From positions 177,389 through 241,388 of the forward strand of contig NZ_KE384551.1 in the NCBI RefSeq assembly GCF_000426645.1: a DNA stretch of 64,000 nt. The letters run 5' to 3'. This stretch comes from Nakamurella lactea DSM 19367 (GTDB lineage Bacteria > Actinomycetota > Actinomycetes > Mycobacteriales > Nakamurellaceae). The notes beneath the pieces are model-generated. The model made no database searches. It saw only the letters and a program-made list of their open reading frames with translations, and was not told the DNA's origin. Each line of letters begins with the position of its first letter. Position 1 is the stretch's first letter. Made by a program: the position numbers and the translations under genes. Below, piece after piece: positions 1 to 64,000 of the stretch.

Positions 1-213
1 GCCGATGCCCGCCGCGGTGCACCATTCGAGCAGGTCGGCGATATGCCTTGCCCCCACCCGGTGACCGTCGGACACGTTCTCGAAACCGGCCTTGCGGGCC
101 CAACGGCGGTTGCCGTCGAGCATCACGCCGACATGGTGCGGGATCTGGGCACCGACGAGTTCCCGGGTGAGCTTGCGTTCGTACAGTCGGTAGACGACGG
201 CCGGGAGCCTCAC
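1..213 (-). CDS. uppS: Short-chain Z-isoprenyl diphosphate synthase (UppS family), N-terminal part
   Basis: Only the first 71 codons lie in the window; the gene runs off the left edge. The translation contains HVGVMLDGNRRWAR followed by VSDGHRVGARHI and LLEWC. This is the N-terminal signature of cis-prenyltransferases, with the catalytic Asp in the DGNRRWA motif. These cytoplasmic enzymes condense isopentenyl diphosphate onto an allylic primer, and in Actinobacteria they feed decaprenyl phosphate carrier synthesis. The start is the GTG that opens the frame MRLPAVVYRLYERKL. The neighbour is a divergent hemolysin-III gene, a pairing I remember from mycobacteria (short Z-farnesyl diphosphate synthase). 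Family is certain; whether it makes the short or long product is not visible here. Confidence 0.85.
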   Translation of the reverse strand, partial: MRLPAVVYRLYERKLTRELVGAQIPHHVGVMLDGNRRWARKAGFENVSDGHRVGARHIADLLEWCTAAGIG

Positions 214-303
214 GCGTCACACCCTACCCACGGTTGCTGCGGCCGGAGGAGATCACCACCGTTGCCCCTGGTGACTACGCCAATCGTGGGGAACTATGGA
301 GGG

Positions 304-978
304 ATGACCGCCGCCCCCGTTGTTGCCGAGCAGGCGGGCCGTGTTCGCCCGCGGGCCCGCGGCTGGATCCATCTGTACTCCGCCTACATCGCATCGGTGG
401 TCGGCACCGCGCTGGTGGTGATGGCCGCAACCACCGTCGGCATCAGCGCTGCGGTGGCATGCGCGGTCTACACCCTCACGGTGATCGGGCTGTTCACCAT
501 CAGTTCCACGTATCACCTGCACACCTGGCAGAACTCGAGGACCAGGACCTGGATGAAGCGCGCCGATCATTCGATGATCTTCGTGTTCATCGCCGGCACC
601 TACACGCCGATCGCGGTGCTGGCCCTGCCGCTGGACAAACGGGTCTGGGTGCTGGCGATCGTCTGGGGCGGTGCGCTGGGCGGGGTGGCACTGAAGATGC
701 TCTGGCCGCATGCACCGCGATGGGTGGGCGTGCCGTTCTACCTCGCGCTCGGCTGGGTCGCCGTCTTCCTGATCCCGGACATCCTGCACAACGGCGGAGT
801 CGCCGCGCTGGTGCTGATCCTGGCCGGCGGGCTGCTGTACTCGGTGGGCGCCGTGTTCTACGCCACCCGCCGGCCGGATCCGTGGCCGAAGACGTTCGGC
901 TACCACGAGTTCTTCCACGCCCTGGTGTCGCTGGCCGCGCTGTGTCACTGCGTGGCCATCTGGCTGCTGCTCTACTGA
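304..978 (+). CDS. Hemolysin III / PAQR-type integral membrane protein
   Basis: A 224-residue polytopic membrane protein of the hemolysin III (YqfA/PAQR) family. Visible family features are an early helix with the STYHLHTW motif (conserved Ser and His), DHSMIFVFIAGTYTPIA in the third segment, and the C-terminal YHEFFHALVSLAALCHCVAIW with the conserved H-x3-H. These His and Ser residues form the probable metal site of the superfamily. I chose the ATG just after a GGAGG-like stretch; the frame is open upstream but lacks family similarity. It is divergent from uppS, with about 90 bases for both promoters. The name is historical; cytolytic activity should not be assumed, and the true role is unknown. 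Confidence 0.85.
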   Translation: MTAAPVVAEQAGRVRPRARGWIHLYSAYIASVVGTALVVMAATTVGISAAVACAVYTLTVIGLFTISSTYHLHTWQNSRTRTWMKRADHSMIFVFIAGTYTPIAVLALPLDKRVWVLAIVWGGALGGVALKMLWPHAPRWVGVPFYLALGWVAVFLIPDILHNGGVAALVLILAGGLLYSVGAVFYATRRPDPWPKTFGYHEFFHALVSLAALCHCVAIWLLLY

Positions 979-1024
979 GCCGCCCGGCGGGCGAGCCGGC
1001 CCGGCGAGGATCGAGGTGGTCTTG

Positions 1025-1819
1025 TCACAGCTCGGGGCCCTCGGCGCGCAGCCGGTCGACCTCTTGCATGGCGTCGCGCAGCTGGCCGAGCCATTCGTCG
1101 GCGTGTTCGCCGACCAGCCGGACCGCCCAGGCGAGCGCGTCGGAGCGGGAACGGGCGACGCCGGCCGCGACCAGTGTGTCCAGCACCTGCCGCTCGTCCT
1201 GCCGCAGCCGGGTCATCACCGGCGCGGAGAGCGTGGTGAACAGCTCTTCGGTGTCGCCGATCCTTGCACCCCAGGACACCTGCCGGCCGTAGCGGTGTTC
1301 GGCCTGCCGGGCGACATCGATCCGCTCGGCCCTGGTTTCCTCCCGGAACCGGGAGATCCGACCGTTCTGGGCAGCGGCCAGCGCCGCCGCGTCGTCGAGT
1401 TCCTCGGTGAGCGCCGGCAGTGTGCCGACCACCAGGATCTCGTCGCGGTCGACCGTTACCTCGGGTGCGCCGGTGAACCAGCCCTCCGGCAGCCGTCCGG
1501 CGAACCAGCCGGCCGCGTCGGAGGCGTCCGGAGATTCCGGGACGCCGCGACCGCGCGGGCCACGCGGGCCCCATCCGCCGTGCGGGCCGCCCCGGCGTCC
1601 GCCACGTTCTCCGCGTCCGCCCCGCTCGCCGCGTTCACCGCGTTCACCGCGTTCGCCGCGTTCGCCGCCGCGGTGACCGCCTTCGCCACGCCCGCCGCCT
1701 CGTCCGCCGCGTCCGCGAGGGGTGACGTCATCCGCGTTGTCCGACCCGGCCGCGCTGTCGGCCGGTCCTTCCGGCCCGAAGCGTGCGCGCGGGCCGCGAT
1801 GTGTGTTGTGGTCCCTCAT
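1025..1819 (-). CDS. RGG/GER-repeat protein with probable C-terminal ribbon-helix-helix domain
   Basis: 264 residues. The N-terminal third is low complexity, with GGRGGGRGEGG followed by repeated GER triplets. The middle holds a conserved-looking block around WFTGAPEVTVDRDEILVVGTLP. The C-terminal part, MTRLRQDERQVLDTLVAAG then SRSDALAWAVRLV, has the strand-helix-helix spacing of CopG/Arc-type ribbon-helix-helix DNA-binding proteins. I recall similar actinobacterial hypothetical proteins but know no assigned function. The start is an ATG preceded by a strong GGAGG. A 19-base inverted repeat sits about 50 bases upstream, consistent with autoregulation (inference). The Gly/Arg-rich arm could bind nucleic acid. 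Confidence 0.7.
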   Translation of the reverse strand: MRDHNTHRGPRARFGPEGPADSAAGSDNADDVTPRGRGGRGGGRGEGGHRGGERGERGERGERGERGGRGERGGRRGGPHGGWGPRGPRGRGVPESPDASDAAGWFAGRLPEGWFTGAPEVTVDRDEILVVGTLPALTEELDDAAALAAAQNGRISRFREETRAERIDVARQAEHRYGRQVSWGARIGDTEELFTTLSAPVMTRLRQDERQVLDTLVAAGVARSRSDALAWAVRLVGEHADEWLGQLRDAMQEVDRLRAEGPEL

Positions 1820-1868
1820 CGGGAGCCTCCTTCATGTCTGTGGGTCGGTGTCTGTCACCAACCTCCGC

Positions 1869-1887
1869 AATGTTTGATTACAACATT
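1869..1887. promoter_or_regulatory. Inverted repeat upstream of the RGG/RHH gene
   Basis: AATGTT and AACATT are exact inverted arms separated by 7 bases (TGATTAC), in an AT-rich patch unlike the GC-rich surroundings. It lies 50-70 bases upstream of the start codon of the RGG/RHH-like gene, where an operator or promoter would be expected. Binding by that protein is only an inference. Confidence 0.5.
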
Positions 1888-1972
1888 ACACATCTACACA
1901 ACGCGCGGCTGGCGGATTTGTTCCCGACAGCGTCGGATTCACGGACGCCGGCCGCAGTCGCGCGTGACTATT

Positions 1973-2034
1973 TCTGGCCTCAACTCTTCCGAACCCGCAG
2001 GTCGACCTGCGGGTTTGCCCACGTTGAGGCCAGA
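1973..2034. repeat. Nested inverted repeat (12-bp outer arms, 24-bp inner palindrome)
   Basis: The outer arms TCTGGCCTCAAC (1973-1984) and GTTGAGGCCAGA (2023-2034) are exact reverse complements. Inside them, AACCCGCAGGTC (1992-2003) and GACCTGCGGGTT (2004-2015) form a perfect 24-base palindrome. The element can fold as a long two-part stem. It is followed by an ordinary terminator hairpin, so plain termination does not obviously require it. It might be a palindromic repeat, a protein-binding site or a structured RNA; its function is unknown. Confidence 0.7.
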
Positions 2035-2070
2035 TCGGATCACCGCCCAGGTTCCGGTGCACAACGCCGA

Positions 2071-2102
2071 ACGGCCCCGCCCGAAGATCCGGGAGGGGCC
2101 GT
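2071..2102 (-). terminator. Hairpin terminator after the mca operon
   Basis: ACGGCCCC (2071-2078) and GGGGCCGT (2095-2102) are exact arms with an inner CCCG/CGGG extension. The hairpin begins about 20 bases past the stop codon of the leftward small membrane gene. A U-tract is weak, as is common in high-GC actinobacteria. Confidence 0.65.
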
Positions 2103-2124
2103 GCGACAGCGCCGAAGCATCAGG

Positions 2125-2517
2125 TCAGGGGCGATCGTCCGGATCATCGCCGGAGCGTTCCGAGTTGGGTTCGACCGAAGAGTCTGCGATGGCTGGGTCG
2201 GTGCTCGAGATCTCGCCGGACGCCCGCGACGTCGCTGCACCCCGACCGGCGGCCGCCATCTTCGCCGCAGCCGCCCGCTCGGCCTCGGCGACGGCGAGTT
2301 CCTCCGCCGCGGCGAGCTCCTCCGCCGCGGCGGCCTCCCTGACCTTGCGCAGGTGCTTGCTCATGTTGCGGAAGAGCAGCCACATGGCCACGCACAACAA
2401 CAGGATCACCAGCAACCCGATCGGCGCCGCCTTCCCCCATTCCGGGCCTTTACCCGGCGGTGGCTCGGCCGGCGCCGCCAGCACGGCCGCTGCTCGCAGG
2501 CCATCAAGCAGCTTCAC
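2125..2517 (-). CDS. Small single-pass membrane protein coupled to mca
   Basis: 130 residues. Residues about 32-52 (IGLLVILLLCVAMWLLF) form one transmembrane helix. A basic stretch (RNMSKHLRKVREA) and a long Ala/Glu-rich, probably coiled-coil cytoplasmic helix (AAAAEELAAAEEL) follow, then a disordered acidic tail. The GTG start overlaps the mca stop codon (GTGA), so the two are translationally coupled. A small membrane protein next to mca is also present in mycobacteria as I recall. The function is unknown; the arrangement suggests a membrane-proximal partner or an unrelated passenger of the mca transcript. Confidence 0.75.
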   Translation of the reverse strand: MKLLDGLRAAAVLAAPAEPPPGKGPEWGKAAPIGLLVILLLCVAMWLLFRNMSKHLRKVREAAAAEELAAAEELAVAEAERAAAAKMAAAGRGAATSRASGEISSTDPAIADSSVEPNSERSGDDPDDRP

Positions 2518-3443
2518 GACTGCACCCGCTCCCGCACACCGGCGAACAGATCGCTCTCCGGTATCGAGGTCTCGACCCGGCTCTGCGCCAGTTCGAAGTC
2601 GTCGGTGCCCCAGACCCGCGCCTCGATCTCCCGGGGGACGGCAAACCAGTGCGAGTCCGGATCGATCTGCGTCTCGTGTGCCAGCAGCGCCATGTCCCGC
2701 TTCTCGAAGTACTCCGAAACGGGGATCCGGGTGGTGATCCGGTCGGCCGGGTTGGGCCGAGGGTTGTCCGCGAACCGCTTGAGCCATTCGTCGAACGGGC
2801 CCTCGCCGGTGGCCTCCCGGACCGCCTCGTTGATCTTCGACATCCGGGTCGGCGAGAAGCCGACGTTGTAGTACAGCTTCAGCGGTTCCCAGGGGTCGCC
2901 CGCAGCTGGGTACGCGTCCGGGTCGCCGGCCGCCTCGAAGGCCGCCTTGGAGATCACGTGGCAGCGGATGTGATCCGGGTGCGGATAGCCGCCGTTCTCG
3001 TCATAGGTGGTCATCACGTGGGGGCGGAACTGCCGCACCACCCGGACCAACGTCTCCACCTCACCGTCGACGTCCAGATCGCCGAAGCACCCGGGCGGCA
3101 GCTCCCAGGTGGCCGGGTCGCCCTCGTGGTACCCCGAGTCCTCGTAGCCGAGCCAGAGGTGTGCGACGCCCAGAATTTCTGCCGCCCTTGCCATCTCACG
3201 CTGCCGGACGCTGGGCATGTCGATCTCGCCGACGGTGAACTTCGGGTTCAGGATGTCGCCGCGTTCGCCGCCGGTGCACGACACCACCAGCACGCCGGCG
3301 CCCTCGTCTGAGTACTTCGCCAGGGTCGCCGCACCCTTGCTCGACTCGTCGTCGGGATGGGCATGCACCGCCATCAGACGCAGGGGTGCGGCGGCGGCCT
3401 GCTCGTTCCGCCGCTGGGCGGCCTCGAGGATGGTCTCGGTCAA
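2514..3443 (-). CDS. mca: Mycothiol S-conjugate amidase
   Basis: A 309-residue LmbE/GlcNAc-PI-deacetylase superfamily enzyme. It cleaves mycothiol-toxin conjugates to a mercapturic acid and GlcN-Ins, a cytoplasmic detoxification step. The zinc site is visible as HAHPDDES near residue 27 and YPHPDHIRCHVI in the middle; the block GGERGDILNP is also typical of Mca. C-terminal sequences such as HETQIDPDSHWFAVP match Mca rather than MshB. The start I favour is TTG (LTETILEAAQRRN) preceded by GGAAGGA; the frame stays open further upstream without similarity. The downstream small membrane gene overlaps by 4 bases. Its presence implies that the organism makes mycothiol. Confidence 0.93.
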   Translation of the reverse strand: MTETILEAAQRRNEQAAAAPLRLMAVHAHPDDESSKGAATLAKYSDEGAGVLVVSCTGGERGDILNPKFTVGEIDMPSVRQREMARAAEILGVAHLWLGYEDSGYHEGDPATWELPPGCFGDLDVDGEVETLVRVVRQFRPHVMTTYDENGGYPHPDHIRCHVISKAAFEAAGDPDAYPAAGDPWEPLKLYYNVGFSPTRMSKINEAVREATGEGPFDEWLKRFADNPRPNPADRITTRIPVSEYFEKRDMALLAHETQIDPDSHWFAVPREIEARVWGTDDFELAQSRVETSIPESDLFAGVRERVQS

Positions 3444-3881
3444 CGCGTGTCCTTCCGGATGGCCCGCGCCGGTCACGGGCCCACTGCCTATTGTTGCGCT
3501 TGCACCGCCGGACCCGGGCATCGACTCCCTCCCACCACCGGCGTCCGGATCGGGCCCGCCACCAGCGCAGACAACCCCCGTCAGGCCCGAAAGCCGCTGT
3601 TGGAGCGCGTCCACGTGTTATCCTGGCAACAGAAGATGCGGCTTCCGGCGCTTGCAGACTGTGGCAGATGTCCGGCGGCCGCCTCGCTATATATCGGGCC
3701 GGGTGGGTCAGTACCGACACCACGACCCGAGTTCGCAGTTGATCTGTACGACCGTTGTCGCGGGCCGTGCGTCGAGCGAGCCCGCTCGTGTCGGCGCATA
3801 TCCCGTCCCATCCACACCGGATCCCCGGTGTGCCCTATGGCTACGCCCTCCCCGGCGTGGCCGCCGCAGTGAGGAGTCGCC
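3444..3881. other. Intergenic region between mca and greA
   Basis: About 440 bases separating divergent mca and greA. I find no open frame with protein-like composition on either strand. In mycobacteria I remember a small DUF4307 membrane gene at this position; it is not visible here. The region is somewhat less GC-rich than its surroundings (for example around CTATATATC at 3690-3698) and probably carries the two promoters, but I cannot name a convincing -35/-10 pair. Confidence 0.5.
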
Positions 3882-4376
3882 ATGAGCGAGAGCGCAACCA
3901 GCACCTGGCTGACCCAGGAGGCCTACGACCGGCTGAAGGGCGAAATGGACGGCCTGATCGCCAACCGGCCCGTGATCGCCGCCGAGATCAATGCCCGGCG
4001 CGAAGAAGGCGACCTCAAGGAGAACGGCGGCTACCACGCTGCCCGCGAGGAGCAGGGCAAACAGGAGGCGAGGATCCGGCAGCTCCAGGAGCTGCTGAAC
4101 CAGGCGCAGGTCGGGATCAGCCCCGCGGACGACGGCACGGTCGAGCCCGGCATGGTCGTCACCATTTCCTACGACGGGGATGACGACGATCGCGAGACCT
4201 TCCTGCTCGGCTCCCGTGAGGAGGGCGCGCACGGCGCCATGTCGGTCTACTCGCCGCAGTCCCCGCTCGGCTCCGCCATTCTCGGTGCCACCCCGGGCGA
4301 GGCCCGCGAGTACGAGCTGCCGAACGGCAAGACCCAGAAGGTCACCATCGTGGAGGCCAAGCCGTTCTCCGGCTGA
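3882..4376 (+). CDS. greA: Transcript cleavage factor GreA
   Basis: A 164-residue protein with the two GreA domains. The first is an N-terminal antiparallel coiled coil (about residues 5-78) carrying the tip motif [18 protein letters not shown], whose acidic residues enter the RNA polymerase secondary channel. The second is a C-terminal FKBP-like domain ending [12 protein letters not shown]. It stimulates cleavage of backtracked transcripts and so rescues stalled polymerase. The start ATG is preceded by GAGGAG. It is monocistronic and convergent with ilvA across a strong hairpin. The length is standard for the family. Confidence 0.95.
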
Positions 4377-4394
4377 CCTCTCTTCGTGGTTCCG

Positions 4395-4426
4395 GCGGCC
4401 GCGTCACCCTCGGGTGTCGCGGCCGC
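4395..4426. terminator. Bidirectional hairpin between greA and ilvA
   Basis: GCGGCCGCG and CGCGGCCGC are exact 9-base arms with an inner CACCC/GGGTG extension, lying about 20 bases after the greA stop and in the gap before the convergent ilvA stop. The stem is long and very GC-rich and could end transcripts from both sides. Confidence 0.75.
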
Positions 4427-4480
4427 TGTCTGCTGTCGACGCGCCTCCTGGACCGGGCCCGCCTCCTGGGTCGGGCCGGA

Positions 4481-5695
4481 TCAGCTGTGGTCGAGAACCC
4501 GGTAGCCGGCGTCGGTCAGCGCCGTCAGTACTAGATCGTGATGGTCACTGCCGCGGCACTCGAGCCGGATCGCCGCCTCCACGTTGCCGAGCTCGATCCC
4601 ACTGCCCAACCTGGACTGCTCCAGATCGACGACGCTGGCACCGAGCCGGCCGAACTCGGCCAACAGCTGGGCCAATGATCCCGGCCGGTCGCTGATCTCC
4701 ACCCGCAACGACAGGAACCGGCCGGCGGCCACCAGGCCGTGCTCGACGACATGATTCATCAACAGCGGATCGATATTGCCACCCGACAGCACCACCACCG
4801 CCGGCGCCCGGAACCGCTCCGGCTGGTCCAGCACCGCAGCCACACCGGCGACGCCGGCCGCCTCGACCACCAGCTTGGCCCGTTCCAGGCAGAGCAGCAT
4901 CGCGCGCGAGAGCTGGTCCTCCGAGACGGTGACGATCTCGTCCACCAGTTCCGACACGTGCGCGAAGGTGAGGGCCGTCGGCTCTCCCACCGCTATCCCA
5001 TCGGCCAGCGTGGCCATCTGCCCGAGCCGGACCGGATGCCCCGCCCCCAGCGAATCCGGCCAGGCCGCCGCCTGTTCGGCCTGGACGCCGACGATCCGGA
5101 CATCCGGCCGCTGGGCCTTGATCGCGACGGCGATCCCGGAGATCAGGCCGCCGCCGCCGAGTGCGACGATCACCGTCTTCACCTCGGGTACCTGCTCCAG
5201 GATCTCCAGGCCGGTGGTGCCCTGGCCGCGCAGGATGTCCGGGTGGTCGAACGGGTGCACCAACACCGCACCGGTCTCCTCGGCGTATTTGCGGGCCTCG
5301 ATCAGCGAGTCGTCCAAGGTGGTGCCGAACAGGTGCACGTCGGCGCCGTAGGCCTTGGTGGCCTGCAGCTTGGCGATCGACGCCCCGACCGGCATATACA
5401 CGGTGGAGCGGATGCCCAGCAGCGACGCGGCCAGTGCGACCCCCTGGGCGTGGTTGCCGGCACTGGCCGCCACCACCCCGGCGGCCTTCTCGTCATCGGA
5501 CAGCCGGGCGATCCTGGTGTAGGCGCCGCGGATCTTGAAAGACCCTGTGCGCTGGAGATTCTCGCACTTGAGGTGGACGGCGCCGCCGAGCCGTTCGGAC
5601 AGTGGCCGGGACGATTCCATCGGCGTTTCCCGGATGATCGGGCGGAGCAGTTCGCGCGCGGCACGGATTTCGTCGAGGGTCACCAGCGAGGTCAT
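4481..5695 (-). CDS. ilvA: Threonine ammonia-lyase (threonine dehydratase) with ACT domain
   Basis: A 404-residue PLP enzyme of fold type II that deaminates threonine to 2-oxobutyrate, the first step towards isoleucine, or acts catabolically. The Schiff-base lysine is K54 in RTGSFKIRGAY. SAGNHAQGVA and the Gly-rich phosphate loop GGGGLISG are present, and residues about 330-404 form one ACT domain (LRVEISDRPGSLAQLL). This medium-length, single-ACT form matches the actinobacterial enzymes rather than the long two-ACT E. coli IlvA. The start is the ATG giving MTSLVTLDEIRAAREL; the RBS is weak, and a GTG four codons later is possible. Monocistronic. Confidence 0.93.
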   Translation of the reverse strand: MTSLVTLDEIRAARELLRPIIRETPMESSRPLSERLGGAVHLKCENLQRTGSFKIRGAYTRIARLSDDEKAAGVVAASAGNHAQGVALAASLLGIRSTVYMPVGASIAKLQATKAYGADVHLFGTTLDDSLIEARKYAEETGAVLVHPFDHPDILRGQGTTGLEILEQVPEVKTVIVALGGGGLISGIAVAIKAQRPDVRIVGVQAEQAAAWPDSLGAGHPVRLGQMATLADGIAVGEPTALTFAHVSELVDEIVTVSEDQLSRAMLLCLERAKLVVEAAGVAGVAAVLDQPERFRAPAVVVLSGGNIDPLLMNHVVEHGLVAAGRFLSLRVEISDRPGSLAQLLAEFGRLGASVVDLEQSRLGSGIELGNVEAAIRLECRGSDHHDLVLTALTDAGYRVLDHS

Positions 5696-5775
5696 GTCGC
5701 GATCTTGCCATGTGGGTCGCGGCCTGCCGGCTCAGTGCGCCGAGAGTGCGCTCGATGCGCACTCCTGGTGCCATT

Positions 5776-6954
5776 TCAGGCGGACAACCCGGTCGGGTAG
5801 GCGTGCGCCTCAAGGACTGCGGCGGCGGCGCCGACCTGGGCACCCTCCCGGCCCAGCAATGCCGGCACCACCCGTGCCGGGGAGGCGTAGTTGAGTGCCG
5901 CGAACCGGGCGTAGCCGTCGGCGATCGGGTCGAACAGCACGCTGCCGGCGCCGGCCAGCGGCCCGCCGAGTACCACCACGTCCAGATCCAGCAGGGTGAC
6001 GGCGCCGGCCACCGCCTGGCCGATCGCCTCGCCGGCGCGGCGCAGGGTGGCCAGCGCCACCGGATCCCCGCGCCGGGCCGCCTCCGTCACCGCCCGCGCA
6101 TCGGCGGCCGGGTCGCTCCCGCCGTGCGTGCGGGCCCACTCGGCGATCGCCGCCCCGCCGGCCACCGCCTGCAGACAACCTCGCCCACCGCAGGCGCAGG
6201 GTGGGCCGTACGGGTCGACGCAGACGTGGCCGATGTGCCCGGCATTGCCGGTGGTGCCGACCATCATCCGGCCGTCGATCACCAGGGCGCCGTCGATACC
6301 GTGTCCGAGCACCACGCCCAGCATGTTCCGGCGGCCGCGGCCGGCGCCGCGCCAGTGTTCGCCGGCCGTCATGGCAGCGGCCGGTGACTGCAGGGTGACC
6401 GACAGCCCGTAGCGGTCGGAAAGTCGTTCGCGCAACGGGAACGATCGCCACCCGCTGCCGCGATAGGCCGTGGCCGGTGCAGCCACGTCCGTGCCGGCGG
6501 CCACCACCCCGATCCCGGCCAGCGTGTCCGCGTCCTCTGGCTCGATGCCGGCAGCGTGCAGCACGGCGGTCACCGATTCGGTGAGGGTGTCGAACGCCCT
6601 TTCCGGCTGCATGTCCGCGCCGACCGCCGGGATCCGTTGCGCGGAAACCAGTTCACCGCGCCGGGCGACCAGGGACACATCGATCCGGCCCGGCTCGACG
6701 GAGATGGTCAGCGCACAGTGCGCGGGGTCAAGTACCGGCTCGGAGACGTCCGGCCCGAGCGCATCCTCCGGATCGAAATCGGCGGCCGTCATCCGCGCCG
6801 TCGCTTCCGGATCCCCGGCCCGCAGCAACAGCGGATCGACTCCGCCCGACTCGTCCTCACCCCTGGCCGCGGCAGCCAACACCGCCGCCGACACCACCTG
6901 CGCATGCTCGGCGCCGCCGGACCCGCCACTCAGTTCCTCCCGCATGATCGCCAT
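5776..6954 (-). CDS. ROK-family protein lacking kinase catalytic residues
   Basis: 392 residues. The C-terminal two thirds are clearly ROK (NagC/glucokinase superfamily): GHGIDGALVIDGRMMVGTTGNAGHIGHVC and the zinc cluster CACGGRGCL are intact. However, where active sugar kinases have the DIGGT phosphate loop it reads SVEPGRID. Where they have the END catalytic Asp it reads QSPAAAMTAGEHW, so Asp is replaced by Pro. The N-terminal ~100 residues are not a recognisable winged helix. It is therefore more likely a non-catalytic sensor or an orphan than a kinase (inference). The start ATG follows GAAAGA; a second ATG lies two codons later. It sits between metB and ilvA with its own gaps on both sides. 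Confidence 0.8.
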   Translation of the reverse strand: MAIMREELSGGSGGAEHAQVVSAAVLAAAARGEDESGGVDPLLLRAGDPEATARMTAADFDPEDALGPDVSEPVLDPAHCALTISVEPGRIDVSLVARRGELVSAQRIPAVGADMQPERAFDTLTESVTAVLHAAGIEPEDADTLAGIGVVAAGTDVAAPATAYRGSGWRSFPLRERLSDRYGLSVTLQSPAAAMTAGEHWRGAGRGRRNMLGVVLGHGIDGALVIDGRMMVGTTGNAGHIGHVCVDPYGPPCACGGRGCLQAVAGGAAIAEWARTHGGSDPAADARAVTEAARRGDPVALATLRRAGEAIGQAVAGAVTLLDLDVVVLGGPLAGAGSVLFDPIADGYARFAALNYASPARVVPALLGREGAQVGAAAAVLEAHAYPTGLSA

Positions 6955-7011
6955 TCTTTCAATTCCACCCCGCTGACGGGGCAGGTTCGGACGAATCGGC
7001 AACCGCCGGCG

Positions 7012-7057
7012 CCGGCGGCGCGCAGGGTGACGGTCCCGTCACCCGGAGCGCCGCCGG
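7012..7057 (-). terminator. Long two-part hairpin after metB
   Basis: CCGGCGGCGC (7012-7021) pairs with GCGCCGCCGG (7048-7057). Inside, GGGTGACG (7025-7032) pairs with CGTCACCC (7037-7044). It starts about 17 bases beyond the metB stop on the leftward strand and is a strong candidate terminator for the cbs-metB operon. Confidence 0.75.
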
Positions 7058-7073
7058 TGCCACGACCCAACCA

Positions 7074-8249
7074 CTAAGCCAGTGCGTCAGCCAGATCGGC
7101 GAGCAGGTCCTCGATGTCCTCGATGCCGACCGACAGCCGGATCAGGTCGTCGGGCACCTCGAGGCTGGAGCCGGCGACGCTCGCGTGCGTCATCAGGCCG
7201 GGGTGTTCGATCAGCGACTCGATGCCGCCGAGCGACTCGGCCAAGGTGAACAGCCTGGTCCGAGAGCAGATCTTCACCGCCTCCTCTTGGCCGCCGACCA
7301 CCCGGAAGCTGACCATGCCACCGAACCGCAGCATCTGCCCGGCGGCAATGTCGTGTCCGGGATGCTCAGGGATGCCCGGGTAGTAGACCTTGCGCACCTT
7401 CTTCTGCGACAGCAGCATGTCGGCGACCGCTTCGGCGTTGTCGCAGTGCCGATCCATCCGCACCGCAAGGGTTTTCACTCCGCGCAGGGTCAGCCAGGAG
7501 TCGAACGGCCCGGCCACTCCGCCCATCGACTTGAGGTGGAACCCGAAGGCCTCGCCCAGCTCCTGGTCGGAGGTGATCAGCGCGCCGCCGATCACGTCCG
7601 AGTGCCCGCCGAGGTACTTGGTGGTCGAATGCAGTGCGACATCGGCGCCCAGTGCCAGCGGCTGCTGCAGGTACGGGCTGGCGAAAGTGTTGTCCACCAC
7701 CAGCTTCGCGCCGCTCTGGTGGGCAATCTCGGCCAGACCGGCGATATCGGCGATGTTCAGCAGCGGGTTGGTCGGGGTCTCGGCCCAGATCAGCTTGGTC
7801 GCCGGGGTCATCGCGGCCTGAACCGCATCAAGGTCGGACAGCGGCACCGCGGTGTAGCTGATCCCCCACGGCACCAGGACCTTGTCGATCAGCCGGAAGG
7901 TACCGCCGTACGCGTCGTTCGGTATCACCAGATGCTCGCCAGGCTTGAGCATCGCCCGCAGCGCGGTGTCGGCGGCCGCCATCCCGGAGGAGAAAGCGTG
8001 GCCGAACCGGCCGCCCTCCAGCGCCGCCAGCGCGGTTTCCAGCGCGGTCCTGGTCGGGTTGCCGGCCCGCGAATAGTCGTAGCCGGCGCGCAGCACCCCG
8101 ACCTGGTCCTGCGCGTAGGTGGAGGTCTGGTAGATCGGCACCGCCACCGATCCGGTCAGCGCCTCCGGGTCCTGGCCGGCGTGGATCGCCATGGTCGCGA
8201 AACCGTCATCGGCGTTCGAATCATTCTGGGCCGCAGGCACAGTCGTCAT
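7074..8249 (-). CDS. metB: Cystathionine gamma-synthase (trans-sulfuration PLP enzyme)
   Basis: A 391-residue Cys/Met metabolism PLP enzyme of fold type I. Visible features are YSRAGNPTRTALE, the cofactor-stacking block FSSGMAAADTALRAM, and AETPTNPLLN. The Schiff-base lysine is K211 in LHSTTKYLGGHSD, and SLGGIESLIEHP lies near the end. The family covers cystathionine gamma-synthase and gamma-lyase; the mycobacterial orthologue next to cbs is called metB, so I use that name, but gamma-lyase activity is equally possible given the adjacent cystathionine beta-synthase. The cbs stop overlaps a GTG 9 bases upstream of the chosen ATG (MTTVPAAQN); either start keeps the genes translationally coupled. 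Confidence 0.92.
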   Translation of the reverse strand: MTTVPAAQNDSNADDGFATMAIHAGQDPEALTGSVAVPIYQTSTYAQDQVGVLRAGYDYSRAGNPTRTALETALAALEGGRFGHAFSSGMAAADTALRAMLKPGEHLVIPNDAYGGTFRLIDKVLVPWGISYTAVPLSDLDAVQAAMTPATKLIWAETPTNPLLNIADIAGLAEIAHQSGAKLVVDNTFASPYLQQPLALGADVALHSTTKYLGGHSDVIGGALITSDQELGEAFGFHLKSMGGVAGPFDSWLTLRGVKTLAVRMDRHCDNAEAVADMLLSQKKVRKVYYPGIPEHPGHDIAAGQMLRFGGMVSFRVVGGQEEAVKICSRTRLFTLAESLGGIESLIEHPGLMTHASVAGSSLEVPDDLIRLSVGIEDIEDLLADLADALA

Positions 8250-8254
8250 CGACG

Positions 8255-9616
8255 TCACCGGGCCGCGAACGCGAGCAGGTCTGCCCGGGTGACCACACCG
8301 GACGGCTTGCCGTCCTCCACCACCATCAATGCGTCGGACGATTCCAGCGCGTTCCGCGCATCCTCCACCGACTCGCCGCCGCCGATCAGCGGCAACGGTG
8401 CGTCCATGTGCGCCGACACCTGATCGGCCATCGCCGCTCTCCCGGTGAAAAGCGCATCCAGCAAGGCCTTCTCGGACACCGAGCCGACCACCTCGCCGGC
8501 CACCACCGGCGGCTCGGCGTTCACCACCGGCATCTGCGAGACCCCGTACTCGTGCAGGATCTCCACCGCGTCCCGCACCGTCTCGGCAGGGTGGGTGTGC
8601 ACCAGGGCCGGAATGGATCCGCTCTTGGCGTGCAACAGGTCTCCGACGGTCGCGGCGTCGTCGCGGGTCAGGAAACCGTAGGAGGCCATCCAACTGTCGG
8701 AGAAGATCTTCGAGAGATAACCGCGGCCGCTGTCCGGCAGCAGCACCACCAGAACGTCGTCCTTGGTCAGGCCCTTCGCCACCTTGAGCGCCGCGGCCAC
8801 CGCCATGCCGCACGAACCTCCGACCAGCAACCCTTCCTCCCGGGCCAGCCGGCGGGTCATCTCGAACGACTCGGCATCGCTCACCGCGACGATGTCGTCA
8901 GTCACCGTCTTGTCGTAGGCGGTCGGCCAGAAGTCCTCACCCACCCCCTCGACCAGGTACGGCCGGCCCGAACCGCCGGAGTACACGCTGCCCTCCGGGT
9001 CGGCGCCGATCACCTTGACCGCCGGCGACTGGTCCTTGAGGTAGCGGCCGGTGCCGGAGATGGTGCCGCCGGTGCCGACGCCGGCCACGAAGTGGGTGAT
9101 CTTGCCGTCGGTGTCGGCCCAGATCTCCGGGCCGGTGGTCTCGTAGTGGCTGGCCGGGTTGTTCGGGTTCGAGTACTGGTCCGGCTTCCAGGCGTTGGGG
9201 GTCTCCCTGGCCAGCCGGTCGGAGACGTTGTAGTAGGAACCCGGATCCTCCGGCGGTACCGAGGTCGGGCAGACCACCACCTGTGCGCCGTACGCCCGCA
9301 ACACGTTCCGCTTGTCCTCACTGACCTTGTCCGGGCAGACGAAGATGCACTGGTAGCCGCGCTGCTGCGCCACCAGGGCCAGGCCGACCCCGGTGTTGCC
9401 GCTGGTCGGTTCGACGATCGTGCCGCCGGGCTTGAGCGCACCGGACTCCTCCGCCGCGGTCACCATCTTCAGTGCGATCCGGTCCTTGACGCTGCCGCCC
9501 GGATTGACGTACTCCACCTTGGCCAGTACCAGCGCCTCGATGCCTTCGGTGACGGCGTTCAGTTTGACCAGCGGGGTGCCGCCGACCAGATCGATCACCG
9601 AATTCGCGTATCGCAC
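8255..9616 (-). CDS. cbs: Cystathionine beta-synthase with tandem CBS domains
   Basis: A 453-residue fold-II PLP enzyme that condenses serine (or a derivative) with homocysteine into cystathionine, the entry to reverse trans-sulfuration. Schiff-base K44 lies in NPGGSVKDRIA; EPTSGNTGVGLA and GVGTGGTISGTGRYLK are intact. Residues about 335-453 form two CBS (Bateman) domains, as in SIPALVHTHPAETVRDAVEIL. This matches the actinobacterial Cbs/CysM2 of about 460 residues. The start is GTG preceded by AGGAGA. It is first in a two-gene operon with metB. Cysteine supply also feeds mycothiol synthesis, which fits the neighbouring mca (inference). Confidence 0.93.
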   Translation of the reverse strand: MRYANSVIDLVGGTPLVKLNAVTEGIEALVLAKVEYVNPGGSVKDRIALKMVTAAEESGALKPGGTIVEPTSGNTGVGLALVAQQRGYQCIFVCPDKVSEDKRNVLRAYGAQVVVCPTSVPPEDPGSYYNVSDRLARETPNAWKPDQYSNPNNPASHYETTGPEIWADTDGKITHFVAGVGTGGTISGTGRYLKDQSPAVKVIGADPEGSVYSGGSGRPYLVEGVGEDFWPTAYDKTVTDDIVAVSDAESFEMTRRLAREEGLLVGGSCGMAVAAALKVAKGLTKDDVLVVLLPDSGRGYLSKIFSDSWMASYGFLTRDDAATVGDLLHAKSGSIPALVHTHPAETVRDAVEILHEYGVSQMPVVNAEPPVVAGEVVGSVSEKALLDALFTGRAAMADQVSAHMDAPLPLIGGGESVEDARNALESSDALMVVEDGKPSGVVTRADLLAFAAR

Positions 9617-9817
9617 GATGTCTCCTCTTTTGACGATCGGGGCGCGGCCGGGCCGGAACCGGCGCGCTGATGCTGCTGAGGTCAGGCTAGCGGCCCCCGG
9701 AGGGTTCGCCGCGCGCGGCAGATCTCACCGCGTCGGTGCGCCGGCGGGCGCCGGACCGGATCCGCCGGCCGCGGAATCCACCTGCGGTCGCCACCGGCCC
9801 TCGGGCAGAATGCGGGC

Positions 9818-10753
9818 GTGGCCCGCAGCGACGATCATCCCCACAACGGCCTCGGAGCGACCGCGGTCACCGCCGCCGCTACCGTCGGCGTCGCGCTGGT
9901 CGGATTGGGCGGGATCGGCTGGGCGGCGATGTCGGGTCAGGCCAGGGATGCGGCCCGCCGGATCGAGGACGCGGCGATCGACGCCGCTGTCGCCTCCGGC
10001 GCCATCCCGCCTGGCCGCACCCTCGCCGCCGGGGACATCAGGCCGCCGGACGGCGACGGGCTGTATCCGCCGGCCCGCACCGCGATGCCGCGGGCCGAGA
10101 ATCCTGGTCCGGCTCCCGCCGGCGATGCCACTGCCGGTCTGACGCTCACCATGCTGGGTGATTCCACCTCGGTCGGGTTCGGCACCGATCGTGCCGACCA
10201 ACTTCCCGGAGTGCTGCTGGCCCGCCGGTTGGCCACCGAGTTCGCGGTGCCGGTGCGGCTGTCCACCCACGGCCGGGTCGGTGCGGCATCCGCGGAGTTG
10301 GCCGACCAGGTCACCGCCGCGCTGGCCGAGCGACCCGACCTGGCGGTGATCGTCATCGGCGCCAACGACATCACCGAGCGGGTGCCACCGGGTCGGGCCG
10401 CCCGGCTGTTGGGTGCCGCGGTGGCCGGATTGCGCGCCGAGCGGGTGCAGGTGGTGGTGGCGACCTGTCCGGACTTCGGGGTGATCGCGCCGATCCCGCA
10501 GCCGCTGCGGACGCTCGTCACCCGCTGGTCGCAGCGGCTGGCGGCGCTGCAGGACCGGGCGGTCCGGGCCGCCGACGGCGTGCCGATCGCGATCGGCCGG
10601 TTGGTGTCGCCGGAGTTCCGCGGCCGGCCGGATCTGTTCTACGCCGATGGTTTCCATCCGTCGGCATCCGGCTACGCCAGGGCGGTGGACGTGATGACGC
10701 CCGAGGTGATCGAGGCCGCCCGGCGGGCCCTGGACGCCCGCGCCACCGGCTGA
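9818..10753 (+). CDS. SGNH/GDSL-type hydrolase, membrane-anchored or exported
   Basis: 311 residues. A hydrophobic segment at about residues 14-38 (TAVTAAATVGVALVGLGGIGWAAM) suggests an N-terminal anchor or an uncleaved signal, followed by an Ala/Pro-rich linker. The SGNH core has the nucleophile in LGDSTSVGFG, block III GAND, and the C-terminal DGFHPSASGY with catalytic Asp and His. The substrate is unknown; family members are esterases or lipases acting on lipids or acylated glycans. An exported SGNH protein next to cbs also occurs in mycobacteria as I remember. The start is GTG with no clear RBS. It is divergent from cbs and stands alone. Confidence 0.85.
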   Translation: MARSDDHPHNGLGATAVTAAATVGVALVGLGGIGWAAMSGQARDAARRIEDAAIDAAVASGAIPPGRTLAAGDIRPPDGDGLYPPARTAMPRAENPGPAPAGDATAGLTLTMLGDSTSVGFGTDRADQLPGVLLARRLATEFAVPVRLSTHGRVGAASAELADQVTAALAERPDLAVIVIGANDITERVPPGRAARLLGAAVAGLRAERVQVVVATCPDFGVIAPIPQPLRTLVTRWSQRLAALQDRAVRAADGVPIAIGRLVSPEFRGRPDLFYADGFHPSASGYARAVDVMTPEVIEAARRALDARATG

Positions 10754-10827
10754 CGGCCTTCACCCTGGGCAAGGGCGGTGATCCTCCGCGTCCACTTTCG
10801 GTGCACCCGGGACGGGTTGGCGAACCG

Positions 10828-11121
10828 TCAGCGGATTCCCAGGTCCGCAGCGAGCCGACCGAGGATGACGGCGACCTCGTCAGCCCCGCCTGCCTCGGCG
10901 GCGAGCACCGCGAGTTGATCGGCCAACGACATCGGGGACAGCTCCGGCACCGGCAGCGACGGACGCTGCTGCGCGGCGGCGGCCAGGTCGGCCAACTGCT
11001 GCAGGGCGATCCGGGTGCGCTCGATCCGGTCGCCGTGCTGCCACGACGACAACGGCCGGACCCGCAGCCGATGAACGAGGTCGTCGAGCTGCGGGTCCGG
11101 CCGGTGAAGCGGGTCGGTCAC
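10828..11121 (-). CDS. Hypothetical 97-residue protein downstream of the Bax-inhibitor gene
   Basis: A small soluble-looking protein, predicted mostly helical, with no recognised domain (LDDLVHRLRVRPLSSWQHGDRIERTRIALQ in overlapping pieces of Arg-rich helix). The GTG start lies a few bases after the stop codon of the Bax-inhibitor-1 gene, so it is almost certainly co-transcribed. It covers the only good frame here. Function unknown. Confidence 0.55.
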   Translation of the reverse strand: MTDPLHRPDPQLDDLVHRLRVRPLSSWQHGDRIERTRIALQQLADLAAAAQQRPSLPVPELSPMSLADQLAVLAAEAGGADEVAVILGRLAADLGIR

Positions 11122-11123
11122 GG

Positions 11124-11906
11124 TCAGTCGGAACGCATGTAGCCGAGCAGCCGCAGGATCTCCAGGTACAGCCAGACCAGGGTCACCATCAAGCCGAAGG
11201 AGAAGTACCAGGCGGTCTTCGCCGGGGCGTTCTGCTTGATCGCCTGGTCGATGGCCTCGAAGTCCAGCATGAAGCTGAATGCGGCGATCGCGATGCAGAC
11301 GATGGAGAAGATGATGGCCGTGGTGCTGCCGTCCCGCAGCCCCATGTTGATGCCGAACAGCCCGCCCAGCACCAGGTTGCCCACCATCAGGATGAGGACG
11401 CCGACCATGCCGCCGATCAGCATCTTGGTGAACTTCGGGGTCACCCGGATCACGCCGGTCTTGTAGACCACCAGCATGCCGACGAAGACACCGACGGTGG
11501 CCAGGATGGCCTGGATGGCGATGCCCGCCCACTGGTCCTCGAAGACCGCGGTGATCGCACCCAGCAGCACCCCCTCGACGATCGCGTAGGGCACGATCAA
11601 CGCGGGGCTGGTGGACCGCTTGAAGATGACGATCATGGCCAGCACGAAACCCACGATGGCCGCCGGGATGGCCAGCGCATACGCCTGGAAGTAGGCGGTG
11701 ATCGCGCCCGCGACGATTGCCGTGCCTAGCAGGGTGGCAGTCTTCGTGACCACGTCGTCCAACGTCAGCAGGCGCTCGGTCTGCACCGGCGGCTTCTGAT
11801 ACGCGGGCTGGTGGTACAGCTGGTCAAGGTACTCGGCGCTCGGCGCGGCCTGTTGCCCGTTGATCACCGCCTCCATGTTGCGGAAGGCAGGATTGCTGCT
11901 CGGCAC
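11124..11906 (-). CDS. Bax inhibitor-1 / YccA-type membrane protein
   Basis: 260 residues with about seven transmembrane helices between residues 58 and 255. The N-terminus carries the short MPSSNPAFRNM motif typical of actinobacterial members. The C-terminal helix region FEAIDQAIKQNAPAKTAWYFSFGLMVTLVWLYLEILRLL contains the conserved acidic residues of the TMBIM/BI-1 family; bacterial homologues are pH-sensitive calcium leak channels. The start is GTG preceded by GGAGGA. It is first gene of a two-gene operon. The physiological role in actinobacteria is not established. Confidence 0.88.
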   Translation of the reverse strand: MPSSNPAFRNMEAVINGQQAAPSAEYLDQLYHQPAYQKPPVQTERLLTLDDVVTKTATLLGTAIVAGAITAYFQAYALAIPAAIVGFVLAMIVIFKRSTSPALIVPYAIVEGVLLGAITAVFEDQWAGIAIQAILATVGVFVGMLVVYKTGVIRVTPKFTKMLIGGMVGVLILMVGNLVLGGLFGINMGLRDGSTTAIIFSIVCIAIAAFSFMLDFEAIDQAIKQNAPAKTAWYFSFGLMVTLVWLYLEILRLLGYMRSD

Positions 11907-11957
11907 GATGTCCTCCGAAAGAGATGTCGGGTCTTTCCTGTGACGCTACCGATCCCG

Positions 11958-11974
11958 GCACCCGGGCCGGGTGC
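11958..11974 (-). terminator. Possible short hairpin after the alpha/beta hydrolase gene
   Basis: GCACCCG and CGGGTGC form a 7-base stem with a 3-base loop in the 210-base gap between the leftward hydrolase gene and the Bax-inhibitor gene. It lies about 140 bases past the hydrolase stop, so assignment as a terminator is weak. Nothing else is clear in this gap. Confidence 0.3.
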
Positions 11975-12116
11975 GTCGCGGTGGCTCATCTGGATCAACG
12001 CTTCGACGACCCGGAGAGTTCCGCGCCGCCACCGGGGCGCCGCCCGACCACCTCGGCGGACTCGTCCGGCGACCGGATCCGACCCGCCGAATACAGCACC
12101 GGGAGGTCGACACTGG

Positions 12117-12800
12117 TCAGCCGGCTGCGGCCACGGTCAGCCGGTCGAGGATGTCGGCGAGCTCGCTCGGCCGCGACACGTGCGGGCAGTGTCCCGCGTC
12201 GATCTCGATGACCTCGGCGCCGAGGCGCTGCTCGGCGGCCCGCCGGCACCAGGTGGGTCGCAGTGTTCGATCTTGCGTGGCCAGGACGTAACTGGACGGG
12301 ATGCTCGGAAGAAGGGTCACCGGGTCGGCGTAGAGCGCGGCCGGCGCGAACAACCGCAACGTGGTGAGCGCCCACTGCAGCGTCTCGAGATCGCAGTCGT
12401 GGAACAGGAAGTGGCCGGCCAGAACGGGATCTGCGGTCGGGTCCTTGCCCGGCCACTCGGGGTTGAAGATCTCGGTGGGCGCGGATCGGATCTCCTGGAG
12501 AAGTGGGCGTCGGCCATCCGGGACGATCGCGGCCAGCCAGACCTGTCGCTGCGCGCCGAGCAGCCCGGCCGCGGCCGGCAGCACGGGCCCGGTGCCCGAG
12601 TGTGCGACGACGATGGGCGCGTGCAGCTCAGCGGGCGCCTGCCGGCGGATCTCCTCGGCGTACCCGGTGATCGAGCGTTCGTCGCTACCGGCCAGGTCAA
12701 CGGCCACCGCCCGATGGCCTCGCGAACGCAGCGCTTCCGTCAGCCGATCCCATCCCCGCGGCGTCTGCGTCGTCCCGTGGATCAGCACGAAATCCGCCAT
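12117..12800 (-). CDS. Alpha/beta hydrolase
   Basis: 227 residues of the alpha/beta-hydrolase fold. The opening MADFVLIHGTTQTPRGWDRL has the oxyanion HG motif. The nucleophile elbow reads VVAHSGTG, with Ala in place of the usual first Gly. The catalytic His is in DAGHCPHVSRPSELA near the C-terminus. It resembles small esterases of the RsbQ/salicylate-esterase type; the substrate is unknown. The start is an ATG close to a divergent small gene, and it appears monocistronic. Confidence 0.8.
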   Translation of the reverse strand: MADFVLIHGTTQTPRGWDRLTEALRSRGHRAVAVDLAGSDERSITGYAEEIRRQAPAELHAPIVVAHSGTGPVLPAAAGLLGAQRQVWLAAIVPDGRRPLLQEIRSAPTEIFNPEWPGKDPTADPVLAGHFLFHDCDLETLQWALTTLRLFAPAALYADPVTLLPSIPSSYVLATQDRTLRPTWCRRAAEQRLGAEVIEIDAGHCPHVSRPSELADILDRLTVAAAG

Positions 12801-12917
12801 TGCCAGAAACTACGCCGGCCCGCACTCGATCAGCCGTCCGGTGCCGCCGCGGGCGGTCACTGCTCTGGGTGGCAGGCTCGTCCGGGCGGCACGACGGCAA
12901 GCGGACGGAGCAGAACC

Positions 12918-13262
12918 ATGGCAATGGCCGACGCGATCATCAAGAACGCGCGCGAACACCTCGCCCCGGGCGAGGAGGTCCAGGGTGCGTTCGCCGGTCA
13001 GCAGACGATCCGCAATCGCCTCGGAGAGGGCGGTTATCGCGTTGTCGTCGCCACCGATCGCCGGTTCCTGGTGTTCCGGTCCGGGACGTTCTCGCAGACC
13101 GCGGTCAAGCGGCTGATCGAGGAATCGGCTCGTGGCCAGCGTCTCGGCGAGCCGACGGGCCTGTTCTATGACCTCACGGTCGGCGGCGAGAAGATGAAGG
13201 TCAATCGGCGCTACTTCGGCCAGATCCGAGCGATCGACGACGCACTCCCGAAAGACCGCTGA
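12918..13262 (+). CDS. Small protein resembling a bacterial PH-like domain
   Basis: 114 residues. The segment PGEEVQGAFAGQQ followed by VVATDRRFLVFRSG is typical of bacterial pleckstrin-homology-like domains, where a strand pattern ends in an ATDRR-[VL]-L-V motif. No signal peptide or transmembrane helix is visible. The start ATG has GGAG seven bases upstream. It is divergent from the hydrolase and stands alone next to the tRNA gene. Function unknown; the domain call rests on pattern only. Confidence 0.55.
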   Translation: MAMADAIIKNAREHLAPGEEVQGAFAGQQTIRNRLGEGGYRVVVATDRRFLVFRSGTFSQTAVKRLIEESARGQRLGEPTGLFYDLTVGGEKMKVNRRYFGQIRAIDDALPKDR

Positions 13263-13314
13263 GCCGGAGCGTCCGGAGTTCCAGCTGACGGCCGGTCAGC
13301 ACCGAGTGCTCCGG

Positions 13315-13391
13315 TGGTGCCCCCGGTGGGACTCGAACCCACACTGTGACCATTTTAAGTGGCCTGCCTCTGCCGATTGGGCTACGGGGGC
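13315..13391 (-). tRNA. Class I tRNA with anticodon UAA (nominal Leu codon UUA)
   Basis: A complete cloverleaf: acceptor GCCCCCG/CGGGGGC, D stem GCC/GGC, anticodon stem GGCCA/TGGTC (one G-T pair) with loop CTTAAAA, T stem GTGGG/CCCAC with loop TTCGAGT, discriminator A and an encoded CCA. The anticodon is TAA, which reads UUA. The variable region is only 5 bases (ACAGT), so this is a class I tRNA, whereas bacterial tRNA-Leu is class II with a long variable arm. Amino-acid identity is therefore uncertain. I believe similar tRNAs recur in actinobacteria, but I cannot verify that here. Confidence 0.88.
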
Positions 13392-13445
13392 GGATCGCGG
13401 CGCTCGAAAACCGGAATGACGGTTCGCGGACCGCGGTCTCGCGCA

Positions 13446-14195
13446 TCAGGGTAAGCCGACCAGCGCCTTCGCCCGCCCGATCACCGCGTCCAGCATGTCC
13501 GGGGTGAGGGTTCCGGTGAAGGTGTTCTGCTGGCTGACGTGGTAGCAGCCGAGCAGGATCAGCTCGCTGCGTCCGCCGGTGTCCGGATCAACTCGGCTGA
13601 CGACGGCCTCGGCGCCGTGGCCGAATTTCGGTCGCGGACGCGGAATGCTCCAGCCGGACGCGGCCAGTGACGCCAACAGTGCCTGCCAGCCGAAGGCACC
13701 CAGCACCATCGCCACCTGAGGGTGGACCAGTTCGAGTTCGCGCTGCAGGAACGGGGCGCAGGTGTCGCGCTCCCCCGGCGTCGGCTTGTTCGCCGGTGGC
13801 GCGCAGTGCACCGGCGCGGTGATCCTGATGCCGGACAGCGTCAGTCCGTCGTCAGCGGAGACGGCGTGCGGCTGGGAAGCCAGCCCGGCGCGGTGCAGGG
13901 CCGCGAACAACACATCACCGGAGCGGTCGCCGGTGAACATCCGGCCGGTGCGATTCGCGCCGTGCGCGGCCGGGGCCAGGCCCACCACCAGGATCCGGGC
14001 ATCGGCCGGGCCGAAGCCGGGAACCGCTCTGCCCCAATAGGTCTGGCCGGCGAACGACGCACGTGGGTTCGCCGCAACCTCCTCCCGCCAGGCCACCAGC
14101 CGGGGGCAGGCCCGACAGCTGCCGACCAGCGCGTCCAGGTCACCGAGCGTGCCGGCGGACCGGGCGGCACTCGGCGCGCGGGTCGGGTCGGTCAT
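13446..14195 (-). CDS. udgB: Family 5 uracil-DNA glycosylase (UdgB)
   Basis: A 249-residue uracil-DNA glycosylase superfamily protein. Motif 1 reads [22 protein letters not shown] and the C-terminal motif [16 protein letters not shown]; both are diagnostic of the UdgB type, which lacks the motif-1 Asp of classical Ung. SCRACPRL near the N-terminus and Cys residues in CAPPANK and GCYH supply the 4Fe-4S ligands. It removes uracil, hypoxanthine and related lesions from double-stranded DNA. The start ATG (MTDPTRAP) is preferred to longer in-frame options. It is divergent from the large DUF2156 gene. Confidence 0.9.
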
Positions 14196-14386
14196 CGATG
14201 CATCGTCCCATGACCGTGCCAGCGCCTTTGATGCCGTCAACTCCACCCCGGACGGTCGGCCTAGCCCCACCCCGAATCGGCCCCCTGAGGGGCTGGGGGC
14301 GCCGGATGAATCCTCATAGCGTTCCGAAGCATCAGATGGAGGCCGAACCGAGAGCAGGGTCGGCCCCGACCGAGGAGAAGTCAGGC

Positions 14387-16888
14387 ATGGCCGTGAGCGC
14401 CGGAACCGATGAACGCCACCTGCGTCCCAAAGACGTGCCCACCGAACCTTCGTCCCGGCGACCCGCCGCAATCGGCAGCCTCGCCCGGATGACGACCGCC
14501 ATCGGTTCCCGTTCGGTGGCTGCCCTGCGCGCGGTCCCCGGCCTGGTCCGCACCCTGCCGTTCACCACCGCCATGGTGCTGGCCATGCTGCTGGTGGGTG
14601 GCCTGATCCACGTCGTCATCGGCGGCAGCCCGGACGAACTGGGTGCGCGGATCGGGTACGGCCTGTCGGCCCTGCAGGACGGCCAGTTCTGGAAGTTCGG
14701 GGTCGGGGCCGTCGTGCTGCCGGACGCCACCATGTATCTGGTGATGTGTCCGCTGGTCGCCGTTGCGGTCGGCTACTACGAGCGGCAGGTCGGCGCCGCG
14801 CGGTCCGCCGTGGCACTGCTCGGTACCCATCTGATCGGCACGGTCGGAGTGGCGTTCGCGCTCGCCGGCGCCGGCCAGCTGAGCTGGCCGTGGGCACAAC
14901 TGGTCGCCGGACAGACGGATCTGGGAATGTCCGCCGGAACAATCGGCCTGCTGGGTGCCGCCACCTGCCTGATGAGCGCCCCGATCCGACGCCGGGTGCG
15001 TTGGGTGGTGTCGGCCTATCTGCTGGTGATGGTGCTGCGCTCCGGGCTGCTCTGGGATGCCGAACATCTGGTGGGCTGGACGGCCGGACTGCTCGCCGGA
15101 CCGGTGCTGGCCGGCCGCCGGTCGGCGGACGTCAGCGCCGGGAGGATCCCGCGGATCAAGCGGGTGCGGACCGCAATCGCCTGGGCGATGGTCGTTCTGG
15201 CCGTCTCCCGGCTGGTCACCGCGATCTATCCCGGCAACGGCGGCATCTTCGGCAACGGACTGACGGCCGACACCGGCCATCTGGGCGCGCTCGCTCCGGC
15301 GCTGATCTTCGTCGGCGTGGTACTGGTGGTGGCGAATGCACTGCGCCGCGGCCTACCGCTGGCCTGGTGGGCGGCGCTGGCCGTCGCCGCGCTGGCGGTG
15401 ACCAGGGCAGCCGTCGCCCACCCCGGGCACGCCTCGGCGGACCTGCTGCTCTGGGGGCTGCTGCTGGCGGCACTGGTTGCCACCCGCGGCTACTGGCCGT
15501 GGCGACTGCCGACCGGCGCCCTGCGCCGGGCACTACCAAGGCTGCTGATCGCAGTCGGCGTGTTCATCGCCGGATCGAGCATGGTGCTGTGGGTGCTGCG
15601 CAGCCAGCTGGCCGGCGCCGACGAAGGCGTCCGGGCGCATCAGGTGGTCGCCCGCGCACTGTTCCAGGACGGCGGGTTCGCCGCGCATACCCGTACCGCC
15701 CACACCATTCTGCTGCTCACCACGTGGGCCTGGGCGATCGCGCTGATCTTCCTACTGGTGCCGCTGCTCTACGCGGCGGACGTACCCGGCCGGCTGGACC
15801 GGGGTCGTCGGGACGGCCGGCTCCCGGCGCGCGACCGGATGATCGCGATGATCCGCCGCAACGGCGGCGGCAATCTGGGCTGGCAGCGCAGCTGGCCGGC
15901 CTTCCGCGGCTGGTTCTGCGCCGCCGGTGACGTCGCAGTCGGGTACCGGGTGGTGTCCGGGGTCGCCATCGCCATCGGTGACCCGGTCGGACCGCGGCAC
16001 CGGTGGAAGGCGGCGGCCGCCGAGTTCCAGCGGTTCTGCCTGCGCTCGGGCTGGACACCGGCCTGGTACTCGGTGACCGACAAGTTCCTGGCCGCCACCG
16101 GAAATGCCTGGCAGCACACCCAGATCGGTGAGGACGCGGTGATCGAACTGACCGAGCTGGCCTTCACCGGCAAGTCCTGGCAGGACGTGCGGACCGCGCG
16201 CAACCGCGCCGAGCGGGAGGGCATTCGCTTCCAGGTGGTCGATCAGGCCACCGCCGATCCGAATGTGCTGGCCGGCATCGACGAGGTGTCGCGGGCCTGG
16301 GCTGACGGAAAACCGTTGCCGGAGATGGGCTTCACCCTCGGCACGGTGGAACTGGCCCGGGACGGTGTGATGCGGACCCATGTCGCGGTCGGCGATGACG
16401 GGGTGGTGCACGGCGTCACCACCTGGATGCCGGTGCACGACGGCGGCCGGGTGGTGGGCTGGACGCTGGACGTGATGCGTCGTCGCACCGACGGGTTCCG
16501 CCCGGTGATGGAATTCCTGATCGCCGAGAGCGCCTTGGCCTTCCAACGCGAGGGCTATGACTTCGTCAGCCTGTCGGTGGCACCACTGGCCCGGCCGGTC
16601 GGCGATTCCGGTTCGGTGCCGATGGACCGGTTGGCCCGCGGGCTGGACCGGATGGGCGAGATGCTCGAGCCTGCCTACGGTTTCCGGTCGTTGCTCGCCT
16701 ACAAGACCAAGTTCCACCCGCGGTTCGAGCCGGTGCACCTGGCCTACGGGTTCCAGGCCGATCTGGCCGAGATCGCCGTCGCGATCGGCCGCGCCTACCT
16801 GCCGAACCTCTCGGCGGGCCAGGCGCTGGCGGTGGCCAAGGTGCTGCGGCCGGGCCGGCGGGAACCGCTGGCAGCGGCCGCTGCCTGA
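14387..16888 (+). CDS. Rhomboid-like membrane domain fused to DUF2156 aminoacyltransferase-like domain
   Basis: 833 residues. Residues about 60-240 form a rhomboid-like six-helix domain in which a GxSxG-type motif (GMSAG, Ser182) and a helix with His227 ([14 protein letters not shown]) are both retained, as in rhomboid serine proteases. Four or five more helices follow to about residue 470. The C-terminal ~330 residues are DUF2156, the MprF-type tandem GNAT domain ([40 protein letters not shown]). MprF enzymes transfer Lys or Ala from tRNA to phosphatidylglycerol, changing surface charge. Whether this protein transfers an amino acid, cleaves membrane proteins or does both is unknown. The start ATG has GGAGAAG upstream. 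Confidence 0.85.
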
Positions 16889-16958
16889 GCCGTCCCCCGG
16901 GTTCGCAGGTCAAGCGGTCGTGATGACCGGACAAGTCGGGCGGATAACCACAGTACGA

Positions 16959-16972
16959 CCCGCGAAGGCGGG
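16959..16972. terminator. Short hairpin between convergent genes
   Basis: CCCGC and GCGGG form a five-base stem with loop GAAG in the 89-base gap between the DUF2156 gene and the convergent ppx gene. A GAAG-type loop makes the stem stable. Plausible but modest. Confidence 0.4.
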
Positions 16973-16977
16973 CGGGT

Positions 16978-17955
16978 TCAGCCGAGCTGCGGCACCAGCG
17001 AGAGCGCCAGCCCGTCCAGGATGTCGTGCTGCGACACGGTGATGCTGTCGATGCCGATCCGCTCGGCGAGCTGTTCGGTGATGGTGCGCAGGATCAGCGC
17101 GCCGCCACCGATCACATCCACCCGGCCGGCCGGCACGTAGCGCAGGGCCGCCCGATGCGCCCGGTTGGCGCCGAGCAGAAGCTTTGTCGCCCGGTCGATC
17201 TCGGCAATCGGGACGGTCGCCAGGTGCAGCGCGGCCGGGTCGAGGTCGACATGCCGGAGCGCGGCGGCCGCCACCGTCAACGCCGTGCCGGCCACCGCCA
17301 CCACCTGCCGGACACCGCGCAGCGGCAGCCGGTCGAGGGCCGGCCCGGTCAGCCGGCTCACCCACCCGGTCGCCTCGGCGAGCTGCGGCGCCGACGGCGG
17401 ATCGCCGCGCAGGATGCGCTCGGTGATCCGTACCGCGCCGACATCGATGCTCACCGACGCATCCGGCGCCGCCCCATCGGCGCCGGCCGGCCGGCCGACC
17501 ACCAACTCGGTCGATCCCCCACCGATGTCCACCACCAACACCTTGCCGCCCAACGGGTCCAGCTCGCGGGTGGTGCCGACGAAACCGATCTCCGCTTCCT
17601 GACTGCCGGTCAGCACCTCCGGCTCGCGGTGAATGGTCGAGCGGACCACCTCGACGAACTCGGCGGCGTTGCCGGCATCCCTGGCCGCCGAGGTGGCTGC
17701 CATCCTGATGTCCAGTACCCCGGCGGCCCGGATCAACGCCGCGTAGTCGGCCAGCGCCCGCCAGGCCCGGTCGATCGCCTGCGATGCCAGCATTCCGGTC
17801 CCGTCGACCCCCTCACCCAGGCGGACAAGGCGCTCCTCCCGGTGCACGTCGACCAGCCGCGGCCGGCCGCCGTCGGAGATCACATCGGCGATCAGCAGCC
17901 GGATGGCGTTGGTACCGCAGTCGATCGCGGCCACCCGCAACGGCGGGCCGGTCAT
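16978..17955 (-). CDS. ppx: Exopolyphosphatase / guanosine pentaphosphatase (Ppx/GppA family)
   Basis: A 325-residue ASKHA-fold phosphatase. The phosphate loop AIDCGTNAIRLLIAD opens the protein, and the second nucleotide-binding motif VVDIGGGSTELVVG and conserved TSAARDAGNA are present. It hydrolyses terminal phosphate from polyphosphate or (p)ppGpp-type nucleotides. The length matches the short actinobacterial Ppx1-like proteins rather than the 500-residue E. coli type. The ATG overlaps the stop of the upstream FCD regulator (TGATG), giving coupled translation. In mycobacteria the orthologue follows eno, the FtsB-like gene and DUF501; here those lie 15 kb away. Confidence 0.92.
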   Translation of the reverse strand: MTGPPLRVAAIDCGTNAIRLLIADVISDGGRPRLVDVHREERLVRLGEGVDGTGMLASQAIDRAWRALADYAALIRAAGVLDIRMAATSAARDAGNAAEFVEVVRSTIHREPEVLTGSQEAEIGFVGTTRELDPLGGKVLVVDIGGGSTELVVGRPAGADGAAPDASVSIDVGAVRITERILRGDPPSAPQLAEATGWVSRLTGPALDRLPLRGVRQVVAVAGTALTVAAAALRHVDLDPAALHLATVPIAEIDRATKLLLGANRAHRAALRYVPAGRVDVIGGGALILRTITEQLAERIGIDSITVSQHDILDGLALSLVPQLG

Positions 17956-18644
17956 CAGCCGACCCCGGTGTCGGCATAGAACCCGTTGATGTGCGCGGTC
18001 ACCGCGCGCCCGGCGGCCGGCCCGTCGCCGTCGACGACGGCGGCCAGCACCTGGGCATGCTCGGCGCGCAGCCGCTCGGCCATCGCCGGCCAGTCGGTCA
18101 GTGCGGACACCGCCTCGGTGACGTAGGCCTGGATGCCGTGCCGCATGGCCTGCATGATCGCGGTGATCACCCCGTTGCCTGCCGCCTCGGCCAGCGCCAC
18201 GTGGAACTGGGTGTCGAGCTCCAGGAATTGCTCGGCCGTCAGCCCAGGGTTCTCCATGGCCCGCAACAATTCCGTCGCTCCCGCCAGCTGCTCGGCGCCG
18301 GCGTTCCCGGCGGCGGCCTGCACCGCCCACGACTCGATCAGCACCCGGGTGCCGACCAGGTCGGCGACCGGCAGGTGACGGCTGGCCAGGTGCCAGCGCA
18401 GCGCGGATCCGATCGGCGCCGCGGGATCGGCGATGACCACCGCACCGGCGCCCGGACCCGATCCGACGTTGGTCCGGATCACCCCCATCGCCTCCAGCAC
18501 CTTGATCGCCTCCCGGACGCTGGCCCGGGACACGCCGTAACGCAGCGCCAACTCGCGTTCGGGCGGCAGCCGTCCCCCGACGTCGATCCGGCCGGTGAGC
18601 AGGTCCTGCTCGATCCTGGCCAGCACTTCCTGGTAGGCGCGCAC
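17955..18644 (-). CDS. FadR/FCD-type GntR regulator, probably LldR-like
   Basis: 229 residues. The N-terminal winged helix (about 1-70) reads GGRLPPERELALRYGVSRASVREAIKVLEAMGVI, a textbook GntR domain. The C-terminal FCD domain carries the metal-binding Asp/His pattern (ELDTQFHVALAEAAGN and a later AEH). Regulators of this subfamily sense small carboxylates. A 17-base palindrome matching the FadR/LldR consensus lies in front of the lut operon less than 1 kb away, so this is probably the lactate-responsive repressor (inference). GTG start. The gene ends one base into ppx, an unusual partner. Confidence 0.88.
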   Translation of the reverse strand: MRAYQEVLARIEQDLLTGRIDVGGRLPPERELALRYGVSRASVREAIKVLEAMGVIRTNVGSGPGAGAVVIADPAAPIGSALRWHLASRHLPVADLVGTRVLIESWAVQAAAGNAGAEQLAGATELLRAMENPGLTAEQFLELDTQFHVALAEAAGNGVITAIMQAMRHGIQAYVTEAVSALTDWPAMAERLRAEHAQVLAAVVDGDGPAAGRAVTAHINGFYADTGVG

Positions 18645-18726
18645 ACCTGAAGTCTAGGGAAGCGCCCCGGTGCAACCCCGCGGCGAACCTCTGCCTCGAC
18701 CCGGCCACGTGAGTACCGTTGCCGCT

Positions 18727-19398
18727 ATGGACCTACTCGCCGAGGACATGCTGCTGCTCCTGTTGGAGGAGAGGTCCGGCCGGCCGCTGGTCGATGCCAC
18801 CCAGTTGAACGCTGCACTGGCCGGCGCCCTGGTCCTGGAATTGGCGATGGCCGGTGCGATCGTCCCCGACGGGCCGGCCCGCTCCGGGGGCCCGAAGATC
18901 AGTGCGGTGGGTGGGCGCCCCACCGATCCGACGCTGGCGGTGGCCTGGGACGCCTGCGCCGACCGGCCGCGCCGGGCCGGTGAGGTGATCAAGAAGATCG
19001 CCGGCAAGGTGCGCCAGCCGCTGCTCGAACGGATCGCCGACAAGGGCTGGGTGTCCAAGGAGCAGACCAAGGTGCTCGGCGTGTTCACCAGGACCAGCTG
19101 GCCGGAGATCGACGGTCGGCATGAGGCCGATCTGCGCAACCGGCTGCAGTTCGCCCTGCTGCAGAACGCCCGGCCCGATTCGCCGCACACCGCGGCGCTG
19201 ATCTCCCTGCTGGCGGCCTGCCAGGCGCTGCCGAAGCTCTTCCCCGACGCGGACAAGAAGAGCCTGAAGGCGCGCGCCGCCGAACTGAGCGAGGGCGAGT
19301 GGGCCGGCGCCGCGGTCAAGAAGGCGATCGCCGATGTCCAGGCGGCGGTGATGGTCGCGGTGATGGTGCCGACCATCGTCACCTCCAGCGGCACCTGA
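18727..19398 (+). CDS. GPP34 (GOLPH3-like) family protein
   Basis: A 223-residue helical protein opening MDLLAEDMLLLLLEERSGRP, the hallmark of bacterial GPP34 proteins. The conserved block GALVLELAMAGAI and the WPEIDGRHEADLRNRL stretch also match. Eukaryotic GOLPH3 binds phosphatidylinositol 4-phosphate; in actinobacteria the role is unknown, perhaps at membranes. The start ATG is the first in frame that gives the family N-terminus. It lies between the FCD regulator and the lut operon without evident functional link. Confidence 0.85.
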   Translation: MDLLAEDMLLLLLEERSGRPLVDATQLNAALAGALVLELAMAGAIVPDGPARSGGPKISAVGGRPTDPTLAVAWDACADRPRRAGEVIKKIAGKVRQPLLERIADKGWVSKEQTKVLGVFTRTSWPEIDGRHEADLRNRLQFALLQNARPDSPHTAALISLLAACQALPKLFPDADKKSLKARAAELSEGEWAGAAVKKAIADVQAAVMVAVMVPTIVTSSGT

Positions 19399-19407
19399 GG
19401 TGCGTTA

Positions 19408-19424
19408 GTGTGGTCAGACCACAC
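19408..19424. promoter_or_regulatory. FadR/LldR-type operator in front of lutA
   Basis: GTGTGGTCAGACCACAC is a perfect inverted repeat with 8-base arms and one central base. Its core TGGTCAGACCA fits the TNGTNNNACNA consensus of FCD-type GntR regulators such as LldR. It ends 21 bases before the lutA ATG, so binding would block transcription initiation. The likely ligand-controlled binder is the FCD regulator encoded nearby. Confidence 0.85.
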
Positions 19425-19445
19425 GATGTCTAGCCGAGGAGTGCC

Positions 19446-20228
19446 ATGCGGATCGCGCTGATGGCCACCTGCCTGGCCGACGCGATGTTCCCGAACGTCG
19501 CCAAGGCCACCGTCGCGTTGCTGGAGCGGCTCGGGCACGAGGTGGTATTCCCGGCCGGGCAGACCTGCTGCGGCCAGATGCACGTCAACACCGGGTATCT
19601 GGACGAGGCACTGCCGATCGTTCGCAACTACGTCGAGGTGTTCTCCGCCGAACAGTGGGACGTCGCCGTCGCGCCGTCCGGCTCGTGCGTGGGCTCGGTG
19701 CGACACCAACACGCGATGGTGGCCAACCGCGGGGGTGACGCCGCCCTCGCGCAGCGGGCCACCGAGCTGGCCGGTCGCACTTACGAACTCAGCGAGTTGC
19801 TGGTCGACGTACTCGGGCTGACGGACGTCGGCGCATACTTCCCGCACCGGGTCACCTATCACCCGACCTGTCACTCGCTGCGCATGCTGCGGGTCGGCGA
19901 GAAGCCACTGCAGTTGCTGCGCGCGGTACAGGGCATCGACCTGGTCGACCTGCCGGATGCTGACGTCTGCTGCGGCTTCGGCGGCACCTTCGCGCTGAAG
20001 AATCCGGACGTGTCGACCGCGATGCTGGCCGACAAGATGGCCAACGTGCAGGCCACCAAGGCCGAGGTGTGCAGCGCCGGCGACTCGTCGTGTCTGATGC
20101 ACATCGGCGGGGGCCTCAGCCGGTTGCGGACCGGCGTCCGCACCGTGCACCTGGCCGAGATCCTGGCCTCCACCAAGGATTCCCCGGTCGCGGTGGAGTT
20201 CGTCGATGCGATCGGAGACTCCCGGTGA
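19446..20228 (+). CDS. lutA: L-lactate oxidation subunit LutA (Cys-rich Fe-S protein)
   Basis: 260 residues with two cysteine-rich CCG domains (DUF3839-type, also in heterodisulfide reductase and GlpC). TCCGQMHVNTG lies near residue 40 and CCGFGGTF near residue 178, with further Cys in YHPTCHSLR and SGSCVG. LutA, LutB and LutC together oxidise L-lactate to pyruvate, a cytochrome-independent route first described in Bacillus. The start ATG has GAGGAG at ideal distance. It is first gene after the palindromic operator; the stop overlaps the next gene's GTG by four bases (GTGA), giving tight coupling. Confidence 0.92.
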   Translation: MRIALMATCLADAMFPNVAKATVALLERLGHEVVFPAGQTCCGQMHVNTGYLDEALPIVRNYVEVFSAEQWDVAVAPSGSCVGSVRHQHAMVANRGGDAALAQRATELAGRTYELSELLVDVLGLTDVGAYFPHRVTYHPTCHSLRMLRVGEKPLQLLRAVQGIDLVDLPDADVCCGFGGTFALKNPDVSTAMLADKMANVQATKAEVCSAGDSSCLMHIGGGLSRLRTGVRTVHLAEILASTKDSPVAVEFVDAIGDSR

Positions 20229-22498
20229 CCACCTTCCTCGGCATCCCCCGGCGGGCCGCGCCTGACGAATCCCCGTTACGCGGTACCGAGTCGTTCCCGC
20301 AGGCCGCCAAACACGAGGTGGCCAACACCCAGCTACGCCGCAACCTCGGCAACGCCACCGCCACCATCAGGGCCAAGCGGGCTGCCGTGGTCGGCGAGCT
20401 GCCCGACTGGGAGGCGTTGCGGGACGCCGGATCCGCCGTCAAACAGCAGGTGATGAAGGATCTGCCCGCGCTGCTGGAGCAGCTGGAGGCGGCGGTCACC
20501 GCCCGCGGCGGCGTTGTGCACTGGGCGACCGACGCCGAGGAGGCGAACCGGATCGTCACCGAACTCGTCAAGGCCAAGGGGGCCGACGAGGTGGTCAAGG
20601 TGAAATCCATGGCCACCCAGGAGATCGGGCTCAACGAGTACCTCGAGGAACAGGGCATCGCTGCCTTCGAGACCGACCTGGCCGAACTGATCGTCCAACT
20701 CGGCCACGACAAGCCATCGCACATCCTGGTGCCGGCCATCCACCGCAACCGCAGCGAGATCCGGGAGATCTTCCTGCGCGAGATGCCCGATGCCCCAGCG
20801 GATCTCACCGACGAGCCGCGCCGGCTGGCGATGGCCGCCCGCGAGCACCTGCGGAAGAAGTTCCTTTCCGCCAAGGTGGCCATTTCCGGGGCGAACTTCG
20901 CCATCGCCGACACCGGAACGCTGGCCGTCGTCGAATCCGAGGGCAACGGGCGGATGTGCTTGACCCTGCCGGAAACGCTGATCACCGTGATGGGCATCGA
21001 GAAGCTGCTGCCGACCTTCTCCGATCTGGAGGTGTTCCTGCAGCTGCTCCCCCGCTCGTCCACCGGCGAGCGGATGAATCCCTACACGTCGCTGTGGACG
21101 GGCGTCAGCCCCGGCGACGGACCACAGGAGTTCCATCTCGTACTGCTGGACAACGGTCGCACCAACGCCCTGGCCGACGAGGTCGGACGCGCTGCGCTGC
21201 ACTGCATCCGCTGCTCGGCCTGCCTGAACGTCTGCCCGGTGTACGAACGGGCCGGCGGGCACGCCTACGGCTCGGTGTACCCCGGTCCGATCGGCGCCAT
21301 CCTCACCCCGCAGCTCACCGGGATCAGCGGCCACGACGACCCCAGCGCGTCGCTGCCGTTCGCCTCGTCGCTCTGCGGCGCCTGCTTCGACGCCTGCCCG
21401 GTCAAGATCGACATCCCGACCATCCTGGTCGAACTCCGCGGCCGTGCCGTCGACGCCGATCGCGACCGGAAGATCCCCGGCGGCTGGGACGCCGCAATGA
21501 AGACCGCATCCTGGGTGATGAGCAGCGAGAAGCGTTTCGCCACAGCGGAGAAGGGCCTCAAGGTCGGTCGGTTGCTGGCCGGCAAGAAGGGCAGGATCAG
21601 CTCGCTGCCCTGGCCGCTCAGCGCCTGGACCGGCTCCCGCGACCTGCCCGATCCGCCGAAGCAGACGTTCCGCGATTGGTGGGCCTCCGAACACCAGGCG
21701 CCACCGCCCCCTCGTTCGCAGGAACAGCAAAGTGAAGACACGAAGCCGGAGACGAAGCAGCCACCCTCGTCCGCCGGCACAGCGACGCGAGGACACCGAA
21801 ACGGCGACGAAGGGGCCGGATCTGTGCCCGCAGCCGAGCGCGGCCGGCGAACCGGACGACACAGCACCCGCGACGTCATCCTCGACCGGATCCTGTCGGC
21901 CATCGCCGATGCTCCGACTCCCGAGCCGGTTCCGCGGGAGTACCGGACGTCCGGCACCATGGCACCGGGTTCGACCGAGGCGATCGAGCTGCTGGTGGAC
22001 CGCCTCGAGGACTATAAGGCAGGCGTCCGGGTGATCGCCGAGAACGAATTGGCCGACGCGGTGTCCCGGGCACTGGATCCGGTGCGCTCGTTGGTGATCG
22101 GTCCCGGGCTGGAGCAGCGGGTGGTCGACGCCGCGCGCGGCAACGGCCGCGCGGTGACGGTCGACGGTGAGCCGAACACGTTGTCGTCAGCGGAGTTGGA
22201 CGGCATCGACGCGGTGGTCACCCAGGCGAGGGTGGCGATCGCGGTGACCGGCACCATCATCCTGGACGCCGGACCCGGCCAGGGCCGGCGGGCGATCAGC
22301 CTGGTGCCGGACCGGCACCTGGTGGTGCTGTGGGCCGACCAGATCGTCGAGTCGGTGCCCGAGGGCATCGCCCGGCTGACGCCGACCGCTCCGCTGACGA
22401 TGATCTCCGGCCCGTCGGCCACCAGCGATATCGAATTGTCCCGGGTCGAGGGTGTGCACGGACCGCGCACCCTGGACGTGCTGATCATCCGGCCGTAG
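20225..22498 (+). CDS. lutB-lutC: Fused LutB-LutC lactate-oxidation protein
   Basis: 757 residues in one uninterrupted frame. Residues 1-490 are LutB: an LUD domain (NTQLRRNLGNAT, VAISGANFAIADTGTLAVVESEGNGR) and two 4Fe-4S ferredoxin clusters near 325-340 (HCIRCSACLNVCPVYERAGG) and 381-392 (CGACFDACPVKIDI). A disordered, charged Pro/Gln/Glu linker covers about 492-548. Residues about 550-757 are LutC (LUD domain, ending SRVEGVHGPRTLDVLIIRP). In most organisms these are separate genes; here the fusion fixes subunit stoichiometry. Codon 18 is TTA, very rare in this window. GTG start overlapping the lutA stop. Confidence 0.92.
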   Translation: MTTFLGIPRRAAPDESPLRGTESFPQAAKHEVANTQLRRNLGNATATIRAKRAAVVGELPDWEALRDAGSAVKQQVMKDLPALLEQLEAAVTARGGVVHWATDAEEANRIVTELVKAKGADEVVKVKSMATQEIGLNEYLEEQGIAAFETDLAELIVQLGHDKPSHILVPAIHRNRSEIREIFLREMPDAPADLTDEPRRLAMAAREHLRKKFLSAKVAISGANFAIADTGTLAVVESEGNGRMCLTLPETLITVMGIEKLLPTFSDLEVFLQLLPRSSTGERMNPYTSLWTGVSPGDGPQEFHLVLLDNGRTNALADEVGRAALHCIRCSACLNVCPVYERAGGHAYGSVYPGPIGAILTPQLTGISGHDDPSASLPFASSLCGACFDACPVKIDIPTILVELRGRAVDADRDRKIPGGWDAAMKTASWVMSSEKRFATAEKGLKVGRLLAGKKGRISSLPWPLSAWTGSRDLPDPPKQTFRDWWASEHQAPPPPRSQEQQSEDTKPETKQPPSSAGTATRGHRNGDEGAGSVPAAERGRRTGRHSTRDVILDRILSAIADAPTPEPVPREYRTSGTMAPGSTEAIELLVDRLEDYKAGVRVIAENELADAVSRALDPVRSLVIGPGLEQRVVDAARGNGRAVTVDGEPNTLSSAELDGIDAVVTQARVAIAVTGTIILDAGPGQGRRAISLVPDRHLVVLWADQIVESVPEGIARLTPTAPLTMISGPSATSDIELSRVEGVHGPRTLDVLIIRP

Positions 22499-22581
22499 CG
22501 GGTTGTCCCGCGCCACGCGCGGCAGGGTCGGCCCGCTCGGAGCCGGCGCCGGGCGGTCGACCGACGACTCACCGACAGCCG

Positions 22582-22610
22582 TTGACGGCAGCTGCGGCGG
22601 TGGATACGGT
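22582..22610 (+). promoter_or_regulatory. Sigma-70-type promoter for the MDR dehydrogenase gene
   Basis: TTGACG (22582-22587) and TACGGT (22605-22610) are separated by exactly 17 bases, about 34 bases before the GTG start, which is preceded by TAGGAG. This is the cleanest -35/-10 pair I see in the window. Confidence 0.65.
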
Positions 22611-22643
22611 TCCTAAAACGTCATTCCATTTCTAGGAGCCGAT

Positions 22644-23633
22644 GTGCCCGCCTTCCGCCTCACCGGTCCACGAGCAACCGAGCTGGTCGAACAACCCGTT
22701 CCCCCGATCGGCGCCGGCCAGTTGCTGGTCAGGGCGAGGTACACCGCGGTGAGCGCAGGAACCGAGGTCCGGATGTACCGGGGCGAGGAGCACGTCCCGC
22801 AGAATCCGCAGGAGTATCCGATGGCCAGCGGCTACAGCATGGTCGGCACTGTTGAGCAGGTCGGCCGGGACGTCGTCGGATTCGATCCCGGCGATCGCGT
22901 GTTCGTCCTCGAACCGCACCAGTCCTGGGCCGTGGTCGATGCGGGTAACGCCTTCCGGCTACCGACCGGGGCCGACGACCAACGGTTCGCCTACGCATTG
23001 GTGGCCGAGATAGCCCTGCATGCGCTGCGGCGCTGCAGCCCGACGTTCGGCGAGAGCGCCGCGGTCTTCGGGCAGGGCGTGGTCGGACTGGCCGGCATCG
23101 CGGTGGCTCGCGCCTGGGGGTTGCGGACGATCGCGCTGGACCTCGCTGCAGACCGGCTCGAGCTGTCCACCAGGATCGGTGCAGACCTGGCCGTCCTGGC
23201 CGACTCCGCTGACGTCGCTGCCGCGGTGAACGATTTCGCCGGGCCGGCCGGTGTCGACCTCGCGCTGGAGAGCGCGTCATCCTGGCAGGCGGTCCGGCAG
23301 GCCTACCAACTCCTGCGACGCGGCGGCCGGCTGTGCGTGGTGTCCCGACACACGTCGGTTGCCGGTATCAACCTGTTGGAGGGTGACCTGATGACCAAGG
23401 AGATCACCCTCACCTCCGGGTACGCCCATCCGGTGACCGACGTGCCGCTGGACCTGGCTCGATGGACCCGACCCCGCAATCTCGCCCTGATCATCGACCG
23501 GATCGCCGCCGGCCGACTGTCCCTCGATGAGATGGTCACCCACCGGATCCGGCCGGATCAACTGCCCGACATCTACGCCAGGCTCGACCGTGGCGATACC
23601 TCGATCTCCGGCGTCATCGTCGATTGGACCTGA
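22644..23633 (+). CDS. Medium-chain dehydrogenase/reductase superfamily protein
   Basis: 329 residues. An N-terminal GroES-like domain (TELVEQPVPPIGAGQLLVRARYTAVSAGTEVRMYRG) is followed by a Rossmann domain with AVFGQGVVGLAGIAVARAWG at about residue 140. The catalytic zinc ligands Cys and His of alcohol dehydrogenases are not at the usual positions (SAGTEV replaces C-G-[ST]-D), and the structural zinc lobe is absent. It is therefore probably a zinc-independent reductase of the type found with bacteriochlorophyllide or sugar-alcohol metabolism; the substrate is unknown. GTG start with RBS TAGGAG and a good promoter. Single gene. Confidence 0.78.
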   Translation: MPAFRLTGPRATELVEQPVPPIGAGQLLVRARYTAVSAGTEVRMYRGEEHVPQNPQEYPMASGYSMVGTVEQVGRDVVGFDPGDRVFVLEPHQSWAVVDAGNAFRLPTGADDQRFAYALVAEIALHALRRCSPTFGESAAVFGQGVVGLAGIAVARAWGLRTIALDLAADRLELSTRIGADLAVLADSADVAAAVNDFAGPAGVDLALESASSWQAVRQAYQLLRRGGRLCVVSRHTSVAGINLLEGDLMTKEITLTSGYAHPVTDVPLDLARWTRPRNLALIIDRIAAGRLSLDEMVTHRIRPDQLPDIYARLDRGDTSISGVIVDWT

Positions 23634-23654
23634 CCGGCCGGGTCGGGCCGGAGG

Positions 23655-24095
23655 TCAGCGACGCACCAGTTCACCGATCAGCCGGACCGTCCGGTCGAAG
23701 TCCCGGCGGTCGTCCGGGGTCAGGTCGGCCAACAGCTCGTCCTCCCGGCGATGGATCTCGGCCCGCACCTGCTGCATCACCGCGACCCCACGGCGCGTCG
23801 CCTCCAGCACATTCGCCCGGCGGTCGGAGCCGGGTCGGCGGATCAGCAGCCCCTCCTTCTCCAGATGGTCGAGGTCAGCGATGATCCGGTTCCGGCTGTA
23901 GTCCATCCGGTCGGCGGCCTCGCGTTGGCTCAACCCCGGAACCTTGGCCACCAGGGCGAGAGCCGCGTATTGCCACATGCTCACCCCGTGCCCGGCAGCG
24001 GCGGCGTCCTCGATCTTGCGCAGCGCCCTGGCGATCGGCAGTAACGAAGCGAGTAGGTCGCGACGTTCATCCAGCAGCCGTTGTTCCATCGACAC
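23655..24095 (-). CDS. MarR-family transcriptional regulator
   Basis: 146 residues with the MarR winged helix at about 55-110: LSQREAADRMDYSRNRIIADLDHLEKEGLLIRRP followed by the wing sequence DRRANVLEATRRG. It is expected to be a dimeric repressor released by a small aromatic or oxidant ligand. It faces a TIGR03086-type gene, and a perfect 14-base palindrome lies between them. The start is GTG or the ATG two codons later. The convergent neighbour is the MDR dehydrogenase gene. Confidence 0.88.
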   Translation of the reverse strand: MSMEQRLLDERRDLLASLLPIARALRKIEDAAAAGHGVSMWQYAALALVAKVPGLSQREAADRMDYSRNRIIADLDHLEKEGLLIRRPGSDRRANVLEATRRGVAVMQQVRAEIHRREDELLADLTPDDRRDFDRTVRLIGELVRR

Positions 24096-24125
24096 AGTCT
24101 AGAGGTCGTCACCCACTAGCGATCG

Positions 24126-24139
24126 TCACAATATTGTGA
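24126..24139. promoter_or_regulatory. Palindromic operator between MarR and TIGR03086 genes
   Basis: TCACAATATTGTGA is a perfect 14-base palindrome, AT-rich against the local background, centred in the 58-base divergent gap and about 15 bases before the preferred start of the rightward gene. It is the natural candidate site for the adjacent MarR repressor. Its position argues against a start codon at 24136, which would overlap the operator. Confidence 0.75.
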
Positions 24140-24153
24140 TGAAATGGGGAGTC

Positions 24154-24786
24154 ATGAGCACAGTTGACCAGCGGGTTCTGCATCGCAAGGCGATCTCCAT
24201 CGCCAACACTTACGTCGATCCGATCGTGGTCGCCGAGCGGGAACTACCGACGCCGTGCGCCGAATGGAACCTCGGCGAGCTGCTGGCCCACATGGTCGGG
24301 CAGCACTTCGGCTTCGCCCAGGCGGTCCGTGAGGGCAATGCCCCGAAGTCCGCCTACCGACCGGTGCCGTTCAGCCCGCGGGTCTGGCGGCAATCGACCC
24401 AGGAGTTGCTGGATGCCTTCGCCGGCGCCGACCTGGAGGACTCGGCACTGGAGGTGGAGCTGCATCCCACCCAGCCGTTGCCGTTGCCGATGATCATCGG
24501 TGCGCAACTGTTGGACACGGTCGTGCACACCTGGGACGTGGCGCGCTCGCTGGGCCAGCCATTCGAGCCGGGCGAGGATCTGGCGGCGGCGGTGTTCGCG
24601 ATCGCCCAGCCGATCCCGGACGACGAACGCCGGGACCAGCCGGGCGCCGCGTTCGGCCACGCGCTGCCGGCCACCGGGTCGCCGTGGCAGCAGACGCTTC
24701 GCCTGCTCGGCCGCGACCCGCTGGTCTTCCCGATCCGCCGCCCCGCGCCGGTGCTCACGCCTCCGGCGATCGAGCACACGGCGTAA
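24154..24786 (+). CDS. TIGR03086-type metal-binding / maleylpyruvate isomerase-like (DinB fold) protein
   Basis: 210 residues. The N-terminal region CAEWNLGELLAHMVGQHFGFAQAV has the W-[ST/N]-x2-[ED]-L-x2-H pattern of the mycothiol-dependent maleylpyruvate isomerase N-domain and DinB-like four-helix proteins. LDTVVHTWDVARSLGQPFE supplies the second His (HTWD), a common signature of TIGR03086. Members are often thiol-dependent S-transferases, which would suit a mycothiol-producing cell (inference). The start ATG after GGGGAGT is preferred over two upstream ATGs that overlap the MarR palindrome. Probable target of the divergent MarR. Confidence 0.8.
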   Translation: MSTVDQRVLHRKAISIANTYVDPIVVAERELPTPCAEWNLGELLAHMVGQHFGFAQAVREGNAPKSAYRPVPFSPRVWRQSTQELLDAFAGADLEDSALEVELHPTQPLPLPMIIGAQLLDTVVHTWDVARSLGQPFEPGEDLAAAVFAIAQPIPDDERRDQPGAAFGHALPATGSPWQQTLRLLGRDPLVFPIRRPAPVLTPPAIEHTA

Positions 24787-24801
24787 ACCCTCGGGGCTGA
24801 C

Positions 24802-24865
24802 GGACCGCGCTGCTGACGGCCCGCGCGGCCGACGGACCGCGCGGCCGACGGACCGCCCGGCCGAC
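24802..24865. repeat. Four tandem copies of a 16-base unit
   Basis: The unit GGACCGCGCGGCCGAC is repeated four times with two to four changes in the outer copies and a partial copy after it. It lies just past the stop codon of the TIGR03086 gene and before a strong hairpin. No coding frame is conserved across it. Confidence 0.7.
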
Positions 24866-24876
24866 GGGCTGACAAC

Positions 24877-24917
24877 CGCTGCCGCTCTGCCCCGGCTGCC
24901 GGGGCAGAGCGGCAGCG
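24877..24917. terminator. Strong bidirectional hairpin between convergent genes
   Basis: The arms 24877-24893 and 24901-24917 are exact 17-base reverse complements (CGCTGCCGCTCTGCCCC and its complement) around a 7-base loop GGCTGCC. It lies between the TIGR03086 gene and the leftward sialidase-like gene, so it can terminate both. Confidence 0.85.
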
Positions 24918-24939
24918 CCGCACACCGCGGGTCAGTGGA

Positions 24940-26754
24940 TCATCGTCCGGGCCGGCGCGGCCCGCCGATCGCCGTCACCGTGCGATTCCATACGCCGAAC
25001 TCGACCGGGCTCTGCCAAGGTGCCCCGCCGAGCTCGCCGGCCGCGCCGCGGTCCCCGAACACCATCACCGATGTGCCACCCATCGCCAACAGGTAGCCAT
25101 TGGCCGAGTTGGTGTAGTCGACCCAGGTCGGGTCACTCCAGGTCTCGCCGTTGTCGAAAGATCGCAGCAGGGACAGACCCGGACGACCGACCATCAGCAG
25201 CAGGGACCCGTCACCGAGCCGTTCCAGTGAAGGGAAGACACTGGACACCGGTTGTCCGGTCACCGTTTTCATCTTCTGTGGCGTCGTCCAGGTTCTCCCG
25301 TCGTCATCGGATCTGACGCTGTACATCGGCTGGTACGAACCGGTTCGCATCACGGCCAGGAAGCTGTGTGGCCCGGTCCGGACGAATACTCCCTCGCATG
25401 GTCCCGCATACGCGGGATCGCTCGACAGCGTCGGGTCGAACGCGACCGTCGCCCGCACGGACCAGTCCAGCCCACCGTCGTGGCTGATCAGCATCAACTG
25501 GCGGTACTTGGTGTCGCCGTCGTACTTGCCGTACGCGGACTGATACAGGGTGCCATCGGGATCCTCGATCACGTTGTGCACCTGGACGAACGCGGTACAG
25601 CCGGACGGCCGCTCGCAGTCGTAAGGGGCAAGATCGGCCGGCGCCGTCAGCAGACCCTCACGGTTGGTCCAACTGGCTCCGTTGTCCGTCGAGACCGCGC
25701 TTTCGATCACCGACTGCCTCGAGTTCCCGTTCGCGTAACCGTGATAGTTGATCGCATACAGACTGCCGTCGTGCAGCCTGGTGAGATAGAACGATGGCGC
25801 ATCCGGGAGCGGGTTGTGCGTCTGGTAGTCGGTCCAGGTCTTGCCTCCGTCGTCGGAGTAGACGAATTGGTTGCCCGCAGTGTCGCCGACGTCGGTGTGT
25901 GCCGGGTAGCTGGCCAGGATGCGCTCGCGGCCATGCCCCAGAGGTACCCTGGCGGCGGTGTTGGGCATCTGCGTCGTCGTCGTGGTCGAGGCAACGATCG
26001 TCGTCGGATCGCCGATCTGATACTGCCGTTTCACTGCTGCGGGACGGGATCTCAACGCCGAGCCGTAGCTCACGTCATCGAAGAAAACCCGATCCCCGCT
26101 GCCCGGCGTGCCGAAACCGGCGAGCTGGAACCCGGTCACCGACGTCACCGGGTTCACCCCCCACGGCCCAGCGGACCCGACCGCGCGACCGTTGATCCAG
26201 ACATAGGCCATGTCCTGGTCGCCGGTCGTTCCGACGGCGACCGTACTCCAGGTCTGCTGCGGCATGGTGCCGGCCGGGGCGACCGGCAGCCAACGGCTGC
26301 CGTCGGTCCAACCGACGCTGCCGTCGGCCCGGAACTGCAGCTCGAACACCACCCCGCTACCGATCGCGGTGCTACCGGTGAGGTCGACGACGAATCCATT
26401 CGCGGCGCCGGCCGGGTTCGCCCGAAAGCTCAGGGCAGCGCCCTGCTGCGCGGGTTCGGCGCAGCCGATCATCGGCAGTGACGACGCGGAACTATCGTTG
26501 AGCTCCAGGGATTTCCGGCTCCGGTAGGCCCGCTCGTCGGTGACGGCGAACGGCGTCGTGCCGGCCGGAGTCGTGCAGCCGGTCGGTAGCTCGCCGACCC
26601 GGTCCCGCTCGAAGGTCCACTGCACCGGCGCCTTCGGATGCCCGCTGGTCACCGCCGCCGCCGGTCCGGCGAGCGGCACGGCCAGCGCCGCGGCGACGGC
26701 TAGCGGTACAACGCAGCGCAATACCTTGCGGTGCAGCGTCTTTCTGGGTCGCAT
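24940..26754 (-). CDS. Secreted sialidase-like (BNR/Asp-box) protein, copy 1
   Basis: 604 residues. A classical signal peptide (basic RKTLHRKVLR, then an Ala/Leu-rich core ending near GPAAA) precedes a jelly-roll-like domain (about 40-235, ending FFDDVSYGSALRS) and a six-bladed propeller. Asp boxes are seen as SDDGGKTW, STDNGASW, SHDGGLDW, SDDDGRTW and SFDNGETW. RVPLGHGRERI gives the first arginine of a degenerate RIP motif, and GPCEGVFVRTG and ERLGDGSLLLMVGRPG resemble the remaining active-site strands. The likely role is cleavage or binding of sialic-acid-like glycans outside the cell; catalysis is not proven. The RBS GGAGG precedes the ATG. It is a paralogue of the next gene. Confidence 0.82.
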   Translation of the reverse strand: MRPRKTLHRKVLRCVVPLAVAAALAVPLAGPAAAVTSGHPKAPVQWTFERDRVGELPTGCTTPAGTTPFAVTDERAYRSRKSLELNDSSASSLPMIGCAEPAQQGAALSFRANPAGAANGFVVDLTGSTAIGSGVVFELQFRADGSVGWTDGSRWLPVAPAGTMPQQTWSTVAVGTTGDQDMAYVWINGRAVGSAGPWGVNPVTSVTGFQLAGFGTPGSGDRVFFDDVSYGSALRSRPAAVKRQYQIGDPTTIVASTTTTTQMPNTAARVPLGHGRERILASYPAHTDVGDTAGNQFVYSDDGGKTWTDYQTHNPLPDAPSFYLTRLHDGSLYAINYHGYANGNSRQSVIESAVSTDNGASWTNREGLLTAPADLAPYDCERPSGCTAFVQVHNVIEDPDGTLYQSAYGKYDGDTKYRQLMLISHDGGLDWSVRATVAFDPTLSSDPAYAGPCEGVFVRTGPHSFLAVMRTGSYQPMYSVRSDDDGRTWTTPQKMKTVTGQPVSSVFPSLERLGDGSLLLMVGRPGLSLLRSFDNGETWSDPTWVDYTNSANGYLLAMGGTSVMVFGDRGAAGELGGAPWQSPVEFGVWNRTVTAIGGPRRPGR

Positions 26755-26810
26755 TCATGTCCTCCGTCATTAGATGAGATAGCCGTACACACTCAGCCGA
26801 GATTGCGGCA

Positions 26811-26848
26811 CCGGGCACCGATCACTCCGTCGGAGGACCGGTGCCCGG
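26811..26848 (-). terminator. Hairpin between the two sialidase-like genes
   Basis: CCGGGCACCG (26811-26820) pairs exactly with CGGTGCCCGG (26839-26848), with an inner CTCC/GGAG stem. It lies 24 bases past the stop of the upstream paralogue, so the two genes are probably separate transcription units. Confidence 0.7.
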
Positions 26849-26871
26849 CTGCCAGGTAGGGTCAGCGGCAC

Positions 26872-28641
26872 TCAGTGCCGGCCCACCGCCGTCACCGACC
26901 GGTTCCACACCCCGTACTGCAACGGGCGCTGCCAGTTCGCACCGCGGTCGCCGAACAGCATCACCGACTGCCCACCCATCGCCAACATGTAGCCGTTGGC
27001 CGAGTTCGTGTAGTCGGCCCAGGTCGGGTCGGACCAGCTGGCGCCGTCGTCGAACGAACGCAGCAGGGCAAGGCCCGGGCGACCGACCATCAACAGCAGC
27101 GAGCCGTCGCCGAGTCGTTCCATCGCCGGGAACACGCTCGAAACCGGTTGTCCGGACACAGTTCTCAGCTGCTGCAGCGCCGTCCAGGTCTTGCCGTCAT
27201 CGTTCGAGCGGGCGGAGTGCATCGGCAGGTACGAACCGGTGCGCATCACGGCCAGCAGGCTGTGCGGCCCGGTCCGGACAAACACACCCTCGCACGGGCC
27301 CTCGTACGCCCCGCTGCTGGACAGGGTCGGATCCACCGCGACGGTCGCCTGCACGTCCCAGTTGAGCCCGCCGTCATGACTGACCAGCAGCAGCTGACGG
27401 TACTTCGGATCACCGGCGTACTTGCCATAGGCGGACTGGTACAGGGTGCCGTCCGGATCCTCGATCACGTTGTGTACCTGGACGATCGCCGTACAGCCGG
27501 ACGGCCGCTCACACCCGTACGGGGCCAGGTCGGCCGGCGCGTTCAGCACGCCCTCCCGGTTCGTCCAGCTGACGCCGTTGTCGGTGGAGACCGCACTCTC
27601 GATGACCGACTGCCGGACGTTCCCGTTCGCGTAGCCGTGGTAGTTGATCGCGTACAGGCTGCCGTCGTTCAGCCGGGTGATGAAGAACGACGGGGCATCC
27701 GGCATCGGGTTGTGCGCCTGGTAGTCGACCCAGGTATGCCCGCCGTCGTCGGAATAGACCATCTTGTTGCCGGCCGTCTGCGCGGCATCGGTGTGCGCCG
27801 GGTAGGTGGCGATGATCCGCTCACGGTGATGGCCCAACGGAACCCGCACCGCGGTGTTCGGCATCTGGGTCGGGGTGTCCGAGGCGGTGATGGTGTGCAG
27901 ATCGCCGATCCTGAACTGCCGCTTGACCTCTGCCGGCCTCGATGGCAGCGCGGAGCCGAAGCTCACGTCGTCGAAGTAGACCGTGTCGCCGACGCTCGCA
28001 GTGCCGTAGCCGGCGAACTGGAATCCGCTGATCGAGGTCACCGGATTGACGCCCAACGGCCCGCCGGACCCGACGGTATGTCCGTTGACCGACACGTAGA
28101 CCATGTCCTGGTCGGCGGTGGAGCCGATGCCGACCGTGCTCCAGACCCGCTGCGGCAGCGTGCCGGCCGGTGCGACCGGAAGCCAGCGAGCTCCGTCGTA
28201 CCAGTTGACGGCGCCGTCAGCCTTGAACAACAGGTGAAAGGCCGGGCCGCTACCGGCAGTGGTGGTGCCGGTGAGGTCGATCATGAAACCGTTCGCGACG
28301 TCGGCCGGGTCCACCTGCAACGTCAGTTCCGCGCCCTGCTGCGCCGGCCGGGCGCAGGCGATGGTCGGTAGTGAGGTCGCCGAGTCGTCGTCCAGCTCCA
28401 GCGACCGGTCGCTGTGGTACCCGAGCCGGTCGGTAACCGTCACCGCCGCCTTGCCCGCTGGGGTGCTGCACCCGGCGGGGACCGACCCGACCGGGTCGGT
28501 TTCGTATGTCCAGGTCGTCGGATGGCCGGGGCGGGTGCCGGCGCTGGCCGGGGAAACCAGCGGCAACGCCAGCGCGACGGCAGCGGCTGCCGCGATAGCG
28601 CATCGCAACGCGGATCGTCCGAGCTTGGTTCGGTTCTGCAT
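26872..28641 (-). CDS. Secreted sialidase-like (BNR/Asp-box) protein, copy 2
   Basis: 589 residues with the same architecture as the downstream paralogue: a signal peptide ending near SPASAG, a jelly-roll-like N-domain, then a propeller with Asp boxes SDDGGHTW, STDNGVSW, SHDGGLNW, SNDDGKTW and SFDDGASW. RVPLGHHRERI marks the first arginine strand. Long stretches match copy 1 almost exactly (YAINYHGYANGN, VQVHNVIEDPDGTLYQSAYG), while signal peptides, linkers and the C-terminal tail differ, indicating an old tandem duplication. The ATG has GGAGGA upstream. Substrate unknown; copies may differ in linkage preference. Confidence 0.82.
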   Translation of the reverse strand: MQNRTKLGRSALRCAIAAAAAVALALPLVSPASAGTRPGHPTTWTYETDPVGSVPAGCSTPAGKAAVTVTDRLGYHSDRSLELDDDSATSLPTIACARPAQQGAELTLQVDPADVANGFMIDLTGTTTAGSGPAFHLLFKADGAVNWYDGARWLPVAPAGTLPQRVWSTVGIGSTADQDMVYVSVNGHTVGSGGPLGVNPVTSISGFQFAGYGTASVGDTVYFDDVSFGSALPSRPAEVKRQFRIGDLHTITASDTPTQMPNTAVRVPLGHHRERIIATYPAHTDAAQTAGNKMVYSDDGGHTWVDYQAHNPMPDAPSFFITRLNDGSLYAINYHGYANGNVRQSVIESAVSTDNGVSWTNREGVLNAPADLAPYGCERPSGCTAIVQVHNVIEDPDGTLYQSAYGKYAGDPKYRQLLLVSHDGGLNWDVQATVAVDPTLSSSGAYEGPCEGVFVRTGPHSLLAVMRTGSYLPMHSARSNDDGKTWTALQQLRTVSGQPVSSVFPAMERLGDGSLLLMVGRPGLALLRSFDDGASWSDPTWADYTNSANGYMLAMGGQSVMLFGDRGANWQRPLQYGVWNRSVTAVGRH

Positions 28642-28801
28642 GCATTCCTCCGTCTGGAGTCTTCTGAAACGCTATTCCACAACGGCTCATGCAACGCCGC
28701 TCGGCGGGTCTGGTCAATCCCTGTCCACCCCGTGCGCCCGGATTCACCCGACCGGCATCGATCGACTACTCAGCGCAGGCATCGCCCCGTCCGCGTCGAA
28801 C

Positions 28802-29272
28802 TCAGGGCGTTCCGAACCACCCGGCACTGTCCAATCGAAGTGCGGCCGGCCCAACGACTTCCCGCAGAGATCGCTCCAACTCGGGCAACCGCGTCCCGCC
28901 GAGCTGCCGCTGCCAGCGCGACCGGAGGTCGTCGAAGACCTCGGCGGAGCGACGCAACATGTCCCACCCGGCGTCGGTGAGCACCGCCGTCCGGCGTCGG
29001 GCATCGGCGTCGTCCGCGGTTCTGCTGAGGTAACCGATCGACTCCAGCCGCTCGATCGTCTTACCGGCGGCCTGTTTGGACACTCCCATGGCGCGACCCA
29101 GTTCGGCGGCGGTCGAGGCGCCGGCGGCGACCGCCTGCAGGGCGAAGCCGTGTACCGGTCGGGCCTCCGGATGACCCTGCCGGGCGAGTTCGGCGTGCAG
29201 ATCGTCGATCAGCGAACGGAACCCGGCCAGCAGCAGAATCGGCAGCTCGAAGCCGGCAGTCGGCTGGTTCAT
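28802..29272 (-). CDS. MarR-family transcriptional regulator
   Basis: 156 residues with a winged helix: STAAELGRAMGVSKQAAGKTIERLESIGYL and the wing DDADARRRTAVLTDAG. The start ATG (MNQPTAGFELP) follows GGAGTG; the frame is open further upstream without similarity. It is divergent from a carboxymuconolactone-decarboxylase-like gene, with two related palindromic sites in the roughly 100-base gap, which suggests autoregulation and control of that gene. Confidence 0.87.
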   Translation of the reverse strand: MNQPTAGFELPILLLAGFRSLIDDLHAELARQGHPEARPVHGFALQAVAAGASTAAELGRAMGVSKQAAGKTIERLESIGYLSRTADDADARRRTAVLTDAGWDMLRRSAEVFDDLRSRWQRQLGGTRLPELERSLREVVGPAALRLDSAGWFGTP

Positions 29273-29306
29273 CTGACACTCCGTTGTCCTCGTCGGAAAA
29301 CTAGTA

Positions 29307-29342
29307 GACAACCCGGTTGTCGGTATGGTCAACTTGGTTGTC
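29307..29342. promoter_or_regulatory. Two related palindromic sites between MarR and CMD-like genes
   Basis: GACAACCCGGTTGTC (29307-29321) is an exact inverted repeat with 7-base arms and one central base. A second, imperfect copy, GTCAACTTGGTTGTC (29328-29342), follows 6 bases later with one arm mismatch. Centre-to-centre spacing of 21 bases, two helical turns, suits cooperative binding of two MarR dimers. Confidence 0.7.
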
Positions 29343-29371
29343 CACTTCCGATGATCCCACGAGGAGCGACG

Positions 29372-29899
29372 ATGACCACCACGACGCACCCGCACTTCCC
29401 CGAACTCACCCCCGACACCGCACCCGAGTCGATCCGGCCGACCCTGCAGCAACTGCAAGGCCAGTTCGGCGGCACCGTGCCGCCTGCCGCGGCCCGACTG
29501 GCCAACTCCCCCGAGCTACTCAGCACCTTCCTGGCCGCGAGCGCGGCATTCGAGGGGTGCTCGCTGGCCCCGCTGGCGCGCGAAACCCTGATCATGACGG
29601 TGGCCGTCCGCAACGGCTGCCGGGTCTGCATCCAGCTGCACACCGGGATCCTGCGCACGCTGCAGGCCGACCCGCAGCTGATTGAGTCACTTCGGGCCGG
29701 CAGTGCCCTCGCCGATCCAGAACTCGCTGCGCTGCAACGCTTCACCCATCAAGTGATGGACAATGCCGGCGCCGTCACCGACGAGCAGCTGGTCGAGTTC
29801 GCCGCTCACGGATTCGGGTCGGTACAGGCTCTCGAGGTAGTGCTCGGAGTCGGTGCGTACACCTTGTCCACGTTCGGCAACCGGATGGTCGGAGCCTGA
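29372..29899 (+). CDS. AhpD-like carboxymuconolactone decarboxylase family protein
   Basis: 175 residues of the CMD/AhpD helical fold. The redox motif is CRVCIQLHTGIL, a C-x2-C-x3-H arrangement as in AhpD, and RETLIMTVAVRNGC precedes it as usual. Such proteins are thiol-dependent peroxidase partners or decarboxylases. The position opposite a MarR regulator suggests an inducible oxidant or electrophile response (inference). The start ATG has GAGGAG upstream. Single gene. Confidence 0.85.
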   Translation: MTTTTHPHFPELTPDTAPESIRPTLQQLQGQFGGTVPPAAARLANSPELLSTFLAASAAFEGCSLAPLARETLIMTVAVRNGCRVCIQLHTGILRTLQADPQLIESLRAGSALADPELAALQRFTHQVMDNAGAVTDEQLVEFAAHGFGSVQALEVVLGVGAYTLSTFGNRMVGA

Positions 29900-29935
29900 T
29901 CCGGAGCTGACCAATAACCCGCCTAAGCTCTGCAG

Positions 29936-31279
29936 ATGATGTCCATCGACCAGCTGTCGTCCGATGACCAGCGAGCCGTCGAAGCCCTGCAGTCCGCGAT
30001 CCGCATCCGGACCGTCTCGCACCGCGACCCGGTCCAGGTCGACCGGGAGGCGTTCGACGACTTCATCGAGCTGCTCCAGGGCCGGTTTCCGCTGCTGCAC
30101 CAGGCCTGCACGGTGACCAGGCTGGCCGGTGACGCCCTGTTGCTGCGCTGGGCAGGCACCGGTGATGCCGACCCGGTGGTGCTGATGGCGCACATCGATG
30201 TGGTACCGATCAATCCGGACGACCACTGGACGCACCCGCCTTTCGACGCGGTGATCGACGACGGAATGATCTGGGGCCGTGGCACCCTGGACTGCAAGGG
30301 CTCGCTGATCGCGCTGTGTGTCGCCGCGGAGCGCCTGCTGGCCAAGGGATTCACCCCGTCCCGGGACATCTGGTTCTCCTTCGGGTGTGACGAAGAGGTG
30401 GCCGGCCCGGCCGCCACCGCCGCGGTCGAGGAACTCGCCGGGCTGGGCGTCAGCCCCTGGTTCGTGCTGGACGAGGGCGGCGCGGTCGCGCTCGGCGGCT
30501 TCCCGGGAGTGAAGCGTCCGCTGGCCGTGATCGGCATCGCCGAGAAGGGTTTGGTCGACGTCCAGCTCCGCACCACCGACGAGGGCGGGCACGCGTCGAC
30601 GCCGGCCCGGGGCGGGGCCACCGCTCGGCTGGCCAGGGCGATCGTCCGACTCGACCGCGACCCGTTCCCGATCAACCTGCCCGATGCCACCGTGCAGATG
30701 CTGCGGACCGCCGCCGCCCACGCTCCGGCACCGATCCGCCTGGCCGTCACCACCGCTGCCCGTTCGCCGAAGCTGCTGGCCCGGCTCCTGCAGAAGCTGG
30801 GTCCGGAGACTGCGGCGATGACCAGGACCACCGACGTGGTGACCCAGTTGTCCGGCGCGCCGGGCGCCAACGTGATCGCCGCCAACGCCACCGCCGTGGT
30901 CAACGTTCGGGTGATGGTCGGCGAAACCGTTGCGGCGGCAGTGGAACGAATCCGCCGGACGGTGAAGGACAGGTCCGTCGAGATCTCGGTGATATCGGCC
31001 AGCGAGCCGAGCCCGGTATCGCCGACCGACGAGGCGTTCGAACTACTCACCGAGGTGATCCGGCAGACCATCCCGGACGCCGTGCCGGTGCCATACATCG
31101 TGATGGCGGCGACCGACGGCCGGTACTTCCACCGCCGCTGGCCGCGGGTCTACCGGTTCAACCCGTTCCGGATGACCAGGCAGCAGCGCGGCACCCTGCA
31201 CAACGTCGACGAGCGGATCGGCGTGTCCGACTTCCTGGAGGGCGTCGGCTGGTACACCCGGCTGATGGAGTCCGTATGA
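29936..31279 (+). CDS. M20-family metallopeptidase / dipeptidase
   Basis: 447 residues of the M20/M25/M40 family. The first zinc motif is VLMAHIDVVP, the bridging Asp is in WGRGTLDCKGSLIA, and the catalytic glutamates are in FGCDEEVAGP. A dimerisation lid domain runs from about 190 to 330 (GGHASTPARGGATARLA), and a final His motif lies near ATDGRYFHRRWPRVYRFNPF. It probably hydrolyses dipeptides or acylated amino acids in the cytoplasm. There are two adjacent ATGs at the start. The stop overlaps the ATG of the next MFS gene (ATGA), so transport and hydrolysis may be linked. Confidence 0.88.
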   Translation: MMSIDQLSSDDQRAVEALQSAIRIRTVSHRDPVQVDREAFDDFIELLQGRFPLLHQACTVTRLAGDALLLRWAGTGDADPVVLMAHIDVVPINPDDHWTHPPFDAVIDDGMIWGRGTLDCKGSLIALCVAAERLLAKGFTPSRDIWFSFGCDEEVAGPAATAAVEELAGLGVSPWFVLDEGGAVALGGFPGVKRPLAVIGIAEKGLVDVQLRTTDEGGHASTPARGGATARLARAIVRLDRDPFPINLPDATVQMLRTAAAHAPAPIRLAVTTAARSPKLLARLLQKLGPETAAMTRTTDVVTQLSGAPGANVIAANATAVVNVRVMVGETVAAAVERIRRTVKDRSVEISVISASEPSPVSPTDEAFELLTEVIRQTIPDAVPVPYIVMAATDGRYFHRRWPRVYRFNPFRMTRQQRGTLHNVDERIGVSDFLEGVGWYTRLMESV

Positions 31280-32742
31280 CGCCGTCAGCCCCGTCGTCCC
31301 GGCCGCCCGCCGCGCGCGCCGGTGCCACGTCCGCGCTCACTCCGATCGCGGCCGTCGTCGGCTTCCTGGTCTGCGTCGAACTGGCCAGCGGGGTGCTGCA
31401 GGGCTACTACACACCGATCTACACCGACATCGCCAGGCACCTGTCGATCCATGACGCCGACGTCAACTGGTTCGAGGCGGCGCAGTTGCTGGTCTCCGCG
31501 CTGGTGGTGCCGGTGCTCGCCCGCTTGGGCGATCAGATCGGCCACCGGCGGGTGCTGCTGCTGTCCACCGCCGTCACCGCGGTGGCGTCCTGGGCGCTGG
31601 CCTTCGCCCCGAACTTTCCGACCTTCCTGATCGCCTGGGCGCTGCAAGGTTTCTATGTCGTCTGGCTACCACTGGAGGTGGCCATCATCCACCGCCGCAC
31701 CACCGCTGACGAACGCCGGACCCGCAGCGCCGCAGGGGTTCTGGTCGGGGCGCTGGAGTTGGGCGTGATCGTCGCGGCGCTGGCCAGCGGCGCGCTGGTG
31801 GACTCCATCCCGATGACGGTGTTGCTGGCCATTCCGGCGGTCGCGGTGACCGGCGCGTTGATCGCGATCTGGTTCGGCGTGAAAGAGACCGCGACGCCGG
31901 CCGGCGGCCGGATCGATGGGGCCGGCTTCGGCCTGATCAGCGTGGCACTGGGCCTGCTGATGGCCGGGCTGGTGATCCTGCGGCTCACCGGGCCGGCCGA
32001 TCCACGTCCGTGGCTGGTGATCATCGCCGGCCTGGCGGCATTCATCCCGTTCGCCCGGGTGGAGCTACGGGCGCCGACACCGTTGGTCGACCTGCGCATT
32101 CTGCGCGGCCGCGGACAATGGCCGATCCAGCTCACCGCCCTGCTGTTCGGCGCCTCGGTGCTCGGCGCCCAGATCCCGCTGTCCACCTTCGTCCGCACCG
32201 ATCCGGCCGTCACCGGCTACGGTCTGGGCGCGGACGCGTCGACGCTGTCGTTGCTGATCGGCGTCTACGTGCTGTCGCTGGCCGGTGGTGCCCTGACATA
32301 TCCGTTGCTGGCCAGGCGAATCGGCACCCGGCCGGCGATGGTGATCGGCGGCGGCGCGGTAGCGCTGGGCTACCTGCTGTTTCTGCCGCTGCACGATTCG
32401 ATGCTGCAACTCACCGTCAACATGGTGATCGCCGGCCTCGGTTCGGGGGCGTTGGTGGCGGCCCTCCCGGCGGCCGCGGCGGCGCAGGCGCCGCCCACCG
32501 ACACCGGATTCGTCACCGGGATGACGAACACCACCAAGACCATCGGCGGTGCGATCGCCAGCAGCGTGTTCGCCATCGCGCTGTCGGCGACCGGATCGCT
32601 GGACACCGAGGGCGCGGCCGAGTCGGCTCATCCCTCGCTCGGCGGCTACCTGGTGGTCTGGACGGTCTGTGGCGTCACCGCATTGATCGCCGCAATCGTC
32701 CTTGCCGTCCACACCCCCGGTAGCGGAAAGTTGGCCAGCTAG
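31276..32742 (+). CDS. MFS transporter (14-helix DHA2-like)
   Basis: 488 residues with about 14 transmembrane helices. The loop between helices 2 and 3 reads RLGDQIGHRRVLLL, the MFS motif A. Helix 5 shows an AGVLVGALELGVIVAAL pattern like antiporter motif C. These features fit drug:proton antiporters of the DHA2 family. It is translationally coupled to the M20 peptidase, so the cargo might be a peptide or conjugate rather than a drug; this is inference. It is followed by convergent DUF501. Confidence 0.85.
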   Translation: MTPSAPSSRPPAARAGATSALTPIAAVVGFLVCVELASGVLQGYYTPIYTDIARHLSIHDADVNWFEAAQLLVSALVVPVLARLGDQIGHRRVLLLSTAVTAVASWALAFAPNFPTFLIAWALQGFYVVWLPLEVAIIHRRTTADERRTRSAAGVLVGALELGVIVAALASGALVDSIPMTVLLAIPAVAVTGALIAIWFGVKETATPAGGRIDGAGFGLISVALGLLMAGLVILRLTGPADPRPWLVIIAGLAAFIPFARVELRAPTPLVDLRILRGRGQWPIQLTALLFGASVLGAQIPLSTFVRTDPAVTGYGLGADASTLSLLIGVYVLSLAGGALTYPLLARRIGTRPAMVIGGGAVALGYLLFLPLHDSMLQLTVNMVIAGLGSGALVAALPAAAAAQAPPTDTGFVTGMTNTTKTIGGAIASSVFAIALSATGSLDTEGAAESAHPSLGGYLVVWTVCGVTALIAAIVLAVHTPGSGKLAS

Positions 32743-32827
32743 CGCGTGTCTCGCAGCGTGTCCTGGCAAGTTTGCGCTACCTGCCGGCTGGGCGCAGCAC
32801 TCCCAACCACCACCGAGCGCAGGGCGA

Positions 32828-33385
32828 TCAGACGAGCCGGGCGCAGGGCCGATCGCCACGGAAGTACTCGCCGAGCGCCTCGACCGCTTCGTCACCCAGC
32901 GGATTCACCCCACGGCCGACGGCCAGCGAATGGGCGACCAGCACGTGCAGGCACTTCACCCGGTCCGGCATCCCGCCGGCGGTCACGCCGATTCCCAGAT
33001 CCCCCAACGCATTCCGGGTCGCCAGGTAGCTCTCGTGGGCACGTCGGTAGCCGGCGGCCAGCTCTTCGTCCTCGGCCAGCCGCTGCGTCATCACGGCCAT
33101 CACGCCGTCGGACTCCATCCGGCTCACGGCCGAATTCAGCACCGAGCAGCACAGGTAGTACATGGTGGGGAACGGCGTGCCGTCCTCCAGCCTCGGCGCG
33201 GTCTGCACCACGGCGGGGACGCCGTGGTCGCAGCGGTAGGCGACGCCGATCACCCCGCGCGGCGGCCGGCCGATCTCCCGGGTGAACAGTTCCCGATCCG
33301 TATCGCTCATCGCGACGATCTGCAGCGGTGCCCCGAAGGTGGCCGGTGAGGTGTTCGCTGGGGAGTCCGGTGAATCAGCGTTCAC
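32828..33385 (-). CDS. DUF501 protein
   Basis: A 185-residue conserved actinobacterial protein. Characteristic blocks are REIGRPPRGVIGVAYRC, PFPTMYYLCC and GGMPDRVKCLHVLVAHSLA, with conserved Cys and His. The function is not established in the family as far as I know. The GTG start overlaps the stop of the FtsB-like gene (GTGA). In mycobacteria this gene sits in the same order after eno and the FtsB-like gene and is then followed by ppx; here ppx is absent from this spot. Confidence 0.9.
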   Translation of the reverse strand: MNADSPDSPANTSPATFGAPLQIVAMSDTDRELFTREIGRPPRGVIGVAYRCDHGVPAVVQTAPRLEDGTPFPTMYYLCCSVLNSAVSRMESDGVMAVMTQRLAEDEELAAGYRRAHESYLATRNALGDLGIGVTAGGMPDRVKCLHVLVAHSLAVGRGVNPLGDEAVEALGEYFRGDRPCARLV

Positions 33386-33990
33386 TTCTTCGGCACGTCC
33401 TCGGTCAACGTGTCCCACATCTGCCCGTACCAGGGCTCGGCCGCGCCGGCCGGCGCATCGGTCGCGGCAGCAGCCGGATCCGTCGGCTCGGCCGCCGGCG
33501 GTGCCACGATCCGGTACACCGTCTCGCCCGGCGAGACGTACTGCAGCCGTCGGCGGGCCTCCGCCTTGATGTAGTTCGGGTCCTGCAATGCGGCCTTGCG
33601 TTCCTTCAGATCGGCTACCTGTTGCTCCAGCGACTGCTGTTCGGCCAGTGCCTTCGCCAGCTCGTCCCGCTGATGCAGGTAGCCGCGTAACGGCACCGCG
33701 ATGGCCAGCGCGACCGCAACCAGCACCACGCCGAGCACCGCGAACTGTCGCCAGATGCCGGGACGTCGTTCCCGCTGACCGGCCGGTGCCGCATGCTTGG
33801 CCCGCGGCCGGCCGCCGGGAGCAGCAGCGGTGCCGGTCGCCGGGCCGGTCGAGGCATCGGGCCGACTGCCGGGACGATCGCTGCGGGCGGCCGGCCCGCG
33901 CCGCTTGGCCCCGGCAGCGCGCGCGGCGCCGCCCGGTCCGGTCGACCGGGCGCTGCGGGTCCGGCGGGGACCGGAGGCTGACGAACTCAT
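33382..33990 (-). CDS. FtsB/DivIC-like septum formation protein
   Basis: 202 residues. A basic, Arg/Pro/Ala-rich cytoplasmic arm of about 80 residues is followed by one transmembrane helix (FAVLGVVLVAVALAIAVPL) and a coiled coil (RDELAKALAEQQSLEQQV). The conserved DivIC region NYIKAEARRRLQYVSPGETVYR comes next, and a Pro/Ala-rich tail ends the protein. The family links the early and late divisome through FtsL and FtsQ. The ATG lies one base after the eno stop, and the gene overlaps DUF501. The long N-terminal arm is typical of actinobacterial forms. Confidence 0.9.
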   Translation of the reverse strand: MSSSASGPRRTRSARSTGPGGAARAAGAKRRGPAARSDRPGSRPDASTGPATGTAAAPGGRPRAKHAAPAGQRERRPGIWRQFAVLGVVLVAVALAIAVPLRGYLHQRDELAKALAEQQSLEQQVADLKERKAALQDPNYIKAEARRRLQYVSPGETVYRIVAPPAAEPTDPAAAATDAPAGAAEPWYGQMWDTLTEDVPKK

Positions 33991-33991
33991 C

Positions 33992-35317
<1,326 letters not shown>

Positions 35318-35519
35318 TCATTGTCGATGATGAGCTGCGCTGCCGCATCCGACCGCGTCAGCCTATCTGTCCGATCGATCCGGCTCGCCGGGACGTCGCG
35401 TCACCCCGGCCACCCGCCCGAGACCCGACCCGCCCGCACCGTTTGTCGGGAACAGGCGCAAACTCCTGTTCGTCGGACTACCATCCGGAACAGAGGAACC
35501 ACTGGTCATGGGAGCTGCG

Positions 35520-36227
35520 ATGAACCCGGGCAACAATCCGTTGGACGGGCTCCTGGGCACTGCACGAAACCTCGGCCGGCACGCGCATGTGCCGATCCCG
35601 CAGGTGGCCGTGCCGCACTCGCCGCAACAAGCGGCGAGGCTGGCAGGTTCTTTCCTCCAACCACAGGCACCCGAGGCCGGCGCCGGCCAGCCGCCGACCC
35701 AGCAACTCCCGCCGACCCAGCAAGCACCGCAGTTCTGGCAAGAGTCGCAGCCCCAACAACCTCACGTCTGGGTCGAGCCGCCCGCCGCGATGAGGCAGCA
35801 GAAGATCCGGCTGTTGGTCACCGGCCTGTTGCAGGTTCTCGCCGGGCTGATCATCGTGGGATCGGCATTCCTGCCGTGGATCACGGTGACGGTTGGGCCG
35901 GCGGCAACCATCACCGTGCACGGAACGTCCGCTGGTCTCCGCTGGTACTTCTCCGGGTGGCCCACCTTCGGCGCCGGCATCGCCATGGCAATTCTCGGTG
36001 CGATCGCCGCCTCGGTGAGTCGGGCGAGCTGGGCCTTCATCGTCGGACTGGCTGCGGCCATCGTCGCAGGCGGCTTCGCCATCTCCGACATGATCCAGCA
36101 GAAGGACGCTTTCGGCCAGATGGCCACCGGCCACATCGGAGTCGGGCCCTGGCTCACCCTGTTCGGGGCGGGCCTGGGCATCATCGCCGGCATCGCCGGC
36201 CTGGTCGCCGGATCTCGCCGCAGCTGA
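35520..36227 (+). CDS. Membrane protein with Gln/Pro-rich N-terminus
   Basis: 235 residues. The first ~95 are Gln/Pro-rich and probably disordered (QPPTQQLPPTQQAPQFWQ). Four transmembrane helices follow at about 100-120, 140-160, 165-185 and 205-230, with an extracytoplasmic loop between the first two (WITVTVGPAATITVHGTSAG). No family is recognised beyond general actinobacterial four-helix proteins. The ATG with GGGAGC upstream is favoured over one four codons earlier. It is divergent from eno. Confidence 0.7.
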   Translation: MNPGNNPLDGLLGTARNLGRHAHVPIPQVAVPHSPQQAARLAGSFLQPQAPEAGAGQPPTQQLPPTQQAPQFWQESQPQQPHVWVEPPAAMRQQKIRLLVTGLLQVLAGLIIVGSAFLPWITVTVGPAATITVHGTSAGLRWYFSGWPTFGAGIAMAILGAIAASVSRASWAFIVGLAAAIVAGGFAISDMIQQKDAFGQMATGHIGVGPWLTLFGAGLGIIAGIAGLVAGSRRS

Positions 36228-36252
36228 CCGACCCCGACCGGACGCCGCGGTC

Positions 36253-36990
36253 TCACAGTTGGGAGCTGAGCACACCGATCTCCGGGGACGGGTCGAAGCC
36301 GTGCTCGATCAGCCACCTGATCCCCCGCAGGCTCCGCAACGACCACCACCCGCGGATCACCTCGAGGTCGACGTCGGTGCCATAGCCGGCCACGAGGTCG
36401 CAGAGGTGCTGCTGATGTCCGAGTGTCAGGGTGGCGAGGTCGTACAGGGCATCGCCCGGCCCCGCCTCCGACCAGTCGACAACGCCGATGACCTGGTCAC
36501 CCTCGACGAACACGTGGTCGACCTGCAGGTCGCCGTGCGTGAACACCGGCGTCCAGGCTCGCAGCGCCGTCTCGGCGACCAGGCGGTTTCGGTTGATCAC
36601 GTCGGCGGGAACCACGCTGTTCGCGACGAGCCACCCACATTCGGCGTCCAGGTGCGCAGCCACCTCTTCCTGGCTCTTGCCGGGCCATGGCGGCAGTGAC
36701 GTCTCGTGCAGCCTCCGGACGGCGGCACCCGCCGCGGCCCACGCCGCGGGCGGCGCGACCGATGGCTCGCCGAGGCGCCCGAGCGGCGTCCCTGGGAGTG
36801 CGGCAAGCGCCAGCACGGGTGGCTGCCGCCACAGGATCTCGGGAGTGGGGATCGGCACCATCGCCATCGCCGCTACCTCGACGTCGGTGCGCGCCTGATC
36901 GGCGTCGATCTTCAGGAACACATCACCGACGCGCACGGTCGCGCGCTCGCGATGGGCAACAACGACCTCGACCTCGTTCATCTCAGCCAT
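36253..36990 (-). CDS. Aminoglycoside phosphotransferase (APH)-fold kinase
   Basis: 245 residues of the APH/choline-kinase-like fold. The Brenner catalytic loop reads FTHGDLQVDHVFVEGDQVIGVVDWSEAGPGDALYDLATL, with HGD catalytic Asp and the D-W metal-binding Asp. The N-lobe is short and includes a lysine in VFLKIDADQARTDVEVAAM. Such enzymes phosphorylate small molecules; antibiotic resistance should not be assumed. The start is uncertain: the ATG of MAEMNEVEV is chosen, though longer and shorter options exist. It faces the TerD-nuclease gene across fewer than 80 bases. Confidence 0.85.
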   Translation of the reverse strand: MAEMNEVEVVVAHRERATVRVGDVFLKIDADQARTDVEVAAMAMVPIPTPEILWRQPPVLALAALPGTPLGRLGEPSVAPPAAWAAAGAAVRRLHETSLPPWPGKSQEEVAAHLDAECGWLVANSVVPADVINRNRLVAETALRAWTPVFTHGDLQVDHVFVEGDQVIGVVDWSEAGPGDALYDLATLTLGHQQHLCDLVAGYGTDVDLEVIRGWWSLRSLRGIRWLIEHGFDPSPEIGVLSSQL

Positions 36991-37068
36991 TGTGGTTGGG
37001 CTGTCCAGCAACATCGCCGGTCCCGCCACCGGCGCGCGCGAATGGGACACTCCGTGCAATCCTCAAGC

Positions 37069-39192
37069 ATGACGATCAACGGGGATGCGTTGCCGATCGA
37101 GCTCGCCAAGGGGAACAATGTCGCATTGCGCGACCTCGACGAAGAACTTGGCTCAGTCACTGCGGTACTTGAGACGACCGGAACTGACGGGCAGCCGATC
37201 GACGCGGACGTCAGTGTCTTGCTGCTCAACGCGGAGGGCAAAGTCAGATCCAACGACGACTTCGTTTTTTACAATCAGCCCGTTGCGCTGTCCGGTGCCA
37301 TCCATCTCCGCGACAAGATCCGCTCCGATGACGACGACCAACCCGTCTCGACCGACATGGTCACCGTCGAGCTCGACGGTGTTCCGGATGACATCCAGCG
37401 GATCGTTCTCTGCGCCAGTCTCGACCAGTCGCTGAGTCAAACCTTCGGCGACGCCGCGGCGGTGCGGTTGAAGATCCGAAAGTCCGATGATGCTACTGAA
37501 CTGTTGGTATTCACTGCCAGCGACGCATCTTCGGAGACAGGATGGATCTTCGGTGAGTTCTACCGCCGACAGGAGGAATGGAAGTTCAGAGCGGTAGGCC
37601 AAGGATTCGACGACGGGCTCGCCCAGTTGGCACTCGAATTCGGCGTCGAAATCGATCAACCCGATGGGGCGTTGACGGCGGATGACGCCCAGGGTCCAAC
37701 TGTGGAAACCTCCGGACCTGGCGAATTCATCGACGAGCAAGTTGATGACTCGACCTCCCCCGCCCCGGCGGGGCGAGGATCGCAGCCGGCCGGAACGACC
37801 ATGAGCAGCACCGACTCGCCTGCCACGAATCCCGGGTTTGATTCAACGGACGAAAGCACCACAACGGTCTCCGTACGCCGACCGGTACGCCCGCCAAAGC
37901 TCCCGTCCGACTGGAACAGCACAGTCCCTACGGACTCGGATACCGATTGGCAAACTGCTCGGCTCTTCCCCGTCGCCGGCATCGGTGGAGCCGAGGAACA
38001 AGAGCGGCGAGCAACCTCGGCACTGTTGGCAGTCATGCGACTGGTCAAGGAATTCGGCCGATCCATCATGAAGAAGTTCGGAGCCCCCTCGGGAGCCGTC
38101 GAGACGTTCATCGAAGTGCCGTTCGGGCTGGACGACCAGGCCTACCGGCCTGACGGTGTCGTTCGTGTGACTCGCGGAAAGCGCGTGTGGACCACCCTGG
38201 TCGAGGTGAAGACGTCCGACGCGAAGCTGACCGACGCGCAAGTCGACAAGTACGTCGACATCGCCCGCGACAAGGGGATCGATGCGGTTTTGACCATCAG
38301 CAATCAACTGACCGGCTCCTCCGATGATCACCCCGTCACCATCGACAAGCGCAAGCTCAGGAAGGTATCGCTGCACCACCTGTCGTGGGACGAGATTCGG
38401 ACAGAAGCCACCCTGTTGGCGAAATACGAACGAGTCAGTGATCCGACTCAGCAGCGAGTTCTTGAAGAGTTCCTGCGCTACATGACCCACGCGCGATCTG
38501 GACTGCACGGCTTCACGAACATGGGGCCGCAATGGGTCAAGGTCCGCGATGCTGTACGCGCCCAAACACTCCGGAGCACCGACAAGGGCTGCGCAGACGT
38601 AACCAGCCAATTCGACCAGCTGATCCAGCGCGTCAGCCTGGACATGTCAGGTCTGCTCGGCGTCGAAACAGCGGCCATGGCGCCTCGCAATCGTTCCGAC
38701 AGCGCTACCAGACAGCAACAACTGGCCGACTCCGGCCTTCTGTTCGGCTCGATCAAGATCCCGGGCGCGGTCGATCGAATCGTCGTCGAGGCTGATCTCC
38801 GCACCGAGCACGTAACGTGTTCGGTGCGGATCGATGCACCACGGGAAGGGCGGGCTCAGACCCGGGTGAACTGGCTGCTCCGGCAGATACCTGAGGCTCG
38901 CGACGGTCTACGGATCGAGGCCGTTCTCACCGGCGGCCGTGGCCAAACGACGGTCGGCCTTCTCGGAGCAATCCGGAAGCGGCCGGACCTGTTGATCCCT
39001 ACCGATACTCGCGAGATCCGAGCCTTCAAGATCAGCTTCGAGACGAACATGGGGTCCAAGCGGTCCGGGAGCAAGGACGGCCTCATCACATCCGTGGAAA
39101 CCTCCGTGATCAGGTTCTACGGCGAGGTGGTCCAGAACCTTCGCAGCTGGAACTCGCGTGCGCCCCAACTCGGCTCGTCGGGCGGCAATTGA
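37069..39192 (+). CDS. TerD-domain protein fused to a PD-(D/E)XK nuclease-like domain
   Basis: 707 residues. About 1-190 is a TerD (tellurium/stress) calcium-binding beta-sandwich: PIELAKGNNVALRDLDEELGS, a region with DDDDQPVSTDMVTVELDGVPDDIQRIV, and GEFYRRQEEWKFRAVGQGF. A Ser/Thr/Asp-rich linker spans about 200-285. The next part has RPDGVVRV (Asp362) and LVEVKTSDAK (Glu379, Lys381), with QVDKYVDIARD afterwards, the order and spacing of a PD-(D/E)XK nuclease core. The remaining ~280 residues are unassigned. Ter proteins with nuclease partners have been proposed as stress or phage-response modules. GC is visibly lower than in neighbours. The start ATG lacks a strong RBS. Confidence 0.78.
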   Translation: MTINGDALPIELAKGNNVALRDLDEELGSVTAVLETTGTDGQPIDADVSVLLLNAEGKVRSNDDFVFYNQPVALSGAIHLRDKIRSDDDDQPVSTDMVTVELDGVPDDIQRIVLCASLDQSLSQTFGDAAAVRLKIRKSDDATELLVFTASDASSETGWIFGEFYRRQEEWKFRAVGQGFDDGLAQLALEFGVEIDQPDGALTADDAQGPTVETSGPGEFIDEQVDDSTSPAPAGRGSQPAGTTMSSTDSPATNPGFDSTDESTTTVSVRRPVRPPKLPSDWNSTVPTDSDTDWQTARLFPVAGIGGAEEQERRATSALLAVMRLVKEFGRSIMKKFGAPSGAVETFIEVPFGLDDQAYRPDGVVRVTRGKRVWTTLVEVKTSDAKLTDAQVDKYVDIARDKGIDAVLTISNQLTGSSDDHPVTIDKRKLRKVSLHHLSWDEIRTEATLLAKYERVSDPTQQRVLEEFLRYMTHARSGLHGFTNMGPQWVKVRDAVRAQTLRSTDKGCADVTSQFDQLIQRVSLDMSGLLGVETAAMAPRNRSDSATRQQQLADSGLLFGSIKIPGAVDRIVVEADLRTEHVTCSVRIDAPREGRAQTRVNWLLRQIPEARDGLRIEAVLTGGRGQTTVGLLGAIRKRPDLLIPTDTREIRAFKISFETNMGSKRSGSKDGLITSVETSVIRFYGEVVQNLRSWNSRAPQLGSSGGN

Positions 39193-39216
39193 CGACCAGG
39201 TAGTCGCGCAACTCGG

Positions 39217-39798
39217 TCAATGGCGCACCCGATACCGAAGGTGAAGAACCCGGTTGCCCTGAATCACCACGTCCGGACCGTCCAAGAGGTGCTGCGCGTC
39301 GACCGACCCGAAGTAGCGCTTACCGGACCCGAACACGACAGGCGCGATGTCCATGCGCACCTCGTCGACCACGCCCGCAGCGAGCATCTGGCCACCGACG
39401 TCGCCAGCGGCGACCTCGACGATGCGGTCACCCGCAAGCTCCCGGGCCTTGGCCACGGCGGCCTCGACGCCGTCGACGAAGTGGAACGGCGCCTCGGGAT
39501 CCCAGCCCTCGGGCGCCGGCCGGTGCGTCACGACGACGACGTGGTCGATTCCGCTCGGCGGCTTCCCGTCCCAGCCATCCGTGATGTCGAAGACGTGGCG
39601 GCCGGCGATCGTCACCCCGATCTGGTCCCAATAAGGCCGGATGTGGTCGTGGGACGCCTGCGACACCTTCAGCACACCGCTGTCGTCCAACGGCACATCA
39701 CCGTTGACCAACCAATCGAACAGTGGACCGGGATCGTCGTTCTCAGCCGCAATGAAGCCATCCACTGAGACCGACGCATTCATGACCACTTTCCCCAT
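39217..39798 (-). CDS. RibD C-terminal / dihydrofolate-reductase-like protein
   Basis: 193 residues with the DHFR-like fold of the RibD_C family: GKVVMNASVSVDGFIA at the N-terminus, AGRHVFDITDGWDG in the middle and GGGQ-type dinucleotide binding replaced by AGDVGGQMLAAGVVDEVRMDIAPVVFGSGKRYF. These stand-alone members are NADPH-dependent reductases of unknown substrate, common in actinobacteria. The ATG follows GAGGAA; the frame is open upstream without similarity. It is convergent with the TerD-nuclease gene, which ends 24 bases away. Confidence 0.85.
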   Translation of the reverse strand: MGKVVMNASVSVDGFIAAENDDPGPLFDWLVNGDVPLDDSGVLKVSQASHDHIRPYWDQIGVTIAGRHVFDITDGWDGKPPSGIDHVVVVTHRPAPEGWDPEAPFHFVDGVEAAVAKARELAGDRIVEVAAGDVGGQMLAAGVVDEVRMDIAPVVFGSGKRYFGSVDAQHLLDGPDVVIQGNRVLHLRYRVRH

Positions 39799-39929
39799 CG
39801 GGTTCCTCCTCGGTTTGGAGTCCCAAGTGTTGCGTACAGGTAGTGGTCGTTCTGGCAAGGAATCAACCGGCCGGCAATCAGCGTGACCATGCGTCACTGC
39901 CGGGCGGCAGACGGATGATCTGCGCGATT

Positions 39930-39944
39930 CTGATTGAAAATCAG
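39930..39944. promoter_or_regulatory. Palindrome upstream of the GH20 gene
   Basis: CTGATTGAAAATCAG has exact 6-base arms around GAA, about 85 bases before the hexosaminidase start, in a locally AT-rich stretch. A possible -35 (TTGAAA, 39934-39939) overlaps it. It may be an operator; no cognate regulator is evident nearby. Confidence 0.45.
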
Positions 39945-40027
39945 CCTGAGTATGCGTGATCGCACTTGTCGGCCGGCATATCGCTGCCTACCCTGATCGA
40001 ACGTCGATCGAGGAGGAAGTGCATCCC

Positions 40028-43000
40028 ATGTCGCTGTCTGTGCGCCGGCTGCTTGCCACCGCCGCGGTGGCCACGCTCGCCGCCGGTGCTGTTCTCGTCC
40101 CGCCCGGATCCGCCGGGGCTGCCCCCGCAACGCCCGACCCGGCAGCGGCCGGGCCGGGCGCGGTCGAATCGCAGGTGGCCGACATCAGCCAGTTGGTGCC
40201 GGGCGTGCAACAGTGGCAAGCGGCGGACGGCACCTTCACCCTCGACGCCGGGGCACGGATCGTCCGCGGTGCCGAAGTGCCCAAGATCTACACCGACACC
40301 TTCGCCGACGACCTCGGGTCGATCACCGGCCAGAAACTGCCGGTCGCCGTCGGCTCCGATCACCCCGGCGACATCGTCCTGAGGGTCGACCCGACACTGC
40401 AGCCCGGCCCCGTCACCGCCGGCGACGCGGCCCAGGAGACGTACCGGATCGTCATCGACGAGCGGATCACCGTCACCGGGATCAGCCCGGCGGCAGTCGC
40501 CCGCGGCATGCAGACCCTTGAGCAGTTGTTCACCCTGTCGCCGGGCCGACGCACCCTGGCTACTGGGACGATCGACGACTGGCCGAAGGCCGGCGATCGG
40601 GGTGTGATGCTCGATGCTGGTCGGCATTTCTATCAGATCGCGTACATCAAGCAGCTCATCCGAGAAATGGCCTGGCTCAAGCTCAATACGCTGCACCTTC
40701 ATCTCACCGAGTGGAACGGCTTCCGGCTCAACAGCCCCAAGTTCCCCGGACTGGCCGCCGACCAGTCGTACTCGAGGGCAGACATCGCCGGCATCGAGGC
40801 CGAGGCGGCCAAGTACGGCATCGAGATCCTGCCCGAGATCGACCTGCCGGCGCACTCCACCGCCATTACCACGATCTGGCCTGAGCTCAACTGGTCGTGC
40901 ACGTCGATGGGCACGATGTTCGGCACCCCGAACTACACCCTGGACGTCACCAAACCCGAAACGCTGTCCCGCACCAAGGAACTGCTCGACGAGTTCATCC
41001 CCTGGTTCTCCGGTCCCCGGTTCCACATCGGCACCGACGAGTACCCCACCGACGGTGCGCAGAAGGCCTGCCCGGAGCTGGTGAACTATGCCAAGGCGAA
41101 AGGCTACGGCGACACCGCCGACGTCTTCGTGCACTACATCGACGACGTCAACGAGATCGTCCGCGCCCACGGCAAGACCACCGTTGCCTGGGACTGGTGG
41201 CGCCACGACCAGCACCCAACCGTCGACATCAACAAGAACATCACCGTCGAGTCCTGGACCAACGACGGTGACGAGTTCATCCGCGACGGCTACCAGGTGC
41301 TGGTGTCGTGGAGTTCGCATTTCTACGTCACCCCCGGGCCACCGCCCGGGGGTAGTTTGCAGCCGAATACGTCGTGGTTCGCCGATGAGTTTCAGCCACG
41401 CACCGAGCCGAACATCGTGGGCTACACCATCTCTCGATGGTCCGACAACGCGGAGTCGCAGACCGACTCCTATTTCGATTGGTTCGCCGAACGCCCGCAG
41501 CAGGTGCTGGCCGACCGGTCGTGGGGCGCACCGAGCACCGCAACCGCGTTCGACATCGAGGACCGGATCGACCGGCTCGGGCCGCCACCGGGCCAACCGT
41601 GGCGCAGCCAACCCGACGCGAAGGTCCTGACCGGCACGGTTTTCGCCTCCGGGCCGCCCTGGGACGCCGCGGGCGACCCGGCGCACGGCTTCGACGGAGA
41701 TCCGGCCAGCTACGTCGATCTCAACGAGGATGCCGGATACGTCGGCATCGACCTCGGCGCCGGCAATGCCAGTTCGGTGACGGCGGTGCGCCTACTGCCC
41801 CGGCCGGGATCCGGCTTGGGCCGGATGGTCGGCGGCACGTTCCAGGGCTGCACGGATGGACCGGACAGCGGTTGCCACGACCTGGCCACCATCGGCTACC
41901 GGACGCCGAACGACTGGTTGCAGGTGCCCGTTACCGACGACACCGGCTATCGCTGGCTGCGCTACCGTTCGCCGGCCGGCGGTCACACCAACGTCGCAGA
42001 GATCCAGTTCCTGGCCCCGCCGACCGACGCTGTGCTGCGCGCATCGATCACCACACCGACGCTGACCGCGTTGGGCCGCAACGAGTTCAGCGTCACGGTC
42101 CGGAACGCCACGGCGGCGACGGTGACCCACCCGAAGATCACCGTGCTTGCGGTCGGTCTGGACAGCTCGGCGCGCCGAACGGTGAAGGTCACCGGGCCGG
42201 CCGGCCCGATCCGGCCGGGCGCCACCCTGACGGTGCGCGGCACCGTCGCGCTCCCGCTCGGCACCCCAGGCGAACTGATCCGGTTACAGGCCACCGTCAC
42301 AGCCGAGGCGGGCACCGGGCTGATGGTCGCCCGGGCGAGTGCGAATCCGGTCGTTCCGGCGCCGCTGGCGGCAGCCGTCAGCCCCGATCTGGCGCCGGCG
42401 ACGGCCGGCACCGCGACTGCGGCGGTCACCGTGACCAACCGGTCGGCCTCCCCGGTGGTCGCCACCATCGCACCCCAGCCCGCGGACGGCGCCGCCGTCA
42501 TCCCGAAGACGGCGATCGCCGTCGTACCGGCGGGTCGGTCCGTCGAACGATCGTTCCGGATCACGGTTCCTACCGAACCCGGAATCGTCGCGATCCCGGT
42601 CTCGGTCACCGCCAGGGCCCAGGGGCAGCGGGTCACCATCGACCCGAAGCCCCTGTTCCGGGTATCGACGCCCTATCCGGACCTGGCGTCCGCCCGGAAC
42701 ACCCACGGGATGACGGACGACGCCGATCCGGCACCGGCCGACCTGGCCGGCGGCATCGACGGTGACGGTTCCAGCTATTCCTGGCAGGCACTGGCCGACG
42801 CCGGAGTACTGCCCGGCAGCGACCTGGCGTACGGCGGTTACCGGTTCGCCTGGCCCGAGCGCTCCGCCGTCGACAGCGTCATCGCCGACCGGCAGGTGAT
42901 CACGGTGGGAGACAACGCATCCGGCGTCGGCTTCCTCACCACCGGCGCCTGGGGAACCGTGAGCGGCACCGGGACGATCCGCTACACGGACGGCAGCTCA

Positions 43001-43243
43001 ACGGACTTCCGGGTCAGCGATCCCGACTGGCAGACCCCGAACCTGCCGGCCGGCACCGCCGTCGCGCTCGCCCTCCCGTACCACAACCTGGCCGGTACCG
43101 GGCGGATCACCCGGACCACCTACGTCTACTTCCACGATGTCCCGGCGGATCCGTCGAAGACCATCGCCGACGTCACCCTTCCCGGTTCGGATCAGGGCGG
43201 TCGCTACCACGTAGCGGTGTTCGCCATGGCGCTCAAGCAGTAA
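40028..43243 (+). CDS. Secreted GH20 beta-N-acetylhexosaminidase, multidomain
   Basis: 1071 residues. A signal peptide (RRLLATAAVATLAAGAVLV...AGA) is followed by a GH20b-like domain (about 45-185), then the catalytic TIM barrel (about 190-500) opening GVMLDAGRHFYQIAYIKQLI. The catalytic pair is D337-E338 in FHIGTDEYPT. After it comes a discoidin-like (F5/8) module (GTVFASGPPWDAAGDPAHGFDGDP), two Ig/CARDB-like regions and a terminal beta-domain. It removes terminal GlcNAc/GalNAc from chitin or glycoprotein glycans outside the cell. The start ATG has GGAGGAAG upstream. One TTA codon (codon 753) is present. Confidence 0.9.
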   Translation: MSLSVRRLLATAAVATLAAGAVLVPPGSAGAAPATPDPAAAGPGAVESQVADISQLVPGVQQWQAADGTFTLDAGARIVRGAEVPKIYTDTFADDLGSITGQKLPVAVGSDHPGDIVLRVDPTLQPGPVTAGDAAQETYRIVIDERITVTGISPAAVARGMQTLEQLFTLSPGRRTLATGTIDDWPKAGDRGVMLDAGRHFYQIAYIKQLIREMAWLKLNTLHLHLTEWNGFRLNSPKFPGLAADQSYSRADIAGIEAEAAKYGIEILPEIDLPAHSTAITTIWPELNWSCTSMGTMFGTPNYTLDVTKPETLSRTKELLDEFIPWFSGPRFHIGTDEYPTDGAQKACPELVNYAKAKGYGDTADVFVHYIDDVNEIVRAHGKTTVAWDWWRHDQHPTVDINKNITVESWTNDGDEFIRDGYQVLVSWSSHFYVTPGPPPGGSLQPNTSWFADEFQPRTEPNIVGYTISRWSDNAESQTDSYFDWFAERPQQVLADRSWGAPSTATAFDIEDRIDRLGPPPGQPWRSQPDAKVLTGTVFASGPPWDAAGDPAHGFDGDPASYVDLNEDAGYVGIDLGAGNASSVTAVRLLPRPGSGLGRMVGGTFQGCTDGPDSGCHDLATIGYRTPNDWLQVPVTDDTGYRWLRYRSPAGGHTNVAEIQFLAPPTDAVLRASITTPTLTALGRNEFSVTVRNATAATVTHPKITVLAVGLDSSARRTVKVTGPAGPIRPGATLTVRGTVALPLGTPGELIRLQATVTAEAGTGLMVARASANPVVPAPLAAAVSPDLAPATAGTATAAVTVTNRSASPVVATIAPQPADGAAVIPKTAIAVVPAGRSVERSFRITVPTEPGIVAIPVSVTARAQGQRVTIDPKPLFRVSTPYPDLASARNTHGMTDDADPAPADLAGGIDGDGSSYSWQALADAGVLPGSDLAYGGYRFAWPERSAVDSVIADRQVITVGDNASGVGFLTTGAWGTVSGTGTIRYTDGSSTDFRVSDPDWQTPNLPAGTAVALALPYHNLAGTGRITRTTYVYFHDVPADPSKTIADVTLPGSDQGGRYHVAVFAMALKQ

Positions 43244-43309
43244 CGGCGGACCCGATCCAGCGACGCCGGCGGTGAGCTGCCGGACGCCGGACAGACCCGG
43301 TGTGATCGG

Positions 43310-44593
43310 ATGCCGGACAGGGCCGCCGACGTCGAGGTAGCGCCCGCGCACACGAACGGATCCGAAGGGCGGCCCGACATCAGAGATACTGCGCGCCCGA
43401 AACCACCCTCGCTGTGGGGCCTGCCGGGAGTCCGCCCGCTGCTGATCTTCACGGTGCTCGGGTTCCTGGGCTTCTTCCTGACCCTGGCGTCGCTGCCGGC
43501 CGCGGTAGCCATGGCTGGCACCAGCGACGACGTCGCCGGCCTGGTCACCACCACCTTTCTGATCTGCACCATCGGCACCCAGCTCGTCGTGCCTCGGCTG
43601 ACGCGCCGGTTCGGTCTGGGGCGGGTGCTCATCGCCGGCAGCGTGCTGCTCGGCGGGCCGGCACCGCTGCTGGCCGTCAGCGCCGACCTGCGCTGGGTGC
43701 TGGTGATCTCCGCCGTTCGCGGCTGCGGTTTCGGCATTCTCACCGTGCTGGGCGCCTCGCTGAGCGCCACTCTGGTGCCACCGGAGCGTCGCGGCGAGGC
43801 GATCGGCATCTACGGGTTGGCGATCGCGGTGCCCAATCTTGCCGCCGTTCCGGCCGGCGTCGCCCTGGCGTCCGCCGGCCACTTTCCCTGGGTGGCGTTC
43901 CTGGCTGCCGCGCCGCTGCTGGCGATCCCGGCCGCCGCCGCCCTCGGCCGCGCGGCACCGCCCGCCGATCCTGCACCGCCCGGCGACCCGGCACCATCTG
44001 CCGCCCCAGCACCGCAGCACGCACCTGAGTCGGCCAGGTCAGCGATCATGGCGACCCTGTCGCCGGCCACCGTGTTGCTGGTGGTGACGCTCACCGGCGG
44101 CGCGTTGCTCACCTACCTGCCGATCGTGCGCCCCACCGGCCCGACCGCGACGATGGCGGTGCTCGCGTTCGGGTTGACCGGCGCGCTGACCCGCTGGCTG
44201 GTGGGTTCGCTCGCCGACCGGATCGGGATGCGCCTGCTGTTACCGGCCGGGTCGGTCACCGCGGTCGCCGGGCTGCTGGTGCTCGCCGGCGGGCTGGACG
44301 GTGACACCGGCACGGCCCTGATCCTGCTCGGCGCCGCTGTCCTCGGATGCGGCTACGGCGCGGTCCAGAACCTCACCCTGGTCGCGTCGTTCAACCGGGT
44401 GGAGCGGGCCAACACCACGACGGCGAGCGCCATCTGGAACGCCGGGTTCGACGGCGGCACCGCCCTGGGCGCGGCAGTCGTCGGAGTCGGTGCCGCAGCG
44501 ATCGGGACGCCGGCCACCTTTCTGTCGTTCGCGGGGCTGGTGGCGATCACCGTCCCGCTGGCGATCTCCTCAACGCGCATGCATCGACGCTGA
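43310..44593 (+). CDS. MFS transporter
   Basis: 427 residues with 12 predicted helices. Loop 2-3 reads RLTRRFGLGRVLIAG, a divergent motif A, and loop 8-9 reads SLADRIGMRLLLPAG. A Pro/Ala-rich central loop (about 220-245) separates the halves. It is probably an exporter; the substrate is unknown. It lies 66 bases downstream of the GH20 gene on the same strand, so the two could be co-transcribed, but no overlap is present. Codon 311 is TTA. The exact start is uncertain because the N-terminal 30 residues look disordered. Confidence 0.78.
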   Translation: MPDRAADVEVAPAHTNGSEGRPDIRDTARPKPPSLWGLPGVRPLLIFTVLGFLGFFLTLASLPAAVAMAGTSDDVAGLVTTTFLICTIGTQLVVPRLTRRFGLGRVLIAGSVLLGGPAPLLAVSADLRWVLVISAVRGCGFGILTVLGASLSATLVPPERRGEAIGIYGLAIAVPNLAAVPAGVALASAGHFPWVAFLAAAPLLAIPAAAALGRAAPPADPAPPGDPAPSAAPAPQHAPESARSAIMATLSPATVLLVVTLTGGALLTYLPIVRPTGPTATMAVLAFGLTGALTRWLVGSLADRIGMRLLLPAGSVTAVAGLLVLAGGLDGDTGTALILLGAAVLGCGYGAVQNLTLVASFNRVERANTTTASAIWNAGFDGGTALGAAVVGVGAAAIGTPATFLSFAGLVAITVPLAISSTRMHRR

Positions 44594-44620
44594 CGTCGAC
44601 CGGCTCCGACGGTCGTCAGC

Positions 44621-45823
44621 TCAGCCTTCCGCGGTGTCCGTCGCCGCACCGTCGGCGCGGTGCGCGGCCAACTCGTCGGCCGTGACGACGACCAGCAAGA
44701 CCGCATTGACGATCCAACTGAGCGTCAACGAGGTGACCAGCGGATGCAGCGCGAATGCGGCCATCAGCATGACGATGGCCACTAGGTGCCCCGGCAACCA
44801 GCGGCCGCCCGTCGCGCGTTTGAACAGCGCGTTCCCCAGCAGGTAGGCCGCCGTTCCCGCGCAGAGCAACCCGGCGGTCCATCCACTCGAGCGATCGAGC
44901 GGCGCGTTCAGCACGAGTTCATCGGCCACTGCCGTCAACACAATCCCGATCACCAGGACGACCGGCACATAGCTGTAGGCGATCTGCGCAATCAGCCCGC
45001 GCTCACGAGCCGTCGCGAAGTACTCGCTGCCACGGCGCTGATTGTGATTGAAGTACAGCAGCCACATCAGCACCGTGCCCAGGAACGCGGCCAGGAACGC
45101 AAATCCGTTCAGCCAGGTCTGCGGGCGCTGGCTGAACGCGGTGCCGGTGACGATGATCGTCTCGCCGAAAACGATGATGACGAACAGGCTCACCCGCTCG
45201 GCCATGTGCTCGCCGGACACGTCCCAGGTCCGGATGTCCGAACTGCCGAGCCCGGGCATCCAGAACCGGAACCGGGGGCCGGCGTAGTCCAGAACCAGTG
45301 CGAGCAACCAGATCCCCAACCGCAGGTCCGCAGGCAGCAGCGCCCCACCGACCCAGAACACGCCGGCGAGCACGTGCCACAGTGAGATCCGCAGGAAGTT
45401 GACGGCATGCGCGGGTTGGGACCGGGCGAACGCGAAGACCATGAACACACTGCACGCCAATTGCATCGCGATCATGGCGCAGGCGAACAACACGGCCCTG
45501 GTGGTGAACGCCTCCGGGATCGCACTGGCCATCAGCAATCCGAGCAGCATCAACGCGATGAGCAGCACTCGCACCGCGGCCCGATCGGGGTAGAGCCAGT
45601 TGATCGACCACGTCGAATCGACCCAGACCCACCAGACGAGCAGGGTCAGCACCAGGGTGTGCACCAGGAGCACCGCGCTCTGCTGGTGGATCAGGATGTG
45701 CGAGATCTGGGTGACCGCGAAGACGAAAACGAGGTCGAAGAACAGTTCGCCGTAGGTGACCCGGTTGACCTCCGCTCCAGCGGCCGGTCGCAGCAGGTCC
45801 CGTTTGAAGCCGATTGCCCGCAC
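44621..45823 (-). CDS. ltrA: Low temperature requirement protein A (LtrA) family membrane protein
   Basis: 400 residues and about ten or eleven transmembrane helices. Family hallmarks are visible: VTYGELFFDLVFVFAVTQISHIL near the N-terminus, WVWVDSTWSINWLYPDR, and the middle motif EHMAERVSLFVIIVFGETIIVTG. LtrA was first linked to growth of Listeria at low temperature; the biochemical role is unknown. It is convergent with the MFS gene, from which only 27 bases separate it. Confidence 0.9.
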   Translation of the reverse strand: MRAIGFKRDLLRPAAGAEVNRVTYGELFFDLVFVFAVTQISHILIHQQSAVLLVHTLVLTLLVWWVWVDSTWSINWLYPDRAAVRVLLIALMLLGLLMASAIPEAFTTRAVLFACAMIAMQLACSVFMVFAFARSQPAHAVNFLRISLWHVLAGVFWVGGALLPADLRLGIWLLALVLDYAGPRFRFWMPGLGSSDIRTWDVSGEHMAERVSLFVIIVFGETIIVTGTAFSQRPQTWLNGFAFLAAFLGTVLMWLLYFNHNQRRGSEYFATARERGLIAQIAYSYVPVVLVIGIVLTAVADELVLNAPLDRSSGWTAGLLCAGTAAYLLGNALFKRATGGRWLPGHLVAIVMLMAAFALHPLVTSLTLSWIVNAVLLVVVTADELAAHRADGAATDTAEG

Positions 45824-45911
45824 CCGGTCAGTATCCTGCGGCCGGCGGCCGAAGGCCCGCCCGACCCTCGGGCGCGCCGGTTCCGGTGCGGCCGGGCGCT
45901 GCGAGCAGGCG

Positions 45912-46370
45912 TCAGCGCAGCGCGATGACCGCGTCTAGTTCGACGGAAGCGTTGCCAGGCAACGAGCTGACGCCGACGACGGTACGGGCATGTGTTCCGA
46001 TTTCCGGACCGAAGGTGTCCAACAGCAGGTTCGAAGCCGCGTCCAGCACGGCCGGATGGTCGGCGAAATCGTCCGCAGCGCGGACGAATCCGCGCACCTG
46101 CACCACCGCAGCCACCGCGTCCAGGCCGACACCGTGCTCCAGCGCGGCGAGTAGGTTGATGGCTGCCCGCTCGGCTTCCTGACGGGCCGCCTCGACATCG
46201 AGTGTGGCACCGACAACCCCCGCCAGCGGCCCGTGTTCACGGGACCGACCTGTACATCCGGAGACCCACGCGGTCCCCTGGAAGATCCGCACCGGCACGT
46301 AGGACCCCTTGGGTCGCAACGGCTCCGGCAGCACGATGGAGCGGAGCGCGAGCCGCTCGATCGGCCTCAC
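45912..46370 (-). CDS. ridA: RidA-family enamine/imine deaminase-like protein
   Basis: 152 residues of the YjgF/YER057c/UK114 family. RTVVGVSSLPGNASVELDAVIALR at the C-terminus contains the substrate-binding Arg and the family-defining final strand; VSGCTGR lies near the N-terminus. RidA proteins hydrolyse reactive enamine/imine intermediates from PLP enzymes. The GTG start overlaps the fgd stop (GTGA), so it is coupled to an F420 enzyme, an association I do not recall as common. The N-terminus is slightly longer than in standard 125-residue RidA. Confidence 0.85.
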   Translation of the reverse strand: MRPIERLALRSIVLPEPLRPKGSYVPVRIFQGTAWVSGCTGRSREHGPLAGVVGATLDVEAARQEAERAAINLLAALEHGVGLDAVAAVVQVRGFVRAADDFADHPAVLDAASNLLLDTFGPEIGTHARTVVGVSSLPGNASVELDAVIALR

Positions 46371-47383
46371 GCGTCGCCGGCGATGCCGAGCGCGCGCAAC
46401 CGCGGCAGCACTTCCTCGCCGTACAGCGTCAGGAAACGGGCCTGATCGGTGCCGGGTGCGTGGAACACCAGGTGCTTGAACCCCAGATCGACGTACGTCT
46501 TGATCTTCTCGACGTGCTCTTCCGGATCGGTCGAGACGATCCACCGGGACGCCGCCCGCTCCACCGGCAGCGCATCGGCCAGCCGCTGCATCTCGATCGG
46601 GTCGTGGACCTGGGTCTTCTCCTCCGGCGAGAGCGCCAGCGCGGCCCAGTTCTTCGTGTCCGCCAGCGCCCGGTCTGCGTCGTGGTCGAAGGACACCTTC
46701 ATCTCGATCAGCAGGTCCAGGTCGTCCAGCGTCCGACCCACCTTGCCGGCCCCCTCGTCCAGCGCCGGCAACAGGGTCTGCGAGTACAGCTCGGGAGCTT
46801 TGCCGGAGGTGGTGATGAAACCGTCGGCCACCCGCCCGGCCAGCCGGGTGGCCGCCGGGCCCGAAGCACCGACGTACAGCGGGACGGGCTGCTCCGGCTT
46901 GTCGTAGATGGTCGCCTTGTCCGTCGAGTAGTAGGTGCCCTCGAAGGTCACCCGGTCCTCGACCCACAGCTTCTTGATCAGCGTGATCGCTTCCTTGAGC
47001 CGGGCGAACCGCTCCTTGCCGTCCGGCCACTGCAGGCCCAATGCCACCTCGTTGAGCGACTCCCCCGATCCGACGCCGAGAATCACCCGGCCCGGGTACA
47101 GCAGGCCCAGGGTTGCGAAGGCCTGCGCGATCACCGCCGGGTGGTACCGGAAGGTCGGCGTCAGCACCGAGGTGCCCATCACGATCTTCTCGGTCCTTGC
47201 CCCCACCGCACCCAGCCACGGCAACGCCGCCGGGGCGTGTCCGCCGTCATGTCGCCAGGGCTGGAAGTGATCCGACACGAACACCGAATCAAACCCGGCC
47301 TGCTCCGCCAACACCGCGAAGTCCGCCAGTTCCACCGGCCCGAACTGCTCAGCAGATGCCTTGTAACCCAACCGAAGCGCCAT
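46367..47383 (-). CDS. fgd: F420-dependent glucose-6-phosphate dehydrogenase
   Basis: A 338-residue luciferase-like TIM-barrel enzyme. LGYKASAEQFGPVELADFAVLAEQAG, FVSDHFQPWRH (Asp38-His39), GTSVLTPTFRYHPAVIAQAFAT and GVGSGESLNEVALG (catalytic Glu) match mycobacterial Fgd1 closely. It oxidises glucose-6-phosphate to 6-phosphogluconolactone while reducing cofactor F420, supplying F420H2 for reductases. The start ATG has AAAGGA upstream. It is first gene of an operon with ridA. Its presence implies F420 biosynthesis elsewhere in the genome. Confidence 0.95.
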   Translation of the reverse strand: MALRLGYKASAEQFGPVELADFAVLAEQAGFDSVFVSDHFQPWRHDGGHAPAALPWLGAVGARTEKIVMGTSVLTPTFRYHPAVIAQAFATLGLLYPGRVILGVGSGESLNEVALGLQWPDGKERFARLKEAITLIKKLWVEDRVTFEGTYYSTDKATIYDKPEQPVPLYVGASGPAATRLAGRVADGFITTSGKAPELYSQTLLPALDEGAGKVGRTLDDLDLLIEMKVSFDHDADRALADTKNWAALALSPEEKTQVHDPIEMQRLADALPVERAASRWIVSTDPEEHVEKIKTYVDLGFKHLVFHAPGTDQARFLTLYGEEVLPRLRALGIAGDA

Positions 47384-47868
47384 ATACCCGTCCTTTCGTG
47401 ATCTGCTCACGGTAGACGACGCTCCCGCGCGCCCTTCGGCCGGCCAGCGAGCGGCCGGCAACGCCGCCAGGCCCAATGGTGACCAGTAACCGGAGCACCG
47501 CGGGATGATCAGCCACGACGATTTCGTGAACGCGGGAACGCACCGACCACGATCGCCGATTCCAGCCCGGCGCCCGTTGAGAGCAGTGCCGCCACGGTGC
47601 ACCTCATCGGCGGCCGTGAATCGCTCTGCCACTGCCGTCGTGACCTCGGGGAATCCAACTCCTTCACCATCTGTAGAACCGTCATCGGGTCACAACCGGG
47701 AAGGGTTTGGGAAGAAGAGACCAGCGGCGATATCGACTTCGCCGCAGCAACATCCGACCGTATGCGTCCTCGAAGGGACACCCTCGCCGGAAGCTAGCGT
47801 TGGACGACGTGAAACGAACAGTGCCGGCCGAACGCTCACCTCATAGGTCGTGCTTCCAGTGGAGGGTG
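47384..47868. other. Intergenic region between fgd and the ECF sigma gene
   Basis: About 485 bases with no supported gene. Short open frames exist on both strands, but their translations look random. A GCCGGCC/GGCCGGC stem lies at 47439-47459. The right part should contain the sigma-factor promoter; I could not find a clear ECF-type -35/-10 pair. Confidence 0.5.
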
Positions 47869-48420
47869 GTGACCAGCTTGCAGCATCAGCCGGTGTCGGG
47901 ACCGCGAGTACCGTCCGAAAGCTTCGAGGACTTTTGCCGTGCCGAACAGGCTGGCCTGCTGCGCTTCGCTCGCGTAGTGACCGGGAATCGCGAGGACGCC
48001 CTGGACGCGACCGCGGACGTCTTGTTCTATGCGTACCGGCACTGGCCAAGGATACGTGCCATGGAAGCGCCGGTCGCCTACCTCCGCAGGGCCATCACCA
48101 ACTCGCATCTCAGCACGCGCCGAGCCAAGGATCGTCACACCCGCGTTACCCCACTGCTGGCGCGGTCCGAAACCGACCCCGCAAACATCGCCGCAACGTA
48201 TGCAGATTCGGCCGCGGTCGCCGACGCACTTCACCACCTCAGCCCCAGAGACCGAACCGCGCTTGTCCTGCGCTACGTCCTCGACCTGGACGACGCAACG
48301 ATCGCGACCGAGATCGGCGTGCAACAGCAGACCGTGCGCGTCGTGCTGTTCCGCGCCCGGCGAGAGCTCCGCACTGCACTGAATCACCAGCACAACGATC
48401 AACAGGAGCAGCAACGATGA
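47869..48420 (+). CDS. ECF RNA polymerase sigma factor (SigE-like group)
   Basis: 183 residues. Region 2 is FEDFCRAEQAGLLRFARVVTGNREDALDATADVLFYAYRHWPRI and region 4 is LSPRDRTALVLRYVLDLDDATIATEIGVQQQTVRVVLFRARRELR. The short linker is typical of actinobacterial SigE-family ECF factors. The start is uncertain: GTG close behind GGAGG, or a TTG three codons later with better spacing. The stop overlaps the ATG of the next gene (ATGA), encoding a membrane protein that probably senses or restrains it. Region-2 AVTGNREDA is well conserved, so it is likely functional. Confidence 0.88.
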   Translation: MTSLQHQPVSGPRVPSESFEDFCRAEQAGLLRFARVVTGNREDALDATADVLFYAYRHWPRIRAMEAPVAYLRRAITNSHLSTRRAKDRHTRVTPLLARSETDPANIAATYADSAAVADALHHLSPRDRTALVLRYVLDLDDATIATEIGVQQQTVRVVLFRARRELRTALNHQHNDQQEQQR

Positions 48421-49244
48421 CGAACGATCATGACAACCCGGACGATCAGGCCCTGCGTACCGCCCTGAGCATGATCGCCGACGACACCGATCCGGCCGCG
48501 CTGACCCCCCGCATCGATTCGCGGATCACCCGCCACCGGCGGCGACGGGCCATCGCCGCGAGCCTCGGCGTGGCAGCAATCGTCGCACTCGCTGTCATCG
48601 TGCCGGTCACCGTCCACCACGCGAAGGATGCACCGCCGGCGAGTACCGCGCCACCCGCACACCGCACGACGACACCACCCGTAGGCACGCCGATCCCAAC
48701 AGGTCCCGGGGCAACAGCCTCCGGACCGCCTGTCCCCAAGTCGGATCACAACCGCGACACCAAGGTTGCCGGCCTCACCGCCAACGCCACGATCTCATTG
48801 GCGGGGTGCAATGCACCCTTGCCGCAGATCCCCGCAGCCGACCCCGACCTGACCCTGACGATGACCTCTGCGGACGGCCCGAACTGGACTGTCTCCGGAA
48901 CCAACGCCGCAGACACGCAGGTCATCTGGACCGAAGGCGGCGGCAACGTCGTCCTCATCGACGATCAGGACCACCTGGCCTTGGCCTATCCGAACTCTCT
49001 CGGCCTCCTCACTGCCGAGCGACCGCTACAACCCGGGGCATCCTGGCTGGAGAAATTCCCTAGCAACCATCACCAACTCGCCTTCTGCACAGGGAACTCG
49101 ACGATGGATCCGCCTGGATCAAAACCACGCCTGAACCCCGGAAGGTACCGCGCGATCGGCGTCTCCAGCATCAACGGCAACGATCGGGTGACCGAACCCA
49201 TGGCACTGATCGTCGATAGCGCCGGACGAATCCGGCGCGGCTGA
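48417..49244 (+). CDS. Single-pass membrane protein, probable anti-sigma partner
   Basis: 275 residues. A short cytoplasmic arm of about 50 residues (DDQALRTALSMIADDTDPAAL) and a basic stop (RRRRAIAAS) precede one transmembrane helix (LGVAAIVALAVIVPVTV). A Thr/Pro-rich stalk and an extracytoplasmic beta-rich domain with two Cys (AGCNAPLP and AFCTGN) follow. The order and overlap with an ECF sigma gene are those of sigma/anti-sigma pairs, although no ZAS or other known anti-sigma motif is present in the short arm. The outer domain may sense an external ligand or redox state (inference). Confidence 0.7.
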   Translation: MTNDHDNPDDQALRTALSMIADDTDPAALTPRIDSRITRHRRRRAIAASLGVAAIVALAVIVPVTVHHAKDAPPASTAPPAHRTTTPPVGTPIPTGPGATASGPPVPKSDHNRDTKVAGLTANATISLAGCNAPLPQIPAADPDLTLTMTSADGPNWTVSGTNAADTQVIWTEGGGNVVLIDDQDHLALAYPNSLGLLTAERPLQPGASWLEKFPSNHHQLAFCTGNSTMDPPGSKPRLNPGRYRAIGVSSINGNDRVTEPMALIVDSAGRIRRG

Positions 49245-49346
49245 GAGGACGCGATCGGGCGGAGCCTGCAGCGCTCTACGAGTCGCCTGCGTGCCTCCAA
49301 TGAAAAGCGGCGAGTTCGGGTGAATCATCGGCTTCGATGAATATGG

Positions 49347-50012
49347 TCACGGGTTCGCGGTCCCCAGGCCAATAAGGGCCGGGTCCACGTCCGGGACCGC
49401 GAAGCGCGGGTTTGCGCCAGCAGCGACCACACGCATCACAAAGCCAGCGGCTTCCTCGGCCTGCCTGGCAGCGCTCAACCCGCCCAATACCGCGGCCCGC
49501 GCCCCGAGATCACCGATCAGCGCCGCCGTTCGATTCAGAGCGCCTGCGTCGTCACCACAGATCGCGACAACCGGCGAGGCGCCTACCTCGCCGGCGAATG
49601 GCCAGGATGCGCCGGCGAAGAGATGCAGTGCCTTGACCACGTGGGCGCCGACCGCGAGATTGGCGACTAACTCGGCGGCCGATCCGGTCTCCGGAAGCAA
49701 ACGCCCGGTCGCGAAGTCCACAGCGTTGGTGCAATCGATGACGGTCGTCCCCGACAGCATCCCGTCCGGGCCACCGACGAGTCTCAGCGCTTCCTCCAGC
49801 CCGCCCCAGGCGATCGCAACCACGATGACCTCGGCCTGGTCTGCGAGCTGGCCCGGGTCGATTGGCGTCGCTGCGTCACCGATCCACTCCGCGGCGGCCT
49901 TCGCGCGATCGGGGCTACGGCCCGTGACCACGATGGAGTGCCCAGCGGTGGCCCACGCTTTCCCAAGTGCCACCGAAAGGTTTCCGGTCCCCAACAGTCC
50001 GATATTCACCAT
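49347..50012 (-). CDS. NAD(P)-binding reductase of the F420-oxidoreductase type
   Basis: 221 residues. The N-terminal Rossmann motif is GLLGTGNLSVALGKAWATAGHSIVVTGRSPDRA, typical of NADPH-dependent F420 reductase-like and pyrroline-5-carboxylate-reductase-like proteins. IDCTNAVDFATG and AHVVKALHLF also fit that family. It could move hydride between F420H2 and NADP, or act on another substrate; many such stand-alone members are uncharacterised. The ATG follows AAGGAG. Divergent from an HxlR regulator, with a palindromic operator between. Confidence 0.82.
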   Translation of the reverse strand: MVNIGLLGTGNLSVALGKAWATAGHSIVVTGRSPDRAKAAAEWIGDAATPIDPGQLADQAEVIVVAIAWGGLEEALRLVGGPDGMLSGTTVIDCTNAVDFATGRLLPETGSAAELVANLAVGAHVVKALHLFAGASWPFAGEVGASPVVAICGDDAGALNRTAALIGDLGARAAVLGGLSAARQAEEAAGFVMRVVAAGANPRFAVPDVDPALIGLGTANP

Positions 50013-50057
50013 GATCTCCTTCGTCTCCTGAGGTGTCATGAAGACGCTAAGGGGCCG

Positions 50058-50079
50058 GCTCCTACCAATCGGTAGGAGC
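50058..50079. promoter_or_regulatory. Palindromic operator between HxlR and reductase genes
   Basis: GCTCCTACC (50058-50066) and GGTAGGAGC (50071-50079) are exact 9-base arms with a 4-base centre AATC, in the divergent gap of under 90 bases. This is the likely binding site of the adjacent HxlR protein, controlling itself and the reductase. Confidence 0.8.
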
Positions 50080-50098
50080 GGGATGGGAGACTGGGCTG

Positions 50099-50446
50099 GT
50101 GAACGAACAGGGCTGCGAGACCTTCATCTCGGACTGCCTCGTGCGATCTGCGGTTGAACTCCTCAACCACACGTGGGACCCGGTCGTCGTCTCTGCTCTG
50201 CGCATGGGCCCGACCCGCCGAAGTGTCCTCTTGGACCGCATCGCCGGGGTGAGCGACAAGATGCTGACCGAGTCCCTCCGACGTTTGACCGCGCGCGGCC
50301 TGGTCGAAAGAACCCCACGCGGATCGGGGCGCGACGCTGCCGTCTACGACCTCACCCCGTTGGGAGTGTCCTTCGCCAACGGTCCTTTGGCCAACCTCGC
50401 CGAGTGGGCAGCGGAGAACCAGGTCGACCTGTCAGCAACGTTATGA
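50099..50446 (+). CDS. HxlR-family transcriptional regulator
   Basis: 115 residues with the HxlR winged helix: VRSAVELLNHTWDPVVVSALRMGPTRRSVLLDRIAGVSDKMLTESLRRLTARGLVER. Two cysteines in the first 13 residues (GCETFISDC) could act as a thiol sensor, as in QorR/YodB types (inference). GTG start. It probably represses the divergent NAD(P)-binding reductase through the palindrome and responds to quinones, aldehydes or similar electrophiles. Confidence 0.9.
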   Translation: MNEQGCETFISDCLVRSAVELLNHTWDPVVVSALRMGPTRRSVLLDRIAGVSDKMLTESLRRLTARGLVERTPRGSGRDAAVYDLTPLGVSFANGPLANLAEWAAENQVDLSATL

Positions 50447-50460
50447 TCCGCCCGCAACGG

Positions 50461-51735
50461 CTAGTCGGTGACCACCTTGACGTTGAGGGCCGCCACCGCA
50501 GACTTCACCGGTTGGTAGAACGTGGTGCACGATCCGGCCGCACCGGACAGCACACCGTAGGCGACATGCCCGCTGTACACCGCTCCGCCGCTGTCTCCGC
50601 CGCCGGCGCACATATTCGTCTGCACGAGATTCCGGACCACGGTGCCGTTGTAGCTCACCGCGACGCCCACCGCTGTGACCTTGCCGCAGGTGGTCTTGGT
50701 GGTCCGGCCGCTCTTGCAGGTGCGCATTCCCTGCACGCTGTCGCCGACCTTGGTGATCTGGTAGGCCTCGTTCCGGGTGGTGGCCGCACCGGCCTGCACA
50801 TAGACCAGTCCGCGGGGCAGCTTCCATCCCGATGGACTGTCGATCCTGATGATGGCCATGTCGCCGCCGGCACCGAACACCTTGTTGTACATGGCACCGA
50901 TCCGGTGCTTGCTCTTGTTCGCGAAGTTGGTGTTCCACACCCCGCCCTTGGCGCCGCAGTGCCCGGCCGTCAGCAGGTAGTAGGCGGTCCCGGTGAGGTT
51001 CACCGTCACGAATCCGGACGAACACAGGGTGACGTAGCCCGCGGCGGCCGGCCCCTGGATCTCCACCCCGCCGCGTAACGGGGCATCACAGAAGTTGCCG
51101 GAACAGGCGAGTGGATCCGGTTCCGCGGCCAGTCGTCCGAGGGTGACGGCCGACCGCAGTGCGGCCGGCATCTTCGCCAGCGCACTGCGCTGCCGGGCAT
51201 CGGGGGCGCCGGAAATGTTGAACCGCACCGTGTTCGCCGCAAAGTCGATGCCGACGCTGGCCCGGTCCGCCGGCACCCGTCGCTCGATCCAGTCCGCGGC
51301 AGCGGCCAGTTGAGCTGCCGAATGCCGCACGGTGACCACCCGCACCGAGGCGATGCCACAGCGGGCAGCGGTATCGGCGATCACCGCCGACGCGCTGCCC
51401 GAGGTCGTTCCGGTCACGACGGCGTCGGAACCGTCCCCGGCGATCCAGATCCCGCCGAACTTCTCCGGTAGACCGCTGCGCAGCCGTTGGCCGACCACTG
51501 CCGCCGACTGCTGCGCCGCGATCCGCCGTTGCGCCTCCGGCACCGACACCCGCCGTTCGGCGGCCAACGCGCCGACGGCCGGGTCCGCCACCGATGGCCT
51601 GGCGGCACACGAGGGATCGATGATCAGCGGGTGTGCGGCCGCGGCCGGCGCAGAGAGGACCCCGCCGACACCTACCGCTCCTGCCACTACCAATCCGGCA
51701 ACAACCAGGGCGAACCGACGGGACAGGGCAACCAC
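50461..51735 (-). CDS. Secreted S1-family serine protease (alpha-lytic/streptogrisin-like)
   Basis: 424 residues. A signal peptide ends near APAAA. A pro-region of about 190 residues contains two alpha-lytic-type pro-domains (AAQQSAAVVGQRL, FGGIWIAGDGSDAVVTGTTSG). The mature chymotrypsin-fold protease has His in LLTAGHCG, Asp in GGDMAIIRI and Ser in CAGGGDSGGAVYSG, with paired cysteines. The long pro-domain implies autocatalytic maturation after export. The GTG start has GAGGC upstream. It is next to the macroglobulin-like gene, which could act as an inhibitor or partner (inference). Confidence 0.93.
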   Translation of the reverse strand: MVALSRRFALVVAGLVVAGAVGVGGVLSAPAAAAHPLIIDPSCAARPSVADPAVGALAAERRVSVPEAQRRIAAQQSAAVVGQRLRSGLPEKFGGIWIAGDGSDAVVTGTTSGSASAVIADTAARCGIASVRVVTVRHSAAQLAAAADWIERRVPADRASVGIDFAANTVRFNISGAPDARQRSALAKMPAALRSAVTLGRLAAEPDPLACSGNFCDAPLRGGVEIQGPAAAGYVTLCSSGFVTVNLTGTAYYLLTAGHCGAKGGVWNTNFANKSKHRIGAMYNKVFGAGGDMAIIRIDSPSGWKLPRGLVYVQAGAATTRNEAYQITKVGDSVQGMRTCKSGRTTKTTCGKVTAVGVAVSYNGTVVRNLVQTNMCAGGGDSGGAVYSGHVAYGVLSGAAGSCTTFYQPVKSAVAALNVKVVTD

Positions 51736-51820
51736 GAAGCCTCCACGAATTTCTGCTCCGCCCCGACTGCGGATAGGTATTCGTCGAGCCTGTCGTCGTT
51801 ACGCACCGTTACCGCGCCGA

Positions 51821-51838
51821 CTGGCAACTTCCTGCCAG
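51821..51838 (-). terminator. Small hairpin downstream of the macroglobulin-like gene
   Basis: CTGGCA and TGCCAG form a 6-base stem with loop ACTTCC, about 100 bases past the stop of the leftward gene in the 204-base gap before the protease gene. Weak candidate; the gap also contains the protease promoter. Confidence 0.3.
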
Positions 51839-51939
51839 AGCCGTCACCCAGCGTCGATGAAAGCTCTTGCCCTCTCACTCTTTTGCCGTCGAAGCGCCCC
51901 ATTCTCGGCACTCTCAGTGATATTCCGGAGTCGGGTGCC

Positions 51940-54900
51940 TCAGTTGGAGATGACCACCCGGTCGGTTCCGGCCCGGCCGAACGTCTCCGGCGCGTAGACC
52001 TGTTCCGCCCTGGTCGGCGGGGCGACGAAGGTGCCGGCCGTGGTCGCCCTGGCCAGGTAGCTGTAGGAATACACGCCGCCCTGCAGCCAACCGGCGAACG
52101 CCTCCGCCCGGTCGGTCCGCAGGTTCTGGTGGTCGTACCAGGTCGGGGACCAGCCCCAGCGTTGTGCGTTCTTGGCCGCGGCCGACTTCGGGTCCAGATC
52201 CTTCGGCGTGGTCGCCAGTTCCGGATTGAGAATCTGCAGTCCGGCCGGCAGCGGGTCGATCAGTGCGACATGGCTCTGCGCACTCCTGGACACCAGTTGC
52301 ACCTGCACCCTGACCCTGACCCCGGCCTTGATGTGCCAACTGCCGTCGGCTGCGCGGGTCACGTCGGACGGGTTGTCGGCCCCGGAGTAGCTGCGGGACA
52401 CCACGAAACCTCGGTCCAGCGGCGCGAGTTGCAGATTCGTCGGCGCGGTCTGCAGCGCGAGTCGGTAGTACAGGGTGCCGGTGCCCTGGTTGCGCACCGT
52501 CAGGGCGGTATCGCCGGTGCTGACGAGTTCCTTCGTCGGGATGCTCACCGCGCCCTGCTCGGTGGTGTGACCGGTGAAGTCGTGTTGGCCGGCGAACCGG
52601 CCGCCCAACCAGACACCGGCGACGAAGTCGGGGGTGGTGCTCTCGAACGCGTCATAGTAGTGACGCAACGCGAGCAGGATGAACCCGTTCTCCTGCACGT
52701 TGTTCCACCGCCCGCCGCGCTGCGCGGCCATCAGGCCGGCCACCACCTTCGGGATCAAATCACTGTCCGGCTGCACGGTGACCAGGGCATCAAGGATCAG
52801 CCCGTCGGTCCGGCGGTCGGACTGCAGCGTGGTCCAGGCGTCATCGGTCACCTTGTTGGTGAAGGTCACCGAACCGGCGTTGTCGACCGCGGCGTTGCCG
52901 ATCCGCTGCAGCAGCGTCGACTTGACGGCGGCGTCGGTCACCACCGGCAGCAGCCAGGCCACCGCGTCCAACGGCAGCGCGGCACCCCGGCGGTCGACCA
53001 TCGTCTTCGCCGCGGCGGAATCGGTGTCACCGGCCAACATCCGGATCCGCAGCGCGTAGGCATTCAGGGTGTCCCTGGTGGCCTGGCTCGCGGTCTTCGG
53101 GATGTGCGAGTCGATCGCCTTCAGATACTTGGTGGCCCTGGCGATCCGGCTCTGCGGCACCTCGGATCCGTAGGCCTTCGCGACCAGCAGCGCCTGCGTG
53201 GCCTGGATGGTGTTGAACGGGTCGGTCTCCTCGCCACGCGTCCAGTACGGGAAGCCGCCATCGTCGTTCTGCATGGCCAGCAGCTTCGTCACGTCGGCGT
53301 TGACCAGGGCCTTCAGTTTCGCCGCTGACGGCAGGCCGGGCGCCGAGAAAGCCTGCAGCACGTCGCCGAGTGATCCGATGGCAATGATCTGCGATGCCAA
53401 CGCATCCGAGCTGTCGTAGTCGTAGTCGGCGAGGTAGCCGACGGCGTCGGAGAGCTGCGCCAGCGCGGTCGACGAGGTGCTGATCTGCAGCCCACCGAAC
53501 TGGTCGAAGACTCCCTTCGGCGCGCTGACCGGCTGCTGCACGGTGGTGTCGCCGTCGACGATGCCGTAGGAGGCAAAGGTTTCCGTGGTCGCCGGGGTGT
53601 ACACCGGCAACTCAACGGTGGCGGCGTCGGCGCTGTTGCCGCCGACTGCCACCACCCGGAATCGGGCCGTGCCCACCTGGTCGGCGGCGACCGCGAAGTC
53701 GACCTCGACCCGCCCGTTCGCTGGCACGGTGACCCGCTTGCCGGCCGGACCGGTCAGCTTCAGGTTCGCGGTCTGCAGCACCACATCGGTGGACAGGGCA
53801 GTCCCCGTCCGGTTCTGCAGGAGCACCGGCAACTGCAGGGTGTCGCCGAAGTTCAGGAACTGCGGGGCTGACGGCCGGACCGTCACCGGCAACCCGGCGG
53901 TGATCGTCGACTCGGCAGTGCCGAAGTCCGTGGCGCCGGCCACCGCCACCACCATTACCCGATAGCGGGTCAGGTTGTCCGGCAGCGTGACATCGATAGT
54001 CGCTCGACCGTCGGAGTCGGTGGTGGCTGAGGGCCGGAACAGCGCCAGCGGCTCGAAGTTCTTCCGCTCCGCGATCGGAGTGCCCGGTTTCGAGGCGGCG
54101 TTTGCGTCCCCGGCCGACAGCGCCGTGCCGTTGGTCTTGCGCTGATCCGTTGCCATCGGCGCGGCCGCGGACCCATCGCTGCCCGAGGCCGACGCGGATT
54201 CGGAAGCGCCGCCGGCGGCTGCGGCGCTGGATGCGGCCACCGTTGCCCCGCCGTTCTGAGCGGCCGGCGGGTTCGGGTCGGTCAGTGCCACCATCGAGCG
54301 TCCGTACAGGGCATTGAGCTGGTTACTCGGTTGCGGGTAGAAGGCCTGCAGCGGGTCCGGTAACTGGTAGCCGCCGAGCGCCAGGATCGCCTCGTCCGCC
54401 ACCACCACCTCGAACTCGCTGTCGGCCACCGGCTTTCCGTGTTGATCGGCGACCGTCACGTCGATCCGGGTCTTGCCGCCGGGCGCGACGGTCTTGTCCT
54501 TTGGGGTTGCCGTGACCTTCAGGGTGCGGCTCTGCGTGGAGACGCCGAGGTCGATGCCCGCGGTGGCGTACGCCGGTCGCGGCGGCACGGTGACGCCCGA
54601 GCCGTTGTCCGACCGCGGAGCGGTGCCGACCACCTCGATCGACAGCGAGACCCCGGGGACGTCGTTCTCGGTCACCGGGACGTCGACCACCGCCGAGCCG
54701 TCCCGCACCGAGAACGTGATGGTCGAGGCGATCCCGTTGTGCAGCACCGTGAGCAGTCCACTGCCGGTGGTGATCGGCGACTGGACCAGCAGCTCGGCTG
54801 TGTCACCTGGTCGGTACTCCTTGCGGTCCGGGACGATGGTCAGCTGCTGGCGCTGCACCGAGTTGTCGATGGCCTGGTCGGGTCCGGCGACCCATCGGGT

Positions 54901-57900
54901 CAATTGGCTGCGACTGGTCCGGCCGGACTTGTCGGTGACGGTCGCGGTGATCCGGTAGGTGCCGGCCGCCGCCGGGGTGAAGGTGCAGGTCACCGGCCCG
55001 GTGGTGGAGGTGACCCGGCAGTTCTTCACGTTGGTCTCGGTGTCCACCGAGGTCCCGTTGTTCCAGCTGGTGGTCACCTTGGCGGCCCGGACGTCGATCG
55101 TCAGCCCGGCGGTGGCCGCACCGTCGATGTCGGTGGCGATCGCTTGCACGGCAAGGTCCTTGCCCTGCTGGACGAACGTGTCGGTCGACGACAGGCCGAC
55201 GTAGTAGTCGGCCGGGTGCACCAGCAGATCTGTGCTGCCGGCGATCGCCTGCCGGTTCACGTCGGTCACCGTGGCCTGCGCGGTCACGGTGACGGGCAGC
55301 CCGGCGAAGTCCGCTCCCAGGTCGCCGACCTTCACGTTCAGGTAGTCGGCGCCCTTGCCGTCGGTGGTGCCGGAGAGCCTCTGCACCGTGCTGGAGTCGT
55401 CCTCGACCGGCCCGCAGCAGTCCGAGTAAGGGTCACCGTACGGTCCGGCGTACGGGCCACCGCGGTACATACCGCCGGTGTCGTAGCCGAAGCCGGGGTT
55501 GTCCACGTCCCACCAGGGCGTCCAGATCCCGAAGGTGAATCCGTTCCAACCGGGCGGCGCGTAGGTCGCCGCTGCTGTGCGGACCTGCCAGTCGACGGTG
55601 GCGTCACCCAGCGGTCCCCCGGCGTAGTAGGTGGCGTCGGCGGCGACGGTCAGATCGTTGCCCAACACGTAGGGTGGATCGCTCTCGCCGTGGGTGTCGA
55701 CCTCGAAGTCGGGCGTGCGGAAGTCCGCGATCTGGAAGTTGTGGTAGTAGTAATTGTCGCCGACGCCGGTTACTCCGATGATCCTGAACTCGATAGTGGC
55801 GCCCCCCAGGTTGGCCCCGGCAGGGAGGGCGGCGGTCAGGTCGAATCCGCCGAGGGCGCTGACATCCGTGCTGCCGTGGGCGATGTCGTTTCCGTAGCCG
55901 TCGCGAACGGTGTACCGCACCGTGCTGTTCTTCGGCACCGCGGACAGGGTGCTGGCCACCCCCGGCGCCTGCAGCCGCACCCAGCCCTTGACCGACACGG
56001 TCTCCCCCGGACGGTAGGTCTGCCGGTCGTCGTTGACGTACCAGAGCAGCCGACTCTGCGCAGGTTGGCTGGTCCAACTGTTCCCCCACATCATCGAGGG
56101 CAGCAGTGCCGTCTGGTCCCCCTTGGTGGCCAGCAGGGCGGTGCCTCCGCTGCGGGTGAGGTCCATGGCGGCGATGCCGTGGGTGTCGGTGGTCGCGGTG
56201 CGCGCGGGCGCGGCGGTGCCGCTGCCGTCCAGCATGGCGACGCCGACGCCGGGCAACGGGGCGCCGTCGCGCAGGTCGGTGACCCAGGCCCGCAGCCCCG
56301 TTCCGTCGTCCAGGGCGTCGATGCCGATCGTGCTGGTCTGGGCCCAGGTCATCGTCGGCCGGTTCTGCCAGGCCTCGTTCTGGGTGAAGGTCTCGGCGTC
56401 GGTGGGTTCGATCAGCACCACCAGGTTCTTACTGGCGCCCGAGGCACCTCCCGCCGCAGCCAATGCCTTCGCGAGATCGAGATCGGTGGCCACCACCCGG
56501 TTCTGGGCTCCCTTGACGGCGACCACCCGGTCGATCAGCACCGGCCAATCGGGCGTCGCCGGCAGCTCGTCGGCTCGGTTGCCGGCCTGCGCGGCGGCCA
56601 CGTAGAACCGCTGGAAGGCGGGCCAGTCCTTCGGCGACACCGCAAACAACCGCTCGCGGAACTCCTTGCGGTTCACCGTGTTCACCGCGAGCCTCGGGGT
56701 GTCTACCAGCGGATCGAGGGTGGTGATGGGATTCGGGAAGGGGTCCATCCGGGTGGTCGCCGAACCGATCCGGGCGGTGCCCTTCGCCGCAACCGAGAGC
56801 TTCTGCCCGAAGGTGTCGGTGAGACCGGCGGGCACCGTCACCGTGTAGAGGGTGTCGGCCGCCGTCGCGCCCTGAAGGTAGATGTCGGTGCCGGAGACGC
56901 TGATCTCCACGCCGGGGAGCTCCGGGCTGATCTTGATGGTGGTCGGGTCGAAGGCCTTGCGGTCCAGATTGTTGTTGAAGGTCAGCCTGATCGCCTGCCC
57001 GGGTTCGCAGCCGTCACACAGGGTGCTGCGCAACGCCAGTGCGGCGTAGGTGTGCCCGCTGAAGGTCGCGGCTTTCGTACTGGTCCGTTGACCCTCGGCG
57101 GACGCGGTACCGGCAGCGAAGGTGACGGTGACGTCCTGGTCGGCCGGCAGCTCCGTGGTGGGCCGGAACGCGACCACCCGACCGTCGGGGGCGGCGCCGG
57201 CCACCTTCGACGCGGCGGCATCGGCGGCCAGCTCGGCCGCAGTGGCCAGGCGGATCGGCCGATCGGCACCGTCGGCCGCCAGGGTCGTGGTCCGCAGCAC
57301 CGTCGCCGGATCCACCTTCTGGTCGAAGACCGCCAGGAAGATCGGGTCGAGCTCCATCGACTTCCCGGTCGGCTCGAAATGCGTGACCTTCGGTGGCGGG
57401 GTGCTGAAGGTGAAGGTCGCGGCCTTGGTCAGCGCCGCCCCGGCGGCCGACTTCATCCCGGCCGGAACGGTGACGGTGTAGTCGGTGGCCATCGGCAGCC
57501 GGTCCAGATCGGCGGAGTCGGCGACGAACCGCACGGTGCTGGTGCCGATCCACTGCCACGAGCCGGCGACCTTCGGGCTGATGGTGATCGGCACGGTGAT
57601 CGCCCCGACCTGCCCGACGGTGCCGACCGGCACCATCGGCTGGTTGAAGGTGACGCTGATGAACGGCGCGATGCTCACCGCACCCTGTGGCTGCATCCGG
57701 AGCACCTGCAACGGCCCGGTCGGCGTGGCAACCGGCTTGTCCGGCGGGTTCTGGCCGTCCTGGTCGGCGTTCGGGAAGGTGATCGGCACCCGCTTGCCAC
57801 CGTTCGGCTTCACGATGGACTGGGTGGGCCAGCGGAACGACTCGGTCAGCTGCTTGTCGGTGGCGAACTCCGGCAGCCGTGCCACGATCGCGGCGACTCG

Positions 57901-58260
57901 GTCCGCAGCCAACGGGGTGCCGTCAGCCACCGTGACCGGCGCGGCCGGCTGCTGCGCCCGACCGGCGCTGAGCTTCAGCCCGACCGGCAGCACCGCCCCG
58001 CCTCCGGCGTTCTGCCCGGTCCCGTTCTGCCCGGTTCCGTTCCCGCCCCCGCCGGTCCCGTTCTGCCCGGCACCGACCGGATCGGTCGCGCCCTGGCCCG
58101 CCGAACTGGTGGGCCTGCTGCCCGGGTCGGCCGCCTGCGCGGTTCGCGGGTCGGGCTGGTGAGTCAGCGCGATCCAGACCAGCAAGGAGGCGAGCACCAC
58201 GAAGGCCGTCAGCGCCGCAACCCAGCGCCGGTACCGCCGTGGCTGAACAGGTCCGATCAT
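51940..58260 (-). CDS. Giant alpha-2-macroglobulin-like envelope protein without thioester motif
   Basis: 2106 residues. An N-terminal signal anchor (about 13-32) is followed by a Gly/Asn-rich linker with repeated GQNGT units, an Ig-like Big_5 domain (SIAPFISVTFNQPM), several MG repeats, and the A2M core (AEVTVRPSAP-type, here ITAGLPVTVRPSAPQFLNFGDTL). Then come a TED-like alpha/alpha toroid (LLAMQNDDGGFPYW, MLAGDTDSAAA) and a receptor-domain-like end. The usual C-x-E-Q thioester position reads DYDYDSSDALASQ, so covalent trapping is lost. Bacterial homologues (YfaS/YfhM) guard the envelope against proteases. The ATG has GGGAGG upstream. It is head-to-head with the GH92 gene. Confidence 0.85.
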   Translation of the reverse strand: MIGPVQPRRYRRWVAALTAFVVLASLLVWIALTHQPDPRTAQAADPGSRPTSSAGQGATDPVGAGQNGTGGGGNGTGQNGTGQNAGGGAVLPVGLKLSAGRAQQPAAPVTVADGTPLAADRVAAIVARLPEFATDKQLTESFRWPTQSIVKPNGGKRVPITFPNADQDGQNPPDKPVATPTGPLQVLRMQPQGAVSIAPFISVTFNQPMVPVGTVGQVGAITVPITISPKVAGSWQWIGTSTVRFVADSADLDRLPMATDYTVTVPAGMKSAAGAALTKAATFTFSTPPPKVTHFEPTGKSMELDPIFLAVFDQKVDPATVLRTTTLAADGADRPIRLATAAELAADAAASKVAGAAPDGRVVAFRPTTELPADQDVTVTFAAGTASAEGQRTSTKAATFSGHTYAALALRSTLCDGCEPGQAIRLTFNNNLDRKAFDPTTIKISPELPGVEISVSGTDIYLQGATAADTLYTVTVPAGLTDTFGQKLSVAAKGTARIGSATTRMDPFPNPITTLDPLVDTPRLAVNTVNRKEFRERLFAVSPKDWPAFQRFYVAAAQAGNRADELPATPDWPVLIDRVVAVKGAQNRVVATDLDLAKALAAAGGASGASKNLVVLIEPTDAETFTQNEAWQNRPTMTWAQTSTIGIDALDDGTGLRAWVTDLRDGAPLPGVGVAMLDGSGTAAPARTATTDTHGIAAMDLTRSGGTALLATKGDQTALLPSMMWGNSWTSQPAQSRLLWYVNDDRQTYRPGETVSVKGWVRLQAPGVASTLSAVPKNSTVRYTVRDGYGNDIAHGSTDVSALGGFDLTAALPAGANLGGATIEFRIIGVTGVGDNYYYHNFQIADFRTPDFEVDTHGESDPPYVLGNDLTVAADATYYAGGPLGDATVDWQVRTAAATYAPPGWNGFTFGIWTPWWDVDNPGFGYDTGGMYRGGPYAGPYGDPYSDCCGPVEDDSSTVQRLSGTTDGKGADYLNVKVGDLGADFAGLPVTVTAQATVTDVNRQAIAGSTDLLVHPADYYVGLSSTDTFVQQGKDLAVQAIATDIDGAATAGLTIDVRAAKVTTSWNNGTSVDTETNVKNCRVTSTTGPVTCTFTPAAAGTYRITATVTDKSGRTSRSQLTRWVAGPDQAIDNSVQRQQLTIVPDRKEYRPGDTAELLVQSPITTGSGLLTVLHNGIASTITFSVRDGSAVVDVPVTENDVPGVSLSIEVVGTAPRSDNGSGVTVPPRPAYATAGIDLGVSTQSRTLKVTATPKDKTVAPGGKTRIDVTVADQHGKPVADSEFEVVVADEAILALGGYQLPDPLQAFYPQPSNQLNALYGRSMVALTDPNPPAAQNGGATVAASSAAAAGGASESASASGSDGSAAAPMATDQRKTNGTALSAGDANAASKPGTPIAERKNFEPLALFRPSATTDSDGRATIDVTLPDNLTRYRVMVVAVAGATDFGTAESTITAGLPVTVRPSAPQFLNFGDTLQLPVLLQNRTGTALSTDVVLQTANLKLTGPAGKRVTVPANGRVEVDFAVAADQVGTARFRVVAVGGNSADAATVELPVYTPATTETFASYGIVDGDTTVQQPVSAPKGVFDQFGGLQISTSSTALAQLSDAVGYLADYDYDSSDALASQIIAIGSLGDVLQAFSAPGLPSAAKLKALVNADVTKLLAMQNDDGGFPYWTRGEETDPFNTIQATQALLVAKAYGSEVPQSRIARATKYLKAIDSHIPKTASQATRDTLNAYALRIRMLAGDTDSAAAKTMVDRRGAALPLDAVAWLLPVVTDAAVKSTLLQRIGNAAVDNAGSVTFTNKVTDDAWTTLQSDRRTDGLILDALVTVQPDSDLIPKVVAGLMAAQRGGRWNNVQENGFILLALRHYYDAFESTTPDFVAGVWLGGRFAGQHDFTGHTTEQGAVSIPTKELVSTGDTALTVRNQGTGTLYYRLALQTAPTNLQLAPLDRGFVVSRSYSGADNPSDVTRAADGSWHIKAGVRVRVQVQLVSRSAQSHVALIDPLPAGLQILNPELATTPKDLDPKSAAAKNAQRWGWSPTWYDHQNLRTDRAEAFAGWLQGGVYSYSYLARATTAGTFVAPPTRAEQVYAPETFGRAGTDRVVISN

Positions 58261-58528
58261 GCCGCGCCTCCCAGCGGCCGCCTCCCGCGAGACGACGCCG
58301 CAGCGGGATGACGGAACGGCCCCTTTGCGAGGTTGCACCGATTTCCAGCGAGTTCGGGTGCCGCCGGAAGTCGCCAGATGTCGTCGGCAGCCAACCCGGC
58401 TGATCGGGAGCCGCCCCCGAAGCGCTCGCCGCCCGAACGGGTCGGACACCTGTCCCATGGTCGGATAAGCTCACCCGAGCACTGCCAATGACAACGATGT
58501 CAGCTCTCTGACGAAGGAGCAGGATTCC
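58261..58528. promoter_or_regulatory. Divergent promoter region of the macroglobulin-like and GH92 genes
   Basis: 268 bases between two divergent secreted-protein genes. A short inverted repeat TGACA-ACGA-TGTCA (58489-58502) lies close to the GH92 start and is the only clear structure I see. The promoters themselves are not certain. Confidence 0.4.
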
Positions 58529-61057
58529 ATGCGATGGTCACGACACCGGCGGCGTAGCGCACTTGTCCCGCCGACCCGCTATCGGCTCGGGGGCTACGCG
58601 GCGGTCGCCGCGTTGCTGCTCGGCGTCATCACGCCGGCCACGGTCTCTGCCGCAGGTCCCACCGGTGACGCAAGCCCCGGCCAGCGATCTGAACTGGCGT
58701 TGACGCAGTACGTCAACCCGTTCATCGGCACTGCGGTCCCGCGGACCAGTGGCTATGCCGGCAACATCAACCCGGGCGCCAAGGTGCCCTTCGGCATGGT
58801 GAACTTCGGCCCGGACATGCCGCGCACCAACTTCAACGGCTCCGGCGGCTACCTGACCGGAGCGACGGCCACCAGCGCCAAGATCAACTTCTTCAGCCTC
58901 ACCCACCTGAATGGCGTCGGCTGCCCAGGGCAAGGCGTGGTCGGGATGATGCCGTCGTCGACGGCCACGTCCGTCGCCTCGGCCGCCGGTATCCCGTCCG
59001 GCGTGGGGTTCCGGACCGCGACCGAGTCGGCGGCTCCTGGCTTCTACTCGGTCGCGCTCGACAACCAGGTCGAGGTCGCGCTGACGGCCACCAACCGCAC
59101 CGGGATGGCGCGATTCACTTACCCGGACAAGAACTCCGGCTACTTCTCGCTGGACACCCGGCTCAACGGGAACAGCAACTCCCGGGGCAGTGCCGGCAAG
59201 ATCTCGGCGAACAACACGTCGCTGACGGTGAGCGACGACGGCCGGCAGCTGTCCGGCAAGACCGTCGCACCGGCGTTCTGCACGCCGTACGGCACCCCGT
59301 TCAACTCCAACGTCTACTTCTTCGCCGAGTTCGACAAGCCGCTGCGGGCCCAGACCGGCGGAACCGTCAACACCGTCACCAACGGTTCGGCGCTGCTGCA
59401 GTACGACCTGACCGACGCCGACCCGACCCTGACCATGCGGGTCGGGATCTCGTCGGTGAGCGTGGCGAACGCAAAGCTCAACCTGGACACCGAAAATGCG
59501 ACCTCGACGTTCGGCCAGGTTCGGGCCCAGGCCGACGCGGAGTGGAACACCCGGCTGAACACGGTCCAAATCGATCAGGCCGCCGATCCCAGCGCGCTCA
59601 CCGGAGACCAGCGGGACGCGCTGACCAAGTTCTACACCGCGCTGTACCGGGTCTTCGGGTCGCCGACCACGTACTCCGACGTGAACGGGCAGTTCCGCAG
59701 CATGCAGGCGAGCAGGCCACTCCCGACCGGGGTGGACGTCACCGGCAGCGTCCCCGACCGCCCGGTGGTGAACGTCGCCGACTACACCTACACCCGCCCC
59801 GACGGCAGCACCGGCAGCTATTCGACGCACTATTCGGGACTGTCGATGTGGGACACCTACCGTTCGCAGGCACAGCTGCTGGCGCTGTTGGCACCCAAGG
59901 AGGCCAACGAGGTGATGCAGTCGCTGGTGGTCGATGCGCAACAGTGCGGCGCCTTCCCGCACTGGGTCGACGCCAGCGACGACTCGACGCCGATGGCCGG
60001 CGACAACGCCCCCCCGGTGCTCGCGGGCTCCTATGCGTTCGGCGCCACCGACTTCGACGTGACCACCGCAGCCCGGCTGGTCAAGCAGTCGGTCTTCGAT
60101 CCGCAGAGCAACTGCAACGGCAACGCCAGCATGCCCAACCAGCAGCAGTACCTCACCGACGGCTACTACCCGGACGCGTCGTCGGCGAACATCGAGCGCT
60201 ACACCAGCGATGAGGCTGCGGCCGAATTCCTGGACGCGGTGCCGCGCAAGGTGTTGGCGGACCCGTCGGTGCAGGTCAAGCGGGCCGACATCACCGCGCT
60301 GCGCGACCGGGCAACCTGGTGGCGCAACATCTTCGACTTCCAGAACGGCACCATCGCAGCCCGCAAGGCGCCGGCCGTACCGGGCGAGCCCGGAGCGCTG
60401 GAGGCCGGCTCGTTCCACGAGTCGACCGAGCCGAACTACTTCTGGGCCTTCGGGTTTGCCTGGCCGGAGCTGATCACCGCCATCGGTGGCAAGGAGAAGG
60501 CTGTTGATCGGCTGAACCAGCTGTTCTCGATCGACTCAGGTCTGACGAAGGTGCCCACCGCCGCCCAGCTCAACGGCGGCCAGGACTCCCAGGGCTTCTA
60601 CATCGGCAACGAGATGGGCCACCCGGCGCCGTGGGCCTACAACTGGGCAGGCGCGCCCGCCTCCACCCAGTACGTCGTACAGCAGGTGATGAACACCGCC
60701 TTCACCACCGGCCGGGACGGACTGCCCGGGAACGACGACATGGGCGCCACCTCGAGCTGGTACGTGTTCGCCGGTCTCGGCATGTTCCCGGTGGCGCAGG
60801 CGAACGGCGGCGTGGCACTGTCGACGCCGCAATTCCCCGGGATCACCGTGTGGCTGGGCGATCACCGGATGCGACTCGAGACGGACAAGGATGCGGGCGA
60901 GGCGCCGTTCATCCAGTCGCTGCGCGTCGATCACGGCAATCAGTTGCGATCGTGGTTGCCGCTGAAGAAGTTCGCCGACGGCGCGGTGCTGCAGTACAAG
61001 GTCGGCAGCGCACCGTCTGCCTGGGCAACCAAGCTGTCACCGGTTCCCGGTAGGTGA
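58529..61057 (+). CDS. Secreted GH92 alpha-mannosidase
   Basis: 842 residues. A signal peptide (after an unusually basic arm RWSRHRRRS; core GYAAVAALLLGVI) leads to the GH92 N-domain: YVNPFIGTAVPRTSGYAGNINPGAKVPFGMVNFGPDM and FSLTHLNGVGCPGQG. The (alpha/alpha)6 catalytic domain follows, with YWDxxR-like SGLSMWDTYRSQAQLLALLAP and the C-terminal GNDDMGATSSWYVFAGLGMFPVA. GH92 enzymes are calcium-dependent exo-mannosidases acting on N-glycans or mannans. The start ATG has GGAGC upstream. It ends at a strong hairpin. Confidence 0.92.
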   Translation: MRWSRHRRRSALVPPTRYRLGGYAAVAALLLGVITPATVSAAGPTGDASPGQRSELALTQYVNPFIGTAVPRTSGYAGNINPGAKVPFGMVNFGPDMPRTNFNGSGGYLTGATATSAKINFFSLTHLNGVGCPGQGVVGMMPSSTATSVASAAGIPSGVGFRTATESAAPGFYSVALDNQVEVALTATNRTGMARFTYPDKNSGYFSLDTRLNGNSNSRGSAGKISANNTSLTVSDDGRQLSGKTVAPAFCTPYGTPFNSNVYFFAEFDKPLRAQTGGTVNTVTNGSALLQYDLTDADPTLTMRVGISSVSVANAKLNLDTENATSTFGQVRAQADAEWNTRLNTVQIDQAADPSALTGDQRDALTKFYTALYRVFGSPTTYSDVNGQFRSMQASRPLPTGVDVTGSVPDRPVVNVADYTYTRPDGSTGSYSTHYSGLSMWDTYRSQAQLLALLAPKEANEVMQSLVVDAQQCGAFPHWVDASDDSTPMAGDNAPPVLAGSYAFGATDFDVTTAARLVKQSVFDPQSNCNGNASMPNQQQYLTDGYYPDASSANIERYTSDEAAAEFLDAVPRKVLADPSVQVKRADITALRDRATWWRNIFDFQNGTIAARKAPAVPGEPGALEAGSFHESTEPNYFWAFGFAWPELITAIGGKEKAVDRLNQLFSIDSGLTKVPTAAQLNGGQDSQGFYIGNEMGHPAPWAYNWAGAPASTQYVVQQVMNTAFTTGRDGLPGNDDMGATSSWYVFAGLGMFPVAQANGGVALSTPQFPGITVWLGDHRMRLETDKDAGEAPFIQSLRVDHGNQLRSWLPLKKFADGAVLQYKVGSAPSAWATKLSPVPGR

Positions 61058-61064
61058 CACCCGG

Positions 61065-61103
61065 CTGCCCGCCAACCACCCCGCCGGGGTGGGTGGCGGG
61101 CAG
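61065..61103. terminator. Hairpin terminator after GH92
   Basis: Arms of 18 bases (61065-61082 and 61086-61103, beginning CTGCCCGCC and ending GGCGGGCAG) pair with one mismatch around a GCC loop, 7 bases past the stop codon. It can also serve the convergent small gene to the right. Confidence 0.85.
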
Positions 61104-61223
61104 TCGCCCCTGCCCCCCAACCCCACACTTGTTGATCATCGTTCGCTGCTCCGGCGATCCGGACCTTCGGTCGGCCCTGTCGGGCTGGGCGCCATGATCA
61201 TCGGGAGCGCGCCGTCGCCGCGG

Positions 61224-61547
61224 TCAGCTGTAGCGGTGGTTCTTCTCGGCGTGCCCGGCCGGCCGGCGGCAGTTACGGCCGTTCATGCTGCGATGCCCGC
61301 ACAGCGCCTCGACCGGCTCTTCGGCGGCCGGTGCCGCCGGCGCGCCGATCTGCTCGGGCGTCTCAGTGGGTTCGGGTGTCGCTGCCCCGACCTTCTTCGC
61401 CCCGGCCGGCCGCTTGCGCGGGGCCGCGGGCGCCGTCACCGGTTCCGTCGCCGACCTCGCGGCTGCACTCTTGGCACCCTTGGTCCCCGCCCCGGCAGCC
61501 GCATACCGAGCCTCCCGCATCGCCCGCATCGCATCAACTTTGCTCAC
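61224..61547 (-). CDS. Small Ala/Pro-rich protein with C-terminal Cys/His cluster
   Basis: 107 residues. A short helix SKVDAMRAMREARYAAAG opens the protein, an Ala/Pro/Thr-rich disordered middle follows, and the end LCGHRSMNGRNCRRPAGHAEKNHRYS has a C-x-H...C...H...H pattern that could bind one zinc. I recall similar small actinobacterial hypothetical proteins with this tail; no function is known to me. I chose the GTG start two codons inside the longest frame (TTG). Monocistronic. Confidence 0.65.
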   Translation of the reverse strand: MSKVDAMRAMREARYAAAGAGTKGAKSAAARSATEPVTAPAAPRKRPAGAKKVGAATPEPTETPEQIGAPAAPAAEEPVEALCGHRSMNGRNCRRPAGHAEKNHRYS

Positions 61548-61837
61548 CGACAAAGTCTATCGGTCGCCCCATAGCTCAACAGCGAGATGCGATCAGCCCC
61601 ATGCCCGGCAACATCACGCGACGCGTTCAACTCCGTCAGAGCGAGATGCGATCCGCACCCACCCCGAACCTCCACCGAGCGAACCAGCACCACAAGGTTT
61701 GAAACCCGAGGCGAAGTCGACGCTGATGTGGTCGCGAAAGCGCATAGCGGAACAATGCGAGCGCAGCGAGCGAGAGGGCGTAGCGCCGAGCGACCCCATC
61801 AGCGTCGGCGTAGCCGACGCCGGACTTCAACAAACAA
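61548..61837. other. Intergenic region rich in short hairpins and a 14-base direct repeat
   Basis: About 290 bases. AGCGAGATGCGATC occurs at 61581-61594 and again at 61640-61653. Three short hairpins with TA-containing loops follow: CGC-ATA-GCG (61741-61749), GGCG-TAG-CGCC (61777-61787) and GCGTCGGC-GTA-GCCGACGC. Open frames here look non-coding. The arrangement resembles a small palindromic repeat cluster. Confidence 0.5.
61802..61820 (-). terminator. Hairpin after sdhB
   Basis: GCGTCGGC and GCCGACGC are exact 8-base arms with loop GTA, starting 17 bases beyond the sdhB stop on the leftward strand. A likely terminator of the sdhAB transcript. Confidence 0.65.
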
Positions 61838-62584
61838 CTACGAGGGCTTGTGCTGCATCGCCCGGCGCAGGTCGCCGTTCAGGGTGCTGATCACATCGAG
61901 CGGGATCTCTTTGGGGCACGCGGCCGAGCACTCACCGATGTTGGTGCAGCCGCCGAACCCCTCGTGGTCGTGCTGGGTCACCATCGAGAGCACTCGGGAC
62001 GCCCGCTCCGGCTGGCCCTGCGGCAACTCGCCGAGGTGGGTCACCTTCGCGGCCATGAACAGCATGCCGGAGGCGTTCGGGCAGGCCGCAACGCAGGCGC
62101 CGCAACCGATACAGGTGGCCGCGTCGAAGGCCCGGTCGGCGTTCGGCTTCGGCACCGGGACGGAGTGTGCCTCGGGGGCGGCACCGGTGTTCACCGAGAT
62201 GTAGCCGCCGGCCTGAATGATCCGGTCGAAGGCGGAGCGATCGACGATCAGGTCCTTGAGCACCGGGAACGGATCGGCCCGCCACGGTTCGATGGTGATG
62301 GTGTCGCCGGAGGTGAACGAGCGCATGTGCAGCTGGCAGGTGGTGGTCACCTCGGGGCCGTGGGCCTGCCCGGAGATCATCAGCCCACACATCCCGCAGA
62401 TGCCCTCGCGGCAGTCGGAGTCGAAAGCCACCGGGTCCTCGCTCTTGGCGATGAGCTGCTCGTTGAGCAGGTCGAGCATCTCCAGGAACGACATGTCGTC
62501 GGAGATCTCGTCGATCCGATAGGTGACGAACTGCCCCTGGTCGCGCTGCGAGGCCTGCCGCCAGATCTTGAGGGTGAAGTTCAC
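61838..62584 (-). CDS. sdhB: Succinate dehydrogenase / fumarate reductase iron-sulfur subunit
   Basis: 248 residues. The plant-type ferredoxin domain has the 2Fe-2S motif [16 protein letters not shown]. The C-terminal domain has [18 protein letters not shown] for the 4Fe-4S cluster and [15 protein letters not shown] for the 3Fe-4S cluster. It passes electrons from the flavoprotein to the membrane quinone site. The sequence style matches the Sdh1-type actinobacterial enzyme with a 5-helix cytochrome b. The GTG start overlaps the sdhA stop (GTGA). Confidence 0.95.
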
Positions 62585-64000
62585 TTGTAGCTCCGTTGCT
62601 TCAGCTCGATCGCCTTGAAGATGAGATCCTCCTGGTGCAGCACCGGCGGCTGGTTCTCGCCGCCCCAGCCCCAGGCGGCGACGTAGGCGAAGTTCTCGTC
62701 ATCCCGGAGTGCCTCGCCGTCCTCGGTCTGGCTCTCCGCCCGGAAGTGACCACCACAGGATTCCCTGCGGTGCAGCGCATCGATGCACATCAGTTCGCCG
62801 AGCTCGAGGAAGTCGGCGACCCGGCCGGCCTTCTCCAGCGACTGGTTCAACTCCTCGTTGGTCCCGAGCACCCTGACGTTGCGCCAGAACTCCTCCCGCA
62901 GTGAGCGGATCAGCTCGACGGCCTTTCGCAGGCCCTGCTCGCTGCGCTCCATTCCGCAGTACTCCCACATGATGTGGCCCAGCTCCTTGTGGAAGGAGTC
63001 CACGCTGCGCTCACCGTTCACCGACAGCAGTCTGGTGATCCGGTCGGACACCGAGGCAGCGGCATCGGCCACCTCGCTGCGGTCGGTCACGTCGTCGAAC
63101 GGACCGTCGGCCAGGTAGTCGCAGATGGTGTTCGGCAGCACGAAGTAGCCGTCGGCCAGTCCCTGCATCAGCGCCGAGGCGCCGAGCCGGTTGGCACCGT
63201 GGTCGGAGAAGTTCGCCTCACCCGCGACGAACAGCCCGGGGATGCTGGACTCCAGGTCGTAGTCCACCCAGAGCCCGCCCATGGTGTAGTGCACCGCGGG
63301 ATAGATCCGCATCGGGGTGGCGTACGGATCCTCGCCGGTGATCCGCGCGTACATGTCGAACAGGTTGCCGTACTTCTCCTTGACCGTGTCCAGCCCCATC
63401 CGGTCGATCGCCTCGGCGAAGTCCAGATAGACGCCGCGGCGAAAATCGCCGACCTTCGGGCCGACGCCGCGACCCTCGTCGCACACGTTCTTCGCCTGCC
63501 GGGAGGCGATGTCTCTGGGCACCAGGTTGCCGAACGAGGGATAGATGCGCTCCAGGTAGTAGTCGCGGTCCTCTTCGGGGATCTCCCGCGGGTCCTTGTC
63601 GCAGTCCTCGCGCCGCTTGGGTACCCAGATCCGGCCGTCGTTGCGCAGCGACTCCGACATCAGGGTCAGCTTGCTCTGGTTCTCCCCGGACACCGGGATG
63701 CAGGTCGGGTGGATCTGCGTGTAGCACGGGTTGGCGAAGTAGGCGCCCTTGCGGTGCGCCCGCCAGGAGGCGGTCACGTTGCAGCCCATGGCATTCGTCG
63801 ACAGATAGAAGACGTTGCCGTAGCCCCCGCTGCACAGCACGACCGCGTCGGCCAGGTGGGTCTCGATCTCGCCGGTCACCATGTCGCGGACGATGATGCC
63901 GCGAGCCCGGCCGTCGACAACGATCAGTTCCAGCATCTCGTGCCGGGTGAAGGTCTCGACGCTGCCGGCGGCAACCTGACGCTCGAGCGCCTGGTAGGCG
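62581..64000 (-). CDS. sdhA: Succinate dehydrogenase / fumarate reductase flavoprotein subunit, C-terminal part
   Basis: 472 codons are visible; the N-terminal FAD-binding region lies beyond the right edge. The substrate and catalytic features seen are [43 protein letters not shown] (catalytic region), [45 protein letters not shown], and the C-terminal [24 protein letters not shown]. It oxidises succinate with covalently bound FAD. Order sdhA-sdhB with overlap; the membrane subunit would be upstream, outside the window. Confidence 0.95.

Follow-up and report, generated by a model that had tools for sequence, protein, structure and literature searches.

A TerD domain joined to a predicted PD-(D/E)XK nuclease in Nakamurella lactea, with relatives scattered among actinobacteria

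The window, a stretch of 64,000 nucleotides of the genome of Nakamurella lactea DSM 19367, contains a gene that joins a TerD sensor-like domain to a well-conserved predicted nuclease, an architecture that was confirmed at the level of the sequence. The sensor domain and the nuclease motif are known; their combination, together with the C-terminal domain that follows, is without description in the literature examined. For the comparative analysis of Ter systems the key paper is that of Anantharaman et al. 2012. A fusion of TerD with a nuclease is not described in the excerpts of the TerD literature examined, which include PMC7159879, PMC3710099, and PMC7824862. In excerpts from these three papers TerD is viewed as a sensor that binds a ligand, and the Ter systems are assigned to stress or to anti-phage functions. 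The gene defines a nuclease family of patchy occurrence in actinobacteria, whose C-terminal domain lacks a Pfam family. Its features are:

37069..39192, + strand: TerD-nuclease fusion gene, 707 aa (open frame, translated)
37096..37641, + strand: TerD domain, residues 10-191 (Pfam PF02342, E 1.3e-44; PDB 2kxt, 3ibz)
37642..37938, + strand: low-complexity linker, residues about 192-290 (composition, by eye)
37939..38406, + strand: predicted PD-(D/E)XK nuclease core, residues about 291-446 (invariant motif; weak Pfam matches)
38002..38004, + strand: E312, conserved Glu (124 of 126 modules; 16 of 16 in alignment A1)
38113..38115, + strand: E349, conserved Glu (124 of 126 modules)
38152..38154, + strand: D362 of the PD motif (124 of 126 modules)
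38203..38205, + strand: E379 of ExK (126 of 126 modules)
38209..38211, + strand: K381 of ExK (126 of 126 modules)
38239..38241, + strand: Q391 of QxxxY (124 of 126 modules)
38407..39168, + strand: conserved C-terminal domain, residues about 447-700 (alignment A8; without Pfam family)

Domain layout and the predicted active site

Residues 10-191 are a bona fide TerD domain. They match the TerD family with 152.3 bits, compared to a gathering score of 25.3, over positions 3-187 of the 187 positions of the profile, and they match the solved TerD structures 2kxt (E 5.8e-33) and 3ibz (E 1.9e-27). An earlier note on this DNA had placed a TerD domain upstream of PD-(D/E)XK-like residues, and exactly this order was recovered in the translated frame, in which D362, E379, and K381 sit in the context RPDG...LVEVKT. 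An acidic stretch, which we take to be the calcium-site region, and the blocks FGE.YR and WKFRAVGQG are common to the TerD part of the window protein and two TerD proteins from the same genome in an alignment read by eye. In its canonical form TerD stands alone and is about 190 aa long, and two full-length TerD matches in the genome sit in short frames, whereas the TerD domain of the window is fused to a nuclease module. Further TerD genes are present in the genome (L003, L005-L008); three TerD matches lie close to one contig end (C1:7731-9677), and TerD matches also occur within frames of 455-534 aa on C17 and C5.

The part between TerD and the nuclease core had been described as a disordered linker. 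By eye, from its composition, the stretch at residues 192-290, approximately, is of low complexity; many relatives without TerD start directly downstream of this stretch. The C-terminal stretch, which had been left unassigned, has kept this status, as the last approximately 255 residues are without a convincing match to a Pfam family or to a PDB entry. The domain can nevertheless be aligned in all 25 sequences tried (A8), with 15 invariant columns. The NCBIfam search with the window protein gave no match at E values up to 10, and a promoter scan found none.

The case for a nuclease is carried by the conservation of the motif. The earlier note had read Asp362, Glu379, and Lys381 as a PD-(D/E)XK-like site, a reading that is borne out by their conservation in 124, 126, and 126 of 126 modules, respectively. 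Alignment A1 comprises the window protein and proteins from 15 of the 17 other genomes with a clear match (left out were L024, which contains an internal stop, and the truncated L026), and its rows were found by whole-protein similarity, so that the motif played no part in their selection. At identities of 35-45% to the window protein, E312, E349, P361, D362, E379, K381, Q391, and Y395 are invariant in all 16 rows, and none of 200,000 column shuffles of the alignment yielded an invariant PD-x(8,30)-(D/E)xK. The window protein thus displays the conserved E...PD...ExK...Q motif by which the PD-(D/E)XK superfamily is recognized, E312 being presumably the first-helix position of the nuclease core. 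In the 126-module set the count for E312 is biased, because the pattern of the wider scan covers this position; D362, E379, K381, and Q391 lie outside this pattern.

All seven motif positions are intact in 123 of the 126 distinct modules from all sources, including that of the window. One exception is L049, whose frame starts within the module or immediately before it; the other two are Allokutzneria proteins that have lost D362 and Q391, degenerate second copies just upstream of an intact copy. In both Allokutzneria species (L091:5758-9368 and L122:5872-10043) the intact nuclease downstream of the degenerate paralogue lacks TerD, and in L122 the paralogue is 56% identical to the intact copy. 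The two copies possibly constitute an active/inactive pair.

Several known nuclease families were compared with the core. Among 25 core sequences searched against Pfam at E values up to 1, VRR_NUC was matched by 15 (best E 0.00082), Tox-REase-7 by 12 (best E 0.00046), and TnsA_N by 11 (best E 0.0038); each of the other 11 Pfam families listed was matched by one or two. VRR_NUC, Tox-REase-7, and TnsA_N all have PD-(D/E)XK folds. For the window core the top nuclease match is VRR_NUC (PF08774) at residues 360-406, spanning the PD..ExK region and positions 64-109 of the 116 positions of the profile, but its 19.8 bits are below the cut-off of 23.8. Tox-REase-7 (PF15649) reached 14 bits against a cut-off of 25, TnsA_N (PF08722) was not among the Pfam matches listed for the window protein, and no nuclease family reached its Pfam cut-off with this protein. 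In profile alignments with hhalign, for which short or interrupted sequences were dropped (18 of 21 Mrr_cat and 18 of 24 NERD matches were retained), Mrr_cat was aligned with an E value of 0.0045, and one of five shuffled controls was better (0.0016), while NERD was not significant (E 0.053, probability 1%; best of five shuffles 0.095). VRR_NUC had a single match in 119 genomes, too few for a profile alignment. Searches of PDB sequences with the module or the core gave only chance-level matches. An assignment to one of the named subfamilies VRR_NUC, Mrr_cat, or NERD was rejected on these grounds, and because the Pfam, profile, and PDB matches are weak, the protein is called a predicted PD-(D/E)XK nuclease without a named subfamily.

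It could be argued that the motif arose by chance and that the protein is no nuclease, since its core is without a Pfam match above the cut-off and without a PDB match. The outcome of the column shuffles and the concordance of the weak matches to three nuclease families make this highly improbable. A protein with a nuclease fold that has kept only the binding of DNA or of a partner, and no cleavage, would be conceivable in view of the Allokutzneria copies, which demonstrate that degenerate versions exist; with the motif intact in nearly all modules and in the window protein itself, a pseudo-enzyme also seems very unlikely here. Judged from its conserved residues, the protein is very probably a nuclease.

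Distribution and acquisition

When the whole protein was searched against 396 genomes from the phylum, 31 matched in any part, and the C-terminal module (residues about 290-707) was clearly matched in 18 of these, including the own genome; G086 gave a short partial match to the module. The extracted frames contain TerD and the module in the own genome and six others, the module without TerD in ten, and a frame cut by a contig end in one. A first scan of genome contigs with the C-terminal module of the window alone resulted in 184 pattern matches and no relative, and a second scan with a closer subset alignment resulted in 233 relatives, the best 80 of which all belong to Actinomycetota according to their titles. 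Within the class the module was matched in 43 of 296 genomes. In the genus Nakamurella it is present in ten of 17 genomes, where it always shares a single open frame with a TerD match, and the other seven have none. The module represents an accessory family of patchy distribution in actinobacteria, and most of its members lack TerD.

On a tree of 126 modules the 35 rows with a TerD fusion fall together in one group. Only one row of this group is without TerD (L049), and it pairs with the copy on a Streptomyces glaucescens plasmid. The TerD label needs two changes on this tree, compared to a mean of 30.7 after shuffling. The group contains copies from Streptomyces and Rhodococcus plasmids, Frankia, Nocardioides, and Nakamurella. 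The tree is a quick one with SH-aLRT support, some long branches, several open forks, and a midpoint root, and because it has only this root it is compatible with both directions of change, i.e., TerD may have been gained once in the fused group, or it may have been lost from the remaining modules. The Nakamurella fusions fall into two parts of the group (L052 and L174-L176; L177-L182), which suggests transfer or an old duplication. As 91 of the 126 modules have no TerD in frame, TerD is dispensable for the basic function of the module.

The earlier note had suggested from a low GC content that the gene was acquired. The content is indeed low, 61.4% compared to 68.7% for the window, and none of 619 sliding stretches of 2124 bases (100-base steps) is as GC-poor, making the gene the lowest-GC stretch of its size in the window. 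A GC content below that of the flanks was found for 11 of the 12 loci labelled TerD-fused and for 59 of the 68 others among 80 genome-contig loci, and 18 further fused loci were lower in 13 cases and higher in five. The site was analyzed via matches to its flanking genes in 17 Nakamurella genomes:

33992-35281: enolase, flank of the segment
35282..46366, no strand: segment of about 11 kb that carries the fusion gene, from enolase to the luciferase-like monooxygenase gene
46367-47632: luciferase-like monooxygenase gene, flank of the segment

The flanking-gene matches are 11,088 bp apart in the window and 7,939 bp in G669, where the fusion is also present. They are separated by only 179-921 bp in six of the 17 genomes, and by 3-5 kb in three; in three more they share a contig at a distance of about 15 kb or above, and in three genomes they lie on different contigs or are absent. 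The enolase/luciferase-like junction is a variable site: it spans 0.2 to 15 kb in 11 of the 17 genomes, and a twelfth genome has 41 kb there. The contents of the segment were compared between the window and G669; in the window it also carries APH-like, RibD_C, GH20, MFS, and LtrA genes, and no Pfam name in it is that of a defence family. Convincing direct repeats that could represent attachment sites were not found at the enolase site, and the sole tRNA of the window is located at 13315-13391.

The module was also found on 11 plasmid records from Streptomyces and Rhodococcus, with 38-41% identity, and in the four plasmid regions read in detail TerD is in frame with it, and the neighbours differ from those in the window. 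The ten annotated records name the product only "TerD family protein", i.e., after its TerD half. Because of the low GC content, the near-empty site in six of 17 genomes, the patchy distribution, and the plasmid copies, acquisition of the gene is supported. None of 50,697 phage records was matched by the C-terminal module. One of 76 viral-contig candidates encodes a relative (L039), but its DNA was unmatched in phage records, and the idea of a phage gene was dropped.

Neighbourhoods and possible functions

No neighbour recurs widely at 80 loci, the commonest family after the gene itself being present at 15 of them. Pfam matches for 136 of 312 neighbours, among the 25 of 108 families listed, are mostly ordinary (His_Phos_1, 4; sulfate permease, 3; HsdM/N6_Mtase, 2). 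The earlier note had regarded homologues confined to core neighbourhoods, with the Asp, Glu, and Lys not conserved, as evidence against its reading; the three residues are conserved, and the neighbourhoods vary. Stand-alone terD genes were detected in two of 18 fused loci (16-20 kb each), while the other 16 are without another terD nearby. One relative adjoins components of a Ter stress system: in G662 (L196:6489-12729) the fusion is situated directly downstream of two stand-alone terD frames and directly upstream of terB, all four on one strand, and a DUF475/TerC frame is found close to them.

The explanation that we are on balance inclined to accept as a whole is that of a single-protein sensor-nuclease. 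The effector would consist of the PD-(D/E)XK core together with the conserved C-terminal domain, and in one lineage of this effector a TerD domain would be attached at the N-terminus through a flexible linker. TerD would most likely bind calcium or the small molecule that serves as a signal in Ter stress systems. It would control or place the nuclease, which would then cut invading DNA or that of a cell under stress. We infer that cleavage of DNA would be metal-dependent and gated by TerD, and that the protein would act against invaders or against chemical or DNA stress. The nuclease is probably regulated by TerD, and should such a switch exist, the ligand of TerD would become testable through a simple nuclease read-out, as a natural fusion offers an enzymatic read-out for the direct testing of calcium or a nucleotide-like ligand.

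What the sensor-nuclease would act upon is a separate question. The first reading of the sequence combined three ideas, of which TerD with a nuclease-like core and acquisition have stood, while the proposed defence device gained no backing from PADLOC matches or from a widely recurring neighbour. A defence role of the gene is nevertheless plausible. The gene could be a solitary anti-phage or anti-plasmid gene, in which TerD would sense infection and the nuclease would degrade invading DNA or kill the cell, an explanation to which we give somewhat less than an even chance, as we do for an anti-invader role in general. The patchy distribution, the plasmid copies, the low GC content, and the variable chromosomal insertion site are in agreement with it, as are Ter components tied to anti-phage functions (excerpts of PMC3710099 and PMC7824862) and a few defence- or conflict-like neighbours, e.g., type I methyltransferases (2 of 136) and ThiF/Mov34 on a Rhodococcus plasmid. 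However, the window protein matched no PADLOC family at E values up to 10, and no neighbour family exceeds 15 of the 80 loci. The PADLOC families of neighbours and controls overlap in generic families, as mad2, mad3, mad8, and AriA appear in the neighbour set (A4) and in the control alike. The families numbered 62 and 67 for 272 of the 312 nearest neighbours versus 30 for 128 control proteins, which were taken from 19 of 20 regions placed arbitrarily. This excess for the neighbours is nominal and is compatible with either outcome, because the counts are of families (25 listed per scan) and not of proteins, and many families are redundant models of one protein.

Alternatively, the protein might be a nuclease for DNA repair or processing under chemical, oxidative, or UV stress, regulated via TerD. 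TerD genes are stress genes, the copy in G662 adjoins terB, terC, and terD frames, and the sub-threshold Pfam match is to VRR_NUC, a family that includes structure-specific repair nucleases. A minimal ter operon also raised the UVC survival of Escherichia coli in one pilot study (excerpt of PMC8123226). A repair nuclease would be expected to be retained more widely, in contrast to the absence of a match in 253 of 296 genomes of the class and seven of 17 of the genus, and its neighbours do not recur widely, so that we regard this alternative as rather unlikely. The accessory distribution would speak more for a role in conflict than for one in core repair. A broader proposal is put forward tentatively, namely that the family comprises mobile single-gene immune or stress nucleases of actinobacteria with a PD-(D/E)XK core and a new C-terminal domain, and that in one lineage a fused TerD reads a signal of the Ter system and acts as the switch of the nuclease.

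Genes for RES-type NAD+ phosphorylases are near the fusion in both Rhodococcus plasmids among the four plasmid regions read, and in one of the two ThiF/Mov34 genes follow about 2 kb downstream; in one Streptomyces plasmid a polymorphic-toxin HINT gene is located about 5.5 kb from the fusion. On the Rhodococcus plasmid pRZP3 (L070:8543-18139) the fusion lies between the gene for a RES family NAD+ phosphorylase and a ThiF/Mov34/DUF6602 set, which looks like a conflict system. In G661 (L195:11624-13597) a DUF222-HNH endonuclease gene adjoins the TerD-nuclease gene, and a homologue of this frame is found near the TerD-nuclease gene of G657 (L199:5598-7889).
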